Positions 1 through 64,000 of a DNA stretch of 64,000 bases are shown here, piece by piece. The translations under genes and the position numbers were made by a program. This DNA is from Aquisphaera giovannonii (GTDB taxonomy: Bacteria > Planctomycetota > Planctomycetia > Isosphaerales > Isosphaeraceae). The notes under the pieces were generated by a model. The model was not told the origin of the DNA, made no database searches, and saw only the letters and a list, made by a program, of their open reading frames with translations. The stretch spans positions 5,456,001 to 5,520,000 of the forward strand of contig NZ_CP042997.1 in assembly GCF_008087625.1 (NCBI RefSeq), given 5' to 3'. Every line of letters starts with the position of its first letter. Within the stretch, counting starts at the first letter, position 1.

Positions 1-1206
1 GACTCGTTCGACCCGAAGCCCCGGCTCGCGGCAGATCACGGGAAGAAGGTGACGTTCGACCACCCGGAGACGCGCAACCGGCCGGGGTACGAGTCCCTCT
101 ATCTGAAGCGGCCCGGCTGGGCGGGCTCGCCGCGCGGCGAGAGCGGCATCGAGGTGACCGACCTGTTCCCGTGCATCGCGGGGCGGGTCGACGACATCGC
201 GCTCATCCGCTCGATGCACACCAGCCACTCGAACCACTACAACGCCACGCTCGGCATGCACACCGGCTCGTTCACCTTCGCGAGGCCGAGCCTCGGCTCG
301 TGGCTCAGCTACGGGCTGGGGACGGCGAACCGGGACCTGCCCTCGTTCCTGGTCCTCGCCCCGCAGGTGCCCTACGCGGGGACGCAGGTCTGGGCCTCGG
401 ACTTCCTGCCGGCCGTCCACCAGGGGACGCGCGTCGTGCCCGGCGCGGAGCCGATCGCGGACCTTGCCCGCCGCGTGCCGACCCGGAGACGCCAGGAGCT
501 GGAGCTGGACGCGCTGCGGGCCCTCAATGCGGAGCATCAGCAAACCAGGCCCAACGATTCGAACCTCGCCGCCCGCATCCGCTCGTTCGAGACCGCCTTC
601 GGCATGCAGGCCGAGGTCCCCGCCGCCCTGGACCTCTCCGCCGAGACCGACGCCACGCTCGGTCTCTACGGGCTGAGGCGCGGGCAGGTGGACGGCTTCG
701 GCTGGCAGTGCCTGGCCGCCCGCCGGCTCGTCGAGCGTGGCGTCCGGTTCGTGGAGCTGATCCACACGGGCTCCAGTGGGAACTGGGACTCGCACGGCGA
801 CATGGCCGACCACGGGCGGCTCGCGCCGCAGGTGGACCGGCCGATCGCCGGGCTGATCCAGGACCTGAAGGATCGCGGGCTGTTCGACTCCACGCTCGTC
901 GTCTGGACGACCGAGTTCGGCCGCACGCCGTTCAACAACACGCCGGAGAACCTCGGCCGCGAGCACCACAACTGGGCCTTCAGCTCCTGGCTCGCCGGCG
1001 CCGGGGTGAAGCGGGGGATCGTCCACGGCGCGACCGACGAGCACGGCATCCGCGTGGCCGAGGCACCGGTCCACGTCCACGACTTCCACGCCACGATCCT
1101 GCACCTGATGGGGCTGGACCACACCCGCCTGACCTACCGCCACGGCGGCCGGGACTACCGCCTGACGGACGTGCACGGCAACGTCGTCAAGGATCTCCTG
1201 GCGTGA
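1..1206 (+). CDS. DUF1501 family protein, 5' end outside the window
   Basis: The reading frame is open from the first base, so the N-terminus lies upstream of the window; a GTG at 49 is internal. The visible ~400 residues match DUF1501, a sulfatase-like alkaline-phosphatase-fold family that is very abundant in planctomycetes and usually exported by the Tat pathway. Supporting features are the segment around RSMHTSHSNHYNA, the late motif TTEFGRTPFNN, and GREHHNWAFSSWLAGAGVK. These metal-site-like His and Asp residues sit where the family has them. In planctomycetes DUF1501 genes often follow a DUF1549/DUF1553 cytochrome-type gene; that partner, if present, is outside. Substrate unknown. The family call is firm, the activity is not. 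Confidence 0.88.
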   Translation, partial: DSFDPKPRLAADHGKKVTFDHPETRNRPGYESLYLKRPGWAGSPRGESGIEVTDLFPCIAGRVDDIALIRSMHTSHSNHYNATLGMHTGSFTFARPSLGSWLSYGLGTANRDLPSFLVLAPQVPYAGTQVWASDFLPAVHQGTRVVPGAEPIADLARRVPTRRRQELELDALRALNAEHQQTRPNDSNLAARIRSFETAFGMQAEVPAALDLSAETDATLGLYGLRRGQVDGFGWQCLAARRLVERGVRFVELIHTGSSGNWDSHGDMADHGRLAPQVDRPIAGLIQDLKDRGLFDSTLVVWTTEFGRTPFNNTPENLGREHHNWAFSSWLAGAGVKRGIVHGATDEHGIRVAEAPVHVHDFHATILHLMGLDHTRLTYRHGGRDYRLTDVHGNVVKDLLA

Positions 1207-1224
1207 GAGGCGTCCGCGTCGGGC

Positions 1225-4200
1225 TCAGCGGCCGTCGTCTCCCGGGGCCGGGATGCGGACGACGATCACGGTCCCGGATCCGGGGCCGGACTCGACGAGG
1301 AGCTCGCCGCCGACCAGGTCCGCCCGCTCACGCATGCCGGCGAGGCCGAGCCGCCCGCCCTGCGTCGCGTCCGGGTCGAACCCCGCGCCGTCGTCCTCGA
1401 CGACCGCGGTCACGTGGCCGGCGGTGCGGGTCACCACGACGCTGACCCGGCCGGCCCCGGCGTGCTTGGTCGCGTTCGTGAGGGCCTCCTGGACGATGCG
1501 GTAGACGGTCGTCTCGATCTCCGAGGGCAGCCGGCCCGCGTCGAGGCCGGCCGCCTGGTAGGCGGCGGGGACGCCGGACCGGGCCGACCAGTCGGACACG
1601 AGCTGCCCGAGCGCGGCGTCCAGGCCGATGTCGTCCAGGGACGTGGGCCGGAGCCGCATGGCCAGGGCGTGCACCTCCCGCCCCACCTCGTCGACGAGGC
1701 TCCGGGCGTCGGCCAGCTTCCCGCCCAGCGAGGGCGGGAGGGCCTCCGCGGTCTCGACCGCCTTCAGGGAGAGCATGAGGCCGGCGACGAGCTGGCCGAT
1801 CGAGTCGTGCAGCTCGCGGGAGATGCGGAGTCGCTCCTCCTCCTGGGCGGCCGCGAGCCGGCGGGTCAGCTCGGCGCGCTGGGCCATGGCCTCGGCGAGG
1901 GCGGCCGTCCGCCTCGCCACCTGGTCCTCCAGCTCCTCGTTGGCCCGCCGGAGGGCCGCCTGGGCCTCCTTCAGGTCGGTCACGTCCACGCACACGCCGG
2001 CCAGCCGGAGGTCCCCGTCGGCCCCCTCGCCGGAGGCGTCGCCCTGGTCCCGCAGCCACCGGACGCCGCCGTCCGGGCGGACCACGCGGAATTCGACGCC
2101 CAGCGGCCGGCCCCGCCGTGCCGCCTCCTCGAACGCCTCGCGGGCGGGCCCGCGGTCGCCCGGGTCCATGCGGGCCAGGAAGTCCCCGAGCGGCCGGACG
2201 GTCTCCACGCGGTCCAGTCCGAGCAGGGCGTTGAGGTTCGCGTCGCGGCGGTGGGCGTCGCGCGCGACGTCCCAGGTCCACATCCCCATCCGCGACGCCG
2301 CGAGGGCCATCCGCAGCCGCGATTCGCCCCGGCGGAGCGCCTCCCGGACGCGGCGGCGCTCGAAGAAGTCTGCGGCCTCGCGGGCGAGGACGTCGAGCAG
2401 CCGCAGCTCCCTGGGGCCGGGGGTGTGCACCTCGCGCCAGTGCGTGGAGATCATCCCGACCAGTTGCCCGTCGCGGGTCGTCAGCGGCGTCGACTGCATG
2501 GCCACGATCCCGCTGAGCGCGAAATGCCGCAGGCTCTCCGCGCCCAAGGGGCTGCCGGCGGCGTGGGCGTCCGGCACGATCGCCCGCTCGCCGTGCCGGA
2601 GGGCCAACGCGCAGCTCGTGCCGGACCGGATCGAGACGGTGCGCCAGAACTCGGCCGAGTCGGGATGGAAGCCCCTCCAGCCGAGCAGGTGCAGCTCGCC
2701 GCTGCCGGCGTCGAACAGCTGGATGCTGCCGAAATCCGCGCGCAGGATCGCCATCGCGGCGTCGAGGATCTGCTCGTGCAGGTCCCCGCCCGCCTCGTCC
2801 TCGATCAGCAGGCTGCTGACCCGCTGGAGCGTCTTCGCGTCCTCCAGCTCGCGGGCGAGCTGCCGGCGGCTCTCGCGCAGGGCCGCCTGGGCCTCGGCGC
2901 GCTCGGCCGCGGCCCAGGTCCGCTCGGCGACCTCGCGCACCAGCTCGACCTCGGCGGCGGTCCACTCGCGGGGCCTCGCGCCATGCACGGCGAAGACCGC
3001 GACGTCCCGGCCCTGCTTGACGAGCGGCACGGTGACGGTCGAGCGGATCTCCGCCGCCAGCCAGGCCGCCCGCTGGGGGGCGCCGATCGTCGGGTCGGTC
3101 GAGGCGTCGGAGACCACGAGCGGCTCGCCCCGCCGCAGCCGCTCTCCGATGCCGCGGTCGGAGAAGGCGGAGTAGGACGCGCGCCCGGGGAACGGCGAGA
3201 CCCGGCTCGCGTACTGGCCCCGGACGAGGCACTCCCGCGCATCGCCCTCCCCCTCGATCTCGGCGTACAGGGCCCGGTTCACGCCGAGGTGCTCGCCCAG
3301 CAGGCGGGACGCGGTCGTCAGGACCTCCGCCGGGTCGGCCAGCGGCCTCATCGCGTCGCTGAGCCGCAGGAGGAAGGCGTCCCGCTCCTCGCTCGCGCGG
3401 AGGACCTCCTCGGCCCGCCTGCGATCCGTCACGTCACGGGCGGCGCCGAACCACTCGACGATCTCGCCGCGGTCGTCCAGGATGGGGACCGCCCGGGAGT
3501 GCGTCCAGCCGACCGTCCCGTCCGCCCGGATGACGCGGTGCTCCAGGTCGAAGGGGCGCTTCCCCTCGATCGAATCCCGGATGGCCGCGAGGATGTGCGG
3601 CCGGTCCTCGGGGAGGATGTAGTCGTCGAGCCAGGACCGGCTCGGGCTCTCGGCGCGCGCCAGGAACCCGCCGCCGTCCTGCTCCCGCAGCTCGGTCCAG
3701 TCCGGGCTCATCCGGTACACCAGGTCCGACGAGGCCCTCACGAACGCCCGGTAGCGACTCTCGCTGTCCCGCAGCCTCTCCTCGGCCCGCCGCCGGTGGG
3801 CGTCCTGGCGGTCGCGTTCCCGCTCGGCCCGCACCTTGGCCGTGGTCTCGATGACCGTCAGGAAGACGCCGCCGATCCGGCCGTCGTCGTCGCGCGCGGG
3901 GCTATAGGTGAGCGTGAAGTAGGCATCCTCCAGGACACCCTGGCGGGCGAGCGGGATGAGCCGGTCCTCGAGGAGGACGGACTCGCCGCGGGCGAGCACC
4001 CGCTCGTAGATCGGGCCGTTGATGTGCCAGGCCTCGGGCCAGCACTCCCGGGTCGGCTGGCCCAGCGCGGCCGGATGCTTCCCGGCCGCGATCCGCGCGT
4101 AGCCGTCGTTGTAGATCTGGATCAGGTCCGGGCCCCAGAGGACGATCGAGGGCATCGGGTGGGCCAGCAGCAGGTCCACGATCGTCCGCAGGCTGCGCGG

Positions 4201-4323
4201 CCAGCCGGCCGGGGGCCCCAGGGGCGTCGCGGACCAGTCGAACGCGCGTACCCGCGCGGCCATCTCGCCGTCCCCCGCGGGGGGATGCGACGCCTCGTTC
4301 GCCTCGGTGTCGGGCGGTTCCAT
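1225..4323 (-). CDS. PAS/GAF multi-sensor histidine kinase (HisKA_3/NarX type)
   Basis: A 1032-residue kinase. In order: an N-terminal PAS-like domain (about 45-165), a second PAS (about 190-303), a GAF (about 315-475), a second GAF (about 500-665), a third PAS (about 675-790), a coiled coil, the dimerisation domain with ISRELHDSIGQ (phospho-acceptor His839), and an ATPase domain with QEALTNATKH (Asn950), DDGAGFD (977-983) and GLAGMRERADLVGG. This is the NarL/DesK-type kinase class, whose partner is normally a LuxR-type response regulator; none is encoded in the window, so it is an orphan here. No transmembrane segment is visible, so the protein is probably cytoplasmic and senses a diffusible ligand or redox signal. 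The ATG is preceded by GAGGTGA. Signal unknown. Confidence 0.93.
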   Translation of the reverse strand: MEPPDTEANEASHPPAGDGEMAARVRAFDWSATPLGPPAGWPRSLRTIVDLLLAHPMPSIVLWGPDLIQIYNDGYARIAAGKHPAALGQPTRECWPEAWHINGPIYERVLARGESVLLEDRLIPLARQGVLEDAYFTLTYSPARDDDGRIGGVFLTVIETTAKVRAERERDRQDAHRRRAEERLRDSESRYRAFVRASSDLVYRMSPDWTELREQDGGGFLARAESPSRSWLDDYILPEDRPHILAAIRDSIEGKRPFDLEHRVIRADGTVGWTHSRAVPILDDRGEIVEWFGAARDVTDRRRAEEVLRASEERDAFLLRLSDAMRPLADPAEVLTTASRLLGEHLGVNRALYAEIEGEGDARECLVRGQYASRVSPFPGRASYSAFSDRGIGERLRRGEPLVVSDASTDPTIGAPQRAAWLAAEIRSTVTVPLVKQGRDVAVFAVHGARPREWTAAEVELVREVAERTWAAAERAEAQAALRESRRQLARELEDAKTLQRVSSLLIEDEAGGDLHEQILDAAMAILRADFGSIQLFDAGSGELHLLGWRGFHPDSAEFWRTVSIRSGTSCALALRHGERAIVPDAHAAGSPLGAESLRHFALSGIVAMQSTPLTTRDGQLVGMISTHWREVHTPGPRELRLLDVLAREAADFFERRRVREALRRGESRLRMALAASRMGMWTWDVARDAHRRDANLNALLGLDRVETVRPLGDFLARMDPGDRGPAREAFEEAARRGRPLGVEFRVVRPDGGVRWLRDQGDASGEGADGDLRLAGVCVDVTDLKEAQAALRRANEELEDQVARRTAALAEAMAQRAELTRRLAAAQEEERLRISRELHDSIGQLVAGLMLSLKAVETAEALPPSLGGKLADARSLVDEVGREVHALAMRLRPTSLDDIGLDAALGQLVSDWSARSGVPAAYQAAGLDAGRLPSEIETTVYRIVQEALTNATKHAGAGRVSVVVTRTAGHVTAVVEDDGAGFDPDATQGGRLGLAGMRERADLVGGELLVESGPGSGTVIVVRIPAPGDDGR

Positions 4324-4453
4324 GGGCCGTCACCTCGCCCGGCCCGGCCCTCCGCCCGCGGGCGGGCGAGCAGATTCCGGTCCACGCCGGTGCATAGACG
4401 GAGTGTAACAGCCGGTGCCTCGGCGCGGATACGGGTCTCGACGGGGCCCCGCG

Positions 4454-5560
4454 TCACTGGGCCGCGGAGACCGAGCCCATCGGGCTGCCGCGGATGGTCA
4501 TGCCCTCGGGGAGGGGCCGGCCGGCGACGCTGAAGCCGCGGTCGGTGAGCTCGGCGCGGAGGGCGCGGAAGAGCGGGAAGCTGTCGGGGTAGACCCAGAA
4601 GGTGACCACCGAGCGGCCCGCCGTGAGGCGGTTGACCGCCTGGGCGTAGGCGGAGATCGGGTTCCGCGTCGCCTCGTAGGCCTCGCCCCGGGACTCGTGC
4701 TCGGGCACGACCTCCCAGCCCTTCAGGTCGAAGCGGATGCTCTGCCGCTCGATCAGCTCGTCGATGCCCGTCCCGGCCCGGCCCAGCACGTAGGCCAGCG
4801 AGAACGAGCCGACCGGCCCCACCTGCGACTGGATCAGGCCCGTCCGGTCGGCCATCCGGATCCGGAGCTGGGCGTCGGCCTTGGCCAGGTCCAGCAGCCG
4901 CTCCAGGTTGATGAAGCTGATCCGGTTGCGGCGGAGCTCGAAGTGGAACTCGTCGCCGGCCGCCGGCCTCGCCACCGGGCTCTTGGTCAGGATCGAGGTC
5001 GCCTTCGGGCGCGGCAGGGCCCGCAGGGCGGCGACCTCTTTCCTCAGCTTGTCCACGTCCGCGCGGAGGAAGCCGCCGCGGGCGGCGACCTGGGTGATCC
5101 TCGTGGACGGGTCCTTGATCCGCGAGGCCAGCTTGCGCGCGTTCGCCGCGTCGAGCGCCGCCTGGTTCGCCGCGGCCTGGAGCCGGCCCGCGGCGTCCTT
5201 CGCGCGGGCCTCGGCCCGGGCGCGGTCGCGGCTCGCGGCGTCGAGGGCCGCCGTGGCGCGGGCCACCGCGGCGATGTCCAGCGGCGGCGCCGGGGCCGGG
5301 GCCGGGGCCGGCGCCGGGGGCGCGGCCGCCGGGGGCTGGGGCGGGGCGTCGGACGGCGGCGGGGCCTCCTTCGCGGGCGGCACGACGACCACTTGCGCGG
5401 ACGGCTCGGGCCGGTCCGGGGGCGCCTCGACGGCCGCCGGCGGGTGGAATCGCTCCCGGAGCCGGGCGTGGGCGGTCAGGCCCGCGACGATCGCGAGCAG
5501 GCTGGCCACGGTCGCCAGGGGGCGGAGGCGGTCGTATCGCGATGGGACCATCGACGCCAT
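4454..5560 (-). CDS. Membrane-anchored coiled-coil protein, second gene of a pair
   Basis: 368 residues of unknown function. A transmembrane helix lies at about 17-32 (LATVASLLAIVAGL), followed by a Pro/Ala-rich linker with alternating Ala-Pro near 85-95, a long Ala-rich coiled coil (about 95-190) and a folded C-terminal domain of about 170 residues. The C-terminal stretch FWVYPDSFPLFRALRAEL is similar to part of the upstream 922-residue protein (YFVFLVRPDGIRPYYEVRA), so the two share a domain. It starts 35 bases after the upstream gene ends and is surely co-transcribed with it. The topology (anchor, stalk, C-terminal domain outside) resembles envelope-spanning stalk proteins, but that is inference. 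Confidence 0.8.
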   Translation of the reverse strand: MASMVPSRYDRLRPLATVASLLAIVAGLTAHARLRERFHPPAAVEAPPDRPEPSAQVVVVPPAKEAPPPSDAPPQPPAAAPPAPAPAPAPAPPLDIAAVARATAALDAASRDRARAEARAKDAAGRLQAAANQAALDAANARKLASRIKDPSTRITQVAARGGFLRADVDKLRKEVAALRALPRPKATSILTKSPVARPAAGDEFHFELRRNRISFINLERLLDLAKADAQLRIRMADRTGLIQSQVGPVGSFSLAYVLGRAGTGIDELIERQSIRFDLKGWEVVPEHESRGEAYEATRNPISAYAQAVNRLTAGRSVVTFWVYPDSFPLFRALRAELTDRGFSVAGRPLPEGMTIRGSPMGSVSAAQ

Positions 5561-5595
5561 CCTCTTTTCACCTCAAGGGCCACGACGGGATCCGA

Positions 5596-8364
5596 TCACC
5601 AGTCCTGCGGTTCCATCAGCCGCGGGCCCTGCTGGTCGCCGGTCACCTGGAGGGACATCGGCCAGCCCAGGCCGGAGAACAGGATCTGCTTGCGGGCCGC
5701 CCAGAAGGTGTCGCTGCCGTTCCCCTCGACGAGGAACTTGACCCGGGGCTTGGGGCGGATCAGCGGGTCCGCGGCCGCCCGCTGGTTGGCGACGGCCAGG
5801 AGCTGCCGCACCAGCAGGCTGTCCTTCCTGCGGTCCTTGATCGAGCCGGCGGTGATCCGATAGCCGCCGGGGTGGATCACCAGCCCGTCCGGCTCGCAGG
5901 CCACCGTGATCTCGAACGGCACCTCGATCGGCTTCGACGGCCCTTCCGGGATCCGCCCCTTCGCCGAGGGCATGAAGTCGGGCTCGCCGTCGGCCTTGCC
6001 CGGGCTGCCCGACGACGACCCCGGCGAGCCCTGGCCAGCGTCCGACGAGCCGAAGACGAGCCCGCCCATCGAGGGCGTCGCGCCGCCCGACGAGGAGGGC
6101 GGGGGGCCCGAGCCCAGGCTCGACCCCAGCGACACCCCCAGTCCCGAGGGCGGGGCCGACGGGCCGGCGGTCCCGGTCGAGCCCTTCACCCCGCCGGACG
6201 AGCCGGCGGGGGCGGAGGCCGCCGACGTCCCGGCCGGGCCCTCGGCCGCGCCGCCCCCCGCGTCCGGCTTGCCGACCCTCGCCGGGCTCCCGCCGGACGC
6301 GGCCGCCGGGGCGGTCGGCGACGACGGCGGCTTCCCGGATCCCGCCTGCCATTCGAGCCCGCCGGGCTCGTCGCCCGAGGGCCCGGAGCCCGGCTTCGCA
6401 GGGTCTCCGATCGTCTCGCCCCGGGGCCGCCCGCGGCCCCCGGCCGCCGGGCTCCCGCCCTCCGCCCCGCCGTCCGGGCCGTCCAGCACGAGCGGCTCCG
6501 GCGCCGGTATTGACGAGGTGCCGGCGGATGCCGAGGAGCTTGAAGGTGGTGCGACCCCCGACGGCGAGCCCGATCCCGATGCGCCAGCCCGGGACCCGCC
6601 GAGGCCCCCCCCGCCGGCCGTGCCACCCCCGCCGCCGGGCGTCGCGGGCGAGTCGTCTGCGGCTTCCAGGTCCGGGACCACCTTCCAGCCCTTCTGGCGG
6701 AGGTCGTCCTCGGAGCCGGCCCCCGTCCCGCCGCCCAGGCGCGGGTCGATCCGGCCGGTCGACTTCGAGCCCCGCGAGGCGGCGGTCCAGTCCTCGACGG
6801 CCTGGCCGAGCTTCTTCCGCGCGCCGTCGCCAGCACCGGCGATCCCCGCGCCGGGGGGATTGGTGCCCTTGATCCCGCGGGGGCCGGTGAAGCCGCCCCC
6901 GCCCGCCCCCGCCTGATCGTCGGGCGGGCCCCCGCCGATCCCTCCGCCCCGGCGGTCCTTCGCGACGGTGCCGTCGGGCTCGAACATGCCGCCACGCGGG
7001 GCGGCGATCGGCGAGCGAGGCGTGCGCCTCGGCCCCGCGACGGGCCCGCCGCCGAGCCCGTCCGGACCGTCGGTCGCCCCGGTGCCGGCCGAGGGCCGCG
7101 AGCCCCTCGCGCTCGGCCGGGGCCAGACGAAGGCCTCCGGCGAGTCGTCGTCGGCGCCTCCGGCCCCGCCCTTCGCCTCGCCGGTGCCCCCGCGGGCGGC
7201 CAGGCCTCCCGGGCCGGGGCCCTCGCCGTCGCGGCCGCCGCCGGGCCAGTTCAGGCCGACGTCGCCGCCGTCCGGGCGGGCCGAGTCCGCGCCGCGGTCG
7301 GTTCGCGCCAGGCCGTTGCCGGCCGGGCCCGCCCCCTTGCGGCCCTTCGCGTCCTTGCCGTCGGGGGCGGCCTCGAGCGGCTCCTCGAGCGGGATCGTGC
7401 CGTCCCAGGTGCGGACGTCATCGAAATCCGGCACGTCGATCTTCATGTCCTGCTCGACGAGCTCGTAGCCGAAGGCCATCCCGAGCGGCTCCAGCCGGGC
7501 GCGGACCTCGTAGTAGGGGCGGATGCCGTCGGGCCGGACCAGGAAGACGAAGTACGGCACCACTGGCGCGCCGTCGGGCGAATCCGAGCCCTGGACCTTC
7601 AGCAGCTCGCGGGCGATGGCCAGGATCACCGGGCTGGACCGGGGGTTGATCATCGAGGCGAGGTCGAGCATCGAGAAGACCGGGCCGTTCGGCCGCATGG
7701 CCACGGTGCCGTTGACGCATTCCAGGACGATCGGCCGCCGCCAGCTCCCGTTCGGCCCCTTGTACGGGAGCACGGCGTACGAGCCCTCATGCTGCCGGCC
7801 CTTCACGACCGCCGCCTTCAGGGCGTCGCGCTCCCGGGCCAGGACGTCCCGCTCGAACGCGAGGGCGTCCACCTGCTGGTCGATCTTCCTGACCCGGTCG
7901 GCGATCGAGGCCACCTGCTGGCTGACGAGCAGCTCCCGGCGCTTCCAGCGGCCCGATTCGGCGAGGGCGTTCGCGATGGCCCGCTCGCTGGCGTCGGCCT
8001 TCGCGTCGGCCTCCTTCGCCGCGGCCATCTCCCGGGCGGTGGCGTCCGCGACGGCCGCGAGCTTCGCCTTCGTCGGATCCTCCGGCGGGGCGGCCGGGGC
8101 CGGCGGCGGCTGGATCGCGGGGACGTCCTCCGGCTTCGGCCTCGCCGCGACGGCCGGCGGCGGCGTGCCCGGCGCCGGCGGCGAGGCGGCCGGCGCGGGC
8201 TTCGCGGCCTCGGCCACCCGCTCGGCCTCGATTCGCGCCTTCTCCCGGGCGTCCCTGGCCGCATCGCGGTGGATCGTCACCACGAGGTTGAGCGCCCCGG
8301 CCAGGCTCGCCAGGAACAGCGCCACCAGCGCCCTCTCGGCCCAGACTGACCCCGGCTGCCGCAT
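5596..8364 (-). CDS. Large membrane-anchored protein with a Gly/Pro/Ser-rich central region
   Basis: 922 residues; the ATG at 8364 is chosen because the hydrophobic segment ALVALFLASLAGALNL then lies near residues 11-26; a GTG 48 bases upstream would only add charged sequence. After the anchor come a Lys/Glu/Ala-rich helix, a Pro-rich linker and a coiled coil. Then follows a folded domain (about 205-340) shared with the downstream gene, and then about 400 residues rich in Gly, Pro, Ser and Asp with no regular repeat. A C-terminal domain of about 110 residues follows, containing IHPGGYRITAGSIKDRRKDS. It is the first gene of a two-gene operon. I recognise no family. The low-complexity middle is probably disordered. 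Confidence 0.78.
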   Translation of the reverse strand: MRQPGSVWAERALVALFLASLAGALNLVVTIHRDAARDAREKARIEAERVAEAAKPAPAASPPAPGTPPPAVAARPKPEDVPAIQPPPAPAAPPEDPTKAKLAAVADATAREMAAAKEADAKADASERAIANALAESGRWKRRELLVSQQVASIADRVRKIDQQVDALAFERDVLARERDALKAAVVKGRQHEGSYAVLPYKGPNGSWRRPIVLECVNGTVAMRPNGPVFSMLDLASMINPRSSPVILAIARELLKVQGSDSPDGAPVVPYFVFLVRPDGIRPYYEVRARLEPLGMAFGYELVEQDMKIDVPDFDDVRTWDGTIPLEEPLEAAPDGKDAKGRKGAGPAGNGLARTDRGADSARPDGGDVGLNWPGGGRDGEGPGPGGLAARGGTGEAKGGAGGADDDSPEAFVWPRPSARGSRPSAGTGATDGPDGLGGGPVAGPRRTPRSPIAAPRGGMFEPDGTVAKDRRGGGIGGGPPDDQAGAGGGGFTGPRGIKGTNPPGAGIAGAGDGARKKLGQAVEDWTAASRGSKSTGRIDPRLGGGTGAGSEDDLRQKGWKVVPDLEAADDSPATPGGGGGTAGGGGLGGSRAGASGSGSPSGVAPPSSSSASAGTSSIPAPEPLVLDGPDGGAEGGSPAAGGRGRPRGETIGDPAKPGSGPSGDEPGGLEWQAGSGKPPSSPTAPAAASGGSPARVGKPDAGGGAAEGPAGTSAASAPAGSSGGVKGSTGTAGPSAPPSGLGVSLGSSLGSGPPPSSSGGATPSMGGLVFGSSDAGQGSPGSSSGSPGKADGEPDFMPSAKGRIPEGPSKPIEVPFEITVACEPDGLVIHPGGYRITAGSIKDRRKDSLLVRQLLAVANQRAAADPLIRPKPRVKFLVEGNGSDTFWAARKQILFSGLGWPMSLQVTGDQQGPRLMEPQDW

Positions 8365-8688
8365 CAACCCGGCCTCCGCCCCTGACCCTGCCCGCCCAGC
8401 CCCCCACACCACGAGGATGATGGAGTGGCCCCGGGCGCAGCGCCGCGCGTCATGCGCGGCGTGTCACCAACATCGGTCGTGAGGGATGGGGGTCTTGAAT
8501 CGGAAGGGTGAGCCGTCTGGGCATTGAGGCGAGGTCGGTACCCTACGACAGGGGGAGCCCGTCAACTCGAGAGGTTGCGGAAGGGCGCTCGCGCCGGTTC
8601 AAGAATGCCTCCGACCTTTGTACTCCTAACATTTCGCGAATGTGGTGCATGATTCGAGCGATGGAGTTCCCCTCGCTGGAGTTGAAAT

Positions 8689-9271
8689 TTGCTCTCCGAT
8701 CAGGGCATCGAGTCGGAATTGAGCCATGCGTATCTGCACGCGGTGGCAAGCCGGGCAGGCTTCGCGTGCGAGGTCTCGGGCCGGCATCTCAATAACGCGG
8801 CCGTAGACGCGGTCGTCCGCGAGGACGGACGCCGGCTCGATCCGAGTTCGGTCCTCACCTCGTTCGACCACCACGTGCAGGCCAAGGCCACCGCGATTCG
8901 GCCCATCGAGCATGCCGGCTCTTATTCCCGCAGGCTGCCGCTCAACCAGTACAATAGGCATGAGGAGCATGCGGGTGTATTCGCCTCGCGTGCTGGTCGT
9001 CCTCTATCTGCCCATTTCTCCGTCCCGATGGCTTGAGCATGTCGAGGGCTCGCTGGTGATGCGGGGATCTGCGTATTGGGTGAGCTTGAGGGGGGCGCCG
9101 GCCAGCGACAATCGATCGTCTCGGACCTTTCGCATACCCAGGCATCAGGTACTCTCCGTCGAGGGCCTCACGGGGCTGATGACGCGAGCGTCGCGGAGGG
9201 AGGAGATCCTCTATGAGTCGCGGATCGCAGGCGCTGGACCTGGCAAATCGCGTGAGGACGCCGGCCATTGA
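8689..9271 (+). pseudogene. DUF4365-like gene broken by a frameshift
   Basis: Frame 1 from a TTG at 8689 (GGAG seven bases upstream) reads ESELSHAYLHAVASRAGFAC, then VDAVVREDGRRLD and HVQAKAT, the pattern of DUF4365, a nuclease-fold family associated with mobile and defence loci. At RLPLNQYNR, near 8956-8960, the family continuation jumps to frame 2: MRSMRVYSPRVLVVLYLPIS, then GSAYWVSLRGAPASDN, ending at 9271. One extra base, or two missing, near the GGCATGAGGAGCATG stretch explains it. It overlaps the next gene by 59 bases. Either a real pseudogene or a sequencing error. The family call rests on remembered family motifs, so moderate confidence. Confidence 0.5.
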
Positions 9272-9542
9272 GAGGTATGCCGAGGGATTGGGATGGACGC
9301 GAGTCCCGGCGATCGGCGGATCGATCGCCGTCTATGAGCGGCCGGATTCTCCCCTGCATCAGTTGATCGTCCCGCTCGATGAGAGCTACGACGATTACGG
9401 CGAGACGGTCCTCGAAGCGGCCAGGAAACTCGCGGCATTCGAGGGGAAGCCTCTCGCGGAGGTGCTGGCTCTCCTCGTCAAGCCCTCCGAAGGGAGACGG
9501 AAGCCCGCGACGCGTGTCGTGCCGGCGGTCCCGAGTCCGTGA
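9213..9542 (+). CDS. Small conserved hypothetical protein
   Basis: 109 residues beginning MSRGSQALDLANRV, with a strong ribosome binding site (GGAGGGAGGAG) just before the ATG. The central part contains YERPDSPLHQLIVPLDES and ends with a basic, Pro-rich tail. There are no transmembrane segments and no catalytic motif that I can name. It overlaps the 3' end of the broken DUF4365 gene, which suggests the two were one translationally coupled unit. Function unknown; it could be a partner of the DUF4365 protein. Confidence 0.65.
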   Translation: MSRGSQALDLANRVRTPAIERYAEGLGWTRVPAIGGSIAVYERPDSPLHQLIVPLDESYDDYGETVLEAARKLAAFEGKPLAEVLALLVKPSEGRRKPATRVVPAVPSP

Positions 9543-9686
9543 CCGGAACAGGCGGATCGACCTGGGGCGTCCGGATGGGCGCGCTTCGGCCTCGCAGTCC
9601 GGCTCATCATCGCGGACGGTCCTCGCTCCGCCCCGTTGCCGGGCCCGCCTACGTCCTATGCGGGCCGATCGGCCTGGGATGAGGCT

Positions 9687-11093
9687 TCAGAACCAGGACA
9701 GGATCTCTCCATCCTCGTCGAGCTGAACCTCGACCCCGTGTTCTTCGTCCCAGGACGCGTCGAAGTGGATCACGGTGTGGACCGGCTGCTCGAAGTGACG
9801 GGTCAGCACGATCGTCCCGCCCTCGACGGCCGCCAGGATCTTCCCCGCGGAGAACTCGCCGTCATCCCCCTCGAACGCCGCACGGTCGTCGGCGGGGAGG
9901 TGGCCCGCAGCCACGCGGCGGAAGAAATCGACGACGTGCCGCTCGAGGCCCGTGCGGAGGTCGGGCCAGCGCGTCTGGAGTCGGCCGCATTCGTCGCACA
10001 GCGCGTCGAGGGTCGCGGCCACTCGCGACGGGGCGGGCCGCTTCTCGAGGACGAGGTGGAAGCCCAATCGGAGGGCGGCCCAGTCGCAGGCCATCCCGGC
10101 CGGATCGTCCCACCAGATGGAGGGCGTGTCGCGGTCGTAGGAGACCTCGTACGGCCCGATCGCGGCGAGGCGGGCATTCACGCGTTCGTCGCGGCTCGCC
10201 TTCGGCCGGAGCACCTCGGGGTGGGCGTCGCGGAACCGCTCGACCTCGCGGAGCCACCCCTGGACCTCGCGAGTCAGGTCCTCCGGAGAGTTGTCGGCGA
10301 GGCTCCGGTACTCGTCCAGGACCTTCCGGAGCACCTTGTTGAGCCGGGGCGACTCCGGCGGCTCCTTCTGCGCCAGGGAGTTCAGCTTGCCCATTTGCTC
10401 GCGGAGGCCATCGATCGCATTTCGCTGGTAGCTCAGGTGATTCAGACGCTTGATCCGTCGCGCACGGTCCTCGCGGGCGGCCTCGGGGTCGAAGTCGGGG
10501 TGCTTGCGAGGGTCGCCGTATCGGGCGACGTCGCGAGCCAGGTCGTCGCGGTGGGCCGAGACGTACGCGTCGAGCAGGCGGCGGATGTCCTCGCGCGTCT
10601 CGACCCCCTCGGCCGGCCGGGGCTGCGGGATCGCGGACGGGAGCCCGTCGGGGACGTCGCCCAGGATGTGGGCGAGCCCGACGGCGAGGCTCTCGCGCAC
10701 TCCCTTGATCGCCTCCGCGGCCTCCCCGGGGGCCAGGTTGCCGGACCGCACCATCTCCTGGGCCAGGGATAAGGGCGAGCGCTCGACGGGCGACGATCGC
10801 AGGGCCCGGACGACTCCGACCGCCCCGATCGCCTCGAGCGCCCGCAGCGTGAGCGAGACCTGCAGGCCCACGTGCCCGAAGACGAAGGCCCTCCGCCAGA
10901 GCTGCGGGTCGATGCCTCGGTCGTTCTCGTCCAGGAACCGGGCCGCGATCACCGCGTTCGCGCCGGCCTGGGACAGCTGCTCGTCGAGCATCCGGAACGT
11001 CTCGCCCGGGCTCGAGGCGCCCAGGGCCGTGCCTGAGTAGGACCACCAGTCGTGGTAATCGTCCGCGTCCCGGAAGTAGGCACCTTCGCTCAT
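9687..11093 (-). CDS. Hypothetical soluble protein, 468 residues
   Basis: A single long frame with the typical high third-position GC of the region. It begins MSEGAYFRDADDYHDWWSYS and has a helical N-terminal half, a Lys/Arg/Glu-rich predicted coiled region near 260-300, and a C-terminal half that contains SIWWDDPAGMACDWA and HVVDFFRR and ends in an acidic tail. No signal peptide, membrane helix or known active-site motif was seen. It is convergent with the small gene ending at 9542 and divergent from rnpB. I do not recognise the family. Confidence 0.7.
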   Translation of the reverse strand: MSEGAYFRDADDYHDWWSYSGTALGASSPGETFRMLDEQLSQAGANAVIAARFLDENDRGIDPQLWRRAFVFGHVGLQVSLTLRALEAIGAVGVVRALRSSPVERSPLSLAQEMVRSGNLAPGEAAEAIKGVRESLAVGLAHILGDVPDGLPSAIPQPRPAEGVETREDIRRLLDAYVSAHRDDLARDVARYGDPRKHPDFDPEAAREDRARRIKRLNHLSYQRNAIDGLREQMGKLNSLAQKEPPESPRLNKVLRKVLDEYRSLADNSPEDLTREVQGWLREVERFRDAHPEVLRPKASRDERVNARLAAIGPYEVSYDRDTPSIWWDDPAGMACDWAALRLGFHLVLEKRPAPSRVAATLDALCDECGRLQTRWPDLRTGLERHVVDFFRRVAAGHLPADDRAAFEGDDGEFSAGKILAAVEGGTIVLTRHFEQPVHTVIHFDASWDEEHGVEVQLDEDGEILSWF

Positions 11094-11373
11094 GAGACTC
11101 CACCCGCGGCCGCGCCGAATCCCGGGGCCCTCGCGAATTTCGGGGGCGGCCGACCGTCACCGGTGCGTCATACCGTCCACGCGGTCGCGGGGCACCGACG
11201 AAGTCGAACACGATCGGCCACGCCGAATGCCATGGAATTGAGGTCCGCAACCCGGCAGCCGGGCCGCCGTTCGAACCTTTCCCCATCCGCCGCGTCTTTG
11301 AGATTAGGTGACTCGTTTCTCGTCGGCAACCTCGGTTGTCGGCGGGGCGGGCTCGCCTTATGATGGTCGTTGT

Positions 11374-11949
11374 GCTCGTGGCGGGCACGATGATCGCCGG
11401 GGCGCCGGGGTCCTGTCGTGGCGGGAGGGCGAGCGATCGCCCGATCGCGAGGGAGGGCCCGGGGTCGTGCCCCGGAGGAAAGTCCGGACTCCGCAGGGTG
11501 CGGTGGTGGGTAACGCCCACCGTCGGGGAGGCGCCATCGGCGCCGAGCCGATAGGGAAAGTGCCACAGAGAATAGACCGCCGGGGACTCGTCGCGGCCGG
11601 CTCGTCCGGCCCGTGAGGGGGCCTCGGTAAGGGTGAAACGGTGAGGTAAGAGCTCACCAGCAGGGCGGGTGACCGCCCTGGCTTGGCAAACCCCACCGGG
11701 AGCAAGACCAAATAGGGGAGCAACGCGAAAGGGCGAATACGATGCGGCAACCCCGGGCAACCGGGACTGCCACGGCGGCTTCGCCGTTGCGTGCGGATCG
11801 GCCCGGTCCGTTATCGACTCCCGGGTAGGTCGCTCGAGGCGTCGGGAGACCGGCGTCCCAGAGAAATGATCATCCCCGGCGGATCCGGAGCGGTCCAACC
11901 GCGACGGCGCCGTCGGGACAGAATCCGGCTTACGAACCCCGCCACGAGC
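11374..11949 (+). ncRNA. rnpB: RNase P RNA (type A)
   Basis: Conserved RNase P RNA elements are present in order: GAGGAAAGTCCGGACTCC at about 11475, AGGGTGAAACGGTGAGGTAA near 11630, AAGAGCTCACCAGC, GCAAACCCCACCGGGAGCAA followed by GACCAAATAGGGG near 11685-11717, GGGTAGGTCGCTCGAGG near 11822, and the 3' ACAGAATCCGGCTTAC near 11918. The ends are set by a perfect 12-bp pairing between 11374-11385 and 11938-11949, which I read as helix P1. About 576 nt is long for a type-A RNA; the extra length lies mainly between P1 and the GGAAAGTCC core and in the P12 region. It is the catalytic RNA that matures tRNA 5' ends. An intrinsic terminator follows at once. Confidence 0.93.
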
Positions 11950-11957
11950 CCTCGACC

Positions 11958-11996
11958 GAAGGCGGACGCCCTCACCGGCGTCCGCCTTCTTTCATT
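11958..11996 (+). terminator. Intrinsic terminator of rnpB
   Basis: A perfect 12-bp stem (11959-11970 with 11977-11988), a six-base loop CTCACC and a T-rich tail TCTTTCATTT. It starts about ten bases after the predicted rnpB 3' end. Confidence 0.88.
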
Positions 11997-12044
11997 TCCT
12001 CCTCACGATTCGACGCTCCCTTCGGCCCGTCCATGGCCGGCCGG

Positions 12045-12073
12045 TGGCCTGCGCCGGTCCGGGGGCGTATAAT
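12045..12073 (+). promoter_or_regulatory. Possible promoter of the acyl-CoA operon
   Basis: A perfect -10 box TATAAT at 12068-12073 stands out in very GC-rich sequence. The matching -35 position, 17 bases upstream, reads TGGCCT, a poor match. It lies 130 bases before the first gene of the operon and after the rnpB terminator. Confidence 0.35.
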
Positions 12074-12203
12074 TCAGGAGACGCACTTCCGGCGAGCGGG
12101 TCGAACATCGCGGGCCCCGAGCAAGGCGGCATCGACGTCGCGGGCCCGCCTCGAGCGACGCGACTCGCGCCAGCCCGCGCGCGGCCCATCGGAGTGACGA
12201 CCG

Positions 12204-13817
12204 GTGCCCCGAATCCCGGACCTTCATCGAGAGCTCTACTCCCAGGAGGAGCGGCTCCGCCAGGGGGGCGGCGAGGAGGGCGTGGCCCGCCAGCGCCGGC
12301 TCGGGCGGATGACGGCCAGGGAGCGGATCGCCGGGCTGCTCGACGAGGGGGGCGGGTTCTTCGAGCTCGCCCTCTGGTCGGCCTACGGGATGTATCCCGA
12401 ATGGGGCGAGGTCCCCGCGGCCGGGGTGGTCGGCGGGATCGGGTGGATCGACGGGCGGCCCTGCATGGTGGTGGCCAACGACGCCACCGTGAAGGCCGGG
12501 GCGATGTTCCCGCAGTCGATCAAGAAGGTCCTGCGGCTCCAGCGGATCGCCTCGCAGTTCCGCCTGCCCCTGGTCTACCTCGTCGACTCCTCGGGCGTCT
12601 TCCTGCCGCTCCAGGACGACGTCTTCCCGGATGAGGACGACTTCGGGAGGATCTTCCGGAACAACGCCGTGCTCTCGGCCGACGGCATCCCGCAGTTCGC
12701 GGCGATCATGGGGAACTGCGTCGCGGGGGGGGCCTACCTCCCCGTCCTCTGCGACACGGTCGTCATGACCGAGGGGAGCCACCTCTACCTCGCCGCCCCG
12801 GCCCTGGTCAAGGCGGCGATCGGGCAGGACGTCGACCCCGAGGAGCTCGGCGGCGCCGCGATGCACGCCGCGATCAGCGGGACGGCGGACTTCCGCGAGC
12901 CGGACGACCCGAGCTGCCTGCGCCGGCTCCGCTCGCTGTTCGGCCTCCTCCCGCGCCTCGAGCGGGGGCGGCTCCTGCCGGAGGAATCCGCCGCGATCGC
13001 CGCCGGGCCGGCGAGGGAGCCCGAGGGCGTCTACGACCTCGAGTCCTCCGACGGCCGGTCGGGCTACGACGTGCACGACCTCCTGGCCTGCGTCGTGGAC
13101 CGCGATTCGGCCCAGGAGTACAAGGCCGAGTACGGGCCGACGCTCGTGACCATGTATGCCCGGATCGGCGGGCGGCCCGTCGGGATCGTCGCCAACCAGA
13201 AGCGGCGGTGCACCTCGGGCCTGGGCGAGCTCCAGATCGGCGGCGTGCTCTACCCCGACGGCGTCGACAAGGCCGCGCGGTTCGTCATGGACTGCAACCA
13301 GTCGGGGCTGCCGATCGTCTTCTTCCAGGACGTCCAGGGCTTCATGGTCGGCAAGGCCGCCGAGCGGTCGGGGATCATCCGCGCCGGCGCGAAGCTGGTG
13401 AACGTGGTCAGCAACTCCGTCGTCCCCAAGATCACGGTCATCGTCGGCGGCTCCTTCGGGGCGGGCAACTACGCCCTCTGCGGGAAGGCGTATGACCCCT
13501 CGCTGATCCTGGCCTGGCCGAACGCCCGCTACGCCGTGATGGGGCCGGGCCAGGCGTCCGAGACGCTCCTGAGCCTCCAGGTCCGGGCCGCCGAACGCGA
13601 GGGGCGGACGCTCGACGACGCGGAGGTCCTCCGGATGCGGGAGGCGATCCGGGCGCAGTACGAGGCCCAGAGCGACATCCGCTACGGGGCGGCGAGGGGG
13701 TGGGTCGACGCGATCATCGCGCCCCACGAGACGCGGCGATGGCTCGACATGGCCCTCCGCCTCATCCCGGCGGCGCCCGATCCGAGGCCATTCCGCACCG
13801 GAGTGTTGCAGGTCTGA
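12204..13817 (+). CDS. Acyl-CoA carboxylase, carboxyltransferase (beta) subunit
   Basis: 537 residues, the usual size for PccB/MccB-type carboxyltransferases. Typical features: an N-terminal RMTARERIAGLLDEGGGFFE, the first crotonase-like half with AGVVGGIGWIDGRPCMVVAND and LVYLVDSSGVFLPLQ, and the second half with VGIVANQ, FFQDVQGFMVGKAAE, GGSFGAGNYALCGKAYDP and MGPGQASETL. It transfers carboxylate from biotin to an acyl-CoA. The beta-branched signature and neighbours suggest a 3-methylcrotonyl- or geranyl-CoA-like substrate. No biotin carboxylase/BCCP subunit is encoded in the window, so it must come from elsewhere. The start is GTG with GGAGTGAC upstream. First gene of a seven-gene operon. 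Confidence 0.9.
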   Translation: MPRIPDLHRELYSQEERLRQGGGEEGVARQRRLGRMTARERIAGLLDEGGGFFELALWSAYGMYPEWGEVPAAGVVGGIGWIDGRPCMVVANDATVKAGAMFPQSIKKVLRLQRIASQFRLPLVYLVDSSGVFLPLQDDVFPDEDDFGRIFRNNAVLSADGIPQFAAIMGNCVAGGAYLPVLCDTVVMTEGSHLYLAAPALVKAAIGQDVDPEELGGAAMHAAISGTADFREPDDPSCLRRLRSLFGLLPRLERGRLLPEESAAIAAGPAREPEGVYDLESSDGRSGYDVHDLLACVVDRDSAQEYKAEYGPTLVTMYARIGGRPVGIVANQKRRCTSGLGELQIGGVLYPDGVDKAARFVMDCNQSGLPIVFFQDVQGFMVGKAAERSGIIRAGAKLVNVVSNSVVPKITVIVGGSFGAGNYALCGKAYDPSLILAWPNARYAVMGPGQASETLLSLQVRAAEREGRTLDDAEVLRMREAIRAQYEAQSDIRYGAARGWVDAIIAPHETRRWLDMALRLIPAAPDPRPFRTGVLQV

Positions 13818-13828
13818 GGGGGGCGGGC

Positions 13829-15217
13829 ATGACGGCACCGATCCGGGTCGGCAACGCACAAGGCTTCTGGGGCGATCGGTCCGATGCGCCCGCCGAGATG
13901 CTGGCCCTGGAGCCCGGGCTGGACTACCTGACCCTGGACTACCTCGCCGAGGTCTCGCTCTCGATCCTGGCCGTGCAGCGCGACCGGGATCCGTCCCTCG
14001 GCTACGCCCGGGACTTCGTCGAGGTCGTCCGCTCGCTCGCCCCCTACTGGCGGGCCGGCGGCCGCTGCCGCCTGATCTCGAACGCCGGCGGCCTGAACCC
14101 CCGGGGCTGCGCCGCCGCCTGCGCCGAGGCCCTGCGTGACGCCGGCACGCCGCCGATGCCGATCGGGGTCGTCGAGGGCGACGACGTCCTGCCGATCCTC
14201 CGCGATTCGGCCGGAGGCGCGGGGGCACCGGACGACTTCCGGAACCTCGACGACGGCCGGCCGATCTCGGACGTCCTCGACCGCGTCGTCACGGCCAACG
14301 CGTACCTGGGCGCCGGGCCGATCGTCGAGGCGCTCGCCGGGGGGGCCCGGATCGTGATCACCGGCCGCGTCGCCGACCCGAGTTTGACCGTCGCCCCCTG
14401 CGTCCACGAGTTCGGCTGGCGTTGGGACGACCACGACCGGATCGCCGGCTCCACCGTCGCCGGGCATCTCATCGAGTGCGGGGCGCAGGTCACCGGCGGG
14501 ATCTCGACGGACTGGCTGGAGGTCCCCGACCCGTCGCGGATCGGCTTCCCGATCGTCGAGGTCGCCCCCGACGGCACCTGCGTCGCGACCAAGCCCGGAG
14601 GGACGGGCGGGCGGGTCGACGCCCGGACGGTCACGGAGCAGCTCCTCTACGAGATCGGTGACCCGGACAACTACCTCAGCCCCGACGCCACCGTCTCGTT
14701 CCTGGGCCTCCGGGTCGAGGACCTCGGGGGGGACCGCGTCCGGGTCGCCGGCGCGAGGGGCCGGCCGGCGCCCCCGAGCTACAAGGTCAGCGCCACGTTC
14801 CGGGACGGATATCGCGCCCAGGGGATGCTGACGATCTCCGGGCGGGACGCCGCCGCCAAGGCCCGGCGTTGCGGGGAGATCGTCCTCGATCGCGTCCGAG
14901 CCGCGGGGTACTCTCTCCGCGAGGCGACGATCGAGTGCCTCGGCGCGGGAGACGTCACCCCCGGCCTGCCGGGCCCGGTCGATCGGTCGGACCTGAGGGA
15001 AGTCGTCCTCCGGGTCGCCGTGGCGGACGAGTCGCGGGCGGCCGTCGAGCGGTTCTCGAAGGAGCTGATGCCCCTGATCACGGCCGGGCCGCCCGGCACC
15101 ACCGGCTACGCCGAGGGGAGGCCGAAGGTCCATCAGGTCTTCCGCTACTGGCCCTGCCTGATCGGTCGGGGGTTGGTCACGCCCCGCGTGAGCCTCATCG
15201 GTCCGGAGGACGCCTGA
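13829..15217 (+). CDS. AtuA-like (DUF1446) acyclic terpene utilisation protein, N-terminal part
   Basis: 462 residues; ATG at 13829, twelve bases after the previous stop. It begins with RVGNAQGFWGDRSDAP and contains LDYLTLDYLAEVSLSIL, RLISNAGGLNPRGCA and ARIVITGRVADPSLT, the pattern of the DUF1446/AtuA family. AtuA is required in Pseudomonas for growth on citronellol and related acyclic terpenes, but its reaction is unsettled. In those proteins an extra C-terminal domain of about 100 residues is fused on; here that domain is encoded by the next gene. It continues with GGTGGRVDARTVTEQLLYEI and GTTGYAEGRPKVHQVFRYWP. Soluble, no signal peptide. Confidence 0.82.
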   Translation: MTAPIRVGNAQGFWGDRSDAPAEMLALEPGLDYLTLDYLAEVSLSILAVQRDRDPSLGYARDFVEVVRSLAPYWRAGGRCRLISNAGGLNPRGCAAACAEALRDAGTPPMPIGVVEGDDVLPILRDSAGGAGAPDDFRNLDDGRPISDVLDRVVTANAYLGAGPIVEALAGGARIVITGRVADPSLTVAPCVHEFGWRWDDHDRIAGSTVAGHLIECGAQVTGGISTDWLEVPDPSRIGFPIVEVAPDGTCVATKPGGTGGRVDARTVTEQLLYEIGDPDNYLSPDATVSFLGLRVEDLGGDRVRVAGARGRPAPPSYKVSATFRDGYRAQGMLTISGRDAAAKARRCGEIVLDRVRAAGYSLREATIECLGAGDVTPGLPGPVDRSDLREVVLRVAVADESRAAVERFSKELMPLITAGPPGTTGYAEGRPKVHQVFRYWPCLIGRGLVTPRVSLIGPEDA

Positions 15218-15257
15218 CCGCCCATCCATCCCTTCCCGTTGGTCGAGGGCACCGGCG

Positions 15258-15623
15258 ATGATCGGCGACGAATCGGACAGGGCAGGGGGGAGATCGGCCG
15301 GGATGATCCGGCTCGGCCGGGTCGCCCGCGCCCGGAGCGGCGACAAGGGGACCGGGGCCAACGTCGGGGTCTTCGTGGAGACCCCGGCCGCGTTCGACCT
15401 CCTGCGCGAGGAGCTGACCGCCGAGAGGGTCGCCGAACACTTCCGGCCGATGGGTGTGTCGGATGTGACGCGGTACGAGCTGCCCAACCTCCTGGCGTTG
15501 AATTTCGTGCTCCGGGGCATCCTCTCTCGTAGTACGAGAGTCGACGCGCAGGGCAAGGCGCTCGGCCAGGCGATCCTGGAGATGCCGATCGCCTGGCCCG
15601 ACGGAACATTGCCGGGCGACTGA
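15258..15623 (+). CDS. AtuA C-terminal domain encoded as a separate protein
   Basis: 121 residues, or 106 if the second ATG at 15303 is used (preceded by GGGGGGAG, which I find the better ribosome site). The core RLGRVARARSGDKGTGANVG followed by VTRYELPNLLALNFVLRG matches the C-terminal domain of single-chain AtuA proteins (DUF1446 C-terminal, ferredoxin-like fold). It lies 40 bases after the AtuA-like gene and in the same operon, so the two chains probably form one complex. Function beyond this is unknown. Confidence 0.75.
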   Translation: MIGDESDRAGGRSAGMIRLGRVARARSGDKGTGANVGVFVETPAAFDLLREELTAERVAEHFRPMGVSDVTRYELPNLLALNFVLRGILSRSTRVDAQGKALGQAILEMPIAWPDGTLPGD

Positions 15624-15635
15624 ACCGAGGGGGAC

Positions 15636-16400
15636 ATGAGCGAGACCCTGCTCCTGATCGAACGGACGAGGCCGGGCGTCGCCGAGCTGGTGCTGAACCG
15701 GCCGGGGCGGCGGAACGCCCTGACCATCGCCCTGATGGACGAGCTCGCCGGGGCCGTCTGGCGCCTCTCCCACGAGGCGGACGGCCGCGTCCTGATCCTC
15801 CGCGGCGCCGGGCCGGCCTTCTGCGCGGGCCTGGACCTGCGCGAGGCCTCGGATCCGGCGCTGGCCGAGGAGGGGGCCGAGGCGGTGCGCCGGGTGTTCA
15901 ACGCCCTGTCCCGGACGCCGCTCGTCACGATCGCCGCGGCCCACGGCGTCGCGGCCGCGGGCGGCGCGGGCCTGCTCGCCGCCTGCGACTTCGCGGTCGC
16001 CTCGGAGGACCTGCGGATCGTCTTCCCCGAGGTCCGCAGGGGGCTGGTGCCCGCGCTGGTCGCCACCGTCCTGAAGAGGAAGCTCCGGGACGCGGACCTC
16101 CGCGAGCTGTTCCTGCTGGCCGAGCCGATCGACGCCGCCCGGGCACGGTCGATGGGATTGGTCCATCGCGTCGTCCCCGGGACGACGGCCCGGGAGGAGG
16201 CCGATCGACTCGCCCGTCAGATCCTCCGCGGCGGGCCTCAGGCGATCCGGAGCACGAAGGCGCTGCTGGCCGGGCTCAACCCGCCGGGCGATGAGGACGT
16301 CCGCATCGCGATGGAGCATCACATCCGGGCCCGGGTCGGCGAGGAGTCGAAAGAAGGCCTCGCCGCGTTCCTCGAGAAACGGGAGCCCAACTGGGCGTGA
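15636..16400 (+). CDS. Enoyl-CoA hydratase/isomerase (crotonase family)
   Basis: 254 residues, standard crotonase length. Landmarks are the oxyanion-hole segments RGAGPAFCAGLDLREAS and AAAHGVAAAGGAGLLAACDFAVAS, and LRIVFPEVRRGLVPALV. The C-terminal EGLAAFLEKREPNW is the usual EG(x)nFxEKRxPxW ending. It would hydrate a 2-enoyl-CoA; in a leucine- or terpene-type pathway the substrate would be a 3-methylglutaconyl- or isohexenylglutaconyl-CoA-like product of the carboxylase. It starts twelve bases after the preceding gene, with a GAGGGG ribosome site. Confidence 0.9.
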   Translation: MSETLLLIERTRPGVAELVLNRPGRRNALTIALMDELAGAVWRLSHEADGRVLILRGAGPAFCAGLDLREASDPALAEEGAEAVRRVFNALSRTPLVTIAAAHGVAAAGGAGLLAACDFAVASEDLRIVFPEVRRGLVPALVATVLKRKLRDADLRELFLLAEPIDAARARSMGLVHRVVPGTTAREEADRLARQILRGGPQAIRSTKALLAGLNPPGDEDVRIAMEHHIRARVGEESKEGLAAFLEKREPNWA

Positions 16401-16412
16401 GGAGTCCCGATC

Positions 16413-18230
16413 ATGGCGACCACGACCACGACGACGACCACCGGCACGACCGCCGCCCCCCGGGACGGCCGGGAGTCCGAACGAGACAGGCAGATCCGGC
16501 AGGCCGAGGAGCTCCTGTTCTCCGGACCCCAGCGGCTCGGCGTCGCCAAGGGGCTGTTCTGGGGCCGATTCGTCGCCGACTGGGTGATGCCCTACCCGCG
16601 GCTCTCGGCGGAGGAGAAGCCCGGGGTCGAGGCAGCCCTCGGGGAGCTGAGGCGATTCTGCGACACCTCGCTCGACGCCGCGGACATCGATCGCCGGGCC
16701 GACATCCCCCGGTCGGTCATCGACGGCCTCGCCGGGCTCGGCGTCCTTGGGATGACGGCGCCGTCGGCGCTCGGCGGCCGGGGCTTCTCGCAGGCCGCCT
16801 ATTGCAAGGTGATGGAGGAGCTGGGCTCCCGCTGCAGCTCCACCTCCATCTTCGTCAACGCCCACCATTCGATCGGCATGCGGGCGCTCCTGCTGTTCGG
16901 GACCGAGGAGCAGAAGGCCCGGTGGCTCCCCGCGCTGGTCCGCGGCGAGAAGCTGGCGGCCTTCGCCCTGACCGAGGTGGAGGCCGGCTCCGACGCGGCC
17001 AACGTCCAGACCACCGCCACCCCCAGCGAGGACGGCTCGCACTACATCCTCAACGGCCAGAAGCGGTACATCACCAACGGCGGCATCGCCGACGTGCTGA
17101 CGGTGATGGCCCGCACGCCGGCGGCGGGCCGCGACGGGACGGCCGTGACCGCCTTCCTCGTGACGCCCGACATGCCGGGCTTCCGCGTGGTCGAGCCCAG
17201 GATGGAGAAGCTCGGCATCCGGGGCACGGCCACGGCGAAGCTCGCCTTCGAGGACATGCCCGTCCCCAGGGAGAACATCCTCGGGCCGCTCGGCAAGGGC
17301 CTGAAGGTGGCGCTCACGGTCCTCGACTTCGGGCGGACGACGTTCGGGGCCTGCTGCACCGGGTCGGCGAAGACCTGCCTGGCCCTGGCGATCCGGCACG
17401 CCCGGACGCGCCGGCAGTTCGGCCGGACGCTCGGCGAGTTCGAGATGGTCCGGTCGATGATCGCCCGGATGGCGGCCTCGACCTACGCGATGGAGGCGAT
17501 GACGACGGTCACGGCCAGCCTGATCGACCGGGGCCTGGACGACTACATGCTCGAGACCGCCATGCTGAAGGTCTGGAGCACCGAGGCGCTCTGGACGACC
17601 GTCAACGACGCCTTCCAGCTCCACGGCGGGGCCGCCTACTTCACGGACCATCCGATGGAGCGCATCCTCCGCGACGCGCGGATCAACCAGATCGGGGAGG
17701 GGGCCAACGAGGTCCTCACCTCGTTCATCGCGGCGGCCGGCATGAAGGGGCCCGGCGAGCACCTCCGCGACGTCCGGGATGCCCTCTTCAGGCCCTTCGA
17801 GCACTTCGGGCTGATCGCCCGCTTCGCCGCCGAGCAGGCGGGCTCCCGGCTCCGGGCGCCCGACGTCCCCGTGCGATCGCGGCCGCTGCGGCCGGCCGCC
17901 AGGGAGCTCGGGCGGCTGATCCGCCGGTTCGCCCTGTCGGTCCAGGGCGCGATGGTCCGCCATCGCGAGGAGATCATCGAGCGCCAGCTCGTCCACCGGC
18001 GGATCGCCCGGGCCGCGATGGAGCTGTACGCGTCCGCCTGCGTCCTGAGCCGCCGCGACGCCGAGCTCTCGGGCGCGATCGCCCCGGACGACGCGCACGG
18101 CCTCGGCGGCGCCGCGGCCATGCTCTTCCTCGACTCCTCGGCCCGCCGGATCCGCGAGGAGCTCCGGGCCCTGAACGACAACGACGACTCCCGGGTCGCG
18201 GACGCCGCCCGATCGGCCCTGGGGTCGTGA
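16413..18230 (+). CDS. Acyl-CoA dehydrogenase, long form
   Basis: 605 residues. After a Thr-rich N-terminus of about 15 residues come the three acyl-CoA dehydrogenase domains: FALTEVEAGSDAANVQTTA in the middle beta domain, MEKLGIRGTATAKLAFED, RHARTRRQFGRTLGEFEMV, and QLHGGAAYFTDHPMERILRD with IGEGANEV, where the Glu is at the position of the catalytic base. About 170 further residues at the C-terminus form a helical extension, as in VLCAD/ACAD9-type enzymes and unlike 380-residue short forms. FAD-dependent alpha,beta-dehydrogenation of an acyl-CoA is expected. Twelve bases from the upstream stop; GAGGAG ribosome site. Confidence 0.92.
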   Translation: MATTTTTTTTGTTAAPRDGRESERDRQIRQAEELLFSGPQRLGVAKGLFWGRFVADWVMPYPRLSAEEKPGVEAALGELRRFCDTSLDAADIDRRADIPRSVIDGLAGLGVLGMTAPSALGGRGFSQAAYCKVMEELGSRCSSTSIFVNAHHSIGMRALLLFGTEEQKARWLPALVRGEKLAAFALTEVEAGSDAANVQTTATPSEDGSHYILNGQKRYITNGGIADVLTVMARTPAAGRDGTAVTAFLVTPDMPGFRVVEPRMEKLGIRGTATAKLAFEDMPVPRENILGPLGKGLKVALTVLDFGRTTFGACCTGSAKTCLALAIRHARTRRQFGRTLGEFEMVRSMIARMAASTYAMEAMTTVTASLIDRGLDDYMLETAMLKVWSTEALWTTVNDAFQLHGGAAYFTDHPMERILRDARINQIGEGANEVLTSFIAAAGMKGPGEHLRDVRDALFRPFEHFGLIARFAAEQAGSRLRAPDVPVRSRPLRPAARELGRLIRRFALSVQGAMVRHREEIIERQLVHRRIARAAMELYASACVLSRRDAELSGAIAPDDAHGLGGAAAMLFLDSSARRIREELRALNDNDDSRVADAARSALGS

Positions 18231-18309
18231 GGGCGGCATCCGCGACGTGCGCTCGGATCGCTCCCATTCGATGATGCCCCGATTCCATCGACGTTCGCGA
18301 GGGCTCGTC

Positions 18310-19992
18310 ATGCCGGATCCGCACACGCCCTGGGTCGATGGGCTGACGATCGGCCGGGTCCTCGGGGAGACGGCCCGGAGGCACGCCGACGGCGACGCCC
18401 TCTGCTTCCCGAAGCTCGGGTTCCGGTGCGACTACGCCGAGCTCGACCGCCTGGTCGACGAGGCGGCCCGCGGCCTGGTCGCGCTCGGGCTCGAGAAGGG
18501 GGACCACTTCGGGGTCTGGGCGACCAACTGCCCCGAGTGGGTCGTCCTTCAGTTCGCCGCGGCCCGCGTCGGCGTCGTCCTGGTGAAGATCAATCCGTCC
18601 TACCAGGTGGCCGAGGCGCGATACGCCCTGGCCCAGTCGGAGGTCCGGGGGCTGGCGTTGATCGAGCGCTTCAAGGCGTGCGACTACTTCGGCATGGTCT
18701 CCGAGATCTGCCCCGAGCTCGCGTCCTCGGCGCCGGGCGACCTCCGCTCCGCCGCCTTGCCGAACCTGCGTTGGCTCGTCGCGATCCGGCATGATGCCCC
18801 CCCGGGGATGATCACCTGGGACGACCTGATCCGCCGCGGCCGCGAGGTCCCGGCCGGGGCATTCGCCGAGCGGGAGGCGGCGCCGCTGCCCGAGGATGCG
18901 ATCAGCCTGATGTACACCTCCGGCACGACCGGGCCCCCCCGCGGCGCGCTGCTGACGCATCGGAACCTGCTGCTGAACGCCTACTACGCCGGCGCGAACA
19001 TGCGGCTCGACGGGCGCGACCGGATCTGCATCCCCGTCCCGCTGTACCACTGCTTCGGATGCGTCCTGGGGACGATGGTCTCGGCGGTCTACGGGGCCGC
19101 GATGGTCTTCCCCGACGAGTCCTTCCGGCCCGAGGCGACCCTGGACGCGATCGAGCGCGAGCGTTGCACGATGATCTACGGCGTCCCGACGATGTTCATC
19201 GCCGAACTGGAACACGAGAGCTATCCCGGCCGGGACCTCGGCTCCCTCCGCGGGGGGATCATGGCCGGGAGCCCTTGCCCGATCGAGCTGATGCGCCGGG
19301 TGACGGCCGGCATGGGGGCCCGCGAGATCACGATCGGCTACGGCCAGACCGAGGCCTCCCCGCTGATCACCCAGACCCGATGCGACGACCCGATCGAGCT
19401 TCGGGTCGGGAGCGTCGGCCGCCCGCTCCCCGGGGTTGAAGTGAAGATCGTCGACCCCGCCACCAGGGCCGAGGTGCCCGACGGCGCGTCGGGCGAGCTC
19501 TGCGCCCGGGGGCACGGGGTGATGCTCGGCTACTACAAGATGCCGGAGCAGACGGCCCGGGCGATCGACCAGGAGGGCTGGCTCCACACCGGCGACCTCG
19601 CCCGGCGCGAGCCCAACGGCTACCTGCGGATCACCGGCCGCCTCAAGGACATCATCATCCGGGGCGGCGAGAACATCGCCCCCCACGAGATCGAGGAGGT
19701 CCTCCACCACCACCCGAAGGTCGAGGACGTCCACGTCGTCGGGGTGCCCAGCCGCAAGTTCGGCGAGGAGGTGCTGGCGAGCGTCAAGCTCCGCGCCGGC
19801 CAGGCCGCGACCGAGGAGGAGATCCGCTCCTTCTGCGCCGGCTCGCTGGCCCACTACAAGGTGCCGCGATGGGTCCGGTTCGTCGACGGCTTCCCCACGA
19901 CCGTGACCGGCAAGGTCCAGAAGTTCAAGATCCGGGAGCGGGCCATCCGGGAGCTCGGGCTCGAGGCGGACACACGGACCGAGACCGCGTGA
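18310..19992 (+). CDS. Acyl-CoA ligase (AMP-binding family)
   Basis: 560 residues from the ATG at 18310, which has GAGG upstream; the frame is open further up to 18247 but without a ribosome site. The AMP-binding P-loop reads MYTSGTTGPPRGALLTHRN, followed by GYGQTEASPLI, GYYKMPEQTA, WLHTGDLARREPNGYLRITG, RLKDIIIRGGENIAPHEIEE and the catalytic-lysine segment TVTGKVQKFKIRE. It activates a carboxylic acid to its CoA ester using ATP and would feed the dehydrogenase encoded just upstream. Substrate probably a medium or branched-chain acid; inferred from context only. Confidence 0.92.
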   Translation: MPDPHTPWVDGLTIGRVLGETARRHADGDALCFPKLGFRCDYAELDRLVDEAARGLVALGLEKGDHFGVWATNCPEWVVLQFAAARVGVVLVKINPSYQVAEARYALAQSEVRGLALIERFKACDYFGMVSEICPELASSAPGDLRSAALPNLRWLVAIRHDAPPGMITWDDLIRRGREVPAGAFAEREAAPLPEDAISLMYTSGTTGPPRGALLTHRNLLLNAYYAGANMRLDGRDRICIPVPLYHCFGCVLGTMVSAVYGAAMVFPDESFRPEATLDAIERERCTMIYGVPTMFIAELEHESYPGRDLGSLRGGIMAGSPCPIELMRRVTAGMGAREITIGYGQTEASPLITQTRCDDPIELRVGSVGRPLPGVEVKIVDPATRAEVPDGASGELCARGHGVMLGYYKMPEQTARAIDQEGWLHTGDLARREPNGYLRITGRLKDIIIRGGENIAPHEIEEVLHHHPKVEDVHVVGVPSRKFGEEVLASVKLRAGQAATEEEIRSFCAGSLAHYKVPRWVRFVDGFPTTVTGKVQKFKIRERAIRELGLEADTRTETA

Positions 19993-20007
19993 GCGGAGGC
20001 GACGACC

Positions 20008-20763
20008 ATGCAAGTCGAAGGCCGGACGATCCTGGTCGCCGGGGGGAGCTCCGGCCTCGGCGCCGCCTGCGTCCGACGGCTCGCCGCGAGAGGCGCCCGC
20101 GTCGTCATCGCCGACGTCGACCCCGCCGGGGAACGCCTGTCCGCCGAGCTCGGCGACCGGGCGGTGTTCTCCCCGACCGACGTCACGGACGAGGCGAGCG
20201 TCGCCCATGCGGTCGGGCTTGCAGTGGACCGATTCGGCGGCCTGAGCGGGGCCGTCGCCTGCGCCGGGATCCTCGGGCCGGAGAAGCTCCTCGCCCGCGA
20301 GGGCGTCCCCTCGGGCGCGAACTTCCGGCGGGTGATCGAGGTCAACCTCGTCGGCACGTTCCACGTCGTCCGCCTCGCCGCCGACGCCATGCGAGCCCAG
20401 CCCCCGGGCGACGACGGCGAGCGCGGGGTCATCGTCACGACGTCGTCGATCGCCTGCGAGGAGGGCCAGGCCGGGCAGGCGGCGTATGCCGCTTCGAAGG
20501 GGGGCGTGGCCTCGATGACCCTGCCGATCGCCCGCGAGCTGGCCCGCCACGGGATCCGGATCGTGAGCGTCGCGCCGGGGGTGTTCGAAACGCCCATGAT
20601 CGCCGCCCTCCCGCCCGAGGCCCGCCGCTCGCTCGCCGAGCAGGTCCCGTTCCCCTCCCGCCTCGGCGAGCCCGACGAGTTCGCCGCCCTGGTCGAGCAC
20701 GTCTTCGAGAACCGGATGCTCAACGGGTCCGTCATCCGGCTCGATGGCGCGATGCGGATGTAA
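20008..20763 (+). CDS. Short-chain dehydrogenase, 3-hydroxyacyl-CoA dehydrogenase type II-like
   Basis: 251 residues. The classical SDR nucleotide-binding motif [15 protein letters not shown] and IADVD after beta-2 indicate NAD preference; CAG, the VNLVGTFHV segment, the [14 protein letters not shown] serine region and YAASKGG (catalytic Tyr and Lys) follow. The spacing and the segment [17 protein letters not shown] resemble HSD10/type II 3-hydroxyacyl-CoA dehydrogenases, which oxidise 2-methyl-3-hydroxyacyl-CoA. Last gene of the operon, fifteen bases after the ligase, with GGAGG upstream. Confidence 0.9.
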
Positions 20764-20890
20764 GCGCCATGACAGGGCGGCCGCGGGGAGCCGGCCCCGC
20801 GGAGCTGAAAGCCGCCCCCCGTGTCCGGCGGCCGATACACCGGCTGTCGGAGAGCTCGTCCGTTGTCGTCGGGCCGTTCCCGCCGATAGG

Positions 20891-21178
20891 ATGCAGCGGG
20901 CGGTGGTCATGGCCGTCGGCGTGGAGGAACGGATCGCGCGGCTCGGGATGGTGGGCATCGAGGTGACGCCCGGGGTGTGCGGCGGCGATCCGCGGATCGC
21001 CGGCACGCGGATCCCGGTCTGGTCGCTCGAGCAGGGCCGTCGGCTGGGCGCCAGTGAGGCGGAGCTCCTGCGCGACGACCCGATGCTGCGGGCCGCCGGC
21101 CTCGTCAACGCCTGGACCCATGTCCCCGCGCATTCGGCCGAGATCGAGGCCCAGATCCGCGAGAACGAGGAGGCGTAG
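20891..21178 (+). CDS. DUF433 antitoxin-like protein
   Basis: 95 residues from ATG 20891 (89 from the ATG at 20909). The core EVTPGVCGGDPRIAGTRIPV is the DUF433 signature, followed by a helix pair (LGASEAELLRDDPML) and VNAWTHVPAHSAEI. DUF433 proteins are usually encoded just before a DUF5615 PIN-like toxin; here the remnant of such a gene starts four bases after this stop. The antitoxin itself looks intact. Confidence 0.8.
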   Translation: MQRAVVMAVGVEERIARLGMVGIEVTPGVCGGDPRIAGTRIPVWSLEQGRRLGASEAELLRDDPMLRAAGLVNAWTHVPAHSAEIEAQIRENEEA

Positions 21179-21181
21179 GAG

Positions 21182-21298
21182 TTGGCCTCCTTCTGTGCCG
21201 ACGAGAGCTTCGGCTTCCCCGTGGTTGAAGCCCTGCGCCGATCGGGGAACGCGTCATCGCCTTCCGCCTGTGGAGGTAGGCGAGCCCTGGATATCTCC
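21182..21298 (+). pseudogene. Remnant of a DUF5615 PIN-like toxin gene
   Basis: A TTG at 21182, four bases after the DUF433 stop, opens a frame reading LASFCADESFGFPVVEALRRSG. This is the expected N-terminus of DUF5615 proteins (an acidic residue after a hydrophobic strand, then a helix). From about 21245 the reading turns into unrelated sequence and then runs into the hairpin repeat that hosts the IS110 copy. No C-terminal part is seen on the far side of the IS. The toxin is therefore probably dead. Confidence 0.55.
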
Positions 21299-21348
21299 CT
21301 TGTATATTGCAAAAGGGGGCGATTGTGAGCACTGATAGCAGGGACCAC

Positions 21349-22474
<1,126 letters not shown>

Positions 22475-22489
22475 CTCCCAACACAGTCG

Positions 22490-22520
22490 CTCTCCCGCCG
22501 AGCGGGAGAGGGAGATATCC
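22490..22520. repeat. Hairpin repeat, right half of the IS110 target
   Basis: CTCTCCCGC-CGA-GCGGGAGAG forms a perfect nine-base stem, extended by GGAGATATCC, which pairs with GGATATCTCC at 21289-21298 left of the IS. The uninterrupted form of the same hairpin is seen at 55578-55610. Confidence 0.8.
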
Positions 22521-22614
22521 TTTCGCCCAGTTCGAAGGGACGGAGATTTCGACGGGCCGTGGCCGGGACTCGCTGGTGAGTCGGGCATCGCTCGAGGGGC
22601 GAAGTCCCTCCTCA

Positions 22615-23910
22615 TCACGGCGTGATCGGGATCGCCTCGCTGTCCGGGCGGTCGCCGCGGAGGAGCCTCGCCCCCTCGCGGGTGAGGCGCAGGTACCAGT
22701 CGGAGGGCAGGCCCTCGAAGGTCAGGAAGTGGGCCTGGGTCGGGGGGGAACTCGTCACCTTGAAGATCGCCGTGCCCTCGTCCACCTCGTCGAACATCGC
22801 CACGACCGCCGAGCGCACGCCCAACCGGCGGAGGTCGCGGAACTGCTCCCAGTAGAAGGCCCCCCCGCGCCTCGGGATCGTCGTGGTGCCGGCCGGCTTC
22901 CGCATGAGGTTGTCCCAGCCGAAGCCCGGATAGACGACCGGCAGCCAGAGGACGCCGTGGCCCTCGCAGTCGCGGCGGTCCTCGTCCCACCAGCCGGTCG
23001 AGGCGTGCGAATCCCCCTTCGCGTCCCGCCGCCAGTTGCCGACGTTCCAGGGCGAATAGGCGTCGAACCGGTAGACGACCTTGCGCTGCTCCTCGTCGCG
23101 ACGCCAGTCCCAGTCGCCGCCGCCGATGAGATAGGCCGCGTACTTGCCCCCGGCCTGGGCCTTGAAGAAGTCCACGATCCGGTGGGCCAGCTCGGGCGTC
23201 ATCGCGTTCGACGGGCTCTTGCGATAGAAGCCCCAGACCTGGACGACGGGCTTGCCATCCTGGTGGAGGTAGCTCGTGCCGGCGACGAGGCCGGAATCGA
23301 CCGCCCGCTTCCAGTCGGACGTGAGCGCGTCGTAGATCTTGTTGTGGGGCATCCCGGCGATGTCATACGCGATGGCCCACGCCCGGCCGGTCGCCTCGGC
23401 CGCCTCCGCGACGCGGTCGAGCACGCGCCGTCGCGCCGGGTGGAGCTCCGCGAGCGGCCCGCCGGGCAGGCCCACGAGGAAGTGCTGCGCGAACGCCCCG
23501 TCGATCTCATGCTCGGCCATCCAGCGGAAGTGCCGGAGGATGGTCTTCGGGTTCGCCGAGCTGAACAGGGTCGCGGGCGAGCCGTCCGGGAGCGTGAATC
23601 CCGGCGCCTGGTATCGCTCGTCCTCCCCGTACGCGGCCATGTCCGGCCACATCTCGACCGAGAGCGTCCCCGGCTCGATCCGACGGCCATCCCGGCTCCA
23701 GTGGGACCAGCCCCGATCGTCCGGGTCGCCGGGGCAGCGGAACCACGCCTGGTAGCCGCAGAGGACCTTGCCGTCGATCGTCGAGGCGTCGACGTGGCGA
23801 TAGGGCGGCGACGGATCGGTGCGCTGAGCCATCGCGGGGGCGGCCAGGACGGGGAAAGCGATCCCCCATCCGAGCAGGACGGTGAAGCTGCGGCGAAGGC
23901 GGCGCATCAT
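22615..23910 (-). CDS. Exported glycoside hydrolase family 71/99-like protein
   Basis: 431 residues with a clear signal peptide (RRLRRSFTVLLGWGIAFPVL, cleavage near AMAQ). The mature part resembles the GH71/GH99-like TIM-barrel group: KVLCGYQAWFRCPGD, SANPKTILRHFRWMAEHEID with GAFAQHFL, RAWAIAYDIAGM, GKPVVQVWGFY, WLPVVYPGFGWDNL and AMFDEVDEGTAIFK. These carry the Asp/Glu residues typical of endo-acting alpha-mannan or alpha-glucan enzymes; the true substrate cannot be read. It stands alone on the minus strand, upstream of which lies the carboxypeptidase-regulatory-like gene on the same strand, 66 bases away. Confidence 0.82.
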   Translation of the reverse strand: MMRRLRRSFTVLLGWGIAFPVLAAPAMAQRTDPSPPYRHVDASTIDGKVLCGYQAWFRCPGDPDDRGWSHWSRDGRRIEPGTLSVEMWPDMAAYGEDERYQAPGFTLPDGSPATLFSSANPKTILRHFRWMAEHEIDGAFAQHFLVGLPGGPLAELHPARRRVLDRVAEAAEATGRAWAIAYDIAGMPHNKIYDALTSDWKRAVDSGLVAGTSYLHQDGKPVVQVWGFYRKSPSNAMTPELAHRIVDFFKAQAGGKYAAYLIGGGDWDWRRDEEQRKVVYRFDAYSPWNVGNWRRDAKGDSHASTGWWDEDRRDCEGHGVLWLPVVYPGFGWDNLMRKPAGTTTIPRRGGAFYWEQFRDLRRLGVRSAVVAMFDEVDEGTAIFKVTSSPPTQAHFLTFEGLPSDWYLRLTREGARLLRGDRPDSEAIPITP

Positions 23911-23976
23911 GGCAGGAGGGTCTCCATCGCGGGACCTGGGAGCCGGCCCTCGTTCTGCTGGCGGCCGAATCGCGCC

Positions 23977-26628
23977 CTACAGGTCCCGATACACATCCTC
24001 GAACATAGCGATCCCGCAGCCCGCGTGGAATCGCCAGATGCGCATCCAGCGGCGATCGGGGGGCATGGCCAGTTGGTCGGAGAGGGTCTGCCTCGCCCAG
24101 TTCGTGGAGTCGTTGATCGACCGGCTGCGGGCCTTCGGCAGGCCTTCGACGACCTCCACGGCGCGCCTCGGGTCGATGGCGCCGACCGCCAGGATCATCG
24201 CGGGCGTCGCGTTGTCGCCGTCGGCCCGATTCGGGATCCCGCGGAGGTACTCGTCCACAGGGGCCAGGAGCGTCGCGGCGACGGCGCGGTCGTACCGCGA
24301 GAGGAGGAGCGGCAGGTCGGAGCGGCCCTCGCCGCCGTTCCCGCCCAGGTCCTCGCGGGGGTCTTCGTCCGCGGGCTGGAGGGCGACGGCGTGCCAGAAG
24401 ACCTCCTCGACGACGTCCGGCGCGAGCTCCTCCACGAGCGGCAGGATCGACGCGGCCGCGTTGCCGGACCACGACTCGCGGGGATCGCCCGGCGCGACGG
24501 CGTCGATCTCGGCGACGGCCCGGTCGAGCGCCTCGCGCGACGCGGCGGGGTCGGACGCGCGGAGGCCCAGGGCGAGGAACGTCCAGGCGTAGGCCCGCTC
24601 CGAGGAGACCGGCTGGCTCGCGGCGATCCGCCGGGCACGATCCGGGTCCTTGCCCGCCATCCGCCGGCAGATCCGCGGCACGGCGTTCACCCGCCAGGTC
24701 GGCTCGCGGAACGCATTGAGGACCTCCTCCGCCTCCGCCGGGTGCTCGTGAGCGGCCCGGATGGCGATGTTGGCGAGTATCCGCTCGTGCCAGCGATCCG
24801 GCCCGACGCCCCGCATCAGCTCAACCGCGGCCTTCGGATCGAGCCAGGCCATGTGCCCGAGGAAGCTCCCCGCGTCGGTCCGCTTCAGCGGCGGCAGCTC
24901 CCTCACCAGGGCGAACCCCTCGGCGAGCATGGCCCTGGCCTTCTCCCGCTCGCCCAGCTCCAGCCAGTGCTCGGCGACCTCGCCCATCTGGAAGTACTTG
25001 TTGGAGCCCGGCTCCGCGGCGCGGGCCTGCTCCGCCGCGCGGTCCAGCAGCGCGAGCTTCCTCGCCCGGTCGGACGACGGCGCGGCGTCCGCCAGGTCCA
25101 CGAGCGTCCCCGCCCGGTACGCCCGATCGGCGATCGTCTCGGCCACCGACGCCGCCTCGTCCTGGTCGGCCGGCGCGATCCCGAGCGCGGCCTCGCCCTT
25201 GAGGTAGTCGGCCGTCGTCCCGCGCGCCACCTTGATCCGCTCCACCTGCTCCAGGATGGCGGGCGGGTCGAGCCAGCGGAGCACGCGCAGCAGCCAAAGC
25301 TTGGAGGCGTCGTCCCCCTTCGCGATCGCCTCCTTCAGCGCCGGATCGAGCACCCGCCGGGCCAGCCCGCGGCTCTCGTCGAGCGGGATCGGGTCGGGGA
25401 GCGTCCGCATGATCCGGGCGGGAGGCTCGTCGGCCCGGGCGAGCTCGATCGTGGCGTGGGCGCCGGGCCCTTCCAGCATCCGCCCGCGGAAGCGGAATCC
25501 CTCCTTGCTCGCGAAGAGGAACGTCGGCGCGGGCGGCACCCCCTCGAGCCGGAACCGGCCCACGGCATCGGTCGTCGCCCGGACGCTCCGCCCTTGCGTG
25601 AAGACCGACGCCCCGACGACCGGCGCACCTCCGCGATCGACGACGCGCCCCTCGACCGTCCGCAGCCGCCGCAGCCCGGGCACGGGCACGTCGACCTTCT
25701 CGCCCGAGAGCGCGACCCAGCCCGAGACCGCCGCCTCGAAGCCCTCGGCCCGCGCGACCAGCCGGCAGCTCGAGCCGCGGAGCGGCCCGTCGGGGATCTC
25801 GACCGTGCCGTCGGGCCCGGACGAGGAAGGCCCTCGGCCCGCGGGCAGCCGCTCGGGCATCAGGAAGTAGGTGCTCCGCCCGTCGTCCTGCGGCACGCCC
25901 GTCCGCACCCAGACCTCGACGCTCGCCCCGGCGATGGGCCTGCCCGCGTCGTCCGCGATCCGGGAGGCGAGCCGGACGGGCGGCCCGGCCGTCCGCCTCG
26001 CGTCGCCGCGCGACGCGGCGAAGGGGATCATCAGCGTGTGGGCGCCCCGCCCCGGGATCGTCGCGCGATATCCCCGCACGTCCATGAGCCTGCCGAGCGA
26101 GCGGACCTCGGCCACTCCCCCCGCGTCGGCCTCCGCCGCGAGGCGGTCGAGCCAGGCGTCCGGCACGGCGACGCCCAGGTAATTCGTCCCCTCGGCCACG
26201 ACGATCCGGGGCGCGATCCGGACGCCCGGGATGCCCGCCCCCTTCTCGTCGACGACGGTCACCCGCCGCGCGGCGGCCGGCTCGAGCGTGACGCGGTGGA
26301 CCCGGTCGTCGCGGTCTTCCCGGAGCAGGTCCGAGACGCCCAGGCCGAACCCGTCCTTGCGGATCCAGACCGCGCCCGCGGTGTCCACCGGCTGGCCCCC
26401 GGCCCTCGCGCCCGGGGGCCGCCGGAGGTGGAACCGCCCCGAGCCGTCCGTCGTCCCCGCCGCCAGCACGGGGACCGAACCGTCCCGCAGCGTCCCCGCC
26501 GCCAGCGCGACCTCCGCGCCGGCGACCGGCCGGCCCGCCGCGTCCACGACCTCGCCGACCACCACCCCCCTGCCCACCTGCGACGCCGCCACAAGCGCCA
26601 CGAACATCCCGAGCGAGCCGATGACCAT
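23977..26628 (-). CDS. Exported protein with carboxypeptidase-regulatory-like domains and a helical-repeat C-terminus
   Basis: 883 residues from ATG 26628, chosen because it puts the hydrophobic segment VIGSLGMFVALVAASQ at the N-terminus; the longer frame adds only basic sequence. Beta-sandwich domains of the CarboxypepD_reg type are visible: VVVGEVVDAAGRPVAGAEVA near the start, RIADDAGRPIAGASVEVWV in the middle and VEGRVVDRGGAPVVGASVF with VGRFRLEGVPPAPTF later. From about residue 490 the sequence becomes alpha-helical with TPR/HEAT-like spacing (KYFQMGEVAEHWLELGEREK, PERAYAWTFLALGL-like segments). The same architecture is common in planctomycetes, often beside or fused to sigma factors. Function unknown. 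Confidence 0.75.
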   Translation of the reverse strand: MVIGSLGMFVALVAASQVGRGVVVGEVVDAAGRPVAGAEVALAAGTLRDGSVPVLAAGTTDGSGRFHLRRPPGARAGGQPVDTAGAVWIRKDGFGLGVSDLLREDRDDRVHRVTLEPAAARRVTVVDEKGAGIPGVRIAPRIVVAEGTNYLGVAVPDAWLDRLAAEADAGGVAEVRSLGRLMDVRGYRATIPGRGAHTLMIPFAASRGDARRTAGPPVRLASRIADDAGRPIAGASVEVWVRTGVPQDDGRSTYFLMPERLPAGRGPSSSGPDGTVEIPDGPLRGSSCRLVARAEGFEAAVSGWVALSGEKVDVPVPGLRRLRTVEGRVVDRGGAPVVGASVFTQGRSVRATTDAVGRFRLEGVPPAPTFLFASKEGFRFRGRMLEGPGAHATIELARADEPPARIMRTLPDPIPLDESRGLARRVLDPALKEAIAKGDDASKLWLLRVLRWLDPPAILEQVERIKVARGTTADYLKGEAALGIAPADQDEAASVAETIADRAYRAGTLVDLADAAPSSDRARKLALLDRAAEQARAAEPGSNKYFQMGEVAEHWLELGEREKARAMLAEGFALVRELPPLKRTDAGSFLGHMAWLDPKAAVELMRGVGPDRWHERILANIAIRAAHEHPAEAEEVLNAFREPTWRVNAVPRICRRMAGKDPDRARRIAASQPVSSERAYAWTFLALGLRASDPAASREALDRAVAEIDAVAPGDPRESWSGNAAASILPLVEELAPDVVEEVFWHAVALQPADEDPREDLGGNGGEGRSDLPLLLSRYDRAVAATLLAPVDEYLRGIPNRADGDNATPAMILAVGAIDPRRAVEVVEGLPKARSRSINDSTNWARQTLSDQLAMPPDRRWMRIWRFHAGCGIAMFEDVYRDL

Positions 26629-26968
26629 GGGATGGACTCCGCAATCCGACCGGAGGGTTCCCGCCGCTCTCGTGGGGCGAGGGGACCGGGCCGGCGGCAG
26701 TCGCGCGCCGCCCGCTCGCCGCGCGCCCGGCCGATGTCCCCGGGCCGGAAATCTTACAAGCGTCATAGGAACCCGGTCAATCGGGGCGTCGACGCCGCCA
26801 CGCGATCGAGGCCCATCGCACCGACTCCGGGCGGGGCGGGACGGAGGTCATCCGCCTCGGCCCGGTGGGTGTGCCTCGCCGGGGGGTGCCTCGGCCCGGC
26901 GGACGGCGAATCGATCCGCGGGCCCCGCGTCTCCCCCCGGGCCGTCGGCCCGTCCGGCCCGGAGGCCC

Positions 26969-27886
26969 TCACGTCTCCTTGGGCGAGAGGCGGCCGTAGA
27001 CGCGGCCGCAGAAGTCCTTCACGGGCCCCACGAAGTGCGTCGGCACGGTCTCCAGGCGGGCGACCTCCCCCTGGTAGGGGCGGGCGTCGCGCTCCAGTTG
27101 CTCCAGGAATCCCCGGTCGTCCAGGCGGGCGCGGGTCTTGCCGGCGAAGTGGAGGGCGACGCAGCGGGCCGGGTCGGGGCGGCGGCTGGGGACGGGGAAG
27201 GCGACCTGGTCGGGGGCGAAATACCGCGAAGGGCGGCGGCCGGCGAGCGCGGCCCAGGCCGTCTGCTCGACGACCCAGGTCGGCGAGAGGTACCTGTCCT
27301 GCCCGAGGAACCACTCGATGAAGTCGAGGTCGTAGGCGCCCGGGCCGGCGTACATGAAGCCCGCGTTGACGAACTGGGGCAGGCGGATGCGGCCCTTGCC
27401 GAAGTGGCGGTTGCGGTAGCTGACGGAGTAGGCCGTGTGGTTGTCCTTCATGAACACGAAGCCCTCGCCCCCGCCGAGGCCGCGGCGGTCCAGGCCCTCC
27501 GCCGGGCGGAGGAAGAGGATGTCGCCGTCGCACTGGGCGAAGGCGCCGTCCGCCAGGAGGGCGGAGTCGATCAGCTTGAGGGCGAAGGCCTGCCTCTCCC
27601 GGTAGGCCCGGCAGTTCGGCTTGTCCCGCAGCGCGGGGGCGACCCGGTCGTCGAGCTCCTCGCGGCAAAGTATGCTCACGTCCCCGAGCGCCTCCCGGAG
27701 CCTCGCGCGGTCTTCGTCCGTCAGGGTGCCGTCGTCCTGGAGGGAGTGGACGAACGGGTCGCGGAGGTGGGCGTGCAGCGATCGCAGGCAGCACAGGGCC
27801 CACTCGACGTGCCGGTGGCAGAGGAGCGTGAAGATGGGGAGCGGCGAGGGCGAGGGCGCGGGCGCGGGCGGGGTCGCACGAGACAC
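26969..27886 (-). CDS. Glycosyltransferase-like protein
   Basis: 305 residues from a GTG at 27886 with AAAGGGA upstream; the frame is open far beyond this only because it shadows the methyltransferase gene. After a Pro/Ser-rich leader comes LPIFTLLCHRHVEWALCCLR. Next are RERQAFALKLIDSALLADGA and FAQCDGDILFLRP, a DxD-like motif typical of GT-A enzymes. FVFMKDNHTAYSVSYR, RLPQFVNAGFMYAGPGAYD and WVVEQTAWAALAG follow. It looks like a nucleotide-sugar transferase of a planctomycete-type family. It follows the methyltransferase by 38 bases in the same direction, suggesting a small polysaccharide or glycan operon. Confidence 0.7.
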   Translation of the reverse strand: MSRATPPAPAPSPSPLPIFTLLCHRHVEWALCCLRSLHAHLRDPFVHSLQDDGTLTDEDRARLREALGDVSILCREELDDRVAPALRDKPNCRAYRERQAFALKLIDSALLADGAFAQCDGDILFLRPAEGLDRRGLGGGEGFVFMKDNHTAYSVSYRNRHFGKGRIRLPQFVNAGFMYAGPGAYDLDFIEWFLGQDRYLSPTWVVEQTAWAALAGRRPSRYFAPDQVAFPVPSRRPDPARCVALHFAGKTRARLDDRGFLEQLERDARPYQGEVARLETVPTHFVGPVKDFCGRVYGRLSPKET

Positions 27887-27924
27887 GGGGGATCCCTTTG
27901 GGGGTTCGGTTCGGGGCGCTCGGC

Positions 27925-28602
27925 TCAGGCCGGGGCCGGCTTGCGTCCGATGACGGCGATGTTGTCGCTGAATAGCCGGCCGCGGAAGATGCCGGGGAGG
28001 CGCCGGACGGTGCGGGGGATCTGGATCAGGTTGGAATAATAGATCTTCACATCCACGAGGCCGCACTCCTGGGCGATCCGCCGGAGGTCCAGCTCCAGGA
28101 GGGCCGTGATGTGGGCGGGATAGTGGCCGGGCCCTTCCTTGAAGAACCGGTAGTGGCCGCGCAGGTGCAGGCAGAGCAGGCTGATGACGCTCTGCTGGTT
28201 CGGCGTGGTCACCAGGACGACGCCGCCCGGCTTGGCGAGCCGCACGAGCTCGCGGACGAACGAGCGCGGGTTCTCCAGGTGCTCGATGGTCTCCAGCGAG
28301 GCGACGGTGTCGGCGTGGTCCGAGGGGAGCTGCACGCCCCCCGTGTCGAGGTCCACCTTCACGAACTTCAGCGAATCCGGGTAGCCGTCGTAGCGGATGA
28401 CGTCCGCGCCGATGTAGTCGGAGAACATGCCCGACACGTGGGACCAGAGCTTGCCCTTGCCGCACCCGACGTCCACCAGCAGGCCGCCGGTCTTCCCGTA
28501 GTCGTTCAGGGCCCGGACCGCCATGAGGTAGGCCGGGCCCGTGCTGGTCCCGCCGGACTCGAGGGCCCGCGTCTCCGTGTCTAACATGTATGGATTCGCC
28601 AT
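27925..28602 (-). CDS. Class I SAM-dependent methyltransferase
   Basis: 225 residues. Motif I is GGLLVDVGCGKGKLW, motif II lies around YIGADVIRYDG, and SLETIEHLENPRSFVRELVR with LAKPGGVVLVTTPNQQS completes the Methyltransf_11/12 pattern. The C-terminal half (YPAHITALLELDLRRIAQEC) is typical of enzymes in O-antigen and glycan clusters. Together with the downstream glycosyltransferase-like gene it may modify a surface sugar. Confidence 0.85.
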   Translation of the reverse strand: MANPYMLDTETRALESGGTSTGPAYLMAVRALNDYGKTGGLLVDVGCGKGKLWSHVSGMFSDYIGADVIRYDGYPDSLKFVKVDLDTGGVQLPSDHADTVASLETIEHLENPRSFVRELVRLAKPGGVVLVTTPNQQSVISLLCLHLRGHYRFFKEGPGHYPAHITALLELDLRRIAQECGLVDVKIYYSNLIQIPRTVRRLPGIFRGRLFSDNIAVIGRKPAPA

Positions 28603-29106
28603 GACAGAACGCCGGGGAGCCGGCCGGCTTGGCCCGGTGATCGCTCGCCTAACTTCGCGAACGATTCGAGGTGATGCCAGCTTACGGCCGCCTCGGACGC
28701 ATTGTCAACTCGTGCCGGCCGCGGCACCGCCGGGCCCGCGGGTAGCCGGGCCCCCGAGGAGGAGCGACGCGGGCCGGGTCGATCCCGGGCCCGGCCGGGC
28801 GGGACGTGGCGGCGTATTTCGGGCGGGCCCTTCAGCGGGCCCGCGCCCGTCGCCCGCGGTCGCTCGCGACGCCCATGGGCAGCGGCTCGAGCCGGTTCGT
28901 GACAATTGGGGCCCGATTCGGGCCGTCGCGCTCGGGCGCTTGCCCGGAGAGCCTCTCGGCCGCCTACAGGAAGGGCCGGCTAACATACCGATCACGGCCT
29001 CCGTTGGAAGGAGGCCCAACGTTGCAATTATTACCCTGGCGAGTAAGAAGATCAGGGCCCCGTTCCCCGAGGTCCCGTGACGCCTCCGGTGGTGAGGGTG
29101 GTGAAT

Positions 29107-29200
29107 CCGGCTCTCCCCCTTGCGAAGGGGGAGTCGGAGGGGATGGATCGGGCCGGCCGAGGCGATCGAAGGCCCCCTGTATGCCCCTTCGTAAGGGGGA
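29107..29200 (-). repeat. Mosaic hairpin repeat, family B, copy 1
   Basis: Two hairpins (CTCCCCCTT-GCG-AAGGGGGAG and CCCCTTCGTAAGGGG) flank a conserved centre GCCGAGGCGATCGAA. Reverse-complement copies lie at 41888-41982 and 57741-57836. Confidence 0.75.
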
Positions 29201-29319
29201 CGAAGGGCCCGCTCGTGTGCTCATGTTGCTCGTCGCGGCAATATTTCGACGCCGACGGCGTGACGTTGAGATGCGATGCTGAGTGCAAGACACCTCCGCC
29301 AATGTTAATCGGATAAGCG

Positions 29320-29353
29320 TGATCTTGTGATCGTTTTGCAGCCATGATCTTGT
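29320..29353 (+). promoter_or_regulatory. Direct repeats upstream of a small putative DNA-binding gene
   Basis: TGATCTTGT occurs at 29320-29328 and again at 29345-29353, 25 bases apart, about 75 bases before the ATG at 29427. The region is unusually AT-rich for this genome. Could be an operator; untested. Confidence 0.25.
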
Positions 29354-29426
29354 CATAACGCCCATGTGTTTCTAGACTACGCATCTCCACCCACACCGTC
29401 CCTCCTCCCCCAGCATTGAGGCAGCC

Positions 29427-29840
29427 ATGGCCCGAAAGAAAGCCTCCCCCACGTCTCGCCACGAAGCCGCCGAAGCCCCGCCTCTCGAGGACGCCTCCGG
29501 CAAGACGATCACGAAGGCGGAGGCCGTCCGCCAGGCCCTGTCCGCCGGCATGGATGCCCCCGGAGACATCGCCGATTTCCTCAAATCGCAATTCGGGCTC
29601 GAGATGTCCAAGCCGATGGTCAGCGCCTACAAGTCGCTCGCCAAGAAGAAGGCCGAGGCGACCATGGTGAAGCTCCCCAGGGGCCGCAAGCCGAGGGCCG
29701 CGGTCGAAGGCTACCTCGCTCCGCCGAGGATCGAGGCGAAGGGGGACCGCGACCTCCTGAATGCGCTCGAGGCGATGAAGCCGCTGGTGGCGACCCTGGG
29801 CGTTGAGAAGGTGAAGCGATTGGCCGAGTTATTGGGCTGA
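29427..29840 (+). CDS. Small conserved hypothetical protein, possibly DNA-binding
   Basis: 137 residues, basic N-terminus (MARKKASPTSRHEAAEA), then TITKAEAVRQALSAGMDAPG followed by DIADFLKSQFGLEMSKPMVS and AYKSLAKKKA. The alternation of short helices and the placement of Ser, Lys and Tyr suggest a winged or helix-turn-helix fold. The C-terminal half ends in EAMKPLVATLGVEKVKRLAE. Similar short proteins recur in planctomycetes, but I know of no function. No neighbours within 500 bases on the same strand. Confidence 0.72.
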   Translation: MARKKASPTSRHEAAEAPPLEDASGKTITKAEAVRQALSAGMDAPGDIADFLKSQFGLEMSKPMVSAYKSLAKKKAEATMVKLPRGRKPRAAVEGYLAPPRIEAKGDRDLLNALEAMKPLVATLGVEKVKRLAELLG

Positions 29841-30553
29841 GAGATCCATCCTGCATTGCGCGGGGCTTGCCGCTGCGGCGGGGCAATCGCTCGCGGACAT
29901 CCGGACCCGCCCGGCTCCCGGGTGCCGGACGGCCCCGGGCGATGCGGGCATCGAGAGGCCCTGAATCACATGCGAATGCTCCGCCGGTCTTGATGAGGGG
30001 GTCTCGCAAGCGGATTCGTCGCCTCGACGGGACCGACCCGCACCCCCGGCGTCGCCTCGACCGCCGATCCGCGGCCTGCCCGGCGGCTCGCCCGGGCGGT
30101 CTCTCCGAGCCCCTCGGCGGACATCGGCCGGCCATGAGGGCCGGATTCGGAGACGAACTCCGACCACGTCATAAGCGATACATCCCCCCGCTCGTTCGGA
30201 AAACGATATCCCTCATATTCGCGCAAAGGCCAATGCGCCATGAGGGACAATACGGCGCGATTTGCGCCCTTGATGCCGATCCGGGACCGCGTCGCATCGC
30301 GACGGCCCCGGGGCGGGAGCCCGGGCCCGTCGATCCCGCGCGGCACAAATGAGACACGGCCGAAACCCCGGCGCGGTCGGGCCGGGCCATGCGACGACGC
30401 CCCCGGCGAGCCCAGCGTCCGACCTCTCGGGCCGCGATAGGCCGGAGCGGGGCGGGCTCCGGCGGGAAGAGAGTGTCGGATGATCCGGCGTCGATAGGGC
30501 ATCGACCCTCGGATCGATCGGGTCGCGTCGCGTGACGATGGGCGAGGAGTGAG
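29841..30553. other. Intergenic region, nothing recognised
   Basis: 713 bases between the small basic protein and tRNA-Cys. Frames open on both strands are Arg/Pro/Gly-rich and lack ribosome sites or recognisable motifs, as expected of random high-GC sequence. No hairpin family seen elsewhere in the window occurs here. Confidence 0.5.
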
Positions 30554-30624
<71 letters not shown>

Positions 30625-30782
30625 GAGGCGTCGCGGGACGGGCGGCGAGGCCGCCGGCGACCGCGTACCTGGGCAACATAGGCCCATCGTAGCGTGAGGG
30701 GCCGAGCAGGGCAAGCAGACTTGGCGGCCGACCGCGTCGCGACGCCGCAACGCCGGGCGGGCGGCATGGGGCGGTCGGCGGG

Positions 30783-31427
30783 TCACGGCCTGGCCGGGGA
30801 GGAGGCCGGCCTCACCTCGGCGGGGAGGAGGGCGGCGGGGGGCGGCAGGAACGGAGCCTCGCCGGTGACGGCCCAGAAGAGGCGCGGGGGGCCTTCCGGG
30901 TAGGCCTCGCCCCGCGACCACGTGTGGGTGATCTTGCCGTAGAGCGTCCGGACCTTCGCGAGCGTCCGCTTCTCCTCGTCCCCCGCCTGGGTCAGGCTGC
31001 GGAGGAGGCCCGAATCGACCTCGAAGTGGTGGTCGTGCCAGTAGGCCTTCTCCTCGGCCGGCATGGCGTCGTAGGTCGCGGCGCCGACGAGGTATTCGAC
31101 GCCGATCAGCCTCGCGTCGGGGCCGGTGCCGTCGTAGAGGAGGCACTGGCTGAGGCCGTCATGGACCGGCTTGCAGAAATGGTAGGCGACCTGGGCCCGC
31201 GACGGCTCCGCCTTCTCCAGGTGGACGCCGGCGAAGGCGAGCGGGCAATGCAGGACCTCCTCGACCGGCGCCTTGACCCCCGACCGGGTGGCCTTCGCGT
31301 GATCCTGGGCGCGAGCCAGGGCCTCGCCGCCGCCCCGGGCGGCGATCAGGCCGGCGAGGAATCCCCCGAGGCCGACGAGCAGGAGCGCGGCGTGGGTCCG
31401 GGCGATCGTCCGAGGGATGGCTCGCAT
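30783..31427 (-). CDS. Exported DUF1264 (OBAP-like) protein
   Basis: 214 residues from ATG 31427. An N-terminal membrane or signal segment (HAALLLVGLGGFLAGLIAA) precedes the DUF1264 domain: HLEKAEPSRAQVAYHFCKPV, HDGLSQCLLYDG, RLIGVEYLVGAATYDAMPAEE and YWHDHHFEVDSG. DUF1264 includes plant oil-body-associated proteins and many bacterial exported proteins; the role in bacteria is not known. The C-terminus is Pro/Ala-rich. Upstream lies a repeat-rich intergenic region; downstream is tRNA-Cys. Confidence 0.8.
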   Translation of the reverse strand: MRAIPRTIARTHAALLLVGLGGFLAGLIAARGGGEALARAQDHAKATRSGVKAPVEEVLHCPLAFAGVHLEKAEPSRAQVAYHFCKPVHDGLSQCLLYDGTGPDARLIGVEYLVGAATYDAMPAEEKAYWHDHHFEVDSGLLRSLTQAGDEEKRTLAKVRTLYGKITHTWSRGEAYPEGPPRLFWAVTGEAPFLPPPAALLPAEVRPASSPARP

Positions 31428-32101
31428 GCGTTGCGGTCCTCCTGAAATCGTGCTGCCCGCGGGCCGCCGGGCTGCCCGCGGGGCGGTGGTCCATGGAGTG
31501 CGACGCTCCCGACGCGACATGATCGTGCCGGCCGTCGGACGGGATGTCCAGCCCCCTCGCGACTCTCTCCGCCCCACCAGGGCGGCCCCCGGCGGCCCAT
31601 CCCGCCGAGGTGCGCGGGCCTCTCGGCCGCCGATGCCGCGTCGTGGCCGCGATCGGGGCCGGCCACGTCGCCTATGCATCCGATCCGGCCGCGGGTGGCT
31701 GTGGTGGGGCGCAGCGACGCGACGGTCGAGCGGGCTGCGGCGGGTGGCGGAGCCCGACTCCGTAGGCCGGGGCGATCCCGCGGCATCGCCTCCGGCTCTG
31801 CCGCAGCCACCCGGAGCTTGCGCCGGCCCCGGCTCACACCTCCAGCGTCCGGGTGGCTGTGGTAGGGCGCAGCGACGCCACGGGATCGCCCCGGCCGGCG
31901 CGAGCGGCGCGGGCTCGACCGCTCGCCACAGCGATCCCGCGGCATCGCCTGCGGCTCTGCCGCAGCCACCCGGAGAGGTCCGCCGGCCCGCCCCCTGCCC
32001 GACCGGGCTCGCACGCCATGGGCGGCTGTGGTGGAGCGCAGCGACACCGAGGCCCCTTCCCACGCCCGGCGCACGCCCCGGCCGGTGCAACTGCGCCGCG
32101 A
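31428..32101. repeat. Intergenic region with tandem repeat family C (31693-32046)
   Basis: A unit beginning GGGTGGCTGTGGTGGGGCGC and continuing AGCGACGC starts at 31693, 31850 and, more degenerate, 32020, giving a period of about 158-170 bases. Between the units lies a second element, GATCCCGCGGCATCGCC then CTCTGCCGCAGCCACCC (31772-31816 and 31931-31975), whose end is complementary to the unit start (GGGTGGCTG with CAGCCACCC). The array is thus made of nested inverted repeats. The first 260 bases of the gap hold nothing recognisable. Confidence 0.7.
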
Positions 32102-34354
32102 CTACCGGGGCTGGGCCTCGGCAAGCCGCTTCAGGGCCACGGCCAGGGGGGAGCGGGCGGGGCCCTCGCTCAGGTCTCGGGCCAGGGCGGCCAGGCGGTC
32201 GCGGAGGAGGAGTCGCTGCGCGGGGGAGCCGGAGTCGAGGATCGCGGCGAGCCGCTCGGTGAGCTCGATCGGGAAGCGCGAGGAGGCCGGCCAGGGGCGG
32301 CGGAGGGTCGATTCCCACGCGTCCAAAGCGGCGCCCAGCAGGCCGCGGCCCGACAGGTCGAAGATCCGGGCCGTCGCGACGGTCTCGATCGCCCGCTCGA
32401 CCCGAGGGCCGGCCTGCGCCGGGGGGACCTTCAGGAGCCAGTCGAGCAGCCGGTCGGGCTCGCCGCCGTTCAGGCCCGCGTCGATCCGCAGCTCGTCGAG
32501 CGTGGGACGCAGGGGCGGCGGCAGCTTGGCCCTGTCGATGCCCTCCAGGACCGATCGTCGGACCGCCTCGCCGTCCCCCGTCGCCCCCGCGCAGAGGGCG
32601 CCCATGGCGGCGATCAGGCAGCCGTCCAGGCGGGCCTCGTCGTCGCCGGACGGGATGAGCAGGGCGTCCCCCGCGGCGATCTCCCGGGCCCGCCAGCCGG
32701 GATGCACCAGCGCGGGGTCGTCCCCCGTCGGCGGGGCGCGGTGCCGGCCCGGGTCGTCGGCCGCGGGGATGAGGCGGTGGAGGGGGTCGCCCAGGTAGGC
32801 GAGCCGCCAGGGGCGGCCGTACGGCTCGTGCTCCCCCTGCCGCAGGGCCGCGACCAGGGGCATCCCCCGGACGGCCAGGCCGGCGGCCAGCGCGGGCGGT
32901 CGGAACGCCTGGAGGTACGGCTCGTTCATCGACCCGTAATAGACGAACGCGCCCTGGTCCAGCCATCGGCCGGCGATCGTCGCGGGGTCGGTGGGATCCG
33001 CCGCGGAGAAGCTGTGGATCATGGAGACGACCGCCGGGACGCCGCGGGGGATGTCCTCCGGCCGGCCCGGCCCGCCCGCGATCTGGAAATGATCGGGGCC
33101 GCCGGACGAGTTCACCATCACCCAGCCGAAGCGGCCGGCGGGGTCGAACGCCCGGTGCCAGGCCGCCAGGCTCGCGGCGGCCCCCGCCCTATGCCAGGGC
33201 GCGGGCGCGGGCCGCAGGAAGCTCTCCAGGACCACGTCGGCCAGGTTCATCGCGTAGGCTCCCCACGGCCCGTCGGGGGAATACGTATTCCAGAGGACGG
33301 CCGCGGACGGCTGGAGGAACAGCGAGCCCATGGCGCGATAGGTGCTCGCCGACGGCCCCCCCAGCAGGCGTCCGGCGAACGCCCACCGCGCCCGCGACGC
33401 CTCCAGCCCCTCGGCCTCGCCCCCGCCGCGGCGGGGCACGCGGCCGATCATGTCGTCCACGGCGTGCTCGCCGCGGGCCGGGGGCGGCTCGTCGTCGTTG
33501 CGGTAGCGGTAGGGCCAGTCCACGGCCAGGGTCAGGAAGTCGCAGCGGTCGCCGAGCGTCCCGTGGGGGCCGGCCACGCCCGCGGCCAGGGCCTCGACCG
33601 CGCGGGCGGCCTCCTCCGCCTGATCGAGCGTGAGCACGTCGGCGAACCGCCGGGCGCCCCCGCGGGGACCGGGACCTCCGGCGGCGAGGAGCGGGCCCAG
33701 GCGGACCAGGGGCTGGAACCGGCCGGCGGCGAGGGCCACGGCGCCGGCCAGCATGGGGCTGCCGGCGTCGCTGAGCACCAGGCCCGGGGGCGTCGGCGCG
33801 AGCCTCGCGGGGGGCGCCCCGGCATCGTCCAGGCGGTCGTCGGGGACCGACGGGCCGGCCCAGCCCCGCGAGACCGCGAGGCGGGCGGCGGCCCAGGGGG
33901 CGATCGCGGGGCGGGGCTCGCGGGGCCGCACCCGGACGATCCGGGCCGGGCGGAAGGCCCTCAGGAACGGCAGGGTCCAGGCGGGGTCGTCGAGGAGGAT
34001 CGGGAAGTACGCGTGCTCGTCCCAGTCGGCGATCGCCTCCAGGAACGTGGCCACGTCCGGGACGAGGTAGACCTGGTCGATCACGCGGCGGGCCGGCCCC
34101 CGCTCGCGGGCCCACCGCGCGGAGGCCTCCAGCAGCGGGCGGAGCTTGGGGTCGTGGGCGGAGGTGATCGGGCCGGGCCTCCGGGCGGGGCGGCCGGCCT
34201 CGTCGCGGGCCGTCGCCCCCGCCGGGGTGGCCTCCGCCGGGGCGCCCGGCCGGCCGCCGTCGTCGCACGAGAGCCCGATCGCGGCCGTCGCGGCGAGGGT
34301 CAGCGCCGCGGCCGGGCGGAGGACGGCGATGCGCCTAAGGCCCTGGTAATCCAT
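32102..34354 (-). CDS. Exported hypothetical protein, 750 residues
   Basis: The N-terminus LRPAAALTLAATAAIGLSCD looks like a lipoprotein or Sec signal with a Cys near residue 30. The mature protein contains VYLVPDVATFLEAIADWDE, AYFPILLDDPAWTLPFLRAF, VVSMIHSFSAADPTDPATIA, then GAFVYYGSMNEPYLQAF and WRLAYLGDPLHRLIPA. The last segments (a gly-aromatic strand, then SxNEPY, then YLGDPL) resemble the end of C25/TIGR03790-type peptidase-like proteins, but I see no secure catalytic His-Cys pair. The C-terminal 250 residues are helical. Family uncertain. Its start is divergent from rbsD. Confidence 0.68.
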   Translation of the reverse strand: MDYQGLRRIAVLRPAAALTLAATAAIGLSCDDGGRPGAPAEATPAGATARDEAGRPARRPGPITSAHDPKLRPLLEASARWARERGPARRVIDQVYLVPDVATFLEAIADWDEHAYFPILLDDPAWTLPFLRAFRPARIVRVRPREPRPAIAPWAAARLAVSRGWAGPSVPDDRLDDAGAPPARLAPTPPGLVLSDAGSPMLAGAVALAAGRFQPLVRLGPLLAAGGPGPRGGARRFADVLTLDQAEEAARAVEALAAGVAGPHGTLGDRCDFLTLAVDWPYRYRNDDEPPPARGEHAVDDMIGRVPRRGGGEAEGLEASRARWAFAGRLLGGPSASTYRAMGSLFLQPSAAVLWNTYSPDGPWGAYAMNLADVVLESFLRPAPAPWHRAGAAASLAAWHRAFDPAGRFGWVMVNSSGGPDHFQIAGGPGRPEDIPRGVPAVVSMIHSFSAADPTDPATIAGRWLDQGAFVYYGSMNEPYLQAFRPPALAAGLAVRGMPLVAALRQGEHEPYGRPWRLAYLGDPLHRLIPAADDPGRHRAPPTGDDPALVHPGWRAREIAAGDALLIPSGDDEARLDGCLIAAMGALCAGATGDGEAVRRSVLEGIDRAKLPPPLRPTLDELRIDAGLNGGEPDRLLDWLLKVPPAQAGPRVERAIETVATARIFDLSGRGLLGAALDAWESTLRRPWPASSRFPIELTERLAAILDSGSPAQRLLLRDRLAALARDLSEGPARSPLAVALKRLAEAQPR

Positions 34355-34620
34355 CAGTACGGCTCTCCGGCTCGGCGACGGCCGCGCGGCCGGGGTGGAG
34401 CGACGCCGGCATAACCGTTATACTTCGAAGGGCCCGCGGGCAGGAACACGGCTTTCCCAGCCTGCCCTGCGAAGCCCCCGCGGCTGGGATCGTTGCGGCC
34501 GGCATGGCCGCGCACGCGACCGCCGATTAGGCGCGACCGCTCGATGCCTCGACCGGTCCGCGGGTCGTCTCCGCCGGCCTCCCGCCGGCCCCGGGATCTG
34601 CTTGGGAAGGAATGGGCGCG

Positions 34621-35016
34621 ATGAAAAAGGGCGGCATCCTCAATCCGGCGATCTGCTCGCTCCTGGCCGAACTGGGGCACACCGACGAACTCCTGATCGT
34701 CGACGCCGCGTACCCCCTGCCGACCGACGGGCACGTCATCGACCTGACCCTCACCCCGGGAATCCCCCGGCTCCTGGACGTCGTCCGGGCCGTCGCCGAG
34801 GAGCTCGTGATCGAGTCGATCGCCGTCCCGGTCGAGATCAAGGACTACAGCCCCCGGCTCTTCCAGGAGATGGTGAAGCTCGTGGGCGAGGTCGACGTCG
34901 ACGAGGTCCCCTTCCACGAGTTCCGGGAGCAATCCCTGGACGTCAAGGGGATCATCCGCACGGCCGAGTTCAGCCCGTACGCCAACATCCGCATCGTCGC
35001 CGGAAGCGCCTTCTGA
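34621..35016 (+). CDS. rbsD: D-ribose pyranase / RbsD-FucU family
   Basis: 131 residues from the ATG at 34621 (GGAAGGA ten bases upstream); an in-frame ATG at 34612 lies too close to that site. The N-terminus MKKGGILNPAICSLLAELGH is the classic RbsD start, with His in the position of the catalytic residue. LIVDAAYPLPTDGHVIDLTL and a C-terminal SPYANIRIVAGSAF, the end-of-chain signature, are also present. RbsD interconverts pyranose and furanose forms of ribose. No ribose transporter or kinase gene lies nearby, so it acts as a stand-alone mutarotase. Confidence 0.9.
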   Translation: MKKGGILNPAICSLLAELGHTDELLIVDAAYPLPTDGHVIDLTLTPGIPRLLDVVRAVAEELVIESIAVPVEIKDYSPRLFQEMVKLVGEVDVDEVPFHEFREQSLDVKGIIRTAEFSPYANIRIVAGSAF

Positions 35017-35047
35017 CGTCGGCGCGGGCGAGGCCGGGGGGACGCGG

Positions 35048-35740
35048 ATGACCGAGGACGAATGGCTATCTGGGACCGACGTCCGCGCGATGCTCGAGTC
35101 CCTCGGCCGGACGCTGAGCGAGCGGAAGGCCCGCCTCTTCGCCGTCGCCTGCTGCCGGCCGGAGCTGTTCCGCGACCCGCGGAGCCTCCGCGTCCTCGAG
35201 GTCGCCGAGCGGCACGCCGACGGCCTCGCCGGCGACGACGAATGGATGGAGATCGGCTCGCTCCGGATGGACGTCGAGGAGCCGGGCCGGCTCGGCTCCG
35301 CGGTCTACTGGGCGGCGGAGTCCGACGTCGCCCCGGCGTTCTTCGCGTCGCGGGCCTCGTTCTACGCCCGGTCGGTGAGCTGGGAGTGGCTCGGGGAGCT
35401 CTCGGCCGAGGAGCAGGAGCAGGCCTGGGACGCCATCGACGAGGATGAATCGCAGCCCGAGCTTGGGCTCGACCTGGACGGCCCCCAGGCCGACCTCCTG
35501 CGGGAGATCGTCGGCAATCCCTTCCGCCCCGCGGCCTTCGACCCCGCCTGGCTTCGCCCCGAGGTGACCTCCCTTGCCCAGGCCATCTACGAGGATCGAG
35601 CGTTCGGCCGCATGCCCGAGCTGGCCGCGCACCTCGAACGCGCCGGCTGCACCGACCGGGACATCCTGGACCATTGCCGACGCGCCGGCGGGCACGTCCG
35701 GAGCTGCTGGGTGCTCGACGCGGTCCTCGCGAGAAGGTAA
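35048..35740 (+). CDS. Planctomycete-type conserved hypothetical protein
   Basis: 230 residues. MTEDEWLSGTDVRAMLESLG, RKARLFAVACCRPELFRDPR and, at the C-terminus, LLREIVGNPFRPAAFDPAWL, QAIYEDRAFGRMPELAAHLE, AGCTDRDILDHCR and HVRSCWVLDAVL match a family present in many paralogues in Gemmata- and Isosphaera-type planctomycetes, often beside TIGR02996 proteins. Its function is unknown; no membrane or signal segment. It begins 31 bases after rbsD on the same strand, so it may be co-transcribed. Confidence 0.8.
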   Translation: MTEDEWLSGTDVRAMLESLGRTLSERKARLFAVACCRPELFRDPRSLRVLEVAERHADGLAGDDEWMEIGSLRMDVEEPGRLGSAVYWAAESDVAPAFFASRASFYARSVSWEWLGELSAEEQEQAWDAIDEDESQPELGLDLDGPQADLLREIVGNPFRPAAFDPAWLRPEVTSLAQAIYEDRAFGRMPELAAHLERAGCTDRDILDHCRRAGGHVRSCWVLDAVLARR

Positions 35741-35822
35741 GGGTGATGGCCGGATTGTGCGCCCAAGACCGGGCGCCTCTCCGCCGGGATCCCAGGCCCT
35801 CTCCCCACACGCGAGGACACCG

Positions 35823-38800
35823 ATGACATCTCACCACCCGCGTCCGGCCACGATCGCCGCGATCGCCGTAGGGCTCGCCCTCGCGACCTGTGAGGGGCGA
35901 GTTGCGGCCTCCGATGGCGGCACGGCCCCCGCGGCGGCCGCCTTCCGGGATGCCGCGGCGACCTGGCATCTCCGCGCGGCGGCGGAGCCCGGCCAGCGCC
36001 ATCCGCTCGTCGCGCACGGCGAGGCGGAGCTCGGCGTCCCGCTCGAGGGCGACGACCGCGCGGCCTCGCTGGCTCGCGGCGGCGATGGGTACGCCGCCCG
36101 ATTTGGCCGCGGCGGGTACCTCGAGGTCGCAGGGCCGGCCTTCGACCCGCCGGGGGCGGAGTTCACCCTGCTCGTGCGGCTCCGCGACGACGCCGGCGCC
36201 TGGGACGCGCCGCTGTTCGGGAGCTACGGGGGCGACGCGGCAGCGGGCATCTACCTCCGCGGGGTGGACGGCGCGACGCTGCCCTTCCGCGACCTCAACT
36301 ACGCGGGCGGCCCGGTCTCCACGCCCGCGGCCTGGATGTTCGGTTGGCCGGAAGGCCCGCGCGCCATCGAGGGCTCGCGCGGCGTGGTCGAGCTCCTCTG
36401 GGGCGGCAAGTTCGGCGAGTTCTCGCCCGCGAGGGCCGGCATGCTGCCGAAGGGCCTGCTCGGCGGCCAGCCCCCGCCGCTGGCCGCCGACGCGAGGGAC
36501 CGCGTCCAGCGCGTCTTCTTCCCGATGGAGCCAACGGGTCCGAAGGCGTGGCATGACCTGATCGTGCGCGGCACGGGGGCGCGCCTGGAGCTCTGGATCG
36601 ACGGCGTCCTGGTGGACCTCGAGTTCCCCCTCGGCACGACGCGCCCGGCCGCCGCGCCGCGGCTCGTGGGCGCCGCGGCCCTGCCCGACGGCAAGGTCCT
36701 CGCCGGCTTCCGCGGGCTGATCGACCACGCCGCGCTCTGGCATCGCCCGCTGAGCGATGCGGAGATCCTGGGCCTGAGCGGCGGCGAGGCCGTCGCCCGC
36801 GAGCGGGAGCTCGCCATCCTCGGGCCGATGCCCGAGCAGTTGCAGTACTACCGGGTCCGCGGCCACGACTCCAAGGCCGGCGACTGCTTCCCGATCTTCC
36901 ACGACGGCACGTTCCGCCTCTTTTACCTGATCCTCCGGCGGAACATGCACAGCAAGTGGGACGGCGGCCACGGCGGCCTCGAGATCCACCAGGCCTCGAC
37001 GCGCAACCTCGTCCACTGGCAGCATCACCCGGCCGCCGTGCCGGTCACGGAACAGTGGGAGGCCTGGAACGGCACAGGAAACACCGTCTTGCACGACGGC
37101 AAATTCTGGATGTTCTACCCGACGCCGGACTACGAGGGCTCGAAGGGTGGCATCCAGCTCGCCACGAGCATCGACGGTGTTCACTTCAGCAAGCATCCGA
37201 AGCACCCGTACCTGCCGGGCGGCGACTGCGAGGTGTTCAACGATCCCGACCCGGGGAAGCGTACCGTCCACCTGCTGAAGGCCGGGCCGGCCTCCGGCCG
37301 CGGCCTCCCGGAGTTGAAGGACCGCACGCTCGTCGCCTGGGCCTCGCCCGCCGACCTCGAGCAGGTCGGCGCCGGCGTGCTGACGGTCGAGGGCGCCGGC
37401 GACCAGGCCGGGCAGTTCGATTCGATCGTGCTCGGCGAGCTCGCCCCCCGCCGCTGGATGGCCGGCAGCAACGGCTTCCTCCGGACGCAGAAGGGCCAGC
37501 ACGCCAGCCCCGAGGAGGCCGCGAGGCCCGGCGAGTGGGTCCAGCTGGCGGCCTCGTACCGGGGCCGCACCGTGACCCTCCATCGCAACGGCGCCCTCTA
37601 CGCGCAGTATGAGATCGACGCCCCGCTGACGCTGAAGGCCGGCGCCAAGGTCGTGCTCGGCCTCCGGCACCTGGACCGTCGCGGCGACCCGGCGGCGCAT
37701 TTCCGGGGCGCGATCGCCGACGCCCGCGTCTACGACGTCGCCCTCTCCGGCGACCAGATCGCCGCGCTGCGTCCCCACGAGCCGGGCCCGGTGAGGCCGG
37801 TCGCCTGGCTCGATTTCCGCGATGGCGCCGGAGCCGACCGCGCGGGCACGCTGCCGCCGGGCGAGCTCGAAGGTTCCGCCCGGGTCCGCGACGGCGCCCT
37901 GGTGCTGGATGGCTCGCGGGGCGCCCTCGTCGCCGGCGGCCGGAAGGTCGCGCTCGCGCACTGGGTCTCCGACGACTGCGAGCGCTGGACGGAGCTCCCC
38001 GAGCCGTTCCTGGTCACCGACGAGTCGGTGGTCCCCCAGATGTGCCCGCACTGGTTCCGCTGGAACGACTGGTATTACTTCATGGGCGGCGTCGAGGGCG
38101 TCTTCCGCTCGCGGGCCCCTTACGGCCCGTGGGCCCGCCAGATCCCGGGCCGCCTGGACAATCTGGCCGTGCCCAAGACCGGCGCCTTCGCGGTCAACCG
38201 CCGCATCCTGGCCGGCTTCCTCAACGACGACGGCTGGGGCGGCAACCTCGTCCTCCGGGAGCTCGTGCAGGGCGAAGACGGCTCGCTCGGCACCCGCTTC
38301 GTGCCCGAGATGATCCCGGCCTCCGGGCCGCCGCTTGCGCGTCCGGATGACGAGGCCGCCATGATCCTCCGGTCCGAAGGCGGGAAGCCGAATCATCTGT
38401 TCAAGAATCTACCGAATGATGCCCGCATGACCCTGACCCTCTCGCCCCAGGGGGCGACGCGCTACGGCGTCCGCGTCCGCACGAGCGACGGCAAATCCGA
38501 CGGCACCGAGCTCTCCCTGGATCCGGCCGCCGGCCGCGTGGCCTATTCGGCCTCGACCCACAGCGCGAGCCGCGGCCCCCTGCCCGGCGGCCCCTCGCTG
38601 GAGGCCGTCCGCGGCCTCGACCGCCCGATCCGCCTCGACATCGTCTGCCGCCACGACATCGTCGACGTCGAGATCGACGGCCGGCATACGCTCGTCAACC
38701 GCTACTGGAACCCGAAGGGCGACGGCCTGGCCGTCTGGGCGGAGGGCGGCGCCCTGGCGGTGCGCGACGTCACCATCCGCCCGCTCCTGGAGCACGTCCC

Positions 38801-38831
38801 GCCGGGCGCCCTCCGGGGGCCCGAACGCTGA
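35823..38831 (+). CDS. Exported LamG/beta-propeller glycosidase-like protein
   Basis: 1002 residues from ATG 35823, which gives an N-terminal signal (ATIAAIAVGLALATCEGRVA); the frame is open further upstream without one. A LamG-like jelly-roll spans about 75-325. A GH32/GH43-like propeller starts near 340 (CFPIFHDGTFRLFYLI, NGTGNTVLHDGKFWMFYPTP, GGDCEVFNDPD). It is interrupted by a second LamG-like domain (about 500-645, with EWVQLAASYRGRTVTLHRNG and AHFRGAIADARVYDVALS). The propeller resumes near 710 (SDDCERWTELPEPFLVTD, RWNDWYYFMGG). A beta-sandwich closes the protein (850-1000). It probably binds or cleaves an extracellular glycan; catalytic residues cannot be assigned safely. Confidence 0.8.
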   Translation: MTSHHPRPATIAAIAVGLALATCEGRVAASDGGTAPAAAAFRDAAATWHLRAAAEPGQRHPLVAHGEAELGVPLEGDDRAASLARGGDGYAARFGRGGYLEVAGPAFDPPGAEFTLLVRLRDDAGAWDAPLFGSYGGDAAAGIYLRGVDGATLPFRDLNYAGGPVSTPAAWMFGWPEGPRAIEGSRGVVELLWGGKFGEFSPARAGMLPKGLLGGQPPPLAADARDRVQRVFFPMEPTGPKAWHDLIVRGTGARLELWIDGVLVDLEFPLGTTRPAAAPRLVGAAALPDGKVLAGFRGLIDHAALWHRPLSDAEILGLSGGEAVARERELAILGPMPEQLQYYRVRGHDSKAGDCFPIFHDGTFRLFYLILRRNMHSKWDGGHGGLEIHQASTRNLVHWQHHPAAVPVTEQWEAWNGTGNTVLHDGKFWMFYPTPDYEGSKGGIQLATSIDGVHFSKHPKHPYLPGGDCEVFNDPDPGKRTVHLLKAGPASGRGLPELKDRTLVAWASPADLEQVGAGVLTVEGAGDQAGQFDSIVLGELAPRRWMAGSNGFLRTQKGQHASPEEAARPGEWVQLAASYRGRTVTLHRNGALYAQYEIDAPLTLKAGAKVVLGLRHLDRRGDPAAHFRGAIADARVYDVALSGDQIAALRPHEPGPVRPVAWLDFRDGAGADRAGTLPPGELEGSARVRDGALVLDGSRGALVAGGRKVALAHWVSDDCERWTELPEPFLVTDESVVPQMCPHWFRWNDWYYFMGGVEGVFRSRAPYGPWARQIPGRLDNLAVPKTGAFAVNRRILAGFLNDDGWGGNLVLRELVQGEDGSLGTRFVPEMIPASGPPLARPDDEAAMILRSEGGKPNHLFKNLPNDARMTLTLSPQGATRYGVRVRTSDGKSDGTELSLDPAAGRVAYSASTHSASRGPLPGGPSLEAVRGLDRPIRLDIVCRHDIVDVEIDGRHTLVNRYWNPKGDGLAVWAEGGALAVRDVTIRPLLEHVPPGALRGPER

Positions 38832-39247
38832 AACGCCGGCCGCCGTGAGCCGGCCCGGGGCGGCCGGTGCCCGTCCCTGCGCCGCGGGATGAGCCCGCAT
38901 ACCTGGTACGGCGCCGACGCCAGGGGCTCGCCCCGGGAGGTTTCTCCCGAATTCTTGACCCTCCGGACTCGCCGTTTTCAGTTGGTTCTATGGGGGCGAG
39001 GCCGGGGACATCGTCTCCGCCCCCGGCCAAGGCCGCGGGCGCGGGGGCTCCGCCCTTCCCTCGTCACGGACCGCATGGAGGCCGGGACGAGGCCGCGAAT
39101 CGTCCCGCCGAGGGGCCCCGGACGGCCCCTCCGGTTATCCCGTGATGAAATAATCCTATTTAAGAACGCACCTTGAACGATTCGGTCGGGCGTGGTAGAA
39201 ACCCGCCGGGTCGTCCTCCGAACGAATGACTTAACCAGAGGAGAGGT
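38832..39247. other. Intergenic region upstream of the PEP-CTERM gene
   Basis: 416 bases without a convincing gene. The last 110 bases are AT-richer (GAAATAATCCTATTTAAG near 39147) and contain the promoter candidate described separately and a GAGGAGAGG ribosome site. Confidence 0.5.
39173..39201 (+). promoter_or_regulatory. Candidate sigma-70 promoter of the PEP-CTERM gene
   Basis: TTGAAC (39173-39178), a 17-base spacer and TAGAAA (39196-39201), 46 bases before the ATG at 39248. Confidence 0.4.
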
Positions 39248-39910
39248 ATGAAGCAGCATCTGCTTGCCGTCGCCGTCGTCGTCGGCCTGGTCGCAACCGG
39301 ATCCGCGTCCCGGGCCGGCACGTGGGATTTCCGGTTCAGCGGCGCGGGCATCAGCGGCTCCGGCCAACTGACGTACGGGCCGGACACGGTGCTCGGGGAT
39401 CCGGTCGGCGCCTTCGCGATCACGGGCATGACCGGGCTCTTCTCGGACTCCACCCTCGGGCTCACCGACGTGGCCATCACGGGCGTGGTGCCGATCGCCC
39501 CGCTGGCGGTCCCCAAGGATGCCCCCTTCCCCGCCAGCTTCAGCACGTACCCCGCGCCGAACCCGACCCATCCCGGCGAGGGGATCTCCTACACCAACCT
39601 GTTCTACCCCGGGGGCTCGCCGATCGCGTGCCCGGACTACCCGGGCGCCGGGGGGTACCTGGACGTCTTCGGGGTGATGTTCACGCTCAGCAACGGCTAC
39701 ATCGTGGACCTGTGGAGCAACGGGACCTGGCCGGGCGGGCCCCCGCTCAGCTACGGCGCCGCGGTCATCGACCCGACGAACACGGTCGCCCGGTACCAGA
39801 ACGATGGCCTCATGCTCACGGCGGTGCCCGAGCCGGGCTCCCTGCTGATGCTCGGCACCGGCCTGGTCGGCGTCCTGTCGCTGGGGCGACGGATCCGCCG
39901 CGTCGCCTGA
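39248..39910 (+). CDS. PEP-CTERM sorted exported protein
   Basis: 220 residues. Signal peptide KQHLLAVAVVVGLVATGSAS, a beta-rich body with no known domain (WDFRFSGAGISGSGQLTYG), and a C-terminal PEP-CTERM signal: VPEPGSLLMLGTGL, a hydrophobic stretch and a basic RRIRRVA end. Such proteins are cut by an exosortase and are linked to extracellular matrix formation; no exosortase gene is in the window. Strong ribosome site GAGGAGAGG. Similar exported proteins with this tail are numerous in planctomycetes. Confidence 0.88.
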   Translation: MKQHLLAVAVVVGLVATGSASRAGTWDFRFSGAGISGSGQLTYGPDTVLGDPVGAFAITGMTGLFSDSTLGLTDVAITGVVPIAPLAVPKDAPFPASFSTYPAPNPTHPGEGISYTNLFYPGGSPIACPDYPGAGGYLDVFGVMFTLSNGYIVDLWSNGTWPGGPPLSYGAAVIDPTNTVARYQNDGLMLTAVPEPGSLLMLGTGLVGVLSLGRRIRRVA

Positions 39911-40065
39911 CGGCCGCGGCCGCCCCGGCCGCGATCGGGCCCCGCTCGAGCATGGCCCCGGCCCTCCGGGCCGGCTAACATCCCGGAGGGGCTCGGCATG
40001 GCCGGGCGGCCTCCGGGGATGCCGGCCCGGCTCGATGCGCCGGGACACAACGAAGGGCCCGACCG

Positions 40066-40455
40066 ATGACGCCCAGCCCGCCCGAGGTCTCCCCGAGGAC
40101 GCGTCGGCTGCTCCTCGCGGGGGCCTGGGCGGCGGCCTTCCTCGCCCGCGCCGTCGTCTCCCCGGTCCTGGGAGGTTCGCCCCCCAGTCGGGACTCCGTC
40201 CTGATCTGCGTCCTGTTCTCGTGGCTGTTCCCGGCGGGCCTGATCGCCTGGTTCGACGCCGGCAGCCCCGACAGGCCCGGGAACATCCCCTGGATCATCC
40301 TGATCTGGCTGGCCTACCTGGCCCACGGCGTCCTCGCCGTGAAGTCTCGTTCTCGCGTGCGATTCTTCGGCCTCCTCGCGATCCTGGCCATCGTCCTGAC
40401 CTTCAACGTGATCGGCTGCGAACGGATCGAGATCAAGGGCCGTGCCTTCGGTTAG
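40066..40455 (+). CDS. Small membrane protein, hypothetical
   Basis: 129 residues with four predicted transmembrane helices: LLLAGAWAAAFLARAVV, SVLICVLFSWLFPAGLIAWF, IPWIILIWLAYLAHGVL and FFGLLAILAIVLTFNVIG. Short charged loops and an N-terminal Pro/Ser tail. No known family. The helical pattern resembles DUF-type small inner-membrane proteins of planctomycetes. Start ATG at 40066; the frame is the only one with membrane-protein hydrophobicity in this stretch. Confidence 0.7.
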   Translation: MTPSPPEVSPRTRRLLLAGAWAAAFLARAVVSPVLGGSPPSRDSVLICVLFSWLFPAGLIAWFDAGSPDRPGNIPWIILIWLAYLAHGVLAVKSRSRVRFFGLLAILAIVLTFNVIGCERIEIKGRAFG

Positions 40456-40540
40456 GCGACGAGGCGGTGCCCGGATGACGGCCGGCCCCGGCCATGTCTC
40501 GCGATCTCGTCCACGAAACGGGTCGGACGCGCCGGACCAT

Positions 40541-40987
40541 TCATTCCCCGGGCGCCGAGGGGATCCCCGTGGATCCGCCGTCTTCGTCAAGGCGCGACGG
40601 CCAGGCCGCCGCCGGCACGAACCGTTCGATCGCGTACAGGGCGGCGATCAGGGCCCCGAGGAGCCCCGCAAGACACAGGAGCGGCCGGGTGCTCCACTCG
40701 CCGGTCGCCGCGCCCGCCGCCGAGGCGAGGATGCCGAGGAAACACGCCCCGATCGCCAGCCTCAGGATCAGGCCGATCGCGACGGCACGCTCCCCCGGTG
40801 GGACGCGGATCCAGGCCCGGTACGAGAGCGACAGCACGATGACCGCCAGTCCGAGGCCACTGGTCACGGCAAGCCGGGAGTAGCCGTGCCGCCCCGCGGC
40901 GAGGCCGATCTGCCTGATGCCCTCGATGAGCGGGAAGACCAGGACGGCGTGCAGCACACCTCCCGCGAGCTCTTTCGATCGGCTCAT
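40541..40987 (-). CDS. Small membrane protein, hypothetical
   Basis: 148 residues from the ATG at 40987 (MSRSKELAGG); a longer frame adds 16 residues without hydrophobic character. Four helices are visible: GVLHAVLVFPLIEGI, LAVTSGLGLAVIVLSLSY, VAIGLILRLAIGACFLGIL and LLCLAGLLGALIAALYAI. Tail is acidic. Not recognised. Convergent with the gene ending at 40455. Confidence 0.65.
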   Translation of the reverse strand: MSRSKELAGGVLHAVLVFPLIEGIRQIGLAAGRHGYSRLAVTSGLGLAVIVLSLSYRAWIRVPPGERAVAIGLILRLAIGACFLGILASAAGAATGEWSTRPLLCLAGLLGALIAALYAIERFVPAAAWPSRLDEDGGSTGIPSAPGE

Positions 40988-41136
40988 CCCGCCCTCGATA
41001 CAGGACACCCCTGGCGTCGGGCCATGCACCCGCAAGTGTTTTGTGATTGTCGCTCGGGCGGATTGCGGGCGTCAATCCGCGAGGACCGTCGGGGGGGACT
41101 TCGGACGGCCGACACGCCGGGGCCTCGACCCGCCGG

Positions 41137-41619
41137 CTACCAGCCCCCTCGGGCGAGCCGTTGCTTGATCCCGGCACGCCACCGATAATCCGCCGCGGAC
41201 CGCCCGAGGGCGGCCGCCCGGGCGCGCAAGGAGGCCGCCTCCGCGGCCCAGCGTGGCGAGTCCGCATCGCCGGCCGCCGCCTTCGACTCGGCCTCCCGGG
41301 CCGCGACGAGCGCGGCGGCCTGCTGGAACTCCTGGTACAGGGCCAGCTCCTCGTGCGTGTAGAACTGGCCCCGGTCGTCGGCGACGCGACGGTGCCAGGC
41401 GTGGACGCCCCAGGCCGCGGCGAACGCCGCGACGGCGACCAGCACGAGCAGGCCCCGGAGCCGCCACCGGGCGAGGCGACGGAGCCGCGGCCCGAGCGGC
41501 CGGCCGAGCGGCTCGACGCAAAGGGGGCACGCGGCGACGGGCGAGCCCTCGAGCGGCGATCCGCATCGGTGGCACGACGGGCGGAACGAGGGCGACGGCA
41601 GGTTGAGTGACTGTCCCAC
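41137..41619 (-). CDS. Zinc-ribbon membrane protein, hypothetical
   Basis: About 160 residues from a GTG at 41619; the frame is open to 41718 but that start lies inside a palindromic repeat, so I reject it. The protein begins with a zinc ribbon (CHRCGSPLEGSPVAACPLC), then a transmembrane helix (GLLVLVAVAAFAAAWGVHA), and then a helical Glu/Ala-rich tail of about 80 residues. Cytoplasmic ribbon, single anchor. This architecture is common in uncharacterised planctomycete proteins; no function can be given. Confidence 0.6.
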   Translation of the reverse strand: MGQSLNLPSPSFRPSCHRCGSPLEGSPVAACPLCVEPLGRPLGPRLRRLARWRLRGLLVLVAVAAFAAAWGVHAWHRRVADDRGQFYTHEELALYQEFQQAAALVAAREAESKAAAGDADSPRWAAEAASLRARAAALGRSAADYRWRAGIKQRLARGGW

Positions 41620-41702
41620 AAGTCCTGTACCCCAGGCAGCGTCTCGTCGCGACCTGCCTCCGGCAAGAGGAAGGTCCGGATCCGCTTCCCTATTAGGAAG
41701 GC

Positions 41703-41882
41703 CATGCTTTACCCACAAGTCGGAAGTTCTTTCCGGCCAGGCCCTTGCGGGGCCGCATCGGAGTAGGGTGGGTCAGCCGACGGAGTCGGCGCAACCCACC
41801 GAAATGCGGTGGGTTGCGCCTCGCAAGCTCGGCTGACCCACCCTACCCAGGAGCCCGCACGTTCGACTTGTGGGTGAAGCAT
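41703..41882. repeat. Nested palindromic MITE-like element (family F)
   Basis: Three nested inverted repeats: outer 19-bp arms at 41703-41721 and 41864-41882 (18 of 19 match), middle 18-bp arms (41763-41780 and 41829-41846, perfect), and inner 13-bp arms (41788-41800 and 41808-41820, perfect). No coding capacity. Confidence 0.8.
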
Positions 41883-41887
41883 AGCTT

Positions 41888-41982
41888 GAGAAGGGGGGAT
41901 ACAGGGGGGGAGAGATTTCGATCGCCTCGGCATGGATCAAGACGCCCCCTCTGGCTCCCCCTTCGTCAGGGGGAGAACCGGG
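41888..41982 (+). repeat. Mosaic hairpin repeat, family B, copy 2
   Basis: AAGGGGGGATACAGGGGG, then TTTCGATCGCCTCGGC, then CTCCCCCTTCGTCAGGGGGA and GAACCGG. Same order as the copies at 57741 and, inverted, 29107. It follows six bases after the nested palindrome. The remaining ~240 bases to the next gene hold nothing recognisable. Confidence 0.75.
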
Positions 41983-42220
41983 ATCGGCTCGCCTTCTTGA
42001 GGGGGATTGCAGGAAGCGTTGCTTATGAGACAGACCCTGAGATCCCTCCGATGGTCGTTCATCCGATACGCTCTCGGAGCGGATCGGGTCGATGGACCGG
42101 GCGATCAGGACGACGGGAGCCGGTACCGGGGATATCCTCGCGTCCGGCGCCTGCCCCGTGCCAGTGCTTCGCCACCGCCCGGGCGTCGTCCGCGGGACCT
42201 TGCCCCGTCCTCGGCCGCGG

Positions 42221-45200
42221 TCAGGGCTCGTCGAGGGTGAGGGTCCCGAGGTCGACCTCCTTCCCGGCCGGCTCGCGGCCCTCCGGCGGGACCTCGAAGT
42301 CGAACTGGCACGAGACGGGGACGCCCCGAGGGCCGCGCACGTCCCCGATGCCCGAGAAGGAGGCGTGAAGCCGATAGCGTCCCGGCGGCAGGTCGTCGAT
42401 GCGGAACCGACCGTCCGGGCCGGCCGTCGCGCGGAAGTTGGGGGCGAGGCGTTCCTCCCCGCCGATCAGGGGGGCCCCCCGGATCCAGGCGTAGTCCCAG
42501 GGGGGCTCGCGTCGGATGCCCTCGGCCAGCCGCAGCCGCCCCACGACGGCCCGGCCGGCCCCGCCGAGGTCCAGCCGCGTCGTCCGGCCGGCCGGGAAGT
42601 CCGCCTCGACGTGGACGCCGGAGGAGGCCCCCTCGGCCCCGAGGGCGACCGGCGGCTCGACATGCCGGCCGATCGTCCAGCGCCCCGGGAACACGCGCTC
42701 GAAGAGGAACCGGCCGTCGGGGCCGGTCGTGGCCTCGGACTGCCGCATGGCGAGGAGCATCCGGTTGCCGTCGCGGAGGGGTGGGATCTCGACGGAGAGC
42801 CTCGCGTTCGCGACGGGCTTCGACCCCACGCGGAACGTCCCCTCCACGCGTGACCACGGCTCGAGGCGGATGAGTCGGACGCGGTCCCATCCCTGCTCTT
42901 TCGCCGGATCGACCCAGGCCTGGCCCGTGGGGTGGACGATCGCGAGTCGGAAGTTCTCTTTCGGCAGCGGCACGCGGAAGGTCCCGGCGGGGTCGGCGAT
43001 CACGGTCCGGAAGTAGGCCGTTGACGGGTCCTCGAAGTCTCCATTTTTGAACCAGATCCCCGCAGCCCCCTTCAGGGTCGCGACGCGTGCCCCGGCCGCC
43101 GGCCGATTATCCGGCGTTATGACGCGGCCGATGATGCCATGCGCCTGCTTCAGCGCGAAATCCAGCGAGACGCTCCCCTCGTCGCTGCGGACCTCGCGAG
43201 ACTCCGCAACCTCGTAGCCGTCGGCCTCAACTCGAACGAGGTGGCGGATGTCGTCGCCCCTCCGGCCCGGCCGGTATTCGAAGTGGCCGGCGGTCCCCGT
43301 CGAGGCCTGCCACTCGGTCCAGTATATCCTCTTGCTGGCATCGAGGTAACTCCCGGGGACGACTCGGAACGCGCCGATCGGCCGACGGCTGTCCGCATCG
43401 ATCACCCGCCCGGTGACGATCAAAGGTGGCGGGAGTCGCAGTTCCTGGAGTTCGTCTCGGGGCGCGACCTTGAGCTTCGTCCGCTGCATCTCCCCTGGCG
43501 GGGCGATCTCGAAGGTGATCTCGTCGCGCGGGGCCCCGCCCCATTCCCAGCGGCCCTCGGCGTCGGTGTGCCTGATCACGCCGCCGAAGTCCTGGGGTTC
43601 AATCCGGTTGCGCACCCAAATCCGGTCGATGACGGCGTTCGAGACCGGCTTGCCCGTGTGATCGACCACCCGAACCCGGAGCGGCCGGGCCGGCTGCAGG
43701 GTCAGATCGACCGGGGCATAAGGTCCTGGCCCGACGGGCACGGTCCTGGAGCCCATGGCCCGACCCGGCGCCGTGGCCATGAGCTCCGGCGTACCCGGGG
43801 GGCAGCCTTCCGCGCGGAAAGTCCCATCCGGCCCGGTCGTAACTTCCTTCATGCTCACGCCTGCCGAGCCAACCACGCGGACGCGGGCACCGGCGATCGG
43901 CTTGCCCGCCTCATCCCGGACCGTGCCCGCGAGAACCTGGCCTCGACGGAGGGTCAGCCTGTTCGCGGGCCCGAGGTCTCCGCCCACTGGTATATCGGGT
44001 GATATTTGCACATTACCTTCTATTAGGAACCCCGAATGCAGCACGCCCGTCGATACATGCTCAGCCGACTCAGGAACGCGGTCGTACCGCCAGCGCCCCG
44101 CGCGGTCGGTCGTCGCGAAGGCCCGCGCGCTGTGGTGGCCCGGGCTCCTGGGCTGGATACGAGACGGGATGTCCAGCAACACCCGGGCGCCCTCGACCGG
44201 CTTGCCGTCCGGGTCCGCGACGATACCATTGACAACCTGGGCCTTCTCGAGTTGGATCCTCAGGGGGTTCGGCATCTCCTGGCCGGGGAGCCTGCTCAAC
44301 CAGTCGGCGTTGTACAAACCGTATCCGGGGATCGAGACGGTCACGTCCAGGTCGTTGCCGTTCGCCGGGAGCCGCACAGCCAGCCGCCCCTCCACGTCCG
44401 CGTCCACGACCGCCGCATCCCCGTCCCGCCTCGCGAACGAGCCCCGGCGGACATCGTCGGCGTTCAGGACGGGATAGGTCCGGAGGCTGACGGGCGCGTT
44501 GGGGATCGCCCGTCCGTCCGGCCCGACGACCTGGATCTCCACGTCGCGCGTCTCCCCGTCGGGTCGTGTCGCGAGCGCTTCCCGGTCCGGGCGAGGAGCA
44601 CGCCCGACGGCCGCGATCCCGGCGGCGGAGAGGGCGGCCGCGATCAGCAGGAAGGCGGCGAGGACGGCCGATCGCGTGAAGACCTGCCTGCGCAGGAACG
44701 CAGCGGCGAGCCTCGCCGCGGCCGAGGGCGAGACGGCCCGGGCTACGCTCTCGACGGCGAGGTCTCGCGCCATCGCCGCCGCGGTCGCGGCCCGCAGCGA
44801 GGGGGAGACGGCGGCCTCGGCCGTCGATGCGGGCCATCCTGAGACGGTGGCGGCGACCGCTGCCGGGAGCAGGCCGCGGCGGGCCAGCCGGCCGCGGAGC
44901 TTCGCTCGGGCGCGGTCGAGCCGGCCGCGGAGGGCGCCGGCCGTCCAGCGGAGGCGACGGGCAGCGTCCTCCTGGGGCAGCCCTTCCAGGTCGCAGAGGA
45001 TGACGGCCTGGCGATACTTCTCGGGGAGCCGGCCGATCTCCTCGTCGAGGATCTCCCACAGCTCGACGCGCTCGGCGGGCCGCTCCGGCGGCAGGGCGGC
45101 CGCCTCCAGCCTCGCCGCGAGCGGCTCCCGCGCCCGCCGACGGAGCGCGTCGGTCCTGGCCCGCGAGGCGACCCTCCGGGCCACGCCGTGCAGCCAGGGG

Positions 45201-45496
45201 CCGAGCGAGCAGGCCCCTTCGAGCGCCCGGCGGCGGCGGATGAGCACCAGGAACGTCGCCTGGAAGGCGTCGTCCGCGTCGGCCTCGTTCAACGGCCCGA
45301 GGATCCGCCGGCAGACGCCCAGGACCATCGGCCCGTGCCGCTCGACGATCGCGGCGAACGCCGCCTCCTGCCCCTCCTCCGCGAACCGTCGGACCAGCTC
45401 CGCCTCCGGGAGCCCGGCGACCGTGCCGTCGCGGAAGACGCGATCCACCCCGCGGACCAGGCTCCTCGAGCCGTCATCCTCGATCGTTGCGCCCAT
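42221..45496 (-). CDS. Sigma-70 family (ECF) factor fused to a membrane anchor and carboxypeptidase-regulatory-like domains
   Basis: 1091 residues from the ATG at 45496. Region 2 spans about 45-115 (VERHGPMVLGVCRRILG, DADDAFQATFLVLIRR, WLHGVARRVASRARTDALRR). Region 4 spans about 147-200 (LPEKYRQAVILCDLEGLPQE and DAARRLRWTAGALRGRLDRA). A linker leads to one transmembrane helix (about 275-297, AVLAAFLLIAAALSAAGIAA). The remaining 790 residues form repeated beta-sandwich domains: VQVVGPDGRAIPNAPVSLR-like starts, PDGKPVEGARVLLDIPS, DEAGKPIAGARVRVVGS and TPDNRPAAGARVATL. Such sigma fusions are known in planctomycetes. The likely mechanism is outside sensing with release or activation of the sigma part, which is inference. 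Confidence 0.85.
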   Translation of the reverse strand: MGATIEDDGSRSLVRGVDRVFRDGTVAGLPEAELVRRFAEEGQEAAFAAIVERHGPMVLGVCRRILGPLNEADADDAFQATFLVLIRRRRALEGACSLGPWLHGVARRVASRARTDALRRRAREPLAARLEAAALPPERPAERVELWEILDEEIGRLPEKYRQAVILCDLEGLPQEDAARRLRWTAGALRGRLDRARAKLRGRLARRGLLPAAVAATVSGWPASTAEAAVSPSLRAATAAAMARDLAVESVARAVSPSAAARLAAAFLRRQVFTRSAVLAAFLLIAAALSAAGIAAVGRAPRPDREALATRPDGETRDVEIQVVGPDGRAIPNAPVSLRTYPVLNADDVRRGSFARRDGDAAVVDADVEGRLAVRLPANGNDLDVTVSIPGYGLYNADWLSRLPGQEMPNPLRIQLEKAQVVNGIVADPDGKPVEGARVLLDIPSRIQPRSPGHHSARAFATTDRAGRWRYDRVPESAEHVSTGVLHSGFLIEGNVQISPDIPVGGDLGPANRLTLRRGQVLAGTVRDEAGKPIAGARVRVVGSAGVSMKEVTTGPDGTFRAEGCPPGTPELMATAPGRAMGSRTVPVGPGPYAPVDLTLQPARPLRVRVVDHTGKPVSNAVIDRIWVRNRIEPQDFGGVIRHTDAEGRWEWGGAPRDEITFEIAPPGEMQRTKLKVAPRDELQELRLPPPLIVTGRVIDADSRRPIGAFRVVPGSYLDASKRIYWTEWQASTGTAGHFEYRPGRRGDDIRHLVRVEADGYEVAESREVRSDEGSVSLDFALKQAHGIIGRVITPDNRPAAGARVATLKGAAGIWFKNGDFEDPSTAYFRTVIADPAGTFRVPLPKENFRLAIVHPTGQAWVDPAKEQGWDRVRLIRLEPWSRVEGTFRVGSKPVANARLSVEIPPLRDGNRMLLAMRQSEATTGPDGRFLFERVFPGRWTIGRHVEPPVALGAEGASSGVHVEADFPAGRTTRLDLGGAGRAVVGRLRLAEGIRREPPWDYAWIRGAPLIGGEERLAPNFRATAGPDGRFRIDDLPPGRYRLHASFSGIGDVRGPRGVPVSCQFDFEVPPEGREPAGKEVDLGTLTLDEP

Positions 45497-45985
45497 CGCC
45501 TCATCCTCATCAGGCCCGCGGATCCGGCCGCCTTGCATCCCTTCTTTGCCGCGACGAGCCGACGCCGCACGGTTTTCCCCGGAATCGGCGGAAATTGGCG
45601 GCGTGGCGCGGGCGGGTGGCGACGGCGGGGCGAGCCTCCTCGGGTTCACGCGCTCTTTCCGGGATGAGGCCTGTTGATCCGGATCAGGATGCGGGTGCCG
45701 GGCTGTCCGCGGGACACGGCCGCGTCGATCCGCCGGGCCATGGCTTCGGCATGGTCGATCGAAACGGAGCGAGCGGACGGGCGAATCATCCGACCCATCT
45801 TACCGCGGCCGTGCCACCATTCCTCTCCCTCGACCGCTTGCGGGAGAGGGGCGGGGTGAGGGGGGAACGGGGCTCGGATCGTGGGGGCCGGACGATCCGG
45901 AGCGAGATGCCTCGAAGACGAGAAGGGACTCCGGGAGGCCTGGGTCGGAAGACCCTCACCCTAGCCCTCTCCCGCCGAGCGGGAG
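45497..45985. repeat. Intergenic region ending in repeat family A, copy 1 (45822-45985)
   Basis: The first 325 bases hold no recognisable gene. From 45822 there is a ~165-bp element. Its left end has CTCTCCC and GCGGGAGAGGGGCGGGGTGA, its middle GATCCGGAGCGAGATG, and its right end AAGACCCTCACCCTAGCCCT followed by CTCCCGCCGAGCGGGAG. The IS110 copy 2 is inserted exactly in its right terminal hairpin. Confidence 0.75.
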
Positions 45986-46002
45986 AGCGACTGTGTTGGG
46001 AG

Positions 46003-48490
<2,488 letters not shown>

Positions 48491-49011
48491 GTGGAGGGCC
48501 CGGCTGGCCGGGCATCGTCTCGGATTCGTGGCTCGTCTCTTCCCCTTTCCGACGAACCCAGGTGACCACCCGCGTGAGCGGGTGGTTCGGACGGGCGAAG
48601 CCCCCAGCCTCCGGCGTCAGCCGGACCGGCATGCGGCGGGGCCTGTCCGTGAGGAGGAGCCGCCCGGCTCCGGATCCCACTGACGTGCGAGGCTGCAGGG
48701 CTCCGCCCCGGTGCGGGCCACGATCCGACGATCGCGGTCACACCCTCCGCCAGGCGGCCGGCGCGACGGGTGACCACCCGCGTGAGCGGGTGGTTCGGAC
48801 GGGCGAAGCCCCCAGCCTCGGGCGTGAGCCCGACAGCCATGCGGCAAGGACTGCGGGGTGGCAAGCGACGACCCCGCGCATCCGGATCGCACTCACGTGC
48901 GAGGCTGGAGGGCTGCGCCCCGTCCGAACCACGGGCTCACGCCCGTGGTCACTTTTGCATGCGGAGCCGCGCCGACGGTCAACCGGAGAGCCATGGTCCT
49001 CGGGCCTCTTC
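48491..49011. repeat. Intergenic region with tandem repeat family D (48561-48742 and 48769-48952)
   Basis: Two ~183-bp units, 208 bases apart. Each begins with a hairpin (CCACCCGC-GTGA-GCGGGTGG), followed by TTCGGACGGGCGAAGCCCCC and AGCCTC, a variable hairpin (GGCGTGAGCCCGAC-type), then GTGCGAGGCTGGAGGGCTGC with GCCCCG. Each ends near GGTCAC. The second unit ends with CACGGGC-TCAC-GCCCGTG. No coding sequence. Confidence 0.75.
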
Positions 49012-50034
49012 TCACCCCGCCACCTTCACCAGCAGCTTGCCGAAGTTCCTGCCCTTGAGCATCCCCATGAAGGCCTCCGGGGCGTTCTCCAGGCCGTCCA
49101 CGACGTCCTCGCGGTACTTGATCGAGCCGTCGCGGACGGCCGGGGTGACGTCGCGGAGGAAATCCGGGAACAGCCCGGCGAAGTCGAAGATGATGTACCC
49201 GCGCAGGGTGAGCCGCTTCCGCAGGACGGCCGCCATCGTGGTCGGGAGGTTGTCCGGCCCTTCGGGCGGGCCGGCAAGGTTGTATTGCGACACGAGCCCG
49301 CAGACCGGGACGCGAGCGAAGTCATTCAGCAGCGGCAGCACGGCCTGCCAGACGGCGCCGCCGACGTTCTCGAAGTAGACGTCGATGCCCTTCGGGCAGG
49401 CCGCGCCGAGCTGCTCGGCGAAGTCGTGGGCGCGGTGATCGACGGCCGCGTCGAAGCCGAGCTCGTCGCGGACGAAGGCACATTTCTCGGGGCCCCCCGC
49501 GATCCCGACCGCGCGGGCCCCGGCCTTTCGGGCGAGCTGGCCGACCATCGAGCCGACCGGCCCGCTCGCCGCCGCCACGACCACCGTCTCCCCCTCCTTC
49601 GGCCGGCCGATCTCCCGCAGCCCGGCATAGGCGGTGAAGCCCGGCATCCCCAGCACGCCCAGCGCCGTGGTGATCGGCGCGGAGGACGCATCGACCCGCC
49701 GCAGGCCCTTGCCGTCGGAGAGCCCATGCGTCTGCCAGCCGAGCGGGGCCGTCACCAGGTCGCCGGCCTTGTAATCCGGCCGGTCCGACGCGACCACCTC
49801 CGCGACCACCTCGCCGGTCATGACATCGCCCACTTCCACCGGCTTCGCGTACGACTTCGCGGCGCTCATCCGCCCCCGCATGTACGGGTCGAGCGACAGG
49901 TACCTCGTCCTCAGCAGCAATTGACCCGCCCCCGGTTGCGGCACCGGGACCGTCTCCAGCCGGAAGTTCTCCGCCGTCGGCTCGCCGTGCGGCCGGCTCG
50001 CCAGCACGATCCGCCTGGCCTGTTCGTCGGGCAT
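49012..50034 (-). CDS. NADP-dependent oxidoreductase, zinc-less MDR (CurA/leukotriene-reductase type)
   Basis: 340 residues from ATG 50034. Typical features: RRIVLASRPHGEPTAENFRL, YLSLDPYMRGRM, TALGVLGMPGFTAYAGL, VVAAASGPVGSMVGQLARKA with GIAGGPEKCAFV, YFENVGGAVWQAVLPLLN and LRGYIIFDF. This is the double-bond reductase branch (prostaglandin reductase, YncB/CurA), which lacks zinc and uses NADPH to reduce alpha,beta-unsaturated carbonyls. Probably a detoxifying or general reductase; not linked to its neighbours. Confidence 0.92.
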   Translation of the reverse strand: MPDEQARRIVLASRPHGEPTAENFRLETVPVPQPGAGQLLLRTRYLSLDPYMRGRMSAAKSYAKPVEVGDVMTGEVVAEVVASDRPDYKAGDLVTAPLGWQTHGLSDGKGLRRVDASSAPITTALGVLGMPGFTAYAGLREIGRPKEGETVVVAAASGPVGSMVGQLARKAGARAVGIAGGPEKCAFVRDELGFDAAVDHRAHDFAEQLGAACPKGIDVYFENVGGAVWQAVLPLLNDFARVPVCGLVSQYNLAGPPEGPDNLPTTMAAVLRKRLTLRGYIIFDFAGLFPDFLRDVTPAVRDGSIKYREDVVDGLENAPEAFMGMLKGRNFGKLLVKVAG

Positions 50035-50083
50035 GTTCACGCCTCCCCGCGTCTCCTGCGGCGCCTGGTCGGGCGGTCCGTCG

Positions 50084-50608
50084 CTACAGGTTCTCGTAAC
50101 TGTTGTCACCGACCATACCCCGGATGCTCTCCAGGAACCAGCGGCCGTCAGCCCGGGACATTCGGTACTCGAATCCCCTGAGAGGACGGCCGTCGGTCGT
50201 CCGTGTCCTGACCAGGCAGGAATCCCCCTGCTGCTCGACGGCCGCGATCACCTCGCTCCCGGGGGCGTGTAGCGAAGGGACGCCCCAAGAACACTGCCGG
50301 GGACTGAATCCCGGGCGGCAGTAGCGGGCCACGAGGTCGTGATGTTCCTTCACGGAAAGGTCGAGATTGGCCTTCTCCTCCGGGGTGAGGTGGATGGACG
50401 AGAACGAGTGCCGCTGCATGGCGGCGGCGTTCCAGCGGGAGTACTCCTCGATGAACCGCTCCACGAGGGCCGCCGGGTCTTTCGCCACGCGGTCCGGCAA
50501 GGCCCCGGTCGTTATCCCGGAGCCTCCGCCCCGCCGGGCGCCGAGCCACTCGAGGAAGATCGCGACAGGGCCTAATAGCACCCGGCCCGACAACTGTCGG
50601 CGGGTCAT
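50084..50608 (-). CDS. Hypothetical protein with an NTF2-like pattern
   Basis: 174 residues. A weakly hydrophobic N-terminus (GRVLLGPVAIFLEWLG) precedes AALVERFIEEYSRWNAAAMQ, SSIHLTPEEKANLDLSVKEH, EVIAAVEQQGDSCLVRTRTT and RGFEYRMSRADGRWFLESIR. The order helix-helix-strand-strand-strand, with a closing WxLE segment, suggests an NTF2-like cone fold. It may be exported. Function unknown. Confidence 0.6.
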   Translation of the reverse strand: MTRRQLSGRVLLGPVAIFLEWLGARRGGGSGITTGALPDRVAKDPAALVERFIEEYSRWNAAAMQRHSFSSIHLTPEEKANLDLSVKEHHDLVARYCRPGFSPRQCSWGVPSLHAPGSEVIAAVEQQGDSCLVRTRTTDGRPLRGFEYRMSRADGRWFLESIRGMVGDNSYENL

Positions 50609-50647
50609 GCCACCTGTCTCCGTCGCCAGACCGGGGCGATTCGTCTG

Positions 50648-51283
50648 TTACTTGACAGAGGGTGTTTGTTTCGTGAGCCCACGCAGTCGGCCTACCTCGA
50701 TCGAACGGACTGGATGGGTCACGACGATCGACGGCCGATCCTGCTCGGATGCCGGGAGGGTGATTCGAGTCGTTTTCTGCTCGGAGATCGTCGGTGTCCC
50801 CGCGGGGAGGATGACGTCGTCCTGAACGGCCGCATACCGCTTCCCCTCAACCTCGCGAATCGGCATCCGCCCCCGGCCAGCATGGGTGATCGAGAAGAAA
50901 GTCCGGTCCTTCCGCCAGTGCTCGTACGACAGGAAAAGGACGACTCGCTCACCCTCATCCGCGTGCGAGGTGTCGCACGTCCAGTCCGGCGAGGCGATGT
51001 ATCGGACTTCACGGACCGGTCCGCCCTTCCAGGTCTCCAGGACCCGGGCGGTGGCGACCTTGAGCGGAGGCATGCTCGGGTCGTCACGCTCGAGGCTCGC
51101 GGGAGCGTCTTCGATCTTCGTGACCTTCGCGACGACGATCAGCTCACTGTTCGTCGCCAGGCTCTCGATATTGGTTTCCTTGACCTCTGCCCTCGAGCCG
51201 ACCGGGAAACAGAGCCAGGCAACGAGGGTCACGAGGCAGAAAGGCCGCGAGCCGCCTGGCCGGGACCGTCCGAGCGGGGACAT
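50648..51283 (-). CDS. Exported hypothetical protein
   Basis: 211 residues from the second of two adjacent ATGs (51283), five bases after GGAGG. Signal segment PFCLVTLVAWLCFPVGSRAE. The mature part reads SLATNSELIVVAKVTKIEDA, then VATARVLETWKGGPVREVRY with SPDWTCDTSHADEGERVVLF and LPAGTPTISEQKTTRITLPA, a beta-rich pattern seen in many bacterial exported proteins that lack a named domain. Isolated unit between two other small exported or membrane genes on the same strand. Confidence 0.68.
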   Translation of the reverse strand: MSPLGRSRPGGSRPFCLVTLVAWLCFPVGSRAEVKETNIESLATNSELIVVAKVTKIEDAPASLERDDPSMPPLKVATARVLETWKGGPVREVRYIASPDWTCDTSHADEGERVVLFLSYEHWRKDRTFFSITHAGRGRMPIREVEGKRYAAVQDDVILPAGTPTISEQKTTRITLPASEQDRPSIVVTHPVRSIEVGRLRGLTKQTPSVK

Positions 51284-51389
51284 CATGACCTCCACCTTCT
51301 TTCGGCCGCCCCCTGGCGGGTAGCAATGCCCGATTCCGGATCACTCGTGCATACCCGACCCTCATTCTGACCTGAGGTGTGGATTTCAG

Positions 51390-51902
51390 CTATAGACCGT
51401 CCGTTCCGTTCTCGGTTAACCCCGACTCGGCGCTCGCGATCCCTGATTTCGGCGATGGAGCTCTCTCGGGAACCTCGCCGCGTCTGCATCCTGCGGGAAG
51501 GGACAGCCTGCGAAAGTGATCCCAGCTGAAGCGGGCGACCTGGTCTCCCACGTGGACCTCAACACCGCGGGGACGAGCCGCGATCAAGCCCACGGACCAT
51601 TCGTTCGTAACGGTAACGACGCGGGCCTGGCCGATGTATCGAATCTCCGGCTCTTCTCGGTAAATGTAGACGTCATCCCCGGCGCACAACCCGTCGTCCA
51701 TGCCCAAGGTCATGCTTACCGTCCCCTCTTCTCGGTTCACCGCCTTGATGAGACCGACAACATCGCGGGTCGCCCACCCCTTCCGGAAGAGGTAAGCGTC
51801 GTATGCCTCGATCGCACGGGTGCACGCCACGAGGGATATCCCCGCGGCCGCCACCGCGAGCATCATCGTTCGGACGGTGAAACGCACGCGGGGGAGCCTC
51901 AT
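51390..51902 (-). CDS. Membrane-anchored hypothetical protein with RFTVRTMM start
   Basis: 170 residues. VRFTVRTMMLAVAAAGISLV forms the N-terminal anchor; this start is shared with the next gene and is common in planctomycetes. The outer part includes GLIKAVNREEGTVSMTLGMD and GLCAGDDVYIYREEP followed by YIGQARVVTVTNEWSVGLI. This pattern is like the C-terminal beta domain of FlgT-type and related proteins (a small beta-barrel that reads GxxVGDxxxVYR). A basic C-terminal tail follows. Unknown role. Confidence 0.65.
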   Translation of the reverse strand: MRLPRVRFTVRTMMLAVAAAGISLVACTRAIEAYDAYLFRKGWATRDVVGLIKAVNREEGTVSMTLGMDDGLCAGDDVYIYREEPEIRYIGQARVVTVTNEWSVGLIAARPRGVEVHVGDQVARFSWDHFRRLSLPAGCRRGEVPERAPSPKSGIASAESGLTENGTDGL

Positions 51903-51942
51903 GGCCGAGCCTCGAGGGCTTGGTGTTCGGTTCGATCATGGT

Positions 51943-52752
51943 TCAGACGATGCGCGAACCGAGGGCTGCGGAACAAGAGAGCCATCCTTGCTGGGTGGGA
52001 TCACGGGTCATCCTTTTGTCATGACGTCGAAGGAATCCTGGGATGATCGCCAGGAGCCACAAGAGTACAGCGGTCAGAGCGAACCCTTCAGCCAGTTCCA
52101 TCACCGATGCCGCGGGGATGATGCTCAGGCCGCGACGACCCTGATCGCCGGGCCCCCAGTGCCGTTCCAGCCACATCGTACTCGCCCAGCCGTAATACAT
52201 GAAGCAGAGCGGTAGGAGCACCGCAGAAGCCCTGAGCGAGCGTGGGAGTGGGCGGGTCAAAAGTGAGGCCAAGATCATCAGGAGCCCGATGAGGGCCAGC
52301 AGGTCGATCGATTCGCCGATAGTCCGGTCCCGAAGGACCTGGGCCGCTCCGCCGAAAATTGAGGGCCAGTCGCGTATTGGGTTGCCACGGAGCAGACCCG
52401 GGACGTCATCCGGCCAAATCATCAACCCCCCGGGACTTACAACGACTCGTCGAAGAAGCAGCCATGCGAGTAGGGCGAACAGGTCCACGCTAAGCGCCAC
52501 CCGGACGATCCAACGGCTCGGCTTTCGCATCGCGACGATGATCGACAGGGCTGGAATGTAGGCGAAGCCAAGGCGTGGTTTGAGGGCGATCGGCGGGTTC
52601 AGTACGCCCCCCATGTGAAAGGGATATTCACCGAACCAGACGCATGTCTCGGTGACGCGAGAAATCGAAGGGATCAGTGCGAGTGAAGCGGCCACGGACG
52701 CAACCCCGATCATCATGCCTCGGACCGTGAATCTTGGGCGTGGTGACTCCAT
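51943..52752 (-). CDS. Multi-pass membrane protein, hypothetical
   Basis: 269 residues, ATG at 52752. Starts PRFTVRGMMIGVASVAASLA, as in the neighbour, then further helices near WIVRVALSVDLFALLAWLLL, IDLLALIGLLMILASLL, ASAVLLPLCFMYYGWAS and GFALTAVLLWLLAIIPGF; about six in all. The IS1595 element starts 34 bases upstream of the start codon, so its native promoter is probably displaced. The gene is followed after 40 bases by the smaller RFTVRTMM gene. Confidence 0.7.
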   Translation of the reverse strand: MESPRPRFTVRGMMIGVASVAASLALIPSISRVTETCVWFGEYPFHMGGVLNPPIALKPRLGFAYIPALSIIVAMRKPSRWIVRVALSVDLFALLAWLLLRRVVVSPGGLMIWPDDVPGLLRGNPIRDWPSIFGGAAQVLRDRTIGESIDLLALIGLLMILASLLTRPLPRSLRASAVLLPLCFMYYGWASTMWLERHWGPGDQGRRGLSIIPAASVMELAEGFALTAVLLWLLAIIPGFLRRHDKRMTRDPTQQGWLSCSAALGSRIV

Positions 52753-52785
52753 CGGGTGATAAGTTACCTCCTGCCAAACTTGAAT

Positions 52786-53857
52786 GGCTCAAGATGGATT
52801 CCGGGGTGGTGCCAGGAGCTGGCTGATCAGGGCCCCCAATAGCCTCTTCCCGCGGGCTCGGACGTTGTGAACGAACTCGAAGAAGCCCAGGTACAAGGGG
52901 AGGCACTCCTGGGAGATCCCCCGGTGGGGTCGGAGCCACGAGCGCAGCAGCGACCAGAACCCCTCGAGCGTGTTGACGTGGACCTCGCAGAATCCGTCCG
53001 CGTCGTCGTCCCGGGCATACTCGCCCGCCGCGTGGCAGACCGTCTCGTGCGCGTAGCCCCACTCCTCCAGGCGACTGTAGATGTCATACTCATCGGTGTA
53101 GACCAGGCTCCCCGCGGCGATCGTCCTCCTGATCAGCGGGCCGATCGTCGCCTGCTTGACGTCCGCCAGCATCCGGATCACGACCTCGCCGCCGCGCTGC
53201 AGCATCCCGAAGATCGGCGGCTTCTCCTTCTCCAAGGTCCCCCGGCCTCGCTCCCCCTTCAGGCGCCGGCGGCGGGGGGGCCGGCCTTTTTTTTGACGGC
53301 CTCGGGATGGCCCTTATGTCCCGCGACCACATAGACTTCGTCGCATTCGACCTCGCCCTCCAGCGCGACCGGGGGACGACGGGCGATGATCCCCTCGCGG
53401 AGCTGGCGGATCATCGCCCGGGCATCATCCTTGTTGACCTCCAGCTCCTGGGCGATCTGCAACCCGGAGAGGTTCAGGCCCATGAGATACAGGCACGCGA
53501 TCCAGGTCCGCAACGGCTGGTGGTGGCCGGCGAAGATGGTGTCGGTGAGGTCGTCGAAGCGCCGGCCGCAGCCGCGGCATTGGTAGCGCTGGCGGTGAGG
53601 CTCGGTGTCATCCCGGCCGTCCTTGATGACCGAGGCGGACGAGCAATGAGGGCAGGCCACCCCATCGGGCCAGCGCATGTCCCGGATCGTCGTGTAGCAC
53701 TTGGCGTCGTCGAAGAGGTCCTGGATGTTCACCATCGATCGGCACCCGGCTGCCGGAAACGGACGGGAGTCGGGCCGACGCGAGGCCCGACCAGGTGGGG
53801 CGATTGTAGCAACTTTGGTCCCCCCCGGGGCCACCACCCCGGAATCCATCTTGAGCC
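52786..53857 (-). mobile_element. IS1595-family insertion sequence
   Basis: 1072 bp with perfect 26-bp terminal inverted repeats (52786-52811 and 53832-53857) beginning GGCTCAAGATGGATTCC. They are flanked by an exact 8-bp target duplication ACTTGAAT (52778-52785 and 53858-53865). Ends and duplication are intact, so the insertion is recent. Confidence 0.95.
52789..53735 (-). CDS. IS1595-family transposase, two frames joined by a -1 shift
   Basis: The first part starts at ATG 53735 (MVNIQDLFDDAKCYTTIRDM) with a zinc ribbon CPHCSSASV / YQCRGCGRRF, helices, and GEVECDEVYVVAGHKG, the first DDE Asp. It stops at 53259. The second frame continues from KKKGRP through EKEKPPIFGMLQRGGEV, VYTDEYDIYSRLEEWGY (second Asp), HAAGEYARDDDADGFCEVHV, NTLEGFWSLLRSWLRPHRGI and ends at 52789. 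The frames meet at eight As (Ts at 53287-53294). Read as codons this is AAA AAA AAG, a classical A_AAA_AAG slippery site. Programmed frameshifting, slippage, or a lost A are the options. Confidence 0.88.
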
Positions 53858-54066
53858 ACTTGAATTGCTGGGCTGGTCCGAACGGTGAGTGGCCTCGGAG
53901 GGTCAGTATGACGGACGCGTGATCATGTATGAACTTGCCCGGCCTTCAGCATCTCAGACGCGAGATTTTCTACGCCCGCCTCCTCGCGTCGAATGGCGGC
54001 CTGCGGGAGCTGACGCTTGCTGTGCCTCCCATCGGGGAATTCAGATTGAACTTGTGAGACGGATTT

Positions 54067-55374
54067 CTAGCGGGCCGTCCCGGTTGCACGTCTCGCGCCG
54101 GCCGTCGGGTCGAGGAAGACGATGGTGGACGGATTGCCGACCGCCGCGTAATGGCCGGTGAACTGGAGGGTGCCCGTCCCGGGGGCGACCCGGAAGGCGG
54201 CGACGTGGTCGCCACGCTGGTTGCAGGAGTAGAGGAACGTGCCGGACGGGTCGAGGTTGAAGCTCCGCGGGTAGTCGCCGCGCGTCCACTCCTCGCCGAC
54301 GTAGGTCAGCAGGCCGGCGGCGCCGATGGAGAAGATCGCGATGCTGTCGTGAAGGCGGTTGCCCGCGTAGAGGAACTTGCCGTCGGGCGAGACGAGGATC
54401 CCGGAGCAGAAGTTGCTGCCGGCGAACTTGGGCGGGAGCGTGGAGATCGTCTGCCTCTGGGTGAGCCGGCCGGTCAGGATGTCGAAGTCGAAGAGGGCGA
54501 CGTTCGACCCCTCCTCCTGGATGCAGTAGAGCCAGCGGCCCTCGGGATGGAAGCAGAAATGCCGCGGGCCGTCGCCGGGCGGCAGCGCGACCGAGGGGAC
54601 CTCGGCCGGGGACAGCGTCCCCTTGCCGTCGTCGAACTTCCAGACGAAGATCCGGTCCAGCCCGAGGTCCGTGTGGATCACGAACAGCCCGGAGAAATCG
54701 GCATGGATCATATGTGCATGCGTCCGGTCGTGCCCGCTGATCGCGAAGCTCCCCGGCGGGGCGTTCGTCGCCTTCCTGGGGCCGATGGTGCCGGCGTCGT
54801 CCTTGACGTCGGTCGCCTCGCCGAGCCGGCCGTCCTCCAGGATCGGGAGCACCGCGACGGAGCCGCCGAAGTAGTTGGCCACCAGCACGAACCGGCCGGA
54901 GGGGTGGATGCTGACGAACGTCGGCCCCGCGCCGCCGGAGCGGACGCTGTTCAGGGGCTTGAGCTCGCCGTCGGCCCGGTCGATGGCGAAGGCGCTCACC
55001 GTGCCCTGCTTCGGCTCGCCGACGCGGTCCGTCTCATTGGACGAGTAGAGCCGCGTCCCGGCGGCGTTGATCGCCAGGCAGCTCGGGCTGGTGCCCAGCT
55101 CCATGACCGACGCCGGGGCCAGCTCGCCGGTCTCGCGATCGACCCGGAAGACGTGGATGCCCCGGCCGTTGCCCGGCGGCAGGTCCACCTGCGTGGGCAG
55201 CACGTCCTTGAGCGGAGAGCTGAACGTCCCGACGTAGGCGAACAGCGGCGGGGCCTTGGGCCCCCCGGGCGGCTGCGCCCGGAGCATCTCGCCCGACGGG
55301 CTCGCGGCGGACGCGGCCGCGAGCGCGGCGCCGGTCTTGAGGAAGGAGCGTCGGGATCGGTCGTGTGGTCTCAT
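54067..55374 (-). CDS. Lactonase family protein (YbhE-like propeller), Tat-exported
   Basis: 435 residues. The N-terminus RRSFLKTGAALAAASAAS carries a twin-arginine signal. The body is a seven-bladed propeller of the 6-phosphogluconolactonase/YbhE type: LGTSPSCLAINAAGTRLYSS, TFVSIHPSGRFVLVANYFGG, HAHMIHADFSGLFVIHTDLG, DGPRHFCFHPEGRWLYCIQE and NFCSGILVSPDGKFLYAGN. Members hydrolyse lactones or isomerise muconolactones; in exported planctomycete forms the substrate is unknown. Single gene, 484 bases before the esterase on the opposite strand. Confidence 0.88.
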   Translation of the reverse strand: MRPHDRSRRSFLKTGAALAAASAASPSGEMLRAQPPGGPKAPPLFAYVGTFSSPLKDVLPTQVDLPPGNGRGIHVFRVDRETGELAPASVMELGTSPSCLAINAAGTRLYSSNETDRVGEPKQGTVSAFAIDRADGELKPLNSVRSGGAGPTFVSIHPSGRFVLVANYFGGSVAVLPILEDGRLGEATDVKDDAGTIGPRKATNAPPGSFAISGHDRTHAHMIHADFSGLFVIHTDLGLDRIFVWKFDDGKGTLSPAEVPSVALPPGDGPRHFCFHPEGRWLYCIQEEGSNVALFDFDILTGRLTQRQTISTLPPKFAGSNFCSGILVSPDGKFLYAGNRLHDSIAIFSIGAAGLLTYVGEEWTRGDYPRSFNLDPSGTFLYSCNQRGDHVAAFRVAPGTGTLQFTGHYAAVGNPSTIVFLDPTAGARRATGTAR

Positions 55375-55858
55375 CGTGCGGTCTGCCTCGTCGGATCAAG
55401 GGGGGCGGGTGGGCCCTGGCGTGGCGCCCGGCCGCGCGCGATTCTTCACCATGAGCGAGGCGGCCGTCAAGCGAGCGGCGGGCGTGGGACGTGGACGCGC
55501 GGCGAAGCTTCGCCCGCAAGCGGGGCCCGTCCACGGCCCGTCGAGGCCTGCGCAACCTCCCGCGGGGAGCGAATTCCGATATCTCCCTCTCCCGCTCGGC
55601 GGGAGAGGGGCGGGGTGAGGGTGGGGCGGCCCTCGGAGGGTCGGGGCCGTGGGATCCGGAGTGAGGTGAACCGAGACCGCAGGGGCACCGGGGAGCCCGG
55701 GCGGGAAGACCCTCACCCTAGCCCTCTCCCGCTCGGCGGGAGAGGGGACAGAGATCTGCGGCCGCACCCGTCGGTCATGACGGGCCCACGGTGAGCGAAG
55801 GGGACGGAAAGCAGCGGCCACGCCCGGTGGCAGCGACGCAGCGAATAGGGAGCACGCG
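55375..55858. repeat. Divergent intergenic region with repeat family A, copy 2 (55578-55747)
   Basis: 170-bp element: GATATCTCCCTCTCCCGC, a hairpin with GCGGGAGAGG, GGCGGGGTGAGGG; middle GATCCGGAGTGAGGTG; right end GGAAGACCCTCACCCTAGCC followed by CTCTCCCGCTCGGCGGGAGA. Both ends carry the same hairpin, so it looks like a MITE. Its left end is an uninterrupted version of the site used by IS110 copy 1. The rest of the gap holds nothing recognisable. Confidence 0.75.
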
Positions 55859-57670
55859 ATGCGGCGATCGTGGATCCTGGCCTGGGCGGCCTTGACCTTC
55901 AGCGTGGACATCGCGGCCGGGGCCGACGACCGGCCCCTCGTGCTGGACGTCTGGCCGGGGAAGGTCCCCGGCGATCACGGGCGGATCGGCCCGGAGCGGA
56001 CGAGGACCGGGGCCGACGCCCCCACGCCGGACGCGATCTGGATCACCGACGTGACCCGCCCGACGATCTCCGTCTTCCGCCCCGACGCCGCGAAGGACAC
56101 GCGCGTCGCGATGGTCGTCTGCCCGGGGGGCGGGTACTGGAACCTCGAGTGGGACAAGGAGGGCACGGAGGTCGCCGAGCGGCTCCGCTCCGCGGGGATC
56201 ACCGGCATCGTCCTGAAGTACCGCGTCCCGCGACGGCCCGGCGAGCCCGAGGCGCTCCCCGCGCCGGGGCCTCTGCTCGACGCCCAGCGCGCGATGAGCC
56301 TCGTCCGCAGCCGCGCCGGGGAATGGGGGATCGACCCGGGCCGGATCGGCATCGGCGGATTCTCGGCCGGCGGCCACCTCGCGATCGCGACGGCGACCTC
56401 GTTCGACCGCCGCGGCTACGAGCCGATCGACGACGTGGACCGGGCGAGCTGCCGGCCCGACTTCGCCGTCGCGGCCTACCCGGGCTACCTGCTGGCGAAG
56501 CGGGGCGGCGACGAGCTGGCCCCATATATCCGGATCCCGAAGGGGACGTGCCCGATCTTCCTGGTCCACGCCACCGACGACAACGAGCCGGGCGCGCAGC
56601 CGGACCACAGCCTGGTCTTCTACCGGGCGCTCCGGCGCTCGGGCGTCCCCGTGGAGCTGCACGTCTACGCCGAGGGCGGCCACGGGTTCGGCGTCCGACC
56701 GACCGGGCTGCCGGTCTCGCGCTGGACCGACCGGCTCCTGGACTGGCTGTCGCAGCGGGGGATCCTCCGGTCGGGCACCGCCGGCACGCCCGGCGACCGG
56801 CCCGAGGCCCTCCTCGAGGGCGAACGGGGCATCGCGGCCCGTCATCCGGGCGACCGCGGGATCGAATCCGATCCGGACGTGCTCTTCCGCGACGACTTCG
56901 AGGCGGGCGAGCTCGGGGCGAGCTGGGACATGGCCTATCACCGGCCGAACCTCCGCATCACCGCGGAGCCCGCGGACGTCCGCCACGGCGCGAGGGCCCT
57001 GGAGATCACCGTGCCCCGCCAGCCTGGCGAGCTCAGCAACGAGCTCGTCAAGCGCCTCGGCGCGGGGCACGACGTCGTCTTCCTGCGCTATTACGCGAAG
57101 TTCGACCCGGGCTTCGACCCGGTCGGCTCGAGCCACAACGGGGCGATCCTCTCGGCGATAAGCCCGGGCCTGCCGTACGCCACGCCGGGCGTCCGGGCCG
57201 ACGGCCGGAACAAGTTCCTCGCCAGCCTGGAGGACTGGCGGGGCGAGGCCGGGACGCGATCGCCGGGGCCGCTCAACGTGTACTGCTATCACCCCGCCCA
57301 GCGCGACGTCTGGGGCGACCATTTCTTCCCCACCGGGATCGTCCTGCCGAATACGTCGCTCCCCGGCGACTTCGGCCCGTCGTTCGTCGCCCGGCCCGAC
57401 GTGACGCCGCAGCTCGGCCGCTGGTATTGCCACGAGCTCATGGTGAAGGCCAACGCCCCGGGCCGTCGCGACGGCCGGATCGCCGCGTGGCTCGACGGCA
57501 AGCTCATCATGGACTTCCCCGGCCTGCGCCTGCGCGACGCGGGGTCGTTGAAGATCAACCACGCCACGATCGGCCTGCACATCAAGAGCAGCCCGGATCG
57601 GGCGAACCGGAGGTGGTACGACGACGTGGTGATCGCCACGTCGTACATCGGCCCGCGGGTCGAGCCGTGA
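55859..57670 (+). CDS. Exported alpha/beta-hydrolase esterase fused to a C-terminal lectin-like domain
   Basis: 603 residues. Signal peptide RRSWILAWAALTFSVDIAAG. The esterase part (about 35-300) has the oxyanion segment VCPGGGYWNLEW, the nucleophile elbow GFSAGGHLAIA, the acid in HATDDNEPGAQ and the His in GGHGFGVRP, as in acetyl-xylan-type BD-FAE esterases. From about 340, FRDDFEAGELGASWDMAYHR followed by FLRYYAKFDPGFDP and GRWYCHELMVKANAPG resembles concanavalin-like polysaccharide-lyase or binding domains. A single chain could thus bind and deacetylate a plant polysaccharide. Start ATG 55859. Confidence 0.83.
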   Translation: MRRSWILAWAALTFSVDIAAGADDRPLVLDVWPGKVPGDHGRIGPERTRTGADAPTPDAIWITDVTRPTISVFRPDAAKDTRVAMVVCPGGGYWNLEWDKEGTEVAERLRSAGITGIVLKYRVPRRPGEPEALPAPGPLLDAQRAMSLVRSRAGEWGIDPGRIGIGGFSAGGHLAIATATSFDRRGYEPIDDVDRASCRPDFAVAAYPGYLLAKRGGDELAPYIRIPKGTCPIFLVHATDDNEPGAQPDHSLVFYRALRRSGVPVELHVYAEGGHGFGVRPTGLPVSRWTDRLLDWLSQRGILRSGTAGTPGDRPEALLEGERGIAARHPGDRGIESDPDVLFRDDFEAGELGASWDMAYHRPNLRITAEPADVRHGARALEITVPRQPGELSNELVKRLGAGHDVVFLRYYAKFDPGFDPVGSSHNGAILSAISPGLPYATPGVRADGRNKFLASLEDWRGEAGTRSPGPLNVYCYHPAQRDVWGDHFFPTGIVLPNTSLPGDFGPSFVARPDVTPQLGRWYCHELMVKANAPGRRDGRIAAWLDGKLIMDFPGLRLRDAGSLKINHATIGLHIKSSPDRANRRWYDDVVIATSYIGPRVEP

Positions 57671-57740
57671 GAGTCTGTCCTGGAAGCCCGGCATTGCTGG
57701 CACGGAGGCCGTGGCCAGGGGAGAGCCTGATCCCGCTTCC

Positions 57741-57836
57741 CTCCTTCCGAAGGGGGAATACAGGGGGATGATTTCGATCGCCTCGGCCTGCGCCATCCAC
57801 CCCCTGTAACTCCCCCTTGGTCAGGGGGAGAACCGG
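57741..57836 (+). repeat. Mosaic hairpin repeat, family B, copy 3
   Basis: Reads CCGAAGGGGGAATACAGGGG, TTTCGATCGCCTCGGC, CCCCCTGTAACTCCCCCTTG and TCAGGGGGAGAACCGG. Same order and spacing as the copy at 41888. Lies between two convergent genes. Confidence 0.75.
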
Positions 57837-57907
57837 ATGGACCCCCTCGCACGGATGAGACTTCGGTGGCGTTCCGGAACAATCGCCGGACGCTCCGCCT
57901 CGCCCCT

Positions 57908-59188
57908 TCACGACCCCGCGCGGTGGAAGACGGTGGGCTCGACGGCCGGGCCGCCGAAGAGGCGGTTGTGGAGCATCTGCTCGAAGATCTCGAGGTCGCC
58001 CAGGAGGGTCGTCGCCGGCTGGGCGTCGCCGTTGACGCAGGGCATGTCGGGGTAGGACTGGAGGTGGGCCAGGCGGTCGGGCAGGGGGGGGTGGGCGGGG
58101 TCGTGGGCGTGGTCGGCCTGGGCGAGTACCTGGAGCCGCATGGCGGAGAGCGACTCGGGCGGCAGGCGGAACCAGAAGGCCCGGAAGAAGGCGTAGAGGT
58201 TGGGATACTCCGGGTGGTCCGGGTCGTAGCAGTCGAGCACCTCGCGGAAGAGCGGCTGCACGAGGGCGACCTTCACGAGGGCGGAGGCCGCGGTGCCGCC
58301 GCCGGCGATGAGCGCCGCGGAGCGGTCGGCGCGGTCCTCCTGGCCGCGGGCCACCGGCTCGATCAGCCAGGAGGCCTCGCGGAGGCAGAACCGGGCCCAG
58401 GCGGCGAGCGGGCCGCGGGCGTCGCCGCGCTGCTCCAGGGCCAGCCGCAGCCCCTCGACGAACCGCGCGGAGCGGGCCGCGCGGGTGGCGTCGCCGCGGG
58501 CGAGGTGGGCCAACTCGTGGCCGAGCACGGCGCGGAGCTCGGCCTGGGTGAGGACCCGCAGGAGGGGCAGGCCCACGATCAAGGCGCGCGACCGCTTCCA
58601 GGCGACGACGCCGCAGCAGGGCAGGTACGTGAGCCGGACCTGGCCCGGCGGCCGGACCCCCAGGCGGCGGGAGACGGCGTCGATCGACGCGAAGAGGAGC
58701 GGGGCGTCGACCCGCCCCAGCACCGGGCCGAGGTCCGAGTCCGGGTCGCTGGTGGCCACCGAGAACCACGAGCCCCCCAGCGTCCGGACGACGTCGGCCC
58801 AGCCGGAGACCTCGTTGCGGAGCCAGCCGCCCAGGACCGGGACGAAGCCGCCGAGGGCGAGCATCGCCAGGGCCCCCGTCGCGGTGACCGTCCAGTAGGC
58901 GTGCTCGAGGATCCGCAGGACCATCGCCCGCCACCGCAGGGCGACGGGGCCGACCGTGGCCTGCCCGGCCGTGTCGTTGCCGTCGCCGTCGGAATCGGCC
59001 TGCGGGGCCGTCGGGGCGGGGCGGCCGTCGCGGGGCTCGTGCGCCGCGCGGGTGGCCCGGAACCGGGCGCGGCATCCGGGGCAGGCGAGGAGGAGGACGC
59101 CGTCGCCGTCCTCGCGCACCACGCCCAGGTCCGCGGCACAGTCGGGGCACCGGAGGGCAGGCGTGGTCTGGACACCGGCTCGACCCAT
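57908..59188 (-). CDS. Zinc-ribbon M48-family metallopeptidase
   Basis: 426 residues from ATG 59188. N-terminal zinc ribbon (CPDCAADLGVV and ACPGCRARF), an Asp-rich linker, a membrane helix (TGALAMLALGGFVPVLGGW), and a peptidase domain with the HExxH motif in VLGHELAHLARGDATR. A second, C-terminal helix region follows (AFFRAFWFRLPPESLSAM), with an EDRADRSAALIAG motif that supplies the third zinc ligand. M48 enzymes degrade or process membrane proteins. No BlaI-type regulator pair is adjacent on the same strand, but the BlaI-like gene at 60271 is nearby. Confidence 0.85.
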   Translation of the reverse strand: MGRAGVQTTPALRCPDCAADLGVVREDGDGVLLLACPGCRARFRATRAAHEPRDGRPAPTAPQADSDGDGNDTAGQATVGPVALRWRAMVLRILEHAYWTVTATGALAMLALGGFVPVLGGWLRNEVSGWADVVRTLGGSWFSVATSDPDSDLGPVLGRVDAPLLFASIDAVSRRLGVRPPGQVRLTYLPCCGVVAWKRSRALIVGLPLLRVLTQAELRAVLGHELAHLARGDATRAARSARFVEGLRLALEQRGDARGPLAAWARFCLREASWLIEPVARGQEDRADRSAALIAGGGTAASALVKVALVQPLFREVLDCYDPDHPEYPNLYAFFRAFWFRLPPESLSAMRLQVLAQADHAHDPAHPPLPDRLAHLQSYPDMPCVNGDAQPATTLLGDLEIFEQMLHNRLFGGPAVEPTVFHRAGS

Positions 59189-59404
59189 CGACGGCCTCCG
59201 CGCCCTGGTTGGGACGACCACGACGGACCTCGGGCCGACGACAGCGACGGGCCGGGGCGGCCGCCCGGCGAGGAGTCGTCGGGCGGCCGCGAAGGTCCCC
59301 GAAACCCTTCGTCGGCGAGGCCCGCCCCCGTCATCATCGAAGGGGACGCCCGTCGCCGTCAAGGGCTCCTGCGGGCGGCCGGCGGCCGCCGCGTCCGGGG
59401 GCGG

Positions 59405-59923
59405 TCAGGGCTTCTTGGTGGCGTCGTCGGCCGCCCCCTTGACCTTGTCGCCGGCCTCCTTGAGCTTCTCGCCGGCCTTCTCGATGGCGTTGCTCGCCTT
59501 CTCCTTGATGTTGCTGGCGGCCTCGCCGGCCTTCTCCTTGATGTTGCTGGCGGCCTCGCCGGCCTTCTCCTTCATGTCGTGGAGCTTCTCGCCGGCCTTC
59601 TCCACCGCCTTGCCCATGGCCGGGCCGGCCTCGCCGATCTTCTGGCCGGCCTTCTCGATGACCTCGCCGGTCTTCGTGCCGGCCTTGTCGATGGCGTTGC
59701 CGGTCGCGGCCGCGGCCCCTTCCAGCTTGCCGCCGGCGGCGGACTCCTTGATCTTCTCGCCCACGTTCTTGGCGCCGGACTCCAGCCCCTTGCCGGCGTT
59801 CTCGACCCCCTGGCCCGTGGACTTGACCCCGGACTCGACCTGCTCGCCGCTGCAGCCCCAGGAGGCCACCGCCAGCGGGAAGCTCAGCGCCAGGCCCAGG
59901 CCCCATCGGATTTGTCGGTTCAT
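59405..59923 (-). CDS. Lipoprotein with amphipathic helical repeats
   Basis: 172 residues from ATG 59923, preceded by GGAG at proper distance; longer starts at 59935 and 59947 are possible. Lipobox ASWGC near residue 24 after LGLALSFPLAVAS. The rest is a long amphipathic Lys/Glu/Ala/Gly helix without Trp or aromatic residues, containing two exact copies of an 11-residue unit (KEKAGEAASNI; DNA period 33 bases at about 59501-59566). It resembles LEA-type or YtxH/CsbD-type stress proteins. Likely a periplasmic or outer-membrane-attached desiccation or stress protein. Name by pattern only. Confidence 0.72.
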   Translation of the reverse strand: MNRQIRWGLGLALSFPLAVASWGCSGEQVESGVKSTGQGVENAGKGLESGAKNVGEKIKESAAGGKLEGAAAATGNAIDKAGTKTGEVIEKAGQKIGEAGPAMGKAVEKAGEKLHDMKEKAGEAASNIKEKAGEAASNIKEKASNAIEKAGEKLKEAGDKVKGAADDATKKP

Positions 59924-60098
59924 CGCGTTCTCCATGGACGTTTGCATCGGAATCTCGGCCGCCGGGCGACACCCTCGTCTCGCGCATCCGGTCGCCGTCT
60001 CCCTTCTCCCTTCGCTCCGGCCCCTGGATTATAGGATTCCCCGGCGCCTTTGCGACAGGCCGCACGGGGGGCCGGCCGCGAATCGCCGGGGTTGGCCA

Positions 60099-60127
60099 TT
60101 GACGTTCTGAGACAACTGTCTTAGGAT
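60099..60127 (+). promoter_or_regulatory. Sigma-70 promoter with an overlapping BlaI/MecI-like operator
   Basis: TTGACG (60099-60104), an exact 17-base spacer and TAGGAT (60122-60127). The spacer contains the dyad AGACAACTGTCT (60110-60121), in the style of BlaI/MecI boxes (ACA-N-TGT). A repressor bound there would block polymerase. The gene start is about 145 bases downstream. Confidence 0.65.
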
Positions 60128-60270
60128 ACGGTCTGAGGCGGGCCAGGCCCGCCCACGGCCAGACATCCCCGCCGATCGCCGGACCCGAAGCCGAGTCGAG
60201 TCGAGCCGCATCGATCGATCCGACGCCATACCGATCCGATCCCAACTAGCCCAAGCCGAGACCACCTCCG

Positions 60271-60675
60271 ATGGCCAAGCGTCCTCCCACGATCCCCGAC
60301 TCCGAGCTGGACGTCCTGAAAGTCCTCTGGGACAAGGGACAGGCCACCGTCCGCGAGGCGCTCGAGACGCTCCGCTCGGCCGGCCGCCAGTGGTCCTACG
60401 CCACGGTCGCGACGCTGCTCGATCGGCTCGAGACCAAGGGCCTGATCACGAGCGACCGCAGCGACCTCGCCTTCGTCTACCGGCCGACGATCTCCTCGCA
60501 GGAGGTCCGCCAGAAGCGGGTGACCAGCCTCGTGGACAAGCTCTACGAGGGCGAGCCGGGCCTCCTGGTCCTCCACCTGCTGAAGTCGCACCCGCTCGAG
60601 CCCGCCCAGGCCAGCGAGGTCCGCGCCGTGCTCGACCAGATGACCGGCTCGCCTTCGAAGAAGAAGTCGAAGTGA
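60271..60675 (+). CDS. BlaI/MecI/CopY-family transcriptional repressor
   Basis: 134 residues. The winged-helix domain reads IPDSELDVLKVLWDKGQATV, REALETLRSAGRQWSYATVA, TLLDRLETKGLITSDRSDLA and FVYRPTISSQEVRQKRV. The C-terminal dimerisation part and Lys-rich tail (SPSKKKSK) follow. Family members repress genes for beta-lactamases, stress or copper and are released by proteolysis, often by a partner peptidase of the BlaR1 (M56) type. No such gene is adjacent; the M48 gene ends at 59188. Probably autoregulated through the operator upstream. Confidence 0.9.
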   Translation: MAKRPPTIPDSELDVLKVLWDKGQATVREALETLRSAGRQWSYATVATLLDRLETKGLITSDRSDLAFVYRPTISSQEVRQKRVTSLVDKLYEGEPGLLVLHLLKSHPLEPAQASEVRAVLDQMTGSPSKKKSK

Positions 60676-60679
60676 CCGG

Positions 60680-60702
60680 CGCCCCGGCGACGAGCCGGGG
60701 CG
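60680..60702 (+). terminator. Hairpin after the BlaI-like gene, possible terminator
   Basis: Nine-base perfect stem (60680-60688 with 60694-60702) and a five-base loop, starting five bases after the stop. There is no T-run, so termination is uncertain. Confidence 0.35.
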
Positions 60703-60914
60703 TGGCGTCGTCGCATCCCGCCGCGGCCCGGCGGGCGGTAGCCTGTCGAGGATGACGGGCTGAGGGGATCATCGCCCCCACATTCCCGGCCTGCCATGGC
60801 CCCGTCCCGATGCCGGGAGGGGGGAGCGGCCGTTCCCCGATGTGTGCGGCCCCGGCCCGGGGCTGTAGGCCTGAGAAGGGGGGAGGCCCGCCGCCTCCGT
60901 GCGGGGGCCCTGGA

Positions 60915-61226
60915 TCAGGGCTCGGGCGAGCCGGGCTCGTCCGCGACGTCCGCCGGCGCCTCGAAGGCGACGGTCACCGCGCCCACGAGCTCGAGGGCCG
61001 GCTCGGTCGCGTCGACGTCCGTCCCCGGTGCCAGGTGCGGGAAGAGCGGCAGGATGTCGGCCCGGGCACGGGCCGGGGGCCATGGCTGGCCGCTGCTGAT
61101 GGCCTCGAGCTTCCTGCGGAGCCGGGCGCTCACGCCCGCATGTGCGGCCTGGCTCTGGAGCGCATGATAGAGCTTGCTGCCCGCGATGGGGCCATACTTG
61201 TCGATGTAGAGCTGTCGCTTCCTCAT
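60915..61226 (-). CDS. Small hypothetical protein
   Basis: 103 residues from ATG 61226, with GGGAGG about twelve bases upstream. The N-terminal half is basic (MRKRQLYIDKYGPIAGSKLY, HALQSQAAHAGVSARLRRKL), the C-terminal half acidic and Val/Ala-rich. No membrane segment. Possibly DNA- or RNA-binding at the N-terminus; not recognised. Convergent with the BlaI-like gene, and separated from the next minus-strand gene by 720 bases. Confidence 0.5.
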   Translation of the reverse strand: MRKRQLYIDKYGPIAGSKLYHALQSQAAHAGVSARLRRKLEAISSGQPWPPARARADILPLFPHLAPGTDVDATEPALELVGAVTVAFEAPADVADEPGSPEP

Positions 61227-61948
61227 AAGGATCTTCGCCTCCCGCGCCCCGCGAGGCATTCGATTCGGGAGCCTCGCGGGCACCCTCTTATTACGCTCCC
61301 GGTTCGTCGCAGGTTCATTCTGCGAGAACCATTTGCGGCGAAATCGGGGCGTCTCCTCCGTGCCCTTCGCGGCCCCCGGGCCGGCCCCTCCGGCCGACCG
61401 GGTCGCCGCCACGCAACGGGCCGAGGCCGAGCTCGGGGCCTTCGACGGATGAGCGGGCGGCACGCTGCAGTCTCGCAGGGTGCGTCTTGACGCACCGGAC
61501 CGCTGCGTCATGGAGGCAATGCAGCAACAAGGGGTGACGTGCCCCGCCGCGCGAGACCGCCGGGGTCCTTTGCGGTGCCATGCCGGTCCGGTGCGTCAAG
61601 ACGCACCCTACACGAGTCGGACCGGTACATCGCGGCTTAATCGGATGTCGATGCGTCGGACGAAGCGGGGAGGCATGGGCTGGGTGTGGGATCGGGCTGG
61701 GAGTCTCACGCCGGCCTCGGATTGCCCAGCCGACCGGCAAAGTCGAGGACGAGACACGATTGGCCAGATTGCTCTGATGACAGACGGTGCACTCGTCGCC
61801 GCCGCTGTGGGGAGCCCGACGCCTGGGTCGGGCTCGTCCCGAAGTGCAGGAGGCATTCCTGCGGAGGTGCCGACGCGGCCCGGGAGGCATGATCGTCCTC
61901 GTCGGCCGCGCCGGCATGTCCTGCCCGCACGGACATCACGACTCAGCC
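61227..61948. other. Intergenic region with one palindromic element
   Basis: 722 bases. No frame here has a ribosome site or recognisable motif. A 133-bp inverted-repeat element occupies 61477-61609; otherwise nothing seen. Confidence 0.5.
61477..61609. repeat. MITE-like element with perfect 25-bp inverted ends (family E)
   Basis: Arms 61477-61501 and 61585-61609 are exact complements over 25 bases, beginning AGGGTGCGTCTTGACGCACC, so each arm is itself a hairpin (GGTGCGTC-TT-GACGCACC type). The 83-base centre codes for nothing visible. Confidence 0.8.
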
Positions 61949-63070
61949 TCAATTGAGGCCGCGCATGAGGGCCTTGGCGGCGAGCAGGTGCATGGCGATG
62001 GTCGGCTGGACGTTGAGGGCGAACTGCTTCAGGGTCGGGTTCTGCGTCGTGGCGATGACCTGAGCCGTGAGCTTCAGGGCGTCGGTGTGCCCCATGATCA
62101 TCTGGCTCAGGTAGGTCCGATCGTAGCGGGCGGTGTTCCTGGGGCGGACCTTGCGAAGCGCGGCGACGACGGAGCTCGCCATCGGCGCGGCGGAGGACGG
62201 GATCGCGGCCGGGAGATACGTCGCCGTGCTGGCGGCATACCCGCCGAGGGCGAGGGCCCCCTGCTCGTGGTCGCCGATCAGCTTCGCGGAGTAGAGCGCG
62301 AGCGAGCTCCGGTTCGTGACGAGGACGGTGATCTGCCCGAGGAAGCGCTCCATGACGTTGATCGCGTAATACGTCGCGAGCGTATTGAGGTCGGACGCCG
62401 AGAGGGTGTCGCTGCTCGGGCTCGTCCCGACGGGCGCGATCGTCCCCGTCCCCTGCGCGGCGGCCAGGTCGGCCTGGGCCGTCGGCACGAGGCCGGTCGC
62501 GAAGGTGCGGATCGACGCGCCCTGCGCGCCGGCGGACAGTTGCTGGAGCTGGGTCACCAGGTTCGCCTCGGCCTGCACGATCAGGCTGGAGAACGCCTGG
62601 TCCACGTTCCCCCCCCGCGCGGCGGCGATCATCTGCTGGGCGAGGGCCTGGTTGTTCCCCGTGATGTTGCCGGGGAGCGTCACGGCGAGGCCGCCCGCGA
62701 ACCCGTCCAGGGCCATGTCCACGTTGCGGGCGTCGTTGAGGATCGAGAGGGCCAGCTGCTGGGTCGCCGGATTGGAGCCCGAGAGGGCCTCGAACTGGCT
62801 CAGGAAGAGGACCAGGTTGTTGTCGCTGGCGGCGACCTGAAGCGCCGTGACGTCGGCGACGGCGGGGGCGTTGGGGACGTTCACGAGCCCGCCGCCGGTG
62901 ACCGGGCCCGCGGTCATCACCCGGGCGGCCGGGGGCGCGACGTGCGCCGGCCTGGCCGTCGGGACGTGGGCGTGGGCGTGGAGGAAGGCCCCGACGTGCC
63001 CCGGGGAGCCCGAAAGCAAGGTCCTCGCCTCGAGGTGGTCACATTCCAGGGGGCAGCGACGCGTCTTCAT
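61949..63070 (-). CDS. DUF4142-like protein with a planctomycete LEARTLLS N-terminus
   Basis: 373 residues from ATG 63070, which starts MKTRRCPLECDHLEARTLLS. The LExRTLLS motif marks planctomycete exported or surface proteins. A His/Ala/Pro-rich linker follows. The body is helical with repeats of the DUF4142 pattern (ferritin-like bundle): FLSQFEALSGSNPATQQLAL and MALDGFAGGLAVTLPGNITG, and in the second half YYAINVMERFLGQITVLVTN, KLIGDHEQGALALGGYAAST and QTIAMHLLAAKALMRGL-like ends. It may have two four-helix units. Exported; function unknown. Confidence 0.8.
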   Translation of the reverse strand: MKTRRCPLECDHLEARTLLSGSPGHVGAFLHAHAHVPTARPAHVAPPAARVMTAGPVTGGGLVNVPNAPAVADVTALQVAASDNNLVLFLSQFEALSGSNPATQQLALSILNDARNVDMALDGFAGGLAVTLPGNITGNNQALAQQMIAAARGGNVDQAFSSLIVQAEANLVTQLQQLSAGAQGASIRTFATGLVPTAQADLAAAQGTGTIAPVGTSPSSDTLSASDLNTLATYYAINVMERFLGQITVLVTNRSSLALYSAKLIGDHEQGALALGGYAASTATYLPAAIPSSAAPMASSVVAALRKVRPRNTARYDRTYLSQMIMGHTDALKLTAQVIATTQNPTLKQFALNVQPTIAMHLLAAKALMRGLN

Positions 63071-64000
63071 CTCGGGGGCTCCTCTTCGTCGTGGCTCGGT
63101 GGCGGGATGAGATGGCTGCTGGGGCGGTGGACTGGCGGTCACCGGACCGGAATCCGCTTCCCGCGTCCTCGGGAGGGTGAAGGTCAGCGGCGGGGCACGG
63201 CCGGCCGACCGTCCTCCCAAAGAGACCGGCCGGGACGCCCGATGGTCCAGGGCCCGTCCGGCGGACGACCGGACAGGCGGGGTCTTCCCCGAGGCCCGGT
63301 CGGGGAATGGGCCGTCGCCTCAACGCCCGCGAGCCGGACGCGGTGCGGCAAGGTTCGTCCCTCGCGAGCACCGTCCCCGCCAATGCCAGGTAATGTAGAA
63401 CATGGCGCGGCCCCCGCAACAAACTCGACCGCGGGCCCCCGGGGGCGGACCTCGCATGCGGAAGGGGCCCGGGACGCGGCCGCCGGGCGGCGGTTCGACG
63501 TTGCGGGAGACCGGATCCGCCATCGCCCCGGCCATGGCGGATGCAAGGGCGGGCGTCCGGTCTGCGCCCGAGGATCGCGACGAGGCTCCTGCCGATCAGC
63601 ACCTTAAACTTTCGCGGCCGCGTCGCGAAAACGGTCAAACATGGCGCTAGTCCAATAGAGAAGGATTGCGGCGCGGCCGGGATGGGTCACGGGATGAAGG
63701 AGGGTCACCCAGGACGGAAGCTCGGACGCCCCGGCCCCCGCGGGCCGGCATCGGCAGTGGCAATTCGGGACCGGGGAATTTCGGCATCGGCGCTTCTTGC
63801 GCGCGAAACTCGCGGGGTCCGCGCGCGGATCGCTATTAGCAAGGGGCCGTCGCGCGGGCCGGGGCCCGACTTTTCGCGACATCTCCGGCAAGCCGCGGGT
63901 CTGTAGGAGAAGGGGGCCTGTCAGCCCGCGAAGGGAAGGCGAACGGAGGATTCGCGAAAAAACCGGATGGCGGAGCGGGATCGTCCCAACTGCTGGAGCC
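63071..64000. other. Terminal region without a recognisable gene
   Basis: 930 bases to the end of the window. The frames present are Arg/Pro-rich shadows without ribosome sites. It includes the upstream region of the DUF4142 gene. The last 300 bases are more AT-rich (TTTTCGCGACATCTCC, GGAAGGCGAACGGAGG) and may be the upstream region of a gene beyond the end. Confidence 0.4.

Follow-up and report, generated by a model that had tools for sequence, protein, structure and literature searches.

Receptors of the BlaR1/MecR1 type, built on an M56 peptidase, have their outer sensor behind the last helix, and the group names of planctomycete ECF sigma factors include ECF01-Gob. In Pseudomonas putida, the sigma domain of IutY is released by Prc and RseP, according to the accessible part of the published work (PMC5411451). 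For planctomycetes, the accessible portions of three reports describe an expanded ECF family with unusually large C-terminal extensions, possible regulatory or localisation roles of these extensions, and WD40 repeats (PMC4598750, PMC8103513, PMC8567305); one of them also asks what controls those ECF sigma factors that have no linked anti-sigma (PMC8103513). Here we analysed a gene of Aquisphaera giovannonii located in a DNA stretch of 64,000 nucleotides (the whole stretch is referred to as the window), whose product joins sigma regions 2 and 4 to a very long extension. Its features are as follows.

45497-45649, minus strand: possible N-terminal extension from a GTG at 45649, probably untranslated, as the relatives begin where the ATG stands and align well from it.
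42221-45496, minus strand: whole gene, 1091 aa from the ATG at 45496, in the order sigma2-sigma4-linker-TM-outer domain; full-length relatives L002 and L166.
45128-45409, minus strand: sigma region 2, residues 30-123 (Pfam; AlphaFold2 model compared with sigmaE region 2, 4lup).
45269-45280, minus strand: acidic DADD motif, residues 73-76, at the position of the core-binding DAED motif (sequence).
44873-45076, minus strand: sigma region 4 with helix-turn-helix, residues 141-208 (Pfam; structure match to 2h27).
44669-44872, minus strand: conserved cytoplasmic linker, residues 209-276, candidate anti-sigma element (conservation, profile, predicted helices).
44606-44668, minus strand: single transmembrane helix, residues 277-297 (hydropathy; helix 259-297 in the module model).
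44552-44605, minus strand: tether, residues 298-315, of low confidence and poorly conserved (pLDDT, identity), a possible site-1 cleavage region.
42224-44551, minus strand: outer domain, residues 316-1091, prealbumin/Ig-like sandwiches (CarboxypepD_reg in Pfam; all-beta model; collinear relatives).

The extension behind region 4 comprises about 880 residues of the same chain. A full-length relative with 66% identity is found in a genome of the same genus, and dN/dS of the whole gene against the Aquisphaera insulae copy (L166) is 0.44; full-length relatives and purifying selection led us to reject an ORF artefact. The flanks of the Aquisphaera insulae copy match window positions 8264-12002, and the gene order around the gene is not kept.

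By its regions 2 and 4, the protein is an ECF (group 4) sigma factor, predicted to be active in transcription. Both regions had been described as complete in a preliminary description of this DNA, and the Pfam coverage agrees: Sigma70_r2 is matched over positions 1-68 of 71 (36.2 bits, cutoff 24) and Sigma70_r4_2 over positions 2-54 of 54 (45.7 bits, cutoff 25.7), while TIGR02937 gives 77.3 bits (cutoff 42.9). In fold comparisons, the AlphaFold2 model of region 2 superimposes on 4lup (Z 14.2, 91 residues, rmsd 1.7) and region 4 on 2h27 (Z 10.4, 69 residues, rmsd 1.7). A role in core binding is ascribed to the DAED motif of ECF region 2 in the accessible part of PMC8103513. Some region-4 letters depart from the family consensus, e.g., GAL where most members have GTV, as could be expected of a degenerate sigma part that no longer drives transcription; however, with both regions complete and dN/dS against L166 at 0.35 in region 2 and 0.25 in region 4, we consider such a decay very improbable.

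A profile search located at least 141 places with sigma region 2 in the genome (150 of 197 candidates scored). Among the 141 matches listed, 54 ORFs continue past region 2 for 350 aa or more, about 50 of them with a helix at a nearly constant distance from it, and the window protein belongs to this genomic set of about 50. The sigma-TM set used for the comparisons below (n = 50) consists of the 54 long ORFs minus 4.

The outer domain, about 775 residues long, is all-beta in the model and matches CarboxypepD_reg in 6 stretches (Pfam, E 1.7e-47), so that the carboxypeptidase-regulatory-like remainder of about 790 residues proposed earlier is borne out (794 residues follow the hydropathy peak window). 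It is collinear over about 770 residues, at 34-38% identity, with arms located behind BlaR1-type M56 membrane peptidases. A merely generic carboxypeptidase-like similarity was rejected, since alignments with the nearest relatives take in 771-780 of 781 residues; the search for arm relatives took at most 17 candidates from each genome, among the matches listed, and one further genome search scored at most the best 11 per genome. M56 was matched in 9 of the 10 N-termini scanned, which came from 14 non-sigma candidates with L276-L278 left out; L289 gave no M56 match. Of 13 M56 loci, 10 have a BlaI repressor gene upstream, and the remaining 3 lay outside the scan. In addition, the arm stands alone in proteins of about 800 aa (L276-L278), whose start resembles a signal peptide by eye, and it weakly resembles surface proteins. 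The own genome has 18 M56 places, one with a related arm (L094), and the window protein itself gave no Peptidase_M56 match at E <= 1 in Pfam; thus, the outer domain alone is common to it and the M56 receptors. In a tree of 45 outer domains (the window's and those of 44 hand-chosen loci; 40 different rows), the forms are intermixed, with 7 label changes, and well-supported branches force at least 4 changes of the sigma label.

Taken together, these two further settings of the arm, on M56 peptidases and as a separate protein with an apparent signal peptide, speak independently for a receptor module that is extracytoplasmic and exchangeable, and the occurrence of the arm on BlaR1-type receptors indirectly supports a sensor role; the comparison of sequences suggests that the arm is an interchangeable sensor. 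The preliminary description had placed sensor, anti-sigma function and sigma in one chain: the sensor gains indirect support from the arm common to BlaR1-type receptors, while for the anti-sigma function the linker described below stands as a candidate only. The arm exchange with a second receptor class, the approximately 50 sister proteins and the IutY precedent go beyond that description.

The Kyte-Doolittle maximum (2.43) falls at residues 277-297 and every 19-residue stretch above 1.3 starts within residues 270-283, in agreement with the one helix predicted earlier at about 275-297. Within the own genome, ORFs with at least 350 aa past the start of region 2 have a hydropathy window of at least 1.4 located 180-260 residues on in 51 of 54 cases, and of at least 1.6 in 45 of 54; among the 87 shorter sigma ORFs, 1 has a window of at least 1.6. 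In other genomes, the peak falls at residues 247-285 in 75 of 80 loci. Only a weak charge bias separates the two sides of the helix (mean net +1.67 before and +0.87 after it in the 54 long ORFs); its direction is the expected one in 29 of the 54 and the opposite in 14, and the window protein has arginines on both sides. Nevertheless, membrane tethering with the arm outside, as put forward in the preliminary description, appears well supported by the family-wide position of the helix together with the arm relatives behind M56 peptidases or apparent signal peptides. These relatives also led us to reject the idea that the helix is a cytoplasmic hydrophobic core. Residues 289-314 have pLDDT below 50 in the full-length model.

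The linker of about 66 residues between sigma 4 and the helix is conserved: identity to L166 is 71% in the linker, 33% in the TM and 44% in the tether, whereas L167 gives 52% for linker and helix alike. Residues L234, T238 and L263 are kept in 87-95% of 77 rows. Alignment A3 left out L190, L196 and L200, which have their strongest peak in the linker, and L214, which has a broken frame, from 80 loci; alignment A8 (43 rows) corresponds to the first 45 rows of A3 minus L182 and L194. The module model predicts helices at 232-251 and 259-297, so that linker and TM form one long helix, spanning 259-291 in the full-length model. At E <= 1e-4, the linker profile matched 39 of the 50 sigma-TM ORFs (11 were without a match), and none of 91 other sigma ORFs, 13 M56 fusions or 4 stand-alone arms; this direct test took in 141 sigma ORFs and 22 arm-bearing ORFs. 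Searched against the own genome, the profile gave at least 34 matches (74 of 165 candidates scored); across other genomes, the best 49 candidates at most per genome were considered, among the matches listed. The linker resembles no known anti-sigma in Pfam and PDB sequence comparisons: the window row matched 0 Pfam families, 1 of 43 rows had a single weak match, and nothing related was found among PDB sequences (best E 0.61). The fold comparison is silent on the linker, its matches being filled by residues 28-216. With its matches limited to sigma-TM proteins within the set tested, the linker is the strongest candidate for an anti-sigma element built into the chain, which would inhibit the sigma domains in cis.

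Neither an anti-sigma domain nor a protease domain was matched by Pfam in the scanned neighbouring ORFs, whose frames were picked by codon-position composition. The genome has at least 11 zf-HC2 matches, 8 of them over the curated cut-off (150 of 241 candidates scored), and one FecR match (C1:3764936), all away from the gene. The earlier remark that no separate anti-sigma gene is nearby therefore holds for zf-HC2, FecR and the Pfam-named domains in the scanned neighbours. Among the matches listed, zf-HC2 lies within 1 kb of 9 of 91 other sigmas vs 0 of 50 sigma-TM (Fisher p 0.027), but the difference weakens when the distance is widened to 5 kb (10 of 91 vs 1 of 50, p 0.097). M50 (site-2 protease) genes are present in the genome, with none in the window's part of it.

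The computations show the domain order, the conserved module, the shared and exchanged outer domain and the limitation of the linker to sigma-TM proteins among those tested. The explanation we favour, with a probability of about 0.55, is that of a one-chain receptor sigma factor, with restraint by the linker, sensing by the outer arm and two-step proteolytic release. Regions 2 and 4 would lie in the cytoplasm, followed by the linker, an N-in/C-out helix, the flexible tether and an extracytoplasmic rod of about 775 residues made of carboxypeptidase-regulatory-like sandwiches, which would sense a ligand or the state of the envelope. At rest, the membrane anchor would block productive binding to RNA polymerase, probably with the linker also folded onto the sigma domains. 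A signal on the rod would lead to a cut in the tether and then to one in the membrane by a site-2 protease, and the freed N-terminal sigma part would direct transcription, as in IutY. By analogy with the latter, activation by intramembrane proteolysis is likely.

If so, sensing, restraint and promoter selection would reside in one chain, and this planctomycete would have dozens of such receptors. More tentatively, it is possible that Planctomycetia use modular receptors in which interchangeable extracytoplasmic arms are mounted on either a sigma-linker-helix cassette (about 50 here) or a BlaR1-type peptidase, the linker being a previously undescribed cis anti-sigma domain that replaces a separate gene. 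The arm exchange between sigma and BlaR1-type outputs would represent a natural domain-swap experiment in which either output could reveal the ligand of the arm, and the linker alone could serve as a portable sigma inhibitor, if our reading is right.

CadC and ToxR are one-component membrane regulators that work uncut. A sigma factor acting at the membrane in the same way, with the arm switching it through a change in conformation or oligomeric state, would suit the long predicted linker-TM helix, apt to transfer a twist or a dimerisation, as well as the lack of protease matches in the scanned neighbouring ORFs. However, such a sigma would have to travel with RNA polymerase to its promoters, and IutY, the sole characterised protein of this plan that we met, gets cut according to the accessible text of PMC5411451; we regard uncut action as unlikely, albeit the most serious of the competing explanations. 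Control could also be exerted in trans, with the anchor just localising the sigma and the decision left to a partner, for instance a kinase, an anti-sigma encoded elsewhere or an M56 receptor that bears a similar arm. The M56 places of the genome, L094 among them, would offer partners, and some ECFs are known to have no linked regulator (PMC8103513, accessible part). On the other hand, among the proteins tested the linker is limited to the sigma-TM ones, an argument for control by the chain itself, and the zf-HC2 and FecR matches sit elsewhere in the genome (among the matches listed), so that we judge a deciding partner less probable still. Even more doubtful is a bifunctional precursor, constitutively cut into a sigma that is soluble and an arm at the surface, the latter with a separate function such as adhesion or wall binding: the stand-alone arms and the weak resemblance to surface proteins would fit, but the repeated joining of the arm to two gene-regulating outputs is hard to explain without coupling.

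Compared with known systems, the one-chain receptor sigma factor favoured here shares with IutY a cytosolic ECF sigma, one transmembrane segment and an outer regulatory domain, periplasmic in IutY. IutY, however, has 374 aa, its periplasmic part is an anti-sigma domain of the cell-surface-signalling type, and, judged from the truncations quoted in the accessible text, seems to be without such a linker (PMC5411451), whereas the window protein has its long carboxypeptidase-regulatory-like arm and the linker. Since the outer domain is not of the FecR type (in Pfam, the window protein gave no match to FecR at E <= 1), we do not file the protein as an IutY-type hybrid, although it may work like IutY. 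Unlike BlaR1/MecR1, whose relatives carry its outer domain and which are likewise membrane receptors with an outer sensor, it is without M56, and its output is a sigma in the same chain instead of the inactivation of a repressor. It shows the traits of one-component ECFs, namely a long extension in the chain and no linked anti-sigma gene among the families scanned. ECF41, ECF42 and CorE-type ECFs also have a regulatory extension fused to sigma, but theirs is soluble (PMC8103513, accessible part), while that of the window protein lies behind a membrane helix. With the planctomycete ECFs it has in common the expanded family and the long C-terminal extension, and the accessible portions of their descriptions make no mention of the linker, the arm or the sharing with M56 (PMC4598750, PMC8103513, PMC8567305). 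Titles and abstract beginnings in the open-access literature gave nothing on sigma factors that bear a carboxypeptidase-regulatory arm or on arms common to sigma factors and M56 receptors, and absence from print is not claimed. The protein plan is already reported for IutY, and the linker and the arm sharing with M56 receptors go beyond it.

The reading frame under study is the following:

42221 (stop) to 45496 (ATG), minus strand: sigma-TM-arm ORF, 1091 aa

According to the preliminary description, sigma regions 2 and 4 are followed here by a single helix and a carboxypeptidase-regulatory-like remainder. This build is borne out: Pfam detects Sigma70_r2, Sigma70_r4_2 and six stretches of CarboxypepD_reg, and residues 277–297 form the sole hydrophobic peak. 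Residues 1–330 were modelled with AlphaFold2 from 77 sequences (mean pLDDT 82.5, pTM 0.72). The model matches sigmaE region 2 on −10 DNA (4lup; Z 14.2, 91 residues, rmsd 1.7) and sigmaE region 4 (2h27; Z 10.4, 69 residues, rmsd 1.7); helical bundles can commonly reach fold-comparison Z values of this order, but the sigma regions are here also seen by Pfam. Modelled at full length (mean pLDDT 79, pTM 0.57), the protein has beta structure throughout residues 316–1089, and pLDDT is below 50 at residues 289–314. With this model Foldseek returned mostly chains of domains resembling Ig or prealbumin (pilins, Contactin, complement and macroglobulin proteins) at TM-scores over the query of just 0.06–0.12, so that these matches inform on the kind of fold and not on function. 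An IS110-type transposase (46003–47400) lies directly upstream of the gene, pieces of an IS1595-type transposase are found nearby at 52792–53849, and the surroundings differ from those in Aquisphaera insulae. The scanned downstream ORFs gave no Pfam match; a PEP-CTERM protein comes after them.

The outer domain, or arm (residues 316–1091), is common to sigma factors, BlaR1-type M56 membrane peptidase receptors and stand-alone proteins. A profile of four full-length sigma-arm proteins was run against 45 genomes from the family, with up to 17 candidates scored per genome. Besides sigma proteins, it found, among the matches listed, proteins matching only over residues ~292–1091, i.e., the arm without the sigma part. 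Three of these 17 arm-only proteins (L276–L278) are stand-alone arms of ~800 aa whose start resembles, by eye, a signal peptide. The other 14 are M56 candidates; M56 was matched in nine of the ten N-termini scanned and was not found in the N-terminal part of the tenth, L289. A BlaI-type repressor gene lies upstream in 10 of 13 M56 loci (the scan covered all but L281, L285 and L287). In the closest seven relatives (L275–L281) the arm aligns over 771–780 of 781 residues at 34–38% identity, and in more distant ones over 636–729 residues at 27–33%; the own genome yielded one M56 protein, L094, whose arm is more distant (28% identity). When 45 outer domains (28 sigma, 13 M56, 4 alone) are placed on a tree, seven label changes are needed, the well-supported branches by themselves force at least four sigma label changes, and the sigma group is united in none of 200 bootstrap trees; since the rows were hand-chosen from the matches, the tree shows exchange of arms and not its rate. 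Because its relatives follow M56 receptors and apparent signal peptides, we place the arm outside the cytoplasm and consider the protein a tethered sigma factor (probability roughly 85%), in which the arm probably acts as the sensor. The own genome holds 18 M56 BlaR1-type places (e.g., C1:6944419), several within ORFs of great length; this receptor class is expanded in parallel with the sigma receptors.

The protein belongs to a large set. The own genome (10.5 Mb, 3 contigs) has at least 141 Sigma70_r2 matches (150 of 197 candidates scored), and 54 of these ORFs, all 141 having been read, extend at least 350 aa past the start of region 2. At 180–260 residues past that start, window hydropathy reaches at least 1.4 in 51 of the 54 long ORFs, and at least 1.6 in 45 of the 54 and in 1 of the 87 shorter ones. 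Four long ORFs are built differently: L044, L080 and L081 show no distinct helix and probably account for the three DUF6596 matches, and L089 shares its frame with a pilin-like protein; the remaining 50 constitute the sigma-TM set. The arms of the 54 vary (CarboxypepD_reg 12, DUF1559 4, PD40 4, AhpC-TSA 3, WD40 2). Among 80 loci of other planctomycete genomes, the hydrophobic peak lies at residues 247–285 in 75; in the other five the highest peak is inside the linker (4) or the frame is broken (1). The constant helix position and the differing arms indicate a conserved unit made up of sigma 2, sigma 4, linker and helix, followed by an arm that varies. The relative in G001, a genome of the same genus, carries an arm identical to that of A. 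insulae. A same-family sigma-linker gene broken by TAG (L062, C1:4850459–4851130) is apparently a pseudogene. In L089 (3415–5130, minus strand; C1:1376301–1378016) an ECF sigma shares its frame with an entire DUF1559 pseudopilin, prepilin leader (RPRG/FTLIELLVV) included. The same frame exists in G001 (L296, 81% identity); with up to 11 candidates scored per genome, the others among the matches listed cover the pilin part alone. The internal ATG right before the leader is conserved, so two separate genes may share the frame; in a genuine fusion the sigma part could be liberated by prepilin peptidase.

The linker (residues 209–276) is well kept. The percentages of residues shared with the A. 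insulae relative (L166) are 78% for region 2, 84% for region 4, 71% for the linker (dN/dS 0.29), 33% for the helix, 44% for the tether and 64% for the arm; against a second relative (L167), linker and helix are each 52% identical, such short segments being noisy. Over 77 modules the linker measures 49–72 residues and keeps L234 (90%), T238 (87%) and L263 (95%); position 271 is M in 79% and Q in the window protein. Just past the helix, the proline at residue 303 (44588–44590) is kept in 94% of the 77 rows, which may be an alignment effect in the proline-rich tether or a feature of a cleavage region. A profile built from 43 linkers (all but one taken from other genomes) found no relative in Pfam or PDB. 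It gave at least 34 matches in the own genome, 33 in sigma-TM ORFs and one in a stop-interrupted sigma gene, with none within 5 kb of 17 chromosomal M56 places. Tested directly (E ≤ 1e-4), it matched 39/50 sigma-TM ORFs vs 0/91 other sigma ORFs, and 4/5 arm-bearing sigma proteins of other genomes; it matched none of 13 M56 fusions and none of 4 stand-alone arms. Thus, the linker accompanies the tethered sigma and not the arm, and untethered sigmas are without it. Among the matches listed, it occurs in 2/79 genomes sampled across the phylum, a set that includes the own genome, and in 48/118 sampled across the class; a single genome gives at least 43 matches. Its confinement to tethered sigmas is as would be expected of a part acting on the tethered sigma; the linker is a candidate built-in sigma inhibitor, to which we give slightly less than even odds.

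Anti-sigma genes of two families, zf-HC2 and FecR, were looked for, and the zf-HC2 matches were compared between the two sets. The own genome has at least 11 zf-HC2 matches in 10 ORFs, eight of the matches lying above the curated cut-off. Within 1 kb of the sigma gene, zf-HC2 is found for 9/91 other sigmas vs 0/50 sigma-TM ORFs (Fisher p 0.027), and within 5 kb for 10/91 vs 1/50 (p 0.097). FecR has one match in the own genome, away from the window gene. A membrane-held sigma is useless unless freed or moved, and we give proteolytic release of the sigma part an even chance. A first cut could fall in the tether after the helix, which is poorly conserved and of low model confidence. M50 genes are present in the own genome; one 686-aa ORF carries the best match, in split form.

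ECF groups such as ECF01-Gob were reportedly defined by Jogler in 2012. The literature names ECFs that occur with WD40 repeats, and several Tuwongella immobilis ECFs, unlike the window protein in build, were recovered in detergent-soluble fractions (PMC8567305); by analogy, the latter would agree with membrane association. In view of published ECF descriptions, the sigma-plus-extension plan as such has precedents; neither the exchange of arms with M56 receptors nor the linker domain was encountered in the portions of the literature surveyed. The one characterised protein of the same plan that we met is IutY, a sigma/anti-sigma hybrid of Pseudomonas putida, which is reported to be cut by Prc and then RseP, the freed sigma part being active (PMC5411451).
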